Source: Methanobrevibacter olleyae (GTDB lineage Archaea > Methanobacteriota > Methanobacteria > Methanobacteriales > Methanobacteriaceae). From it: DNA of 32,581 nt. Positions 1 through 32,581 of this stretch are shown in pieces. The notes beneath the pieces were generated by a model, which ran no database searches, was not told where the DNA came from, and saw only the letters and a program-made list of their open reading frames with translations. The translations under genes and the position numbers were made by a program. Each line of letters starts with the position of its first letter. The stretch's first letter is position 1. The stretch lies in the NCBI GenBank assembly GCA_015063035.1, contig SUTG01000019.1, positions 1 to 32,581 on the forward strand, in the 5' to 3' direction.

Positions 1-86
1 AATAAAAAATAAAAAAAAAAAAATAAAATAAAATAAAATAAAATAAAATAAAATAAAATAAAATAAAATAAAATAAAATAAAATAA
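1..86. repeat. (TAAAA)n-type microsatellite at window edge
   Basis: A run of near-perfect pentanucleotide repeats (unit TAAAA), preceded by an A-rich tract. It lies beyond the 3' end of the small membrane-protein gene ending at 209. The opposite window end is also a poly-A run, so this may be where an assembly broke. Confidence 0.9.
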
Positions 87-208
87 AAATTTAAAAATGT
101 TAAAAAAAGTTAATAGCTTTAGTTAAAAATAATTAGAAAAAGTAAAAAATAGTAAAAAATAGGGAACAATATTAAAATGCTAAAAAAATAAAAAAAGAAA
201 CTAATTAT

Positions 209-481
209 TTATAAATAATTAGTTAAGATTGTCCATAAAATGAACCAACAGAATCCAAATGGAAGGATTCCATCCCATAACCAAGTTGAAAATCCTTTAA
301 TTTCCTCACCAAATAAATTTTCACAAAATTTCCCTATGAAATAAAGAATTACCAAACCTACTACAAATGCAAATATATGATTTGTAAATCCTAACATTCC
401 AGTTGTGAATGCAGTGGATATGAGAGCTGCAACTATTGCAGCAACAAGATGAATTGATACGGTTTTAACAGTGACATCCAT
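209..481 (-). CDS. small membrane protein (DUF5379-like)
   Basis: A 90-residue protein with about three hydrophobic segments: near residues 8-25, 31-50 and 68-88. Between the last two sits a polar stretch with the motif LFGEEIKGFSTWLWDG. I think this is the small methanobacterial family DUF5379, from memory of its LFGEEIKGF and WDGI signature; function unknown. The start is placed at the ATG at 481 and not at a possible upstream start at 502, because GGAGG lies eight bases before it and the longer version would put that site inside the coding sequence. It is transcribed divergently from rqcH. Location is presumably the cytoplasmic membrane. Confidence 0.75.
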   Translation of the reverse strand: MDVTVKTVSIHLVAAIVAALISTAFTTGMLGFTNHIFAFVVGLVILYFIGKFCENLFGEEIKGFSTWLWDGILPFGFCWFILWTILTNYL

Positions 482-816
482 TAATTTTTCCTCCAATAAC
501 AAAAATAAATATAAATAAATTTTGATTTTTTATTTTAATTTTTTATTTGATTAAATAAAAGTTTTTTAAAGTTTTAAATATAATTAAATCATATAAAAAC
601 TATAACTATAATTATATAAGTTGATATAATATATAAAATATTGCATAAAAATTTATGGATAATGCCCAAAATCCATATTAAAAAATCTTTTTTATATGTT
701 TTTTAACAATGCTTTTAAAATAAATTTTTAAAAATAATTCTATCATAATAATTTCAAGTGATAAAAAATAAATTTTTAAAAATAATTCTATCATAATAAT
801 TATCAAGTGAGAAAAT
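482..816. other. divergent promoter region, DUF5379-like gene / rqcH
   Basis: AT-rich spacer between two divergent genes. It holds TATA-like stretches around 610-640, a small inverted repeat with 7-base arms (654-660 and 671-677, TATGGAT/ATCCATA) and, next to rqcH, a 48-bp tandem duplication. No additional gene is visible. Confidence 0.5.
717..811 (+). repeat. 48-bp tandem duplication upstream of rqcH
   Basis: Two nearly identical copies (about 717-762 and 765-811) of the rqcH leader, each with an AT-rich TTTTTAAAAATAATTC stretch and ending in TCAAGTGA. The second copy supplies the ribosome-binding AAGTGAG five bases before the ATG at 817. The first copy carries the same purine motif (AAGTGAT) with no start codon after it. 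Confidence 0.85.
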
Positions 817-2829
817 ATGAAATCAATGACAAATGTTGACATTTACACAATATGTCAGGAATTAAATGATTTGCTGCTTGGAGCAAGAGTGGATAAGTCA
901 TTCCAGCCTACTAAGGATACTGTAGTAATGAGATTCCATAAGGCAGGAACAGGAAGATTGGATCTTGTGATACAAGCTGGAAAAAGAATCCATTTAAGTC
1001 AATACCCATTGACAAATCCCCAAAACCCTCCAAGTTTCCCAATGCTTCTTAGAAAAATAGTGAAAGGAGCAAATGTGGTGAGCATAGAGCAACATAACTT
1101 TGACAGGGTTGTTGAAATCAAGATGAAAAAGGAAGAGACCTACACACTTATTGTTGAACTGTTCTCTCAAGGAAACATAATACTCCTAAACGAATCCAAT
1201 GAGATCATATTGCCCCTTAAGAGAAAACACTGGAGCGATAGGGACATAAGCTCCAAAAAGGAGTATGTATTCCCTCTCGAAAACGGAATCAATCCAATCA
1301 CATTGACAATCGATGGATTCAAGGAAATTGTGGCTAATGGGGAAGATGAAGAGATTGTAAGGGTTCTTGCTACAAATGGTCTTGGTAGCCTATATGCTGA
1401 AGAGATAATGCTAAATACTGAAATAAGCAAGAAAACAGCATGCTCATCTTTAAGTGCAGAGGAAATGAATATCATCTTCAATGCATTGAAATCAGTTTTC
1501 GAACCTTTGGAGAAAAGACAGTTCACTCCAATGATTGTAAACAACAAAAAGGAAATAGAGAAATTGGAATTGGAGAATCCTGACAAGAAATACAAATCAA
1601 AGGAAGATGTCATTTCAATCAACTTAAGCCAATACGAAGGATTTGAAGTGGAAAGCTTTGAAAGCTTCAATGAGGCCTGTGACGAATTCTACTCCTCCAA
1701 AGTGAAAAATGAGATAACAGGAATTCAGGAAGCCGCATGGAACAAAAAGGTTTCCAAGTTTTCCAAAAGGCTTGAAAAGCAGGAAGAGACATTGCATAAC
1801 TTTGAAAAAACAATTGAAGATTCCCAAATGAAAGGGGAACTTCTCTTTACAAACTACGTTCAAGTTGACAACATATTAAATGTAATAAAAGGTGCAAGGG
1901 AAAAAGATTATGGATGGAAGGAAATAGGAAAGACCTTGAAGGATGCCAAGAAATCAGGAATGGCAGATGCACAGATATTCGAATCCATGGATCCTTTAGG
2001 AAACATCACATTAAGAATAGATGATGTAAGCATTGCCCTTGACTCCAAGAAATCCCTACCAGATAATGCTGAAGTCTACTATGAAAAGGCAAAGAAAGCC
2101 AAACGAAAAATAAAAGGTGCATTAATAGCTATTGAAAACACTAAAAGGCAACTTGCAGATATGGAAGCCAAAAAGGAAAAGGCCATGTCAAATATCATGG
2201 TTCCGCAGAAGAGAGTCAAGAAGAATCTCAAGTGGTATGAGAAATTGAGATGGTTTGTATCAAGTGATGGAATTTTAGTTGTTTGCGGTAGAGACGCAGG
2301 TACCAATGAAGCGGTTGTAAAGAAATATTTAGAACAAAATGATATTTATTTGCATGCAGATATACATGGTGCTCCTTCAGTTGTAGCGAAAGTTCCATCC
2401 GATTCATTAAATGACAATTTGCTTAAAGAATTAGGTGAGTTTTCAGCTTCCTTTTCAAGTGCTTGGTCGAAAAACTTCACATCTCAAGACGTCTATTGGG
2501 TAGAGCCAGACCAAGTTTCAAAGACCCCAGTTTCAGGGGAGTTTGTGCCAAAAGGCGCATTTATCATTCGTGGACATAGAAACTATATTAGAGGAGCAAA
2601 ACTTGAGATATCCATAGGCATTGTTGAGTATGATAGTGAAAAGCGCATAATGGCTGGACCAACTGATGCAATGAAACATCATACCAATAAATTTGTAACA
2701 ATAAAGCCGGGCTTTACCAAAAAGGAAAAAATAGCTAAGGAAATATTATCCAGAATCAATGAAGACAACATATTGAGTCTGGATGATGTTGTAAGGGTAT
2801 TGCCTAGTGGAAAATGTGATTTTGTTTAA
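817..2829 (+). CDS. rqcH: RqcH / NEMF-family ribosome quality control protein (NFACT)
   Basis: A 670-residue protein of the NFACT family (RqcH in bacteria and archaea, NEMF/Rqc2 in eukaryotes), which binds obstructed large ribosomal subunits and, in characterised members, recruits tRNA-Ala to add C-terminal tails to stalled chains. Architecture: NFACT-N from about residue 5 with DIYTICQELNDLLLGARV; an Asp-Arg pair at 96-97 (NFDRVV), matching the residues needed for tailing in B. subtilis RqcH; helix-hairpin and long coiled coil at about 300-470 (Lys/Glu-rich); NFACT-R at about 480-600 with KWYEKLRWFVSSDG and LHADIHGAPS. Length is normal for archaeal members. The start is supported by AAGTGAG five bases upstream. 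It is cytoplasmic and converges with the metal hydrolase gene. Family assignment is firm; tailing activity is inferred. Confidence 0.93.
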   Translation: MKSMTNVDIYTICQELNDLLLGARVDKSFQPTKDTVVMRFHKAGTGRLDLVIQAGKRIHLSQYPLTNPQNPPSFPMLLRKIVKGANVVSIEQHNFDRVVEIKMKKEETYTLIVELFSQGNIILLNESNEIILPLKRKHWSDRDISSKKEYVFPLENGINPITLTIDGFKEIVANGEDEEIVRVLATNGLGSLYAEEIMLNTEISKKTACSSLSAEEMNIIFNALKSVFEPLEKRQFTPMIVNNKKEIEKLELENPDKKYKSKEDVISINLSQYEGFEVESFESFNEACDEFYSSKVKNEITGIQEAAWNKKVSKFSKRLEKQEETLHNFEKTIEDSQMKGELLFTNYVQVDNILNVIKGAREKDYGWKEIGKTLKDAKKSGMADAQIFESMDPLGNITLRIDDVSIALDSKKSLPDNAEVYYEKAKKAKRKIKGALIAIENTKRQLADMEAKKEKAMSNIMVPQKRVKKNLKWYEKLRWFVSSDGILVVCGRDAGTNEAVVKKYLEQNDIYLHADIHGAPSVVAKVPSDSLNDNLLKELGEFSASFSSAWSKNFTSQDVYWVEPDQVSKTPVSGEFVPKGAFIIRGHRNYIRGAKLEISIGIVEYDSEKRIMAGPTDAMKHHTNKFVTIKPGFTKKEKIAKEILSRINEDNILSLDDVVRVLPSGKCDFV

Positions 2830-2849
2830 ATCCATTTTCTATTCTTTTT

Positions 2850-2953
2850 TTAAAAAATAATTAAAAAAATAATAAAAAAAATATTTAAAAAATAAATAAG
2901 AAATAGTTTAAAAAATAATTAAAAAAAATATTTAAAAAATAAATAAAAAATAG
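2850..2953. repeat. degenerate A-rich tandem repeat, two copies
   Basis: Between the convergent rqcH and metal-hydrolase genes. Two related copies share TTAAAAAATAATT (2850, 2908) and ATATTTAAAAAATAAATA (2881, 2928), with an internal indel of about 11 bases. Confidence 0.6.
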
Positions 2954-2975
2954 TAAAAAATAGTAAAAAAATAAT

Positions 2976-2993
2976 CAAACTTTTTAAAGTTTG
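2976..2993 (-). terminator. hairpin terminator of UPF0173 gene
   Basis: A perfect inverted repeat CAAACTTT/AAAGTTTG directly after the minus-strand stop codon at 2996. On the minus strand it is followed by a T-rich stretch including TTTTTTT. Its position and structure fit an intrinsic terminator. Confidence 0.6.
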
Positions 2994-2995
2994 AA

Positions 2996-3712
2996 TTATT
3001 CTTCTTTTTCAAAATCTGGTTTGTAATATTCCAATGGATTCATGACTACAACATCAACTTTTGGATGAAGTTGATTTACAAAATTGGAAAATACTGCAGG
3101 ATCCTGTTCTATCACTGGGAAAGTGTTGTAATGCATAGGAATTACAACCTTTGGAGCTAACCACATAGCCGCAAGTGCCCCTTCAAAGGGACCCATTGTG
3201 AATTTATCACCAATAGGAACCATTGCAATGTCCGGCTTATAGATTTTTCCTATGACATTTTCCATATCAGAGAACAAGCCAGTGTCTCCTGCGTGAAATA
3301 CTTTTGTACCATCCTCAAAAGTGAATAGGAAACTTCCAGGGTCTCCAGCAGGACGGATTTCTTCAGTGAAATCAATAGAAGATGAGTGTTTTGCATCTAG
3401 CATGGTTATTTTAATTCCTTGAATAAAAACAGACCCTCCAGTGTTCATGCTGACACAATCAAATCCTTGCTCACCTAAGAATAAAGAGATCTCATGGTTT
3501 GCAACAAGAGTTGCATTTGTATTGTTAGCTATTTCCATTGCATCTCCAAAATGGTCAGAGTGACCATGAGTTATGCATATGATGTTTGCTTCCAATTCCT
3601 CAACAGGAAGAGGGCAAGCAGGATTATTGCTAATAAATGGGTCAACCAATATCTTTACTCCTTCATCACTGATCAATTCAAATGCTGAATGACCTAACCA
3701 TCTAATTTCCAT
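2996..3712 (-). CDS. UPF0173-type metal-dependent hydrolase (metallo-beta-lactamase fold)
   Basis: A 238-residue protein with the metallo-beta-lactamase superfamily metal motif THGHSDHFGD (His49, His51, Asp53, His54). A start-proximal WLGHSAF, a later HAGDTGLF and IPMHYNTFP match the UPF0173 (YtkL-like) hydrolase family. These are small soluble hydrolases binding two metals; the natural substrate is not established. The start is supported by GGTGA six bases upstream of the ATG. A hairpin terminator follows the stop. It lies just downstream (about 44 bp) of the acidic membrane-protein gene on the same strand and could be its co-transcribed partner. The family call is firm; physiological role is unknown. 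Confidence 0.88.
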   Translation of the reverse strand: MEIRWLGHSAFELISDEGVKILVDPFISNNPACPLPVEELEANIICITHGHSDHFGDAMEIANNTNATLVANHEISLFLGEQGFDCVSMNTGGSVFIQGIKITMLDAKHSSSIDFTEEIRPAGDPGSFLFTFEDGTKVFHAGDTGLFSDMENVIGKIYKPDIAMVPIGDKFTMGPFEGALAAMWLAPKVVIPMHYNTFPVIEQDPAVFSNFVNQLHPKVDVVVMNPLEYYKPDFEKEE

Positions 3713-3755
3713 AATTTCACCTTTTTCTATATCATTATTCTATAAAAGCAAAAAA

Positions 3756-5546
3756 TTAATTTTCATTATTGTTTTCAACAAGTGCACCGATATCCAAATC
3801 ATTAGCCATTTCCCAAGAGGATTCGAATAATTTCTTAATGTTTTCCACTGATTCCACATCATCATAAACTGCACCATATTCGAAATCATCCTCATCTATA
3901 CTATTGGATATCAATAATGCATGTGATGTGTCTCCAATTAAGTTAAATGATTCTACAGAATCTAAAGTCTTGATTTCAACTCCTTTCTTAATAAGGGAAC
4001 TTAATAGAAGAACATAGGAAATATCCTCCAAATCAAATTCCTCAATGATAACTCTTGATTTGATTTTTGTAAGGCTTGAGAGGAATCTGTCACCCATATC
4101 CTTAATGGTTGGAGCTTCCAAGAGAATCTCTTCTTTGGAATGGCTTGCAACCTCTTCAAAAGCTTCCTGTGAAGTTAAGATTCCTTTTTCACAAATTACA
4201 TAACTGTTCAATAGTTTTGGAATAGGAATGGATTCCGGATTGTTAGGGTCTATTGTAATTGTCTCATCAGGTGCCCCTGCAATTTCAGAAACAGGAGCGA
4301 CAGAAATTTCCTCTGCTACAACTGGTGTGTGGACTTTTGGAACAGGCCTAGGAATTTCCTCAACCTTAGCATCTTGAGCATCAATCTTGGAAGATTTCTT
4401 ATGAGGCCTGGATAAGTTAGCACCCTCATCTTTCTTAGAAGCTATTGGATTTGTAGAAGCAATTGATGTTGGTCTTGGCAAGTTTTCAACTTCAATAGTT
4501 AAATCAGGAGCAATGTATCCTAAATCATCTAATCCATCAGCATCGTCGGAAAGGTTCTCATCAATTGTTTCATCTATGTAATCATCATAGACAATGCCAT
4601 GTTCCTCCCTGTATCCCTCATCTGCATAGATAGGTGTTATGGACTCCTCTCCACTGGATTCATCATAGATTACATTATTGTAATGAGTATTTTCAGATTG
4701 GGACAAAGTATAAACAGGCTCTTCCTGCGGTTCCAAATCAATCTCATCAATAGGCATGATGATTTCCTCATCAATGGTTTTAGGCATTAGGCTATAGCTT
4801 TCATCAGATACCTCGTTGTCATAAACTGTTTCAGCATCACCGACACTTGCCAAGGCTTTTGAAATCTCAAGAGACCTTTTAGGAGCATCAGCAAGATTAA
4901 TTGTTTCCTTGGATTTCCTTTTCGGCCTGCGAGTAACTCTCATAGGCTTTTCATAATTCGGAGTGAAGTAAACAGTGTCTGGATTGGATTCCTCTTGACC
5001 TTCCAAATAACCATAACTTCTTTTTTTAGGGCTGCTAGACTTTCTAATAGATGGGAGTTTGAATTTAGGCTTTTCTTCATTTACTGGTTTAGTCTTGAGA
5101 ACTTGCTTGGATTGATCCATTGGTTCGCTGAATCTTGTCTTGGTTTCTGTTTGTTTACTGTTGTTTAAGTATTCATCAAGAGTCATTGAAGATGAATCAT
5201 CATGAGGTTTTAGAATTGATTTGGATTTTGAATTGGAATTGGAACTGCCATCCAATTTGGAATTAACTAAATCTTCAACCTCTTTAGCACCTTCCACTAT
5301 ACGGGAAAAAGTGCCATCTTTAGATTTTTGATTCAATTTATTGCGTCTTGAATTTCTATTCAAGCTTCTTGAATCCATAATTCTTAAGATAAATGCTGGA
5401 AGTAATTTGTATAATCCGAAAATGGTGATTAAAACACCGATAATTAGAATTAAATCTATTAGACGATAAACGATACTTCCATAAACAAGAACTAAACCAA
5501 TAACCGTTAATAAAATACCAGTAAATATATCTAACGAATCTGCCAA
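3756..5546 (-). CDS. acidic N-terminally anchored membrane protein, unrecognised
   Basis: A 596-residue protein I do not recognise. Two hydrophobic segments sit at about residues 8-28 and 31-52, followed by a basic stretch (residues 58-75, RNSRRNKL) that should face the cytoplasm. Residues about 75-430 are low complexity: Ser/Asn/Lys-rich at first, then Asp/Glu-rich with many Tyr, probably disordered. A more ordinary folded segment occupies about 445-580 (LLNSYVICEKGILTSQEA, then VLLLSSLIKKGVEIKTLD). The start codon is TTG at 5546, supported by AGGTGG eight bases upstream. It resembles a membrane-tethered scaffold, but no catalytic motif is visible. A possible archaeal promoter lies in the 458-bp spacer shared with the divergent pilin genes. 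Confidence 0.8.
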   Translation of the reverse strand: MADSLDIFTGILLTVIGLVLVYGSIVYRLIDLILIIGVLITIFGLYKLLPAFILRIMDSRSLNRNSRRNKLNQKSKDGTFSRIVEGAKEVEDLVNSKLDGSSNSNSKSKSILKPHDDSSSMTLDEYLNNSKQTETKTRFSEPMDQSKQVLKTKPVNEEKPKFKLPSIRKSSSPKKRSYGYLEGQEESNPDTVYFTPNYEKPMRVTRRPKRKSKETINLADAPKRSLEISKALASVGDAETVYDNEVSDESYSLMPKTIDEEIIMPIDEIDLEPQEEPVYTLSQSENTHYNNVIYDESSGEESITPIYADEGYREEHGIVYDDYIDETIDENLSDDADGLDDLGYIAPDLTIEVENLPRPTSIASTNPIASKKDEGANLSRPHKKSSKIDAQDAKVEEIPRPVPKVHTPVVAEEISVAPVSEIAGAPDETITIDPNNPESIPIPKLLNSYVICEKGILTSQEAFEEVASHSKEEILLEAPTIKDMGDRFLSSLTKIKSRVIIEEFDLEDISYVLLLSSLIKKGVEIKTLDSVESFNLIGDTSHALLISNSIDEDDFEYGAVYDDVESVENIKKLFESSWEMANDLDIGALVENNNEN

Positions 5547-6004
5547 TTAACCCACCTAAAAATATCAAATATAATCAATTAAATGGTTAAATTAAGAATA
5601 TAATAAAAAATTAACCATTATTAATATTTATTTATACTATTAATCATTTATATAATTTTGTTTTTAATGAATAAAAAAAGGCCTAAAAATTAGTAAAAAA
5701 ACTAAAATATAATAAAAAATCGATTAAAATAAAAAATCTGAGATAAATTCATAGCCTAAAATAAATAAAAACAAAATTAAATAAAATTTAAGAGAATAGG
5801 CAATTATTATGAAGATTGTAAAATTCAAAAATGATTATAATATTTTAAAATGAATAAAAAAGATAATATGAATGTTAAATTTATATAAACAAGTAAATTA
5901 TACTTTATTTGTAATATTAACCTCAAATTGTTTCTTAAATTAGAAAAAAAGACAATATTTAAATAATAAGTCATTAAGATTATTTAACAAAATGAGGTGA
6001 AAAC
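5547..6004. other. divergent promoter spacer, membrane protein / pilin pair
   Basis: AT-rich spacer with no additional gene visible. A TATA-like TTTATATAAA at 5880-5889 reads toward the pilins and a TTATATAAAT on the minus strand near 5650 reads toward the membrane protein. Confidence 0.45.
5880..5889 (+). promoter_or_regulatory. TATA box candidate for pilin operon
   Basis: TTTATATAAA in an archaeal promoter context. It would start transcription near 5912 and give a leader of about 95 bases to the first pilin ATG. Assigned by motif only. Confidence 0.35.
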
Positions 6005-6265
6005 ATGATTTTTGAAAAATATAAAAATGAAAATGGCATACACTTAATTGAAAGTATGAAAGATAATGTTAAATCAAGCATTGAAGCTATTTCAAAGGAT
6101 AATTTCGGCCAAGGAGCTGCAGAATATATCCTATTGTTCGGAGGAGTTATTGTAATAGCCTTAGCAGGATTGTTGATTTACAGGTCTTACTTCAGCAATA
6201 ATGCAAGTGGATTGAATGCCACAGAGGATATAAGTTCCATTAGAAACAATGTAAGCATTTATTAA
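6005..6265 (+). CDS. class III signal peptide pilin-like protein 1
   Basis: An 86-residue prepilin-like protein. The motif [10 protein letters not shown] at residues 35-44 fits the archaeal class III signal peptide (Q-x-[SA]-x-E-x-x-x-L, DUF361), which is cut between Gly35 and Gln36 by an EppA-type prepilin peptidase. A single hydrophobic segment (about 42-63) follows and would pack into the pilus core. The mature protein is only about 51 residues. The 35-residue pre-peptide is long for this class. A strong GAGGTGA seven bases before the ATG supports this start; a shorter start at Met18 has no such site. A second pilin-like gene follows after 40 bp, so the two are probably an operon for a surface pilus or pseudopilus. 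No peptidase or secretion ATPase is in the window. Confidence 0.8.
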
Positions 6266-6305
6266 ATTGCATGAACAGATTGTAACCTTTAAACGGTAAA
6301 ATATA

Positions 6306-6500
6306 ATGAAAGAAATAGAATATCTTAAATTGGACAATAAAGGCCAAACAAGTGTTGAAGTAATTTTATTGATAGGTTCCATTTTAGTGATTTCAATCAT
6401 TTGCGGAACTTACATTTATAAGATCAATCTGGAAATCAATGACCTATTCAATCAAACTCTTTCTAAAGGAAGGCTTTTTTTATTTAATAAATTAGACTAA
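6306..6500 (+). CDS. class III signal peptide pilin-like protein 2
   Basis: A 64-residue protein with GQTSVEVILL at residues 13-22, a textbook class III signal peptide (Gln14, Ser16, Glu18, Leu22), followed by a hydrophobic helix (about 20-38). Cleavage after Gly13 would leave a mature peptide of about 51 residues, the same size as its upstream neighbour. The ribosome-binding site is weak (GGTAAAATATAATG), so translation may depend on the upstream gene, 40 bp away. It is probably a minor or partner pilin. The family call rests on the signal motif and the paired arrangement. Confidence 0.78.
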   Translation: MKEIEYLKLDNKGQTSVEVILLIGSILVISIICGTYIYKINLEINDLFNQTLSKGRLFLFNKLD

Positions 6501-6828
6501 AATAGAATATCCTGGCAAAAATCCTAAAAATTAATTAATATTCAGACACCTGAAAAAGTCTTAAATGAGTATCTTAAATGAGTAAAATTAATAAAATAAG
6601 TAAATAAGGAAATAAGAAAAATAACTAAATTAAAAAAAAGAAAAAATAATAAAAAAAGAATAAAAAAAGAATAAAAAAAGAATAAAAAAATAAAAATAAT
6701 AAATCTTTCCAACTAAATAGAAAACCCCCGCAAACTAATTGTTAATGGAGATTTATTATTTTATAAATATGACAATATTTGATTGGAAATAAAGAGTTTA
6801 ATTGAATAAATTAAATAATTCATTCAAT
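6501..6828. other. A-rich spacer between convergent genes
   Basis: No gene visible. It contains an 11-bp microsatellite (6650-6689) and a small GC-rich island (ACCCCCGC near 6723-6730) that stands out in otherwise A/T-only sequence but forms no clear hairpin. Confidence 0.45.
6650..6689. repeat. 11-bp A-rich microsatellite
   Basis: About 3.5 copies of TAAAAAAAGAA in the spacer downstream of both pilin gene 2 (plus) and the polyferredoxin (minus). Confidence 0.8.
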
Positions 6829-7797
6829 CTAACCAAGTAACCTTTCTAAACTTGCCTTCCAAGAAGCTGATGAAACATTGGTTAATTTCATGTCAGTTCT
6901 TTTGACAAGAATTCTTTCTTGAGGACATACTTTAGTACATGCACCACATAAAACACAGTATTCATCATTGAATTTGGCAACATTGTCTTCAAGAACAATT
7001 GCATTACATGCACAAAGGTCTACACAGGATCCACAGCCTACACATTCCTCTTCAGTAGTTGTTATTTCACCTTCAAATGGTTTAGTGACTTCTGCTGCAT
7101 CTACAGGACAGATTTCCTTACACCATCCACAGTTAATGCAATCGGAACCTATGAATATGTCACCAGTGATTTGAGGTTTTTCAATTTCATCACTGTGCAT
7201 ACAGGTGACACATACTGTCTTGATTGCGTCTTGAGGACATACTCTCTTACATACCCCACAGTAGACACATTTATCCTCATCCACTTCAATTGAACAGGCA
7301 TCAGGAGCATTTACTACAGTGATTGCATCTGCAGGACATAATTCTGCACAAGCGCTACAGTAGATACATTCCTCATCGTTTATTGAAATTTCACCTTTTA
7401 ACAAGTCATTCCTATCAGGCAAGTCTCTTTTAAATAATATTGCATCTTGAGGACATGCTACAGTACATCTTCCACAGAATTCACATGCTTCATCATCAAT
7501 TGCAGATTCATGTGTCCAAGTTGGATAAGCAGCTAAGTCTTTGGAACTTGAACCATCAATTTCAAAGTCCAATGCTCCAAATGGACAAGCAGATGCACAT
7601 AAACCACAAATAACACAAGTGTCTTCATCTATTGCAAGCTTGTTTCCATCTACCTGACCTCTTGCAATACCTAAAACATCCCCTAAAGCTAAGGAGCTAG
7701 TTGGACAAGAGTCAGCACATATTCCACATGCTAAACATACATTATTATCATAAGATAATTTTCTTGTTTCGCTTCCATCTCTTTGAATAAAAATCAT
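6829..7797 (-). CDS. fwdF: eight-cluster polyferredoxin, FwdF-like
   Basis: A 322-residue protein made almost entirely of ferredoxin modules. Eight CxxCxxCxxxC motifs begin at residues 21, 61, 105, 144, 177, 220, 252 and 281, so it should carry eight [4Fe-4S] clusters; the seventh ends CAC in place of CP, and an additional CVTC pair sits at 196-199. Eight clusters in about 320-350 residues matches FwdF, the electron-wire subunit of tungsten formylmethanofuran dehydrogenase, which feeds electrons for CO2 reduction to formylmethanofuran. No other fwd gene is nearby, so it is stand-alone. Alternatives are an MvhB-, EhaP- or EhbK-type polyferredoxin. A TATA-like TTTATATATT lies at 7891-7900. No strong Shine-Dalgarno is seen (GGGATTGTTATG). 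Confidence 0.6.
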   Translation of the reverse strand: MIFIQRDGSETRKLSYDNNVCLACGICADSCPTSSLALGDVLGIARGQVDGNKLAIDEDTCVICGLCASACPFGALDFEIDGSSSKDLAAYPTWTHESAIDDEACEFCGRCTVACPQDAILFKRDLPDRNDLLKGEISINDEECIYCSACAELCPADAITVVNAPDACSIEVDEDKCVYCGVCKRVCPQDAIKTVCVTCMHSDEIEKPQITGDIFIGSDCINCGWCKEICPVDAAEVTKPFEGEITTTEEECVGCGSCVDLCACNAIVLEDNVAKFNDEYCVLCGACTKVCPQERILVKRTDMKLTNVSSASWKASLERLLG

Positions 7798-8275
7798 AAC
7801 AATCCCACACTTAAATAAATATCTAATTGTTATATAATTTAAAGTATACTAAATAAATTTAATATATTTAATACTATATTTATCGACATGAATATATAAA
7901 CATAACGATTTAATTTTAAGGTTTACGTAAAAATTTTTGAAAATTTCATGAATTTTAAAAAAATATTTAATTTAAGATAGTTAAACAAATTAAACAGCAT
8001 GAATAATAGGTTAAATTAAAAATAAAGGACAAAACTAAGAAAAAACAAGTAATAAAAAATATATGAAAAATTATAAAAATTTAACACTTAACTCCTAAAA
8101 GTAATAAAAAAATTTAAAAATTAAGAAATAGAATAAGGATAATGGAACACTTAATCCCTAATAGTAAAAAAAATTTAAAAATATAAGAAATAGAATAAGG
8201 ATAATGGAACACTTAATCCCTAATAGTAAAAAAAATTTAAAAATATAAGAAATATAATAAGGAAAAATGGAATCT
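7798..8275. other. spacer upstream of polyferredoxin, downstream of coaD
   Basis: No gene is visible. The part next to the polyferredoxin has its candidate TATA box at 7891-7900; the part next to coaD is filled by a three-copy 62-bp tandem array. Confidence 0.5.
8085..8272. repeat. 62-63 bp tandem array downstream of coaD
   Basis: Three copies starting at 8085, 8148 and 8210. The unit begins CACTTAATCCCTAATAGTAA and ends GGATAATGGAA; copies 2 and 3 are almost identical. The array stops three bases before the coaD stop codon. There are no unique spacers, so it is not a CRISPR. Confidence 0.92.
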
Positions 8276-8731
8276 TTAAATCAATTCCCCTTTTTGATTG
8301 ATTTTCCCTTGGCGTATACGAGTGGAAGAAATAGGAATTCCATCATCTGCCAGTACAAAGCTTACAACAACAATATCAAGTGGCTTCATTCCTTTCTCTA
8401 CCCTGATTTCATTGATTTTTATAGCATTAGGTTCTGTTTCCTCACTTACAACAATTGCATCATAATCCTCATCATGAATGGTTGGACCATAGGGATCATC
8501 CAAACGGGAAATGTGGAAATTCTTATACTTTGTACCTAAGAATTCATTTAAATTAGCCATACGGACATTACAAGAGTCTATATCCCCTTCCTTCTTGCCA
8601 GCGAAAACATTGGAAGTCACTCCTATTTCAACATTCTCACCAATTTCAAAAGCCTTGGCAATCAAGCTTCTATGACCATAATGAAATTTATCAAATGTTC
8701 CCCCAACTGCTACTCGTTTATACTTTGCCAT
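8276..8731 (-). CDS. coaD: phosphopantetheine adenylyltransferase, archaeal type
   Basis: A 151-residue nucleotidyltransferase (COG1019, archaeal PPAT), catalysing 4'-phosphopantetheine + ATP to dephospho-CoA + PPi in coenzyme A synthesis. The N-terminal GGTFDKFHYGH (residues 10-20) holds the nucleotidylyl-transferase HxGH site, and ISSTRIRQG near the C terminus is the second ATP-binding motif. Length matches archaeal PPATs. The ATG at 8731 is preferred over an in-frame TTG at 8743; neither has a clear Shine-Dalgarno, and the ATG start begins at the conserved MAKYKRVAVGG. Monocistronic by appearance; cytoplasmic. The symbol coaD is used in the functional sense. Confidence 0.92.
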   Translation of the reverse strand: MAKYKRVAVGGTFDKFHYGHRSLIAKAFEIGENVEIGVTSNVFAGKKEGDIDSCNVRMANLNEFLGTKYKNFHISRLDDPYGPTIHDEDYDAIVVSEETEPNAIKINEIRVEKGMKPLDIVVVSFVLADDGIPISSTRIRQGKINQKGELI

Positions 8732-8940
8732 AATAATCAACAAATATTAGTTAAAAATAGTTCTTATAAAAAAATCAATTAATCTACAATTTAAATTTAA
8801 ATTTAAAGTTATATAAACTTAATGAAAATAATTTAAAAATGAAAATATAATTTAAAAACCAAAAAATAATCAGATAGGAACAATATTGAAAATAGATTAA
8901 GGTAAATGAAAATAGAATTACAATAAATAAAAACCAATTA

Positions 8941-9030
8941 AAATAATAAAAATAGAATAAAAATGAATTAAAATAATAAAAATAGAATGAGTATGAATAA
9001 AATAATAAAAATAGAATAAAAATAGAATTA
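8941..9030. repeat. 29-30 bp tandem array
   Basis: Three copies of a unit beginning AAATAATAAAAATAGAAT, starting at 8941, 8971 and 9000. It lies just beyond the hairpin terminator of the minus-strand cell-wall protein gene. Confidence 0.75.
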
Positions 9031-9055
9031 AAAAATATTTAAAAAAATAAAAATT

Positions 9056-9086
9056 ATAGAATAATACTTTAAAAGAATTATTCTAT
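9056..9086 (-). terminator. hairpin terminator of cell-wall protein gene
   Basis: Inverted repeat ATAGAATAAT (9056-9065) / ATTATTCTAT (9077-9086) located 26 bases after the stop codon, followed on the minus strand by T-rich sequence. Confidence 0.55.
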
Positions 9087-9111
9087 CTTTGCAATCAAAT
9101 AATCAATAAAT

Positions 9112-11487
9112 CTAGAATGGTATAAGCGCATAGTTCTTAGGTATGCTATAAGATTTGGTATTCCAATTCTTAATGTTACCTAATTCATTTCTGCGGCTTG
9201 TTGCATCAGCAGTATACCAGGTTTGTGATATTGGATCGTAAACTTGAGCCCATACATGCCCAGTATTTAATCCGCTTGCGAATTTACAGTTCTTTGCATG
9301 GGAATATCTTGCATAAATACCAACAGACCTGCACATTGCTACAATCAAGTTAGCCTTATCACAACAGTTACCGCCTTTAGAACTTAAAGTTCCTTTTGCT
9401 CCTTTTAAGGAATTTGTATAGAAATTGTATTTAATGTCATCCCTTACAAATTCAAAGATAGCATTTGCCTTAGCCTTAGGGCTTGACAATCCAGCGGTCA
9501 ATTGTTTCGCTTTCTTTTTAATAGCATCATTAAGTGCGGATTTACCCCCTGTTTTCAAGTATTTTGCAAATACGTCTGAATCAAATATCTGTCTGTAGTT
9601 TAGGATTTTACCATTTTGACTAATGGAAATGGAGTATCCTCCTCTAACCAGTTTGGTTTTAACTGTTACGTAAGAAGGCAATTTTTTATGGTTGCCATAA
9701 TAATCCAATGCAGCAGTAAACGCATAAATGTAAAGGTTTGCTTCCATTTTACCTAAATTAGTTGGCTTGTAATTAGGAATACGTTTATTTTCATTAACAA
9801 AGCTTGTAACATTCTTTGCTAATTTGAGGTATTCCGCTTTATATAACTTACCACTAATCTTGCTTCCAGAGGAATTGTAATTATTTGATAAATCCTTAAT
9901 TTTAACCTTTGCTTTTGAACCGCTATTTATGTTGGTTAAAGCACCAGCCATAAGATATGCAAATTCATCCATAGTGTACTTTCTGCCATCAATATTTACA
10001 CTGTATTCCTTATTTAGAATATTGATGTATTCTACACGGACCTTTAAATCCTTAGCTGCAGTAATGATTTTTGATATGCTGATAGATGGTTCAACCACTT
10101 TAACCTTTGTTGAAAGCTTGGATGAATCATAATATTTGTTTCCAGCATAGCTCACTTCAATAGGATAAGTTCCTAATTTGTAGTTCATTAGCAAGCTAAC
10201 TTGCCCTTTTGAATTGGTAGTTTTGGTAAAGGTCTTGTCGTTAAAGGTAATGGTCACTTTCTTATTTGCCAATGCTTTTCCAGCAGAGTTCTTTAAAGTG
10301 ATATAATAATTAAATCCTTTTCCAACAGAATCATCAGAACCTTTTATTTTGGTAGATCCTTTTTCAACAGTCAAATTAGCACTTGTTGAAGATTTGACAA
10401 ACATATCATTTCCTGGGAAACTAATTTTCATTTTTAAAGTACCTAGATACTTTATAGGAACAATTGCCTTTCCATTTGAATTAGTTTTCAAGTTATATGT
10501 CACATTCTTATTTGTTACTTTAACAATGAGCTTTTTGTTCTTTACAGGATCCCCATTGGATTTCTTAAGGTTTACAACAAAATCTTCACCATACTCTAAG
10601 GAAGTGGATGAATATGATAATGCTGTTTTACACTTAATAGGTTTTACATACGCTTTTGTTGAGGATTTGTATAAATTATCATTACCTGCATAACTAATGA
10701 TAACAGAAAAACTCTTTTTAGTGGTTACGAAAAGTTTTGCCTGACCTTTGGAATTGGTAGCTATCCTATAAGTCTTATTATTAAATGTAGGAATCCTGAA
10801 CTTAATCTTTTTACCACTTATAGCATTTCCGCTTTTCTTATTCACTAAAGTGACAATCAACGGAGTTGATCTTGGAACTGTAGTGTTCTTAACTTTTAAA
10901 CTGGTTCCGCTTTTTAAAACCTTAATGTATTTTGTGATTTTAAAAGCACTGAAGGATTTGTCTCCTTTAAATTGGATAATAGTCTTAAAAGTTCCGATCT
11001 TATGGTAATTAAGTTTTACCTTTCCCTTTGAGTCAGTGGTCATAGTAAAAACTCTTTTTTTACTAGGTACACTGATTTGAACTTTTTTACCACTTAATAC
11101 TTTACCATTCTTATCTTTTAATGTAATAACTATAGGAGTTCCAGAGTAAATTTTAGTCTTGGACACAGTAATGCTGGTTGCAGTCTTTACAGTTGAGGAT
11201 GAGGAATTTGTATCTTCAAATATGGCCTCATGGCTATTGTCCTCTTCCCCTTCAGTTAAAGTGGAACTAGCATCATTAGAAGCGTCAGCAGCACTTGAAC
11301 CTAAACTGGAAGTAGCTTCATTAGATAATTGATTAGTATAAGAATTTCCAACTGACTCCTCAGATTCAGAATCGATAGAATCACTAAGAATATTAGAGTT
11401 ATCTGGATTATTCGACATATCTAAGGCATCACTTGCAGACACTCCGCCTATTGCAATGAAGAATAAGCAGAATATCGCCAAAAGCAA
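9112..11487 (-). CDS. secreted Ig-repeat, pseudomurein-binding, transglutaminase-like protein
   Basis: A 791-residue secreted adhesin-like protein. Order: signal peptide ending VSA-S near residue 18; Ser/Asn/Glu-rich linker to about 100; four Ig-like repeats (about 104-190, 195-282, 287-374, 377-465), each with a TxSKGxxxL-type strand; two pseudomurein-binding repeats (about 470-612); transglutaminase-like domain (about 655-791) with Cys708 (GGNCCDKA), His744 (GHVWAQV) and Asp761 (TADATS). This resembles pseudomurein endoisopeptidases (PeiW/PeiP/PeiR, family C71), which cut the Ala-Lys isopeptide bond, so a wall-remodelling role is likely but unproven. The TTG at 11487 lacks a ribosome-binding site; GAGGTGA at 11512-11518 lies four bases before an in-frame ATT (11508) that would restore a basic n-region (ISLEKKA). 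Paralogous to the gene at 17244. Confidence 0.85.
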   Translation of the reverse strand: MLLAIFCLFFIAIGGVSASDALDMSNNPDNSNILSDSIDSESEESVGNSYTNQLSNEATSSLGSSAADASNDASSTLTEGEEDNSHEAIFEDTNSSSSTVKTATSITVSKTKIYSGTPIVITLKDKNGKVLSGKKVQISVPSKKRVFTMTTDSKGKVKLNYHKIGTFKTIIQFKGDKSFSAFKITKYIKVLKSGTSLKVKNTTVPRSTPLIVTLVNKKSGNAISGKKIKFRIPTFNNKTYRIATNSKGQAKLFVTTKKSFSVIISYAGNDNLYKSSTKAYVKPIKCKTALSYSSTSLEYGEDFVVNLKKSNGDPVKNKKLIVKVTNKNVTYNLKTNSNGKAIVPIKYLGTLKMKISFPGNDMFVKSSTSANLTVEKGSTKIKGSDDSVGKGFNYYITLKNSAGKALANKKVTITFNDKTFTKTTNSKGQVSLLMNYKLGTYPIEVSYAGNKYYDSSKLSTKVKVVEPSISISKIITAAKDLKVRVEYINILNKEYSVNIDGRKYTMDEFAYLMAGALTNINSGSKAKVKIKDLSNNYNSSGSKISGKLYKAEYLKLAKNVTSFVNENKRIPNYKPTNLGKMEANLYIYAFTAALDYYGNHKKLPSYVTVKTKLVRGGYSISISQNGKILNYRQIFDSDVFAKYLKTGGKSALNDAIKKKAKQLTAGLSSPKAKANAIFEFVRDDIKYNFYTNSLKGAKGTLSSKGGNCCDKANLIVAMCRSVGIYARYSHAKNCKFASGLNTGHVWAQVYDPISQTWYTADATSRRNELGNIKNWNTKSYSIPKNYALIPF

Positions 11488-11508
11488 TGCTTTTTTCTCT
11501 AACGAAAT

Positions 11509-12482
11509 TTTTTCACCTCAATACACTAAAAAAATACAAATTTAAAAGTCTTAAAAAAATAACTCTTAAAATATAAATATCTTTAAAATCATTTTTTATT
11601 TTACTAATGCAATAAAAAATATGAGCCCATTAATAAAAATCAAAAGATTCCATATTTTATAAATTTCCAAAACATGAAATCCTATTAAAAATCTTTATTA
11701 AATGAAATCAAAACTCACAGTATTTTTTGAAATTCTATTCAATGAAATACTAAAAATAAAGATAATCAAACTAATTTTAGATAATATTTTTTTAATGTTA
11801 TGTATAATTAAGGTATAATACCTTATAAATCTTTCCCATAAAAATTTTAAAAAATAAGAATCCTATGCTCTTTAAATTAAGTTAAACAAATAAAATTAGG
11901 ATATTTTTATTTTTAAAAATAGAAAACTTGGTTAAAATAATTTTTAAAATTAAAAAAGATGTTATAGATAAAAATAATCATTTAAAATAAATAATAATAA
12001 AAAAAGGTTAATAATTCGAATTAAGATAAATAAATGGCTAAAATTAATTATTTTATTAAAATTTAATAGGATAATAATTGAATAATTAAAATATAAACAA
12101 ATATTTATTATTTAACTTTAAAAAGAACAATGATTATACTTAATAAGTAAAATAATCCAAAAATAATAAAATTATATGAAAAATTAATTAAAATCATTTA
12201 AATAATGAAAAAAACTAATAATATTAGTCCTTTATACTATTTATACTCAATTTATTTAGGTTTATTGGAAAAATAAACCATATTTAGTGGAAAAAGGAAA
12301 AATAATTTAAAATTTAAATTTATTTAGAAAAAAAAGGTTAAAACCTTAAAGAAAAAAATAATTAAAAATTTAAATTTATTTAGAAAAAAAGGTTAAAATT
12401 TTAAAGAAAAAATAATTTAAAAATAGTAAAAATATGAAAAATTTTTAATCCATGGCTTAAGGTAAATTTGATGAAATTGGAA
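11509..12482. other. long AT-rich spacer
   Basis: Nearly 1 kb without a recognisable gene. The part near 11509-11600 should hold the promoter of the cell-wall protein. A 56-bp repeat sits at the other end behind the CDF transporter gene. I see no RNA gene or open frame of note in the middle. Confidence 0.5.
12302..12421. repeat. 56-bp tandem repeat downstream of CDF transporter gene
   Basis: About two copies of a unit beginning AATTTAAATTTATTTAG (12311 and 12367). The first copy carries a palindrome AAGGTTAAAACCTT, which on the minus strand is followed by a run of T, resembling a terminator. Confidence 0.8.
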
Positions 12483-13391
12483 TCATTCATCAAGTTGTTG
12501 ATCATGATTATACTCTAAACCGAATGGACATGCATGTGCAGTCACACCATGAATGAGATCTATCTCATCGATAATCTTGTTTTGAACAAGATGAACAACC
12601 TTATGAGACTCTTCCAAATTCATTTCTGGTGGAAGCTCAATGTGTAAAGTGACAGTCGCATAGGAACCTAAATAGTTCACCCTTACATCATGTGTACCGC
12701 AAACATTCTCCACGGAATTGGAAATCTCTATAATCCTGTCAACCAATTCTTGAGATGGAACCTTACCCATAATATTGTTTAGGTTCTCACGGGCAACATC
12801 AAAAGCTGTCTTAAGAATCAATAGGCCAATTATCAATCCAATGAATGGGTCCAATTGAGGATATCCATATTGTGCAATCATCACACCAAATAAAATAGCT
12901 AATGAAGCAAAAATATCAACTCTTTGATGTTTTCCATCTGCTATGATTGCAGGGCTTTTAACACGCTCTCCTAATTTAATTATGTATTGGCTCAAACAAA
13001 AATGAGTTATTACTCCAATGATGGCCATTATAACTGCCAATGAGCTTGGAATTGAGGTTGTGCCTCCAAAGAATAACCTGCCAATAGCACCGGAAATGAT
13101 TTCATATGCAACAATTGCCAAAAATATCACAATCAGCAATCCAGCAATTGCTTCAGCTCTTCCATGTCCAAATGGGTGCTCATTATCTGCAGGCTTACTA
13201 CCTACCTTAAAGCCAACATAAGCTATTATTGAAGTGGTTATATCGGAAAATGTATGAGCCCCTTCAGATATAAGCGCATAACTTCCAGACATGATTCCTA
13301 CAGCAATATTGAAAATGGTTAAGAATAAATTTCCTGCAATAGCCACATAAACTGCACGTTTTCCTAACTTTTCTCTATCTTCCCTTTCCAT
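12483..13391 (-). CDS. cation diffusion facilitator (CDF) metal transporter
   Basis: A 302-residue cation efflux family protein, exporting divalent metal (Zn, Fe, Mn, Co or Ni) in exchange for protons. Six transmembrane helices occupy about residues 12-195. Metal-site residues are His46 and Asp50 in helix 2 (EGAHTFSD) and His155 and Asp159 in helix 5 (ADGKHQRVD). The signature HPFGHGRAE (72-80) follows helix 2. A cytoplasmic CDF-dimerisation domain covers about 205-290 (HDVRVNYLG, VTLHIELPP) and the tail is His/Asp-containing. An HxxxD pair in both helices is of the kind seen in many prokaryotic members; metal specificity cannot be read from it. The ribosome-binding site is weak. Confidence 0.92.
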   Translation of the reverse strand: MEREDREKLGKRAVYVAIAGNLFLTIFNIAVGIMSGSYALISEGAHTFSDITTSIIAYVGFKVGSKPADNEHPFGHGRAEAIAGLLIVIFLAIVAYEIISGAIGRLFFGGTTSIPSSLAVIMAIIGVITHFCLSQYIIKLGERVKSPAIIADGKHQRVDIFASLAILFGVMIAQYGYPQLDPFIGLIIGLLILKTAFDVARENLNNIMGKVPSQELVDRIIEISNSVENVCGTHDVRVNYLGSYATVTLHIELPPEMNLEESHKVVHLVQNKIIDEIDLIHGVTAHACPFGLEYNHDQQLDE

Positions 13392-13770
13392 TTTATCAGA
13401 TTCGATAATTTGTTTGATTTATAAAATTAAAATTCATATTAAAAAAATACTGATTTTCCATAAAAATGATTAAAATTAATACTCAAATATAATTTTTTAA
13501 TACTTATAACTATTATACAATTTTTAATATATATGTTTTATCATGAAAGTTTAAAGAAATAAAAAAAGAGTTAAAAGATTTCAATAATTCAAACATTTAA
13601 ATTAAAGAATAAAAAAAGATTTAAAAGATTTCAATAATTCAAACATTGACCCCATTAAAAAAATTAAATAATCCAATAATTCAATAATTCAAACATTGAA
13701 ACCATTAAAAAATTAAATAATCCAATAATTCAATAATTCAAACATTGAAACCATTAAAAAATTAAATAAT
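13392..13770. other. spacer between CDF transporter and aminotransferase
   Basis: The first 170 bases hold the CDF promoter; the remainder is a tandem array reaching the aminotransferase stop codon. No gene seen. Confidence 0.5.
13561..13770. repeat. 49-50 bp tandem array at aminotransferase 3' end
   Basis: About four copies with period 49-50. The shared core TCAATAATTCAAACATT starts near 13581, 13631, 13681 and 13730. The first two units share an A-rich flank, the last two share CCATTAAAAAATTAAATAAT. The last unit abuts the aminotransferase stop codon at 13771. Confidence 0.92.
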
Positions 13771-14886
13771 CTAATAATTGAGATCTTTTAAAATGTCCAT
13801 TGCCTTTTCGATGTTTTCATATGAATTAGCATATGACATTCTTACATGGTCTTCTCCCAAGCTTCCAAATGGAGATCCCGGGACTGAAATGACTCCTGCC
13901 TCTGCAGCAGCCTTAACGAATTCCATAGGCCTGTCAACTTTAGGGAAAACATAGAATGCTCCTTTACAGTCCACTGTTTCATATCCCATATCATTTAAGC
14001 TTGAAACAATCAAGTCTCTTCTTCTTGAAAACTCAGACACCATCTTTTCAACTGAGTCTTGCGGACCTGTAAGCGCTTCAATGGCTCCCACTTGTGAAAC
14101 GGAACATGCATTTGCAGTGCAGTATTGATGAACCTTAAGCATGCTTTCAGTAACTTCATCATTTGCAACCATATATCCAACCCTAAGCCCGGTCATTGCA
14201 TAAGTTTTGGAAAACCCGTTGATTGTAACTACATTATCAGAGTATTCTGCAGGAGAGTGATTTTTGGTTCCGTAGATGATCTTTTCATAGATTTCATCGG
14301 AAATAATGTAAAATCCATGGTCTGTTGCCAAGTCTGCAATTCCCTTAATGTCCTCCTTATCCATTACTGCACCAGTAGGATTTGAAGGGGAGTTGATGAT
14401 CAATCCTTTGGTGTTCCTGTCTATCTTTTCCTGAACATCCTCCACTTTCATCTTGAATTCATTTTCCATAGGAGTGGTGACTTCAACCACATTCGCTTCA
14501 GCTAATTGTACGCAGGTGTAATATGATAGGAATCCAGGATTTGGAACAAGCACATTATCTCCTTTTTCAAACAATGCTTGTGCAGCACAGTATAATGCTT
14601 CGCTTGCACCTGAAGTCACAATAACATTTTCTGCATCAGCCTTAATGTTGTTGTCTTTAGCCAACTTATCCACTATTGCTTCCCTAAGCTCAAGCAATCC
14701 CTTATTTGAAGTGTATTTGGTGTATCCCTCATCAATAGCTCCTTTCATAGCATCCTTAATGTTTTGAGGAACATCAAAGTCCGGCTCTCCGATTCCCAAA
14801 TTGATTGCATCAGGATTGGTGACTTCAAACATCTTTCTAATTAGAGATAATTCTATTTCTTCAACTCTTTTTGCAGGATTTAACAT
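13771..14886 (-). CDS. class I/II pyridoxal-phosphate aminotransferase (aspartate aminotransferase-like)
   Basis: A 371-residue fold-type I aminotransferase. Visible sites (numbered from the ATG at 14886): NLGIGEPDF substrate loop at about 29-37, NSPSNPTGAV with Asn169, SDEIYEK with Asp197 contacting the pyridine nitrogen, catalytic Lys227 in NGFSKTYAMTG and Arg235 in LRVGY. This matches the archaeal AspB/AspC-like group that makes aspartate or other amino acids by transfer from glutamate; the exact substrate cannot be read. The start at 14886 is chosen over an upstream in-frame start at 14934 because AGGTGT lies eight bases before it and the shorter protein begins like its family. Cytoplasmic, single-gene unit. 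Confidence 0.9.
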   Translation of the reverse strand: MLNPAKRVEEIELSLIRKMFEVTNPDAINLGIGEPDFDVPQNIKDAMKGAIDEGYTKYTSNKGLLELREAIVDKLAKDNNIKADAENVIVTSGASEALYCAAQALFEKGDNVLVPNPGFLSYYTCVQLAEANVVEVTTPMENEFKMKVEDVQEKIDRNTKGLIINSPSNPTGAVMDKEDIKGIADLATDHGFYIISDEIYEKIIYGTKNHSPAEYSDNVVTINGFSKTYAMTGLRVGYMVANDEVTESMLKVHQYCTANACSVSQVGAIEALTGPQDSVEKMVSEFSRRRDLIVSSLNDMGYETVDCKGAFYVFPKVDRPMEFVKAAAEAGVISVPGSPFGSLGEDHVRMSYANSYENIEKAMDILKDLNY

Positions 14887-15047
14887 AATAACACCTTTGA
14901 TAAAACTAACAATTAATAAGAATAATCTAATCAAACTTGAAATTGATTATTGAAAATTAAATTTGAAATTGATATAGAATTGATAATTTAAAAATAAATT
15001 CTAAATTTACATTAATATATATTGGAATTAATATTTTATATATTTAA

Positions 15048-15127
15048 TTTACTTTAAATTAATTGCATGCTCCACAATTATAGCATGTTTACTTTAAATT
15101 AATTGCATGCTCCACAATTATAGCATG
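15048..15127. repeat. exact 40-bp tandem duplication at radical SAM gene 3' end
   Basis: Two identical adjacent copies, 15048-15087 and 15088-15127. The inner copy contains the last coding bases and stop of the radical SAM gene; the outer copy is a non-coding duplicate of that end (it still reads CYNCGACN then stop in one frame). At 40 bp it is not a multiple of three. Confidence 0.95.
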
Positions 15128-16871
15128 GGCCCTCTTCACACCATGGAGTCTGCTCACTTGTCCTAATCTTTTCATATTCTGACCTTAAGAACTCCTTGCT
15201 TACACTTACATTGATTGAATCCCAAGGCAATTCATCATCCAGACCATAACTTGGAGCATTTTCTCCCCACTGCCTAATGCTGACCTTTTCATTCAAAGAC
15301 TTTTCAATCAAATCTCCAATATCCTTGCCTCCACAGGATAATACATATTGTATAAGACCCATCTTAGCGCTATCAAACTTAATGTCCAATCCCTTAAGGC
15401 TCTTCTTGAGATATTTTATCTTTGACTTGATTCCCTTCATGTCATATGTTTCCCACTGAAGAGGGGTATGTGGCTTTGGAATGACAGGATTTACACTAAA
15501 GCTAATTGAAACCTTAGCTTTTTTTCTAGACTTGGATTTCTTATCCTTTTTCCTTGATTTTCTAGATTTTGAAGCACTTGAAACAGCACCATTTTCTGAT
15601 GATGAATTAGGTATTGATTTAATTGAATTGTCGTTTAATTTACTTGAATCATTTAAACTTGAATCAATATTATACTTCATGGAATCAATTTGCTTCATCA
15701 TATTTGAAAGTTCTTCAATATCGTCTTCAGACTCATAGGGCAAACCGATTAAAAAATACAATTTAATATTAAAACCTAGTTCAACAGCATCACTTATTAC
15801 CCTTAGTACTTCTTCATCCTTAATGTCCTTATTGATTCTGCGCCTTAGGGAATAAATTGATTCTGGAGCTATTGTCAATGTCTTCAAACCGCTTGACTTA
15901 AGGGCAGTCAATGTTTCCCTTGTGATTGATTCGATTCTCATGGATGGGGTTGATACCTGAAATCCCCTTTCCTTCAAGCCTTCTGTCAATTCATTTATCC
16001 GTGAGTAATCTGATACAGCTGCACCAATCAAGGATACCTTATTCAAACCAGTGTTTGCTCTAGCATCCTCCGCAATTGAAAAGAGATGATTCAAATCGGT
16101 TTCTCTAAGAGGCCTATACATATAACTGGACATGCAAAACCTGCATCCTCTAGTGCATGCCCTTGAAACATTCAATAGAATGGAATTGGAAAATGCAGGA
16201 ATGAAATCCTTGTCATCAGTTTCAGTGACGATTGGACAAGTCAGATGATAAATGCTTTCCATATCCTCTGACAGCACTATATTTGTTTCATTATTAAATT
16301 CAGATATGTATAAACCTTCAATGTCTAAAAATGGAGCCAAATCCATTTTATCATCATCAATGCAATCTTCATTTTCATTGATTTTATTATTTTTACTCTT
16401 TTTACTCTTTTTAGATAGCTTCAATGAAGAATACAAATCCAAAAAGTCATACAGGACCGCTTCAGCTTCCCCAACAACAAAAATGTCTATAAAGTCAGAT
16501 AAAGGCAATGGATTAGCACTAGCGCAAGGACCGCCAGCAATGATTAAAGGATCATCTGATGTTCTGTCTTCCCTTCTAAGTGGGATGTCAGCTTCCCGCA
16601 ACATCTCCAGCACATGGAAATAGTCCTGTTCATATTGAAGGGAAAATGAAACAATGTCAAAGTCAGACAATGGACTGTTGGTCTCCAAACTTCTTGTAGA
16701 AGAATATATGATTCTTTCAGAGTATGTATCCTCCCTTTCATTGATATAATTATAAATGATCTGGTAGCCTAAGGAACTCATTGCAGTCTTGTAAACATTT
16801 GGATAAACCAGTCCAAAACGTATATCTGCCTTTAGGGGATCCTTTATAATTACATTCTTCTCTTTAAACAT
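15099..16871 (-). CDS. B12-binding-type radical SAM protein
   Basis: A 590-residue radical SAM enzyme. The N-terminal domain (about 10-150) looks like the cobalamin-binding fold of this class (LVYPNVYKTAMSSLGYQ, IIAGGPCASANPLP). The SAM cluster motif is CTRGCRFC (Cys239, 243, 246), followed by a TIM-barrel segment with SIRETLTAL-type strands and RRRINKDI. The C terminus has an additional Cys cluster, WCEEGPCYNCGACN, as in the large radical SAM proteins related to TIGR03960/YgiQ. Two low-complexity inserts are odd: Lys/Asn-rich at about 150-178 and Ser/Lys-rich at about 395-450, the latter within the catalytic domain. Start ATG at 16871 has AAGGACT upstream. Substrate unknown. Confidence 0.85.
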   Translation of the reverse strand: MFKEKNVIIKDPLKADIRFGLVYPNVYKTAMSSLGYQIIYNYINEREDTYSERIIYSSTRSLETNSPLSDFDIVSFSLQYEQDYFHVLEMLREADIPLRREDRTSDDPLIIAGGPCASANPLPLSDFIDIFVVGEAEAVLYDFLDLYSSLKLSKKSKKSKNNKINENEDCIDDDKMDLAPFLDIEGLYISEFNNETNIVLSEDMESIYHLTCPIVTETDDKDFIPAFSNSILLNVSRACTRGCRFCMSSYMYRPLRETDLNHLFSIAEDARANTGLNKVSLIGAAVSDYSRINELTEGLKERGFQVSTPSMRIESITRETLTALKSSGLKTLTIAPESIYSLRRRINKDIKDEEVLRVISDAVELGFNIKLYFLIGLPYESEDDIEELSNMMKQIDSMKYNIDSSLNDSSKLNDNSIKSIPNSSSENGAVSSASKSRKSRKKDKKSKSRKKAKVSISFSVNPVIPKPHTPLQWETYDMKGIKSKIKYLKKSLKGLDIKFDSAKMGLIQYVLSCGGKDIGDLIEKSLNEKVSIRQWGENAPSYGLDDELPWDSINVSVSKEFLRSEYEKIRTSEQTPWCEEGPCYNCGACN

Positions 16872-17231
16872 GCTTTAGTCCTTTGTAAAATACTTGTTTT
16901 TATTAAAATCAATATAAAGTTTGTTTATACGAATATAATAAATTTTACTATGATTAAACTTAAATTTTGATATGAAATTCACTAATCAAATCAATATGGT
17001 AAACATAATATAAATTTTAATCTCATTTTAATATTTATTTCAACATATAAGTCATATATAAGTTTTTTTATGAAAACAAAACTGTGATTTTACACAAAAT
17101 CACAATTAGAAAATATATTTAAATTAAAAAGTCAAAATATGAATTAACTAATCTTTAAAATAAAAAATAATCATTTTAAAGATAGTTTAGAAAAATAAAA
17201 GGAGGAGAATAAAGAAAAATGAGGTGTTAGC
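16872..17231. other. divergent promoter spacer, radical SAM / cell-wall protein
   Basis: 360 bases of AT-rich sequence with promoters for both flanking genes. An inverted repeat near 17081-17106 (TGTGATTTT/AAAATCACA) could be an operator or leader hairpin. No gene seen. Confidence 0.45.
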
Positions 17232-17243
17232 ATTAGAACTAAA

Positions 17244-18926
17244 ATGATTATTTTAGCTTTATTGGTAGTGCTGTTTTTCAGCTTAAGCAGCATAAGCGCT
17301 CAAAGCGTGAATAATTCTGATGATTTGGATAAGAAGATTCTTAAATCAGATTCCTCAAGCAATAAAGCAGCTACATTAAATGTTGCCAGTAAAGCAAAAG
17401 CAAATACAACTAACAAAAAAACCACAACTAAAGCTAAAGTGAATGCAACTAATAAAAAAACCACAACTAAAGCAAAAGCAAATACAACAACAGTGAACAG
17501 GAAGACATTGGCAAAGACATCCACTAACTTCATTAACTATGTGGAGAAGAATGGGAAATTCCCTAAAGTGAAAATCAGCAACAAGAACTATTCAAATACG
17601 GAATACTTGTATCTGATGACAAAGGCAGTGGAAAACAACTCCAATTCAAAGATTGAAATCAAGAAGAATTTGGTTAAGAAATACAGCAACACAAATTCAA
17701 AATCCGTTAAAGGTACTTTGAATAAGACAGAGTATATTAAGATAGCTGGAAAAACCAGAAAATTCATTGATAAAAACAAAAGGGCGCCGAATTGGGTTTC
17801 ATCATCCAAGGGAAATATTCCATATAACCAACTGATTCTTTCATACAGCAAATGTTTGGATTTCTTCAATAAGAACAATAGATTACCTAATTCAATAAAG
17901 CTTGATGATTTGGATTTGGATAAGATCAATTCAAAAATCAAGAAAAGTAATGCCAAATCAAGCAATAAAACTGCAAATAAAACAAAATCCAATGCTCTAA
18001 AAAGCAATGCCACTAAAACAACAAACAAAACCGCAAGTTCCACTGTCAAAGCAACAAACAAAACAATGGGCACTGGAAATTCATCCCCTAACAATGAGGA
18101 GGATTCTGTTAAAGATGGCAGCTTAGCTGAAATGACACTGAATCATATCCATAGCATATTGAATAATATTCTGGATAAGTTGGATCCCAGCAAATACAAA
18201 GTGGATATAACTAAATCTGATGAGGCAAACATTAAGTTGAATACCAGCAAAATCAATGTGGATATAAGTGGAAAATCAACTGTGAATCTTAAGGTGTCTG
18301 CCAAAAATACTACAAAGAAAAGCAACGCAAGCAATGCCAAAGCGAATACGACAAAGGCAACTGCAAAGAAAAGCACTGCAAGCAATGCCAAAACTAATGG
18401 GAAAAAAGCAAGCCTTTCAAAGACAAGCACCAAGACCGTGAATGCAGGGAAGACAGCGATTAATGAAGCTTTGAAGAAATATCTTGGAAGCACTAAAAAC
18501 TGCCAAGTGAAGAACAAGGCAATACAGGATTTGGCCAAAACACTGACTTCCAAACTCAAATCAGATAAGGAGAAGGCGAAAAAGCTATTCAATTGGGTTC
18601 GTGACAATATCCACTACAAAAAATATCGAAACACCTTAAGAGGCGCTGTGAAGACACTGAAAGCAAAAAAAGGAAATTGCGTTGACCAAAGCCATTTATT
18701 GATTGCATTGTCAAGAGCTTCTGGAATTCCTGCAAGATATGTCAAGGGAGGCAATTGCAAGTTTACCAGCGGATATGTTTCAGGGCATATTTGGACTCAG
18801 ATGTATATAAACAATAAATGGGTGGTTGCAGATACAACAAGCCCAAGGAACACATTGGGAAAAATAAGAAACTGGAATACAAAAAACTATAAGCTATATG
18901 GCCAATTCAGTTCCATAAGCTTTTAA
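17244..18926 (+). CDS. secreted pseudomurein-binding, transglutaminase-like protein
   Basis: A 560-residue secreted protein paralogous at its C-terminal half to the one at 9112-11487. Signal peptide of about 19 residues (SSISA-QS); Lys/Thr/Ala/Asn-rich linker with a near-exact NKKTTTKAK repeat at about 50-85; two pseudomurein-binding repeats (about 90-225); long Lys/Ser/Asn-rich linker (about 230-400); transglutaminase-like domain (about 425-560) with Cys479 (KGNCVDQS), His515 (GHIWTQM) and Asp530 (VADTTS). Cys-His spacing is 36, the same as in the paralog. It has no Ig repeats. Likely acts on or in the pseudomurein wall. The ATG at 17244 lies 17 bases after GAGGTG; an in-frame ATT at 17232, five bases after it, would add the basic n-region IRTK. 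Confidence 0.85.
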   Translation: MIILALLVVLFFSLSSISAQSVNNSDDLDKKILKSDSSSNKAATLNVASKAKANTTNKKTTTKAKVNATNKKTTTKAKANTTTVNRKTLAKTSTNFINYVEKNGKFPKVKISNKNYSNTEYLYLMTKAVENNSNSKIEIKKNLVKKYSNTNSKSVKGTLNKTEYIKIAGKTRKFIDKNKRAPNWVSSSKGNIPYNQLILSYSKCLDFFNKNNRLPNSIKLDDLDLDKINSKIKKSNAKSSNKTANKTKSNALKSNATKTTNKTASSTVKATNKTMGTGNSSPNNEEDSVKDGSLAEMTLNHIHSILNNILDKLDPSKYKVDITKSDEANIKLNTSKINVDISGKSTVNLKVSAKNTTKKSNASNAKANTTKATAKKSTASNAKTNGKKASLSKTSTKTVNAGKTAINEALKKYLGSTKNCQVKNKAIQDLAKTLTSKLKSDKEKAKKLFNWVRDNIHYKKYRNTLRGAVKTLKAKKGNCVDQSHLLIALSRASGIPARYVKGGNCKFTSGYVSGHIWTQMYINNKWVVADTTSPRNTLGKIRNWNTKNYKLYGQFSSISF

Positions 18927-19020
18927 AAACCCCAAACAATAATATTTAGTTTAAATTAGTTTTAATTAATTATGATGCGATAAAATAATAGTTAATTAAA
19001 ACTCTTATTTTTTTTAAAAA

Positions 19021-19182
19021 GCTTAATTTAAAAATAAATGTGATTGAATAATTAAAATGAGAAAAGTTTAAAAAGCTTAATTTAAAAATAACTATGATTG
19101 AATAATTAAAATGAGAAAAGTTTAAAAAGCTTAATTTAAAAATAACTATGATTGAATAATTAAAATGAGAAAAGTTTAAAAA
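19021..19182. repeat. 54-bp tandem array abutting tRNA-Ser 3' end
   Basis: Three copies starting at 19021, 19075 and 19129; unit begins GCTTAATTTAAAAATAAC and ends GTTTAAAAA. A further GC at 19183 joins it to the tRNA. On the tRNA sense strand every unit starts GCTTTTTAAAC, so the T-run immediately after the tRNA is repeated three times. Confidence 0.95.
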
Positions 19183-19183
19183 G

Positions 19184-19267
19184 CGCCGGGACGGGGATTT
19201 GAACCCCGGTGATCTATTGATCATCGGATTAGCAGTCCGACGCCGTACCAGGCTGGGCCATCCCGAC
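19184..19267 (-). tRNA. tRNA-Ser(GCU)
   Basis: An 84-nt class II tRNA. Acceptor GTCGGGA pairs with TCCCGGC (one G-U), discriminator G, no encoded CCA. Anticodon stem TCGGA/TCCGA frames CTGCTAA with anticodon GCT at 19231-19233. The long variable arm (TGATC...GATCA) is typical of serine tRNA. T arm CGGGG-TTCAAAT-CCCCG is intact. A TATA-like sequence about 35 bases upstream (near 19299-19310) could be its promoter. It decodes AGC/AGU. Confidence 0.96.
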
Positions 19268-19382
19268 TAGAAATTAAAAAAAAGTAATTGATTTTTGTGT
19301 ATAAAATACAACATTACTATTTTATATTTACTTATTATATAAACTTTTTCTTTTTAAAAATTGGATATTTCCATCTCTTTTT

Positions 19383-19500
19383 AAAGTTTTTTCCAAATAG
19401 GTATTTTCATATTTTTTTTAAAAGTTTTTTCCTAAAGGATATTTCAAACTGACTTAAAGTTTTTTCTTAAAGGATATTTCAATCTCCCTTAAAGTTTTCC
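19383..19500. repeat. 35-38 bp degenerate tandem array downstream of acyltransferase gene
   Basis: AAAGTTTT recurs at 19383, 19421, 19456 and 19491, mostly followed by TTCCTAAAGGATATTTCA-like sequence. It lies on the 3' side of the minus-strand acyltransferase gene. Confidence 0.75.
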
Positions 19501-19512
19501 AAATCCCTTAAG

Positions 19513-20628
19513 TCATTTAGAGCCAATGCACTCCTTAACATAAGGAATCCTAGACAGTAGACTCATTACAATAACTGAAATTATTACATCCAAAAGGAAT
19601 AATGTCAAGAAATAGCTTGTATAATTAAAGTGACTAAAGCTTATAGTCCTATAAATTATAGACATTATTGCTGTGTGAATAAGATAAATGCCGTAACTGT
19701 ATTTAGCTAAAGTAAATGCAGATCTCTTGAAAATGCTGTCCTTATCAACAAACAATTTATAAAGATAGGATTCTCCATTAGATAGGAAATTCAGATTGAA
19801 GCTATTGAAGTTCTTAAATAGAACGAATACTCCTATGACTTCAATGGCTGTTAAGAATGAATATCTATCAAAATTATAGAAACTGTGGTCTGTTGAGAAC
19901 AAATAACTGAATAAAAGCATTAAGAGACTTGATGCCACTATTAAAAATATTCCAAAATAAGGATTGTTCAGCAGTTTCCTTTCAGTATACCTTAAATAAT
20001 AGCCTAAAACTACGAGACCGATTGGACTGAAGAAATATGTTAGCTTCACAGGAAAATCTGTCTTAAGAGTAAAAGTGAATAGGCAAGTCAAAAGCCAAAT
20101 TGAGAGGAAATATTCCAGTTCCTTCAAATCACTGTTAAGTATCCATTTATTGAATATTGGCATAATGAGATATGTTCCAAGAATCATCCAAAAGAACCAA
20201 TATGGAGCAAATCCAATTGATTTTGCCATAAATGCATTGTAGATAAATATTAGAATGCTCATTAAGCTAAAAGACTCTATATATGGATAATTTAGGAAAT
20301 ATGATAGTGAAATCAGGATTATGCTTAATACGATTCCCCAAAATAGAAATGGGGCTATTATTCTAGGCAATCTTTTTGAGAGAAATGACTTTATTGTCCA
20401 ATCCCTTCCAAGAGAAAGAGCACCGGATAAAACTAAAAACAGGTCGACGCCTATTCTGAAGCTATTGCCTATGAATTGAGTGTAAATCCATTCAAATGAA
20501 GGAACAGTGCCATATCCAGATAGAACATACCCTCTAGTTACGGTGTAGATATGTATCAGTATTACTGAAATTATTGCAAGTGCCCTTAAGGCATCAAAAT
20601 AGAAAATTCTTTTAGATTTGGCAACCAT
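19513..20628 (-). CDS. acyltransferase 3 family membrane protein
   Basis: A 371-residue integral membrane protein with about ten hydrophobic helices. The N-terminal signature FDALRALAIISVILIHIY carries Asp12, Arg15 and His26, as in the acyltransferase_3 family (PF01757: OafA, WecH and relatives), which O-acetylate sugars or other surface molecules from acetyl-CoA. The motif FLVLSGALSLGR follows helix 2. In methanogens such proteins may modify exopolysaccharide or wall sugars; the acceptor cannot be inferred. The start at 20628 (MVAKSKR) puts a basic segment before the first helix. The gene lies between SRP RNA and tRNA-Ser, all on the minus strand, but with separate tandem-repeat spacers, so probably independent. 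Confidence 0.85.
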   Translation of the reverse strand: MVAKSKRIFYFDALRALAIISVILIHIYTVTRGYVLSGYGTVPSFEWIYTQFIGNSFRIGVDLFLVLSGALSLGRDWTIKSFLSKRLPRIIAPFLFWGIVLSIILISLSYFLNYPYIESFSLMSILIFIYNAFMAKSIGFAPYWFFWMILGTYLIMPIFNKWILNSDLKELEYFLSIWLLTCLFTFTLKTDFPVKLTYFFSPIGLVVLGYYLRYTERKLLNNPYFGIFLIVASSLLMLLFSYLFSTDHSFYNFDRYSFLTAIEVIGVFVLFKNFNSFNLNFLSNGESYLYKLFVDKDSIFKRSAFTLAKYSYGIYLIHTAIMSIIYRTISFSHFNYTSYFLTLFLLDVIISVIVMSLLSRIPYVKECIGSK

Positions 20629-20713
20629 AATAACAATCCCATATTTACATATTAATTTTTCTAATTATAGATATAAATAGTTAATATAGGAAAGTGAAAA
20701 ATTTTAAAATATC

Positions 20714-20850
20714 AATTCTTGAAAAAAAAAGTGAAAAGATTTAAAAGAGAATTGTTGAAAAAAAGTGGGAAACTTTAAAAGATCAATTGTTGAAAGAAAG
20801 TGAAAAAATCTAAAAAGCAATACTTGAAAAAAGTGAAAAGATTTGTTAAT
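20714..20850. repeat. 34-36 bp tandem array downstream of SRP RNA
   Basis: Four diverged copies beginning AATTGTTGAAA (or AATTCTTG/AATACTTG) at 20714, 20750, 20785 and 20819. On the SRP RNA sense strand each copy contains a run of T. Confidence 0.8.
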
Positions 20851-20863
20851 GATAAAAAATATT

Positions 20864-20884
20864 AAAAAAAGCCATTTAAGTGGC
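20864..20884 (-). terminator. SRP RNA 3' hairpin and T-run
   Basis: GCCA-CTTAAA-TGGC followed by seven T on the minus strand, at the 3' end of SRP RNA. The GCCA arm could alternatively pair with UGGC at the RNA 5' end in helix 1. Confidence 0.5.
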
Positions 20885-21187
20885 ACATAAAGGAGTGGAC
20901 ACCTTTCATCAAACATAGTTATCTGAAAAACTAACTCCACCCCGCTGTTCTACAAGCATCAGCTGTAAGCGGTAGAGCTGCTCCTTTCCAGGCCTGACAC
21001 GTTCCCACAATAAAGCCAATTAAATATTACCCTCCAGTAATATCCCTGACACCATTGATCCTGCAGGACGGGACTTCGACATCAGCTTATCAGGCCATGA
21101 TTGACTCCAAATGCCGCCTCCTTTATTTCGACTGCACCAAAGGAGATTTGTGCTTACAGAGGACTCCTAACCCTCCAGTCTAGCCAA
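20877..21187 (-). ncRNA. ffs: signal recognition particle RNA (archaeal 7S RNA)
   Basis: About 310 nt, GC-rich compared with flanks. The minus strand has the conserved 5' domain GGTTAGGAGTCCTCTGTAAG (about 21152-21173) and the SRP54-binding helix 8 GTCAGGCCTGGAAAGGAGC with its GGAA tetraloop (about 20979-20998). ATAAAGGAG in the 5' half can pair with CTCCTTTAT in the 3' half as part of helix 5, and UGGC/GCCA at the ends can form helix 1. It scaffolds SRP19 and SRP54 for co-translational membrane targeting. The 5' end is placed about 26 bases from the TATA box; the 3' end is approximate. No protein gene overlaps it. Confidence 0.93.
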
Positions 21188-21208
21188 TTATAATATATTA
21201 TATTAATC

Positions 21209-21218
21209 TTATATAAAG
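21209..21218 (-). promoter_or_regulatory. TATA box of SRP RNA
   Basis: TTTATATAAG on the minus strand, centred about 26 bases before the inferred SRP RNA 5' end, the standard archaeal distance. A small inverted repeat TTGAAA/TTTCAA (21227-21242) lies just upstream. Confidence 0.65.
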
Positions 21219-21427
21219 TTTATTAATTGAAAAATATTTCAACTGAAATAAGTTTATTTTAAAAAATAAGAATGGATAAAAGAAATTTTTAGAAATAGAA
21301 TAAAAATAGAGTAGAAATAGAATAATAAATTAAAATAATGAAATTAAAAAATTTCAATTATTGGTTAAATAGGAGTGAATCATGAAATGAAGATAGAATT
21401 AAAATAAACAAAGATAGAAAAAACGAA

Positions 21428-21829
21428 TTATAAATATTCCTTTAATATTTTAATAATATCTCCATCAGATATGATTCCTACAAGTTCCCCATCATCAACA
21501 ACAGGCAACTGGTTAATAATGCTGTCTCCCGGAGCATTATCAAACATGACGGAAACTGCATCTTTAATGGTATCTTCAGAAGATACGCATGCAACATCCT
21601 TAACCATAGCGGATTTCACTTTGGTACCATATTGATAATTGTCTAAAATCAAGTTATGGCCTAAATCAGTAGCGGTTACGATACCAACCATCTTTCCATT
21701 GTCAACAACAGGCATTGCACTTATCTTATGCTTCATTAGTTTTTCAAAAGCGAAAACAGTTGCTTCTTCGCAGTCAACTGTTAAAACATCTTTTGTCATT
21801 AAATCCTTAACTTTTGTCTTTTCTAACAT
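21428..21829 (-). CDS. tandem CBS-domain protein
   Basis: A 133-residue protein of two CBS domains: about 1-60 (VKDLMTKDVLTVD, MPVVDNGKMVGIVTATD) and 70-133 (VKSAMVKDVACVS, LPVVDDGELVGIISDGD). Paired CBS domains form a Bateman module that binds adenine nucleotides or related ligands and usually regulates a partner. No effector domain is attached. It overlaps the end of pgk2 by 23 bp, and its GGAGG ribosome-binding site lies inside pgk2, so the two are co-transcribed and translationally coupled. This suggests it may sense energy state for the kinase, which is inference. Length is typical of stand-alone archaeal CBS proteins. Confidence 0.9.
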   Translation of the reverse strand: MLEKTKVKDLMTKDVLTVDCEEATVFAFEKLMKHKISAMPVVDNGKMVGIVTATDLGHNLILDNYQYGTKVKSAMVKDVACVSSEDTIKDAVSVMFDNAPGDSIINQLPVVDDGELVGIISDGDIIKILKEYL

Positions 21830-22724
21830 TATTCAAACCTCCATAAGTTTCAGCGATTGAATTAATTATAAAATCTTTAGTTGTAATTCTATCTATATTC
21901 TCAACAACAGGAACTCCTTCCTTTTTTCCTTGATCCTTAATGTACTTTTGGATTTTTCTAATTGCATCGAAGTTATCCAAATACTTCTGCAGGGACCTAT
22001 GGGCCCAACCATCACTGCATCGTGAATAAAGTCTGCTTTTATGCATTTCCTCATCTTCAAGGGACAATACAAACATCAATACATTATCCTTTTCCATCAG
22101 GTCTCTTCGGATAAATCCTGGGACAATATGCACACCTTCAATAATGATGCTTATTCCTTCAGTCAGTGCCCTTTCAATAACAGCCTCCACACCAACGCTT
22201 ACAGTTCCCACATGATCTTTAAATCCTGCCAAAACATAATCGAACTCCGGCGGAGGAGCAACTCTTAAGGCTTCATGAGCCATGAAGGAAGATTCATGGA
22301 GCACAGGACTCAATTCCTTTGATACAATCTTTCGCATGACTTCTCTAATCATATCAGTGTTCATCATGCCTTTAATGCCCAATTTTCTGGATATCTCATA
22401 TGAGATTGATGAAGTTCCAACACCTGAAACACCGCCAATTAAAATGATCAATGGAGCATCTGTCTTTCGTATCTTTCTCCAATTCAGATAATTTTCAGCA
22501 ATTAAAGGGTCTTCTTTTTCCAATAACTCTACAATTCGTTTAACTATATCGTCAGTGGAAATTGAAGAGATATCCCTTTCTACCAAATCTGATTCTATCT
22601 TATTGGCTATTTCATAAGCTTTGCTGGGATTTAATTCAGCACGAATAAGAGTCCGTGATAGGATACCTTTTGAAAAAGGTTCACTATAGACTTTCCCTTT
22701 AAGTTCTCTGCGAACTAAAATCAT
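21807..22724 (-). CDS. pgk2: 2-phosphoglycerate kinase
   Basis: A 305-residue kinase predicted to phosphorylate 2-phosphoglycerate to 2,3-bisphosphoglycerate, the first step to cyclic 2,3-diphosphoglycerate, a solute of Methanobacteriales. An N-terminal ATP-cone-like domain (about 1-90, SKGILSRTLIRAELNPSKAY) precedes the kinase domain. The P-loop is GGVSGVGTSS (97-106), with Thr in place of the usual Lys at 104; I believe this is normal for the family. Later motifs are NTDMIREVMRK, FKDHVGTVSVGVEAVIERA and IIIEGVHIVPGFIRRDLM. Start ATG at 22724 has AAGGTG upstream and a TATA-like TTTATATT at 22757-22764 implies a very short leader. The CBS gene overlaps its end. Confidence 0.88.
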   Translation of the reverse strand: MILVRRELKGKVYSEPFSKGILSRTLIRAELNPSKAYEIANKIESDLVERDISSISTDDIVKRIVELLEKEDPLIAENYLNWRKIRKTDAPLIILIGGVSGVGTSSISYEISRKLGIKGMMNTDMIREVMRKIVSKELSPVLHESSFMAHEALRVAPPPEFDYVLAGFKDHVGTVSVGVEAVIERALTEGISIIIEGVHIVPGFIRRDLMEKDNVLMFVLSLEDEEMHKSRLYSRCSDGWAHRSLQKYLDNFDAIRKIQKYIKDQGKKEGVPVVENIDRITTKDFIINSIAETYGGLNNVRKDKS

Positions 22725-23184
22725 AAACTCACACCTTATTTGACATGATTCAAAGAATATAAATTGTTTTTCATCATTTAACTATTAATCTACTACTAAA
22801 TTAAAAAAATAAGCCATTAAATCATTTAAAGCCCATCTAAATAAAAGCAAAAAATAGTTAAATTTTTGAAAATATAAATATGTCTTTAATTATTAATAAT
22901 ATTTACTATTAACATTTTATAAAGTTTTATATTTGATTTTTTCATGGAAAATTTGAATTTTAAAAATAGTGAAAAATAATCTTAAAATAATCTAAAAATA
23001 ATTAAATGATCTAAAAATAATTAAATTATCTAAAATAATTAAATAATCTAATAGATTAAAAAAAGTAGATTAAAATAATAAAAATAATTTAAAAATATAT
23101 TAAAATAATTTAAAAATAGATTAAAATAAAAAAATGATAAAAATAATAAAATAGATTAGAATAAAAAAAGAAAATGGAGTAAAT
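22725..23184. other. spacer between pgk2 and metallophosphoesterase
   Basis: Contains the pgk2 promoter near 22757 and A-rich repeats at 22990-23160. No gene seen. Confidence 0.5.
22990..23050. repeat. 18-19 bp tandem repeats downstream of metallophosphoesterase gene
   Basis: ATCTAAAAATAATTAAAT-type units start at 22990, 23009, 23028 and 23046; looser AATTTAAAAATA repeats continue to about 23160. Confidence 0.7.
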
Positions 23185-23191
23185 TTACTCC
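23176..23191 (-). terminator. terminator hairpin spanning the stop codon
   Basis: Perfect palindrome GGAGTAAATTTACTCC containing the metallophosphoesterase stop codon (23185-23187). On the minus strand it is followed by ATTTTCTTTTTTTATTC, so the stop codon lies in the stem/loop of a probable intrinsic terminator. Confidence 0.65.
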
Positions 23192-23904
23192 AAGGAAACA
23201 ATTCCTATAGTGTACATAGCGTTTTCATCCACTTCGATTAAAACTGCATGCCCATCTTCAAGTCTTCCAGGGTTTGCGACAGTGGTATTTCCTATCATGT
23301 CAATGGAACATGCTTCGTGAACATGACCACAGATGTTTATGTTAGGCTGGAATTCATGAATAGGTTTTTTAACACCTTGACTTCCCACATGAGCACCGCT
23401 TTCAATGGTATCTGCTTTAGTGTCATATGGAGGTGCATGAGTGAGCAAAATGGTTACTCTAGGAACCTCATCGTTTCCAATATAATCATACTCAGCTAAA
23501 AGCTCATATACATGGAGATAAATCTTATCATCATCAACTTCTCCAGGAGTGTTGAATGGAGTAGGATTGGATCCTCCATAACCCATGATAACCACATTCT
23601 CATAAGCTATCAATTGGTTATGCAAACAGAATGCAGGCCTTTCATCAGGACCGCTTTCCTTAATCGCATTACAGATTCCTGCAGGGTCACAGTTACCTGG
23701 GATTGCAAATACATCCACATTACATTCTTCAACTATCTCATCAATGAATGGTTTTACAAAACTTAAAGGTTCAAATTCAGTAATGCTGAAATCTGTAATA
23801 TCACCAGCAATCAATACTAAAGAAATGTCATCATTTTGTTTCAAGTAATTGATTAAGCTTTCACTTTTTTTACCGTGTACATCACTAATTGCTAAAATTT
23901 TCAT
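23185..23904 (-). CDS. calcineurin-like metallophosphoesterase
   Basis: A 239-residue metallophosphoesterase of the COG2129/Icc-related group. Metal-site motifs in order: DVH (Asp8, His10), AGDITD (Asp35), GNCD (Asn71; Cys72 replaces the usual His of GNHD), LTHAPP and GHVH, then NPGR. Cys in the GNHD motif is common in this archaeal/YfcE-like group, so activity is not excluded. The substrate is unknown (phosphodiester or nucleotide). The start ATG at 23904 has AAGGTCG upstream. A terminator hairpin spans the stop. Upstream lies the DUF749/DUF2096-like pair on the same strand, separated by a tandem repeat; operon membership is uncertain. Confidence 0.88.
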   Translation of the reverse strand: MKILAISDVHGKKSESLINYLKQNDDISLVLIAGDITDFSITEFEPLSFVKPFIDEIVEECNVDVFAIPGNCDPAGICNAIKESGPDERPAFCLHNQLIAYENVVIMGYGGSNPTPFNTPGEVDDDKIYLHVYELLAEYDYIGNDEVPRVTILLTHAPPYDTKADTIESGAHVGSQGVKKPIHEFQPNINICGHVHEACSIDMIGNTTVANPGRLEDGHAVLIEVDENAMYTIGIVSLE

Positions 23905-23930
23905 TATAAAACGACCTTAAAACTTTAAAG

Positions 23931-24045
23931 TTCAACTAAAAATGACTAATTTAAAATTATAATCTTAAAAAAATAATCCGTTTATTTCAACTAAAAATGA
24001 CTAATTTAAAATTATAATTTTAAAAAATAATTATAAAAAATAATC
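23931..24045. repeat. 55-bp tandem repeat downstream of DUF2096-like gene
   Basis: Two copies starting TTCAACTAAAAATGACTAAT at 23931 and 23986. Each has a TTTTTTT-type run on the minus strand. Located at the 3' side of the minus-strand gene ending at 24057. Confidence 0.9.
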
Positions 24046-24056
24046 CTTTATTATGT

Positions 24057-24584
24057 TTATTCAGCGAAAAATGGGGCCATTTCCTTTAAAGCCAATTGGA
24101 TACTTGATTTTTCACCGTACAATGCAATTGTTGAATCAGTGTCAAATTCCATTATAAGCCCATAATATTCAGCTATTTCCTGTATTCTATCTTCTGCAAT
24201 TGGATTTCTTAAAGTAATCTTTGCATATGATAATCCCGGAGGAACATTTTGAATGAATCTGGATTGGGTGTCTGAAATCTTAAAGATCTCTTCTCCCCTA
24301 TTTGCTCTTTGAAGCTTATCCAACCATTCCTCATAAAATTCCTTGTCATAACTTTCTGCAAGAGAGAGCAATACTCCTTGAATCTCATTTAAGGACATAT
24401 CTGCTTTAGCCATCTCATTGATCATATCCGGATGGGAAGGGTCTTTCTTGTAAAACCCAATTTGAGATTTGACCAAACCTAAATCCTTATTCAATTCCTT
24501 TGGGATTGGAATTCCTTTCTTGTGCAATTCTGAAGAAAGGTTAGCCATAACCAACCAGGATTGTTCTATAGGCAATGTACTCAT
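24057..24584 (-). CDS. DUF2096-like methanogen protein
   Basis: A 175-residue soluble protein, unknown function. It begins with a helical segment (LPIEQSWLVMANLSSELHKK), has a Lys/Glu-rich middle (about 55-115) and ends with an alpha/beta segment (ITLRNPIAEDRIQEIAEYYG, then LYGEKSSIQLALKEM). From memory this resembles DUF2096, a family confined to methanogens; I cannot verify it here. The ATG overlaps the upstream gene's stop by four bases (ATGA), so translation is coupled. No catalytic motif or membrane segment is visible. Confidence 0.72.
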   Translation of the reverse strand: MSTLPIEQSWLVMANLSSELHKKGIPIPKELNKDLGLVKSQIGFYKKDPSHPDMINEMAKADMSLNEIQGVLLSLAESYDKEFYEEWLDKLQRANRGEEIFKISDTQSRFIQNVPPGLSYAKITLRNPIAEDRIQEIAEYYGLIMEFDTDSTIALYGEKSSIQLALKEMAPFFAE

Positions 24585-24850
24585 AAATGTCCTTCCAATA
24601 TTTTTAAGGTAGTAACATTAACTTTTGCGTCTGCTTCTCTTAACTCTCTTTTGATTTCATTAAGGTTATTGTATTTATCTAAAAAGAGGACATGGTGACT
24701 ACCGGTACCGGTAATGTCTAAAATAGCGATTTCATCTTGATCATCAATTTCATCTCTACCTTCAATAGCTGCTTTGAATTGTACATAAGGGCCATATTCT
24801 TCAGGAAGGTCTTTAAATTTAAATATTCCACCTAAAATTGCAATAAACAT
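24581..24850 (-). CDS. DUF749-like methanogen protein
   Basis: An 89-residue protein starting MFIAILGGIFKFKDLPEEYG, with FKAAIEGRDEID and LDITGTGSHHVLFLD. It resembles DUF749, a small methanogen-specific family with known fold but no assigned function; this is recall. The start has GGAGA nine bases upstream. Its stop overlaps the start of the DUF2096-like gene (ATGA), forming a two-gene unit. The short hydrophobic start (FIAILGGIF) looks more like a beta-strand than a membrane anchor. Confidence 0.7.
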   Translation of the reverse strand: MFIAILGGIFKFKDLPEEYGPYVQFKAAIEGRDEIDDQDEIAILDITGTGSHHVLFLDKYNNLNEIKRELREADAKVNVTTLKILEGHL

Positions 24851-25191
24851 ATTATTTCTCCAAATTCTTAATTTATTAAAATCATCTAGTAAAACCAGTT
24901 ATCATACCAGCAAAACTAGTTTAATATTATCCAAATCTCATATAATTTTTATATTATTAAATTATATGAATATATTTTTAGTTATTGTAATTAATATAGT
25001 TTATTATTATACTAATAATTTTTATACAATGTAATAATTCAATTTCATTAAATCAGTTTACTATTGTACTAATAATTTTAAATAATTGATCAATGAAAAA
25101 ATAAAAAATAGCCTTTTTAATAATTAGTAAAAATACGAACGAATAAAAATTGTTTAAAAAAAAAGAAAATGATAAGTAGTGATTAAACTAC
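24851..25191. other. spacer upstream of DUF749-like gene, downstream of hdrB
   Basis: AT-rich; no gene. It holds the hdrB terminator (25172-25195) and two copies of a 57-58 bp repeat starting AGTTTA (24999 and 25056). Confidence 0.5.
24999..25085. repeat. 57-58 bp imperfect tandem repeat
   Basis: AGTTTA followed by TTATTATACTAATAATTTT at 24999 recurs as AGTTTACTATTGTACTAATA at 25056; the second copy is partial. Confidence 0.65.
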
Positions 25192-25195
25192 TTAT
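25172..25195 (-). terminator. hdrB terminator hairpin spanning the stop codon
   Basis: ATAAGTAGT (25172-25180) / ACTACTTAT (25187-25195); the stem includes the hdrB stop codon (25192-25194). On the minus strand it is followed by CATTTTCTTTTTTTTT. The same layout is seen at the metallophosphoesterase gene. Confidence 0.7.
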
Positions 25196-26076
25196 GCTAA
25201 TTTTTCGAGAACTGGGGTTGCATCGATTAATTGTGCATCGAAAGTTAATTCATCTGCGCTTAATCCCATAGCTAATCCGTATAATTGAGCTAAGTGCATT
25301 ACAGGGAATGCGAAGTCAGTTCCGTATTTTGCGTTTACTTCAGTTTGACCTACATCGAATTGTAAGTGACAGAATGGGCAAACTTCTACAATAGCGTCTA
25401 CACCAGCTTCAGCCATAGCGTCGAGTTTTTCTTTGGTGTAACTTAAGGTTACGTCAATATCTCTAGCTCTTAAACCTCCACCTGCACCACAGCACATCAT
25501 TTTGTTTTTGTATGGTACGGATTTAGCACCAGTGATCTCAACTAATTCATCTAAGATGGTTGGGTTTTCTGCAGATTCTTCAATACCTACTTCTGCGGTA
25601 GGTTTTAAGAAGTGGCATCCATAGTGTACAGCTACATTAATACCTAAGTCTTTGGTGAACATTTCAGATAATTTGTCAAGACCGACATCGTTGTATAAAA
25701 TTTCTGCCATGTGTCTTACTTTGGTTTCACCTTTGTATTGTTTGTCAGTGGTTTCAGCTAAAATAGCGTTGATTTCTTCTTTTTTAGCTGGGTTTTCTTT
25801 TAATAAGTGGTCACATTCACGTAAGGAACCGAAACAACCGTTACATTCGGTCATAATTTCTGCACCCATTTCTTCTGCAATAGCGAGGTTACGTGCTGCA
25901 ATAGATGCCCAGGTGGTTTGGTCAAAGGATCCGAATACACCAGGTGCAGGACAACAGGAAGCTCCTTCCATGTCTTTTAATTCAATGTCTAATTTATCGA
26001 ATAAGATTCTGGTTGCTTTTTCGATACCAGGGTAACGGTTGTTCATAATACAACCTAAGAAATATGCAATCTCCAT
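25192..26076 (-). CDS. hdrB: CoB-CoM heterodisulfide reductase subunit B
   Basis: A 294-residue HdrB, the catalytic subunit that reduces the CoM-S-S-CoB heterodisulfide at the end of methanogenesis. It has two CCG domains: Cys9, Cys41-Cys42, Cys78, Cys81 (spacings 31, 35, 2) and Cys154, Cys195-Cys196, Cys233, Cys236 (40, 36, 2), which bind the two non-cubane [4Fe-4S] clusters. Motifs seen include CCPAPGVFGS and MMCCGAGGGLRARD. Length matches HdrB of Methanothermobacter. The ATG at 26076 has AAGGAGT upstream and starts 22 bp after the end of hdrC, so hdrC-hdrB form an operon. HdrA and Mvh genes are not in the window. Soluble complex in the cytoplasm. Confidence 0.97.
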   Translation of the reverse strand: MEIAYFLGCIMNNRYPGIEKATRILFDKLDIELKDMEGASCCPAPGVFGSFDQTTWASIAARNLAIAEEMGAEIMTECNGCFGSLRECDHLLKENPAKKEEINAILAETTDKQYKGETKVRHMAEILYNDVGLDKLSEMFTKDLGINVAVHYGCHFLKPTAEVGIEESAENPTILDELVEITGAKSVPYKNKMMCCGAGGGLRARDIDVTLSYTKEKLDAMAEAGVDAIVEVCPFCHLQFDVGQTEVNAKYGTDFAFPVMHLAQLYGLAMGLSADELTFDAQLIDATPVLEKLA

Positions 26077-26098
26077 AATAATAACTCCTTCAATATGT

Positions 26099-27052
26099 TT
26101 ATTCTAATTCTCCAGTTTCCATGTTGAAACCGATTAATTTATCGAATTCACATGCTGCACAGATTTTTTGTACTTCTTCTAATGCTTCAGGGAAAGCATG
26201 TACAGTTGGAGGTAATTCGTCAAGTCCAATAGCTTTTCTTAAATCTTTGGTTTTGTCGTTGATTGGTACACCGTGACCGAATTTAATTACATAGGAACCA
26301 GTTGCTTTGTGAGCATCTGCCATGTATCCAGCTTTAGCTGCTTCGTTACGTGCCATTTTGATGATGTCTACGATTTTTACACTTCTAGGACATCTTTCTT
26401 GGCAGGTGTAACAGGTGGTACACATCCATAATGCAGGATCAGATACTACTTCTTCTCTGAGTCCTAATAAACATTTTCTTACAATTTGTCTTACTCTGTA
26501 AGGAGTTCTTCTACCAGAAGGACATCCTCCACCACAGGTACCACATTGGAAACAGTGGTCTACAGTTTCAATTCCAGCATCAACGAATTTTTGAGTAAAT
26601 TCTTTATCAATATCATCCATTGAATATATATCGTTTTCTTTTAATAAAGTCATATTATCGCTCTCTTCATTTTCTTCTGAAGCTTCTTCTTCAACTGCCA
26701 CTTCAACAGCTTCTTCAGGAGCTTCATCTTCTGAAAGTTTATCATCAATTGATTCTTCCTCATTATCTAAAGAAACTTCCTCTTCAGGAACCTCTTCAAC
26801 TGCTTCTTCAACAGCTTCTTCTTCAACAGGAGCCTCTTCAGCTTCAACTTCTTCCTCAGCTTCAGCTACTTCTTCAGCAACTTCTTCTTCAGAAATAGTT
26901 TCAGAATCAGATTTTGTTTCAATTTCCTCTTCTGAAGATGTCTGTATAGCATCAGCAGCTTCTTCAACAGACTCTGCTTCTTTAGATAAATTCTCTTCTA
27001 TATCTTTATTTGCCCTACCTATGAGGGATTTAAGAGTATCTAACACAGACAT
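26099..27052 (-). CDS. hdrC: CoB-CoM heterodisulfide reductase subunit C with acidic N-terminal extension
   Basis: A 317-residue protein whose C-terminal 184 residues are a normal HdrC: starts MTLLKENDIY at Met134, cluster motifs CFQCGTCGGGC (Cys167, 170, 173, 177) and CTTCYTCQERC (Cys211, 214, 217, 221), then HGVPINDKTKDLRKAIGL and the end METGELE, all as in Methanothermobacter HdrC. It relays electrons from HdrA to HdrB. Residues 1-133 are extra: a helical start (MSVLDTLKSLIGRANKDIEE) then about 100 residues dominated by Glu, Val, Ala and Ser, probably disordered. The ATG at 27052 has AGGTG nine bases upstream. The internal ATG at 26653 lacks a good ribosome-binding site. A TATA box and a palindrome lie upstream. 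Confidence 0.95.
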   Translation of the reverse strand: MSVLDTLKSLIGRANKDIEENLSKEAESVEEAADAIQTSSEEEIETKSDSETISEEEVAEEVAEAEEEVEAEEAPVEEEAVEEAVEEVPEEEVSLDNEEESIDDKLSEDEAPEEAVEVAVEEEASEENEESDNMTLLKENDIYSMDDIDKEFTQKFVDAGIETVDHCFQCGTCGGGCPSGRRTPYRVRQIVRKCLLGLREEVVSDPALWMCTTCYTCQERCPRSVKIVDIIKMARNEAAKAGYMADAHKATGSYVIKFGHGVPINDKTKDLRKAIGLDELPPTVHAFPEALEEVQKICAACEFDKLIGFNMETGELE

Positions 27053-27077
27053 TGAAAAACACACCTAGGACAATCAT
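27030..27077 (-). other. 15-codon upstream ORF overlapping hdrC start
   Basis: ATG at 27077 preceded by GAGGTAA at good spacing opens a 15-residue frame (MIVLGVFFNVCVRYS) that ends with TAA at 27030, out of frame with hdrC and overlapping its first 23 bases. Its ribosome-binding site is at least as good as that of hdrC. Confidence 0.35.
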
Positions 27078-27115
27078 AGGTTTACCTCACGTCCTTAATT
27101 ATAATTTTATTAGAA

Positions 27116-27127
27116 TAGTATATAAAG
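27116..27127 (-). promoter_or_regulatory. hdrC TATA box
   Basis: CTTTATATACTA on the minus strand with an A-rich element before it. It predicts transcription from about 27097 and a leader of about 45 bases to the hdrC ATG. Confidence 0.65.
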
Positions 27128-27146
27128 TTTTTGTAAAATTTTGAAA

Positions 27147-27167
27147 GTGTAACCTAAAAGGTTACAC
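27147..27167. promoter_or_regulatory. perfect palindrome upstream of hdrC TATA (operator candidate)
   Basis: GTGTAACCT-AAA-AGGTTACAC, 9-base arms, 20 bases upstream of the TATA box. A further half-site-like TAGGTTA lies at about 27181-27187 on the plus strand. The position fits a transcription-factor operator; the MarR protein encoded next door (27439-27882) is a candidate. Confidence 0.6.
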
Positions 27168-27288
27168 TATTCTTAAAGTTTAGGTTAGCCTTAAATTGTA
27201 AAAATAATCGATTAAAAAAGAGATAAAAAATTAGAAAAATTTTAAAAAAATAGAGTTTATTGAAAAAAATAATCAAAAATAGAATAAG

Positions 27289-27400
27289 TGAAAAAATAGA
27301 ATATTCCTAAAAAAACAAACAAAATAGAAGAGCTGAAAAAATAGAATATTCTTAAAAAAACAAACAAAATAAAAAGCTGAAAAAATAGAATTTGATTAAA
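27289..27400. repeat. 44-45 bp tandem array downstream of marR
   Basis: TGAAAAAATAGAAT recurs at 27289, 27334 and 27378, with ATTCTTAAAAAAACAAACAA shared between the first two units. Confidence 0.85.
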
Positions 27401-27438
27401 AGAAAAGTTAAAAAAAGTAAAGATGATGATGTGAATGT

Positions 27439-27882
27439 TTAGGATAAGATATCAACCGAATTATCGGAAAGCCTTTTCAAAGTTTTTGAAAATGATTTCA
27501 TTTCATCTGCAGGAATATCTCCTAAGGTTGCATTTTTCCATTGATCGAATATGTCAAGCAAAATTTGACAAACTTCTTTTCCATCTTCAGTCAATAACAA
27601 TATCTTTTTGGTATTGTTTTCAGCATCAATTGTTTTAGTGATGAATCCTTTAATCAATAGGTTTTTAGTGGTTTTACTGATGTTAGCTTCAGTCACATGG
27701 AATCTTCTTACAAGATCGATTTGATTGAGACCTTCGTTTGCATAAATTTCCAATAGAATTGGTATTTCCCCAATGTTTATATCAATATTTTCCATGTTTT
27801 TTCTAAAAAACATTTCATAGCTTTTCAATAAGTTCATCAAATAATTTACATGTTCCGGGATAATTGTCTCATTTACATTCAT
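27439..27882 (-). CDS. MarR-family transcriptional regulator
   Basis: A 147-residue MarR-type winged-helix regulator. A dimerisation helix comes first (HVNYLMNLLKSYEMFFRKNM), then the winged helix at about 45-110: LNQIDLVRRFHVTEANISKT as the recognition region, LLIKGFITKTIDAENNTKKI as the wing and LLTEDGKE, the typical MarR C-terminal motif. The start at 27882 is chosen over a frame start at 27912 because AAGGAGG lies eight bases upstream. Such dimers bind palindromes and respond to small molecules or oxidation. The gene lies upstream of hdrC on the same strand, separated by an array, palindrome and promoter. The target is unknown. Confidence 0.88.
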   Translation of the reverse strand: MNVNETIIPEHVNYLMNLLKSYEMFFRKNMENIDINIGEIPILLEIYANEGLNQIDLVRRFHVTEANISKTTKNLLIKGFITKTIDAENNTKKILLLTEDGKEVCQILLDIFDQWKNATLGDIPADEMKSFSKTLKRLSDNSVDILS

Positions 27883-28283
27883 AAAAAATCCCTCCTTATA
27901 AAGGGAATGCAATTAAAAATTTATAATAATTTTGTAGTTAGTATATAAATTGTACGTATTAAACATAATATATCCCTTAATATATAAAAAGTTTATCTAA
28001 GTTAAGTAAATTAAGTATTTTTTAAACATTGTTATAAAAATTTTAAAAATATTAGAATTGGAGAATAAAATCCTAAAACAAACAAAAGCAAGAAAAAATT
28101 TAAAAATATTAAAATGAAAGAACAAAATCCTAAAACAAACAAAAAGAAGAAAAAAAATAAAAATAATAAAATGGAAGAATGAAATCCTAAAATAAAGAAA
28201 AGCAAGAAAACTTGCAAAAACATTAATTATAAAAAGATATAGATAATTAATTGAATCATTAAAATTAAGGAACAAAGGATAAA
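27883..28283. other. divergent spacer between marR and TGT-like gene
   Basis: Promoters for both directions are expected (TATATAAA near 27940-27950). The middle is a 57-bp tandem array. Hydrophobic frames across the array are repeat artefacts. Confidence 0.5.
28041..28210. repeat. 57-bp tandem array in divergent promoter region
   Basis: Three copies with period 57; the shared AAATCCTAAAA starts at 28068, 28125 and 28182, followed by AAAGCAAGAAAA-type sequence. Confidence 0.9.
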
Positions 28284-29018
28284 ATGAAACAATTTGAAAT
28301 CAAAAGCCATGACGGTCCTGGAAGATATGGAAAGCTTGGAGATTTTGAAACTCCTGCAATAATCAATAAGGATGACTTTTCCATAGCGGATGATGAATCA
28401 TCTGCTTATGATGTTGAGAAGGAAATTGCAGTGTGGAGCGTTAATCAGACCATTGAAAAAGCGAAACTGGTTGAGGATAAGGAAATAGCTGTTATCCAAG
28501 GAAGCAAGTACATCGACTTGCGTATCAAATGCCTTAAGGAACTTGAAGAGCTTGGATACAATGGATTCATTATAGCGAATGCAGATGATCTTCTTCTTCA
28601 TCCAAGGGATTTGGTTGACTTGATTGTTGCACTTAGGCAAAACATGAAAGCATCCAGCTACTTGATATTCCCATTTGCTGAAGCACAATTCATTCCACTT
28701 CTTGCATATATGGGAGTTGATGCATTCTTCGATGACATTGGTGAATATTACAGTTATATCAATGTTCTTATGAGTCCAACTAAAAATTACGATTTAGAGA
28801 CCTACAATCTTTATGAGATGAGTAGGAAAGAGCTTGAAGCATACAATAGGAACACCATCGACTTTGTCTTAAGGGAAGTTAGGGAACACATGAAAAACAG
28901 CAGCTTGAGAAACCTTGTGGAAGAAAGGTCTGCTACAAGCCCACAGTATGCTTCTGCACTAAGAATACTTGATAAGAATTACTCTGAGTACTTATTGGAG
29001 TATACTCAAGTTTATTAG
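28284..29018 (+). CDS. archaeosine tRNA-ribosyltransferase-like protein (TGT/ArcS N-terminal type)
   Basis: A 244-residue protein resembling the TIM-barrel part of archaeal tRNA-guanine transglycosylase / archaeosine synthase (ArcS, TgtA2), which act on position 15 of tRNA. Visible: start KSHDGPGRYGKLGDFETPAI, a loop LLLHPRDLVDLI, FFDDIGEYYSY, and the C-terminal pattern LRNLVEERSATSPQYASALR that recurs in this superfamily (Arg/Pro and LLR near the end). It is about half the length of full ArcS and lacks a PUA domain. No zinc-site Cys cluster is visible, so it is probably a domain-split or divergent member and perhaps non-transglycosylating. AAAGGAT precedes the ATG. It converges with xseB. 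Confidence 0.62.
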   Translation: MKQFEIKSHDGPGRYGKLGDFETPAIINKDDFSIADDESSAYDVEKEIAVWSVNQTIEKAKLVEDKEIAVIQGSKYIDLRIKCLKELEELGYNGFIIANADDLLLHPRDLVDLIVALRQNMKASSYLIFPFAEAQFIPLLAYMGVDAFFDDIGEYYSYINVLMSPTKNYDLETYNLYEMSRKELEAYNRNTIDFVLREVREHMKNSSLRNLVEERSATSPQYASALRILDKNYSEYLLEYTQVY

Positions 29019-29053
29019 TAAAATTATTAAAAAAAGTTAAAATAAATTAAAAA

Positions 29054-29074
29054 AAGAAGATTGAAAATCTTCTT
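29054..29074. terminator. bidirectional terminator between TGT-like gene and xseB
   Basis: AAGAAGATT-GAA-AATCTTCTT, 9-base arms, 35 bp after the plus-strand stop and 18 bp after the minus-strand stop. T-rich sequence follows on both strands. Confidence 0.7.
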
Positions 29075-29092
29075 ATTTCTATTTTTAAAAAA

Positions 29093-29323
29093 TTATTCAT
29101 TAACTTCAAATTCAACTACTTCTTTATTGTCATTCACTATTTTTGCAATAGCTTCCTGAGCGCTACTCAGTTTTTCATCACATTCCTTGACTAAAATCAT
29201 AGCTTTCTTAAACTCTTCTATTGCATCATCCAATGAAACTTCACCAGTTTCCAAGTTGTTTACAATTTTTTCCAATTCAGCTAATTTCTCTTCAAAACTA
29301 AAATTCTCCTTTTCTTCCACCAT
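29093..29323 (-). CDS. xseB: exodeoxyribonuclease VII small subunit
   Basis: A 76-residue protein with the XseB helical-hairpin signature FEEKLAELEKIVNNLETGEV followed by SLDDAIEEFKKAM and LxxCxxKLxxAQ. It partners XseA in exonuclease VII, which degrades single-stranded DNA from both ends to oligonucleotides. It follows xseA by about 40 bp on the same strand, the common bacterial arrangement. The second of two adjacent ATGs (29323) is chosen because GGTG then sits five bases upstream; the first (29326) is too close. Acidic C terminus. Length is normal for XseB. Confidence 0.93.
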   Translation of the reverse strand: MVEEKENFSFEEKLAELEKIVNNLETGEVSLDDAIEEFKKAMILVKECDEKLSSAQEAIAKIVNDNKEVVEFEVNE

Positions 29324-29365
29324 CATATCACCTTCGATAATTTTTTTTAATTTTCAATTCTATAA

Positions 29366-30622
29366 TTATAAAACTCTTGTATTTACTTTGCCATCCTTAA
29401 ATTCTAATTCCAATTCCTCATCTTTCTTCAAATCTTTTGCATAAGAGACTACCTTTCCTTTGGATCTTGCTACCGCATAACCTCTTTGTATAGTCAATAA
29501 AGGATTTAAAACCTTTAGCTTATCGATATTCCTTGATAATGTAATTGTTTTCTCATCTAAAATTGACTGAGGATTCCTGAAAACATTAGAACTCTTGACT
29601 TTAGATAATCTCATTTGATTTGAATGTATCATTTCCTTTGAAGAAGAGACTAATCTGCCTTTAATGAAGTCCAAATCCATTCCTCTCCTTTCATGAATCA
29701 TATGAGGATTCTTGAATAAAGGCCTATTTTTTATCCTTTCGAATTTCTCAAGATTATCATTCAATTGCTTGGCCATAACATTGCTTGCCCTTGAATCCAA
29801 ATCATCCACTTTTGAACTTATTTCCCTAATATCCGGAACAGCAATTTCTGCAGCAGCAGTTGGAGTTGCTGCCCTTATATCCGCAACATAATCGGCAATG
29901 GTCCAATCGATTTCGTGACCTACTGCACTTATTACAGGAGTTTCACATGCAAGTATTGCCTTTGCAACAATCCTTTCATTAAATGCCCATAAGTCCTCTA
30001 TGTTTCCTCCACCTCTTCCTACAATAAGAGTGTCCAGCTCGAATTCATTGTCAGCGACAAATATTTGCCTTACTATATTGTTGGCAGCGAGACTTCCCTG
30101 AACAAGAGATGGAAATAGAATGATTTCACATAAAGGCCATCTTCTCTTGATGGTTGTTACAATATCCCTAATGGCGGCTCCAGTTGCAGCAGTGACAACC
30201 CCTATCCTTTTAGGAAACTTAGGTATTGGCTTTTTCAAGTCATCCTCAAAATAGCCCTTGCTTTCCAGTTCCTTTTTCAATTGCTCAAATGCAATATGCA
30301 ATTCGCCCAATCCATCTTCGATAATCCTTTGAGCATAGAGCTGATAGTTTCCGCGGGATTTATAGACATCAACATATCCTCTAACCAAAACCTTCATTCC
30401 ATTTTTAGGTTCAAATTTAAGTTTAGAGGCAAAACCGTAAAACATGACCCCTGGAATAACACTGCCTTCGTCCTTAAGGCTGAAATAGCAATGCCCAGAT
30501 GAATAACGCTTAAAATTAGATATTTCTCCTCTTACATAGACTTGCTTCAATCTAGAGTCTGAATTGATCAGTTTCCTTATATAGTCTGTAAGCTGAGACA
30601 CTGAAATATATTCCTCTTCCAT
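29366..30622 (-). CDS. xseA: exodeoxyribonuclease VII large subunit
   Basis: A 418-residue XseA. An N-terminal OB-fold (about 1-100: VSQLTDYIRKLINSD, YVRGEISNFKRYSSGH, FSLKD) is followed by the catalytic domain (about 120-300) with KRIGVVTAATGAAIRDI, LIVGRGGGNIEDLWAFNE and SAVGHEIDWTIADYVADIRA, close to the bacterial consensus, and a helical coiled-coil C-terminal region. The C terminus includes GYAVARSKGKVV, also conserved. The start at 30622 is preferred over an upstream in-frame start at 30658, as GGGGTT lies a few bases before it and the shorter protein begins at the family's usual place. Exonuclease VII is rare in archaea; likely acquired from bacteria. Confidence 0.94.
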   Translation of the reverse strand: MEEEYISVSQLTDYIRKLINSDSRLKQVYVRGEISNFKRYSSGHCYFSLKDEGSVIPGVMFYGFASKLKFEPKNGMKVLVRGYVDVYKSRGNYQLYAQRIIEDGLGELHIAFEQLKKELESKGYFEDDLKKPIPKFPKRIGVVTAATGAAIRDIVTTIKRRWPLCEIILFPSLVQGSLAANNIVRQIFVADNEFELDTLIVGRGGGNIEDLWAFNERIVAKAILACETPVISAVGHEIDWTIADYVADIRAATPTAAAEIAVPDIREISSKVDDLDSRASNVMAKQLNDNLEKFERIKNRPLFKNPHMIHERRGMDLDFIKGRLVSSSKEMIHSNQMRLSKVKSSNVFRNPQSILDEKTITLSRNIDKLKVLNPLLTIQRGYAVARSKGKVVSYAKDLKKDEELELEFKDGKVNTRVL

Positions 30623-30750
30623 TACATAACCCCGTATTTTAATACAAAGTTTATACATTTGCTCATTTATAAATCTTTGCCATTTTATAAGATTTTCCTA
30701 ATCATGGCACATCTTTATAAAATCAAAATATGATTAAAAAATAAAAGCAA

Positions 30751-32187
30751 TTAAACATGGGAAATATCAGTGAAATTTGATATTTCACTATTAAATGTTG
30801 CTAAATTATCCAAGGACAAATCATGAATATCATCATGCCCAGTAATTCTTGCAAATGTCTTAATTTCCTCCAATGAAACATTCAAATAGTTATATACTCT
30901 TTTAGAAGCCAAATCAATGTCCAGCCTCTTTCTTAAGTCCTTATTTTGAGTGGCAATGCCTACAGGACAATTGCCACTGCCACAAATACGATACTGCTGA
31001 CATCCTGCGGCCATCAATGCAGCTGTTGCAACGGCTATTGCATCAGCACCTAAGGATAATGCCTTTGCAAAGTCAGAGGATACCCTCAAGCCACCTGTAA
31101 TTACCAAATCAATGCCAATACCATTTTCATCCAAAAATTTCCTTGCTCTGGATAATGCATATACTGTTGGAACTGAACTTGCATCACGTATGATCTTAGG
31201 GCTTGCACCTGTTGCCCCTCCTCTGCCATCAATAGTAATGAAGTCAGGCTCAGCAAAGCATATGAATTCCAAATCCTCTTCAATCCTACCTGCTGCAATT
31301 TTAACACCTATCGGCCTTCCATCAGATTCTTCACGCAAATAGGTTATAAGATCTTTCAAATCCTCTTTAGATTTGATCTCATCATATAATGATGGGCTTA
31401 TAATATCCTCACCCATAGGTTTTCCCCTGATTTCCGCTATCTCTTCAGTAATCTTTTCAGCAGGCAAATGTCCTCCCATACCAGGTTTGGTTCCCTGCCC
31501 TATTTTAATTTCAATTGCATCACAATTCAATAAGTTCTCTTTTGTTAAGCTATAATGGTTCGGAACATATTCAAAAATATACTTATAACTGCTATCCATC
31601 TCATCAGCCAATATTCCCCCTTCACCACTGCACATGGCAGTCTTGGCCATTGCGCTTCCTTTGGCAAGAGCTATCTTAGTTTCATAAGACAAAGCTCCGA
31701 ATGACATGTGAGAAATGTAAATGGGACTTTCAAGAACCATTGGCTTTTTGGCATTTTTACCAATGACTGTTCTTGTCTTGACTTCCGCATGCTCATCCAA
31801 AGGGAATGGATTGAGCTGATTTGCAATAATGAGCATATCATCCCAATCAGGCATAGGAAGTTGAGTTGCCATTGCCCCTATTATGGAATTTCCAGTCACA
31901 GCCATTTCATGAATATCAGACATGTGAGGAATTGAATCATCAAGACGTGCGGTTTCTTTAGGATATTCCAAACTAAAAACTGAATCCCCACCATTCTTGT
32001 GATTCCCAGAACCTTCAACAACTTCACCTGTAGATTCAGCATTATAATCCCCAGAACCTTCAACAACCTTATTGAATACATTAGCTGGATGCTTACAAAC
32101 AGGACATCTTTCAAGTTCACTGAAAGACTTGTTTTCCTTTTCTTCATCAAATACATGTCCACAGACACTACATTTATATATTGCCAT
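30751..32187 (-). CDS. FMN-binding glutamate synthase-like protein with N-terminal zinc ribbon
   Basis: A 478-residue protein. Residues 1-35 form a rubredoxin-like/zinc ribbon (Cys6, Cys9, Cys28, Cys31: CSVCG, CPVC). A Gly/Ser linker (about 41-68) repeats VVEGSG at 41 and 56. From about 75 on is the glutamate synthase FMN/central domain: SPIYISHMSFGALS, GEGGIL, KIGQGTKPGMGGHLP, IDGRGGATGASP, VITGGLRVSSDFAKALSLGA and CGSGNCPVGIATQ, a cluster motif. It resembles archaeal GltB-type FMN synthase subunits, producing glutamate from glutamine and 2-oxoglutarate; no amidotransferase domain is present. GGAGGT lies eight bases before the ATG. An inverted repeat near the 3' end (30761-30786) may help termination. 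Confidence 0.88.
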   Translation of the reverse strand: MAIYKCSVCGHVFDEEKENKSFSELERCPVCKHPANVFNKVVEGSGDYNAESTGEVVEGSGNHKNGGDSVFSLEYPKETARLDDSIPHMSDIHEMAVTGNSIIGAMATQLPMPDWDDMLIIANQLNPFPLDEHAEVKTRTVIGKNAKKPMVLESPIYISHMSFGALSYETKIALAKGSAMAKTAMCSGEGGILADEMDSSYKYIFEYVPNHYSLTKENLLNCDAIEIKIGQGTKPGMGGHLPAEKITEEIAEIRGKPMGEDIISPSLYDEIKSKEDLKDLITYLREESDGRPIGVKIAAGRIEEDLEFICFAEPDFITIDGRGGATGASPKIIRDASSVPTVYALSRARKFLDENGIGIDLVITGGLRVSSDFAKALSLGADAIAVATAALMAAGCQQYRICGSGNCPVGIATQNKDLRKRLDIDLASKRVYNYLNVSLEEIKTFARITGHDDIHDLSLDNLATFNSEISNFTDISHV

Positions 32188-32483
32188 AGAAAAACCTCCA
32201 ATGGTTTTTAACTAATTCTGTTAATCAATTTGATTTCCATCAGTTAAGTTTAATGTGCTTATCTTATAGATATTTTTTTAATGGTATAATAAGTTTGTTA
32301 AAATGAGATTATGGCATTTGAAAAAATGTTAAAAATGCTTAAAAAAAGTTAAAAATAGTAAACTATTCAAAAAATGTTAAATAAATTCTAAATAGAATTC
32401 AAATAACAATTTATCGGCCAAAACTTTTAGGTTTTGTATTTTAAAGGAAATAAATCATTTCCAATTATAATATTAATTTGTAA

Positions 32484-32493
32484 CTATATAAAG
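32484..32493 (-). promoter_or_regulatory. TATA box candidate for the gltB-like gene
   Basis: CTTTATATAG on the minus strand predicts a start near 32463 and a leader of about 275 bases, long for this organism type. A closer alternative is TTATTATACC near 32283-32292. Confidence 0.4.
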
Positions 32494-32511
32494 TTTTTCT
32501 AAAATAAAAGT

Positions 32512-32526
32512 AATGACAAAGTCATT
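32512..32526. promoter_or_regulatory. palindrome upstream of TATA candidate
   Basis: AATGAC-AAA-GTCATT, perfect 6-base arms, about 19 bases upstream of the TATA candidate. This is the same relative position as the palindrome upstream of hdrC, though the sequence differs. Confidence 0.45.
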
Positions 32527-32581
32527 TCGTAAAATACAGTTTAATTAGAATATTAAAGTCAATTAAAAAAAAAAAAAAAAA

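Follow-up and report, generated by a model that had tools for sequence, protein, structure and literature searches.

Does the hdrC gene of Methanobrevibacter olleyae encode more than the classical HdrC subunit, and what might the additional part do? In methanogens of the rumen and gut, HdrABC regenerates the thiols of the final step of methane formation and drives the reduction of CO2. In the DNA analysed here (contig SUTG01000019.1, 32,581 nucleotides; hereafter the window), hdrC is a single open frame on the (-) strand (26099..27052) running from the ATG at 27052 to the stop codon at 26099-26101, and its 317-residue product has 133 residues in front of a core that begins with MTLL, residues 134-317 corresponding to a normal HdrC. 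The open N-terminal extension of a preliminary description was thus confirmed, as was its ribosome-binding site, the Shine-Dalgarno sequence AGGTGTG (27060..27066, (-)), which lies 7 nt 5' of the ATG at 27052 and pairs at -6.3 kcal/mol. The assignment of the C-terminal part to HdrC also held, because TIGR03290 (HdrC) matched residues 165-307 with 236.6 bits against a curated cut-off of 160, and the core (26102..26653, (-)) was 70% identical to Methanothermobacter-type HdrC. The core contains two CX2CX2CX3C cluster motifs, the cysteines of which were invariant in a 10-sequence core alignment and a 44-sequence alignment. hdrB (25192..26076, (-); TIGR03288, 482.8 bits) lies directly 3' of hdrC. 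Just 5' of hdrC, on the same strand, is a MarR-family regulator (27439-27882, (-); PF01047), whose closest NCBIfam model is BilQ at a score under the BilQ cut-off. Past hdrB lie DUF2096 and DUF749 genes (24057-24850, (-)), with similar sequences 3' of hdrB also in loci L110 and L087; judged by these similarities, they form a conserved neighbourhood of unassigned function.

According to the preliminary description, the classical HdrC lacks an extension of this kind, a claim that fails since Methanothermobacter-type genomes carry the extension as well. We sampled 150 genomes of the order, 138 of them from the family, and found TIGR03290 matches in all 150, above the curated cut-off in 124. From these, 120 hdrC loci were extracted, 117 of which were complete at the 5' end (left out were g10, represented by a single genome, and several loci that are truncated). 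An in-frame, stop-free extension of 71-202 codons including the N-terminal helix was present in 102 of the 117 complete Methanobacteriales loci, a count in which many loci are close relatives and not independent events, and it occurred in 18 of the 18 genera examined, in three families of Methanobacteriales. Alignment with other hdrC genes, the check originally proposed, thus indicated that the extension is not special to Methanobrevibacter. In a wider record set the motif was found in 150 of 192 usable records, though we prefer 102/117 because the wider set holds named duplicates of the same contigs. The extension was absent from all 17 usable HdrC records outside Methanobacteriales and appears to be ancestral in that order. 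An assembly frameshift joining two genes, named beforehand as a possible origin of the long frame, was ruled out by the common uninterrupted frame of the 102 loci from many assemblies. The suggestion of a fused small acidic protein, or of a paralogue, was rejected as far as it was testable, because no homologue of the extension was found elsewhere in the window's genome at E<=10. Outside subscription journals, we found no report on an N-terminal extension of HdrC in Methanobrevibacter or on an amphipathic HdrC.

The 15 loci without the extension comprised 13 of the 14 loci of g12, which is Methanosphaera according to named records, one g3 genome, and one g9 genome. The lack was genuine and not due to a frameshift in genomes G002 and G096, for which all three frames were inspected, and the g3 and g9 genomes read as clean losses. 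Because g12 mostly lives without the extension and two further genomes lost it, the extension is dispensable. The remaining g12 locus (L013, genome G119) has an extension of helix and linker, MKIFRYLKKLISG..., in which the linker is rich in lysine. An extended hdrC of the Methanobrevibacter type was also present in L177, a public record under the title Bacillales bacterium, and this bin is probably contaminated; similarly, genome G057 contains two different hdrC genes (L052 and L112).

How does this agree with the HdrC known from structures? The HdrC core of locus L122 was letter-identical to the HdrC chain of PDB 8rvu (chain c) and of seven other entries, a chain that we take to be from M. 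marburgensis on the basis of a 2025 paper, the PDB table giving the molecule only. The deposited chain is 185 residues long and begins at MTLL, whereas L122 has a 132-residue in-frame extension, MSVLKRLKEMLMGEKKEE..., upstream of the core. The classical Methanothermobacter HdrC (PDB 8rvu/8rvy/8rwn, TIGR03290) thus shares with the window the core and its two [4Fe-4S] motifs, but its deposited chain lacks the in-frame upstream part of its own gene. Because the L122 core equals the PDB chain and has the extension upstream, the 185-residue HdrC is, as judged from the sequence, the internal-start product of the same gene or annotated as such. The HdrC that was purified and deposited may accordingly be just one of two products of hdrC.

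The first 13 residues (27014..27052, (-); MSVLDTLKSLIGR) were the conserved part of the extension, with the pattern M-S-(I/V)-(I/L/F)-x-R-L-K-x-(L/M)-(F/L/I)-x-G. Among 102 rows, S2, L7, and K8 were each found in 98, R6 in 86, and G13 in 78; positions 3, 4, 7, 10, and 11 were hydrophobic in all determined rows (one row was masked at 10-13), and the net charge ranged from 0 to +4. With loci grouped by genus or core motif rather than by a formal tree, pN/pS of the first 20 codons was 0.46, 0.33, 0.48, and 0.40 in four Methanobrevibacter-type groups and 0.04 in g19, and that of the HdrC core was 0.05-0.18. The helix is under purifying selection. Furthermore, all 102 extended loci had anti-Shine-Dalgarno pairing of <= -5 kcal/mol at the long start, and 97 of 101 had a TATA-like box 5' of it, in the window TTTATATA (27119..27126, (-)), for the most part at a distance of 74-90 nt. 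The extension is almost certainly translated. It is highly improbable that the upstream frame is never translated and represents a long leader open by chance; the enzyme as known has the short form and the linker codons evolve nearly neutrally, as such a leader would have it, but the conserved helix, the low pN/pS of its codons, the Shine-Dalgarno sequence of every extended locus, and the lack of any stop or frame break in the 102 loci argue against this explanation.

An AlphaFold (AF2) prediction made with 44 sequences placed a helix at residues 3-33, with pLDDT by tens of 81 (residues 1-10), 69, and 52, and a folded core, and residues 29-129 were predicted to be disordered with pLDDT below 50, in agreement with the short helix followed by a Glu-rich stretch of the preliminary description. 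The linker (residues 14-133; 26654..27013, (-)) had, over residues 15-133 (119 amino acids), 47% D/E, 3% K/R, and a net charge of -52. Over the 102 loci its net charge ranged from -82 to +8 (median -30), and its pN/pS was 0.57-0.93, with 0.04 in the single g18 pair, the alignments being poor and the ratio rough. Based on composition, pN/pS, and pLDDT, the acidic stretch is a fast-evolving, predicted disordered linker. The earlier idea of a tether stands in so far as the design is tether-like, but not in so far as the acid itself was thought to be functional, the linker charge being so variable and the codons near-neutral. Because the basic helix is conserved while linker charge and codons drift, the extension is more likely to be a helical anchor on a spacer than an acidic arm that contacts basic surfaces.

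What, then, might the helix bind? The hydrophobic moment of the HdrC helices was modestly over that of shuffles, a median of 11% of shuffles reaching it. In a moment-plus-charge discriminant for lipid binding, the HdrC helices scored from 0.89 (window) to 2.03 and the M. smithii SepF peptide 0.80, and only this comparison between HdrC and SepF was used, not the literature thresholds. The N-terminal peptide of M. smithii SepF, MGFTDALKRSLGF, is reported to bind small unilamellar vesicles at 43 uM (PMC8178401). SepF of Methanobrevibacter smithii, the membrane anchor of FtsZ, resembles the hdrC product in having a short N-terminal amphipathic helix (M-S/G-F-T-D-x-L-K-x-S-L-G), a flexible linker, and a folded core; however, its core is unrelated to HdrC, and it is for the SepF helix that vesicle binding was measured. 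In the window's genome, SepF has its own gene and starts with MSFTDNLKKSLGF, after which comes an acidic linker; the Pfam scan gave no match to the SepF core domain (PF04472) in the hdrC product. The hdrC product thus has an amphipathic, basic N-terminal helix as in SepF-type anchors, by analogy and not by homology. FtsY (SRP receptor) of the window's genome also has an N-terminal basic helix-like segment, a very Glu-rich stretch, and then a folded domain, but differs from HdrC in both helix sequence and core.

By this analogy, lipid binding of the HdrC helix is rather likely. The Hdr complex is termed cytoplasmic in the part of the literature seen (PMC3087415), and no report on membrane binding of HdrC was found in the literature searched. 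The translated helix may instead dock onto a protein partner, such as a scaffold, Mtr, Eha, or another subunit of the Hdr complex, with the linker as a spacer; a short linear motif that is conserved and carried on a disordered arm fits docking just as well, and lipid binding by itself would not require R6, L7, and K8 to be so fixed. We nevertheless consider docking unlikely, because the conservation is that of a general amphipathic, basic helix whose hydrophobic positions accept different hydrophobic residues, and because the HdrC helix is closely similar to that of SepF from the window's genome.

Is the second start, at Met 134 (26651..26653, (-)), also used? This codon gives the first residue of the classical HdrC of 184-185 amino acids and is preceded by the Shine-Dalgarno-like sequence GAGAGCGAT (26657..26665, (-)), which includes the rare GAG codon at 26663-26665. 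Pairing at the internal start was strong (-7 to -9 kcal/mol) in g2, g5, g12, g13, g14, and g16-g19, and middling (-5.3 kcal/mol) in g4 and g15. Pairing was weak (-2.1 to -4.3 kcal/mol) in g1, in the majority of g9, and in others (most of g6, g7, and g11), and -5 kcal/mol was reached in 33 of 102 loci. In the window's genus it was -4.3 kcal/mol, and 25% of linker positions paired equally well or better. An SD-type trinucleotide was nevertheless present at the right distance from the internal start in 117 of 117 loci versus 17% (1920/11034) of other linker positions. Codon -4, which supplies the G of GAG, was G-ending in 69 of 84 Lys/Glu codons, and the remaining 15 were all AAA, the same number as that of the KGD rows in which a GGA codon follows and gives the Gs. 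In the background, G-ending Lys/Glu codons amounted to 15% in linkers (611/4097) and 6% in cores (173/2930), and at the neighbouring codons -5 and -7 to 1/74 and 0/76, and no Lys/Glu/Gln core column was fixed for G (0/31 in g9-like and 0/29 in g1-like loci). Where codon -4 was Arg (mesophile rows), it was AGG in 4 of 4, compared with 2 of 43 Arg codons of the cores of these loci. The rare G-ending codon at the Shine-Dalgarno core occurred in 12 of 12 g1 loci and 39 of 46 g9-like loci, the other seven being A-ending; these codon and Shine-Dalgarno counts ignore relatedness, and the 12 g1 loci might all reflect a single state passed on by descent. The internal Shine-Dalgarno core is apparently maintained through rare synonymous codons, and we consider that the internal start is probably in use.

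These data bear on two further explanations. Methanobrevibacter might make the long form only, the internal start being a relic, with Methanothermobacter making mainly the short form. The weak pairing in most g1, g6, g7, g9, and g11 loci, compared with g18, g19, g13, and Methanosphaera, is consistent with this, but the retention of G-ending codons in g1 and g9-like loci is not what a pure relic predicts, leaving this explanation credible but on the unlikely side. Alternatively, the long form might be a precursor cleaved near residue 133 into the short subunit, the internal site being no start. For M. marburgensis, the purified subunit is given in its short form, which would suit a precursor, but in Methanosphaera the gene itself begins at the internal Met, behind the same Shine-Dalgarno sequence, and the synonymous-codon bias acts on nucleotides and not on a cleavage site, so that cleavage is very unlikely.

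hdrC thus has two starts in the same frame, both led by a ribosome-binding site, of which the internal one is weak in the window's genus, and the earlier view that translation begins at either 27052 or 26653 is probably wrong, as both starts look maintained. In bacterial genes of the CheA-long/CheA-short type, one frame with two Shine-Dalgarno-led starts gives a long and a short protein, and the present reading of hdrC likewise has a single gene and frame, two led starts, and two products. In the literature searched, no archaeal redox enzyme with a CheA-like dual start was found, and among the matches listed nothing was relevant to an alternative, internal, or dual start of HdrC.

We propose the following scenario for hdrC of Methanobacteriales. 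Transcription would start 5' of the long start and yield one mRNA with two in-frame starts. Translation from 27052 would give an HdrC with the basic amphipathic helix on a disordered spacer (71-202 residues including the helix), and translation from 26653, with its own Shine-Dalgarno sequence, would give the classical soluble HdrC; because the internal Shine-Dalgarno sequence is weak in the window's genus, the long form may dominate there. The helix may rest against the membrane from the cytoplasmic side in a SepF-like manner, holding a fraction of the electron-bifurcating Hdr-hydrogenase complex near Mtr and Eha/Ehb with catalysis unchanged. That the extension is translated, the internal start used, and the helix lipid-binding, all together, is plausible if short of probable. 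Purified preparations would miss the tethered form, because membranes are discarded and the gene is annotated from the internal start.

A further signal lies 3' of the TATA-like box and 5' of the long-start Shine-Dalgarno sequence, where the leader can form the hairpin GGACGUGAGGUAAACCUAUGAUUGUCC (27068..27094, (-)), a k-turn-like element with GA/GA, U.U, and a 3-nt bulge, in the window GGAC-GU-GA-GGU-AA-ACC-UAU-GA-UU-GUCC. A strict k-turn scan detected 55 of 96 distinct leaders, compared with a mean of 12.5 and a maximum of 18 in 40 shuffled sets. Among the 72 of the 96 leaders that were anchored, U.U adjoined the GA pairs in 58, and two-sided changes were found at four pair positions (T-A/C-G, G-C/A-T twice, and A-T/T-A). 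The window's own leader and the Methanothermobacter-type leaders failed the strict scan, the former, we think, owing to its 2-nt inner loop. RNAalifold on a MAFFT alignment of the leaders (55 of the 96 distinct leaders) gave no structure, and Rfam had no such family and no match above gathering score for the leader. The hairpin core pattern occurred only once in the window's genome, at the hdrC leader. On these comparisons, the leader hairpin appears to be a conserved, covarying, k-turn-like element that touches the long-start Shine-Dalgarno sequence.

L7Ae is known to repress translation by binding a k-turn that masks the Shine-Dalgarno sequence (PMC5539422). The hdrC leader is similar to these L7Ae-controlled 5' leaders in that a putative GA/GA k-turn-like hairpin adjoins the Shine-Dalgarno sequence, but the main text of PMC5539422 is without hdr, and the binder of the hdrC leader could be another protein or none. 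Because the hairpin adjoins the long start only, a protein bound to it might depress synthesis of the long form and leave that of the short form untouched, so that the hairpin could selectively reduce the long form. The sequences show the extension and its conservation, purifying selection on the helix, both ribosome-binding signals, and covariation in the leader, whereas the making of both HdrC products, membrane binding, and regulation are inferred. It is a speculative and rather improbable extension of the scenario that in Methanobacteriales the electron-bifurcating enzyme at the centre of hydrogenotrophic methanogenesis exists as two translational isoforms, soluble and membrane-tethered, with their ratio set by an L7Ae-type k-turn switch at the long start. 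If such a switch were true, it would mean conditional placing of the Hdr complex beside sodium-pumping and energy-converting membrane complexes.

HdrABC counts as cytoplasmic in Methanobacteriales, while electron microscopy of M. marburgensis located some of the methane-forming machinery at the membrane, MCR markers there going from 17% to 70% with nickel-depleted, levulinic-acid-treated growth (PMC3596918). A dual-form HdrC would account for a complex that purifies in soluble form but could also be held near membrane complexes, and would fit this reported shift of MCR (PMC3596918). The 2025 nickel-limitation study used the supernatant after ultracentrifugation, which would discard a membrane form of HdrC (PMC12350162). 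A conserved anchor on HdrC would make the membrane placement of methanogenesis enzymes directly testable.

A pattern search of the window's genome for the same protein start gave seven matches, hdrC included. Besides hdrC, five were translated, and one, MGLFDFIKKDKKDKK... (508 codons read), looks like a helix plus charged linker, the others looking unrelated. L217 of the same genome (contig C36, 29240; MGLFDFIKKDKKDKKDKK...) has an amphipathic-looking helix at its start and a highly charged linker.
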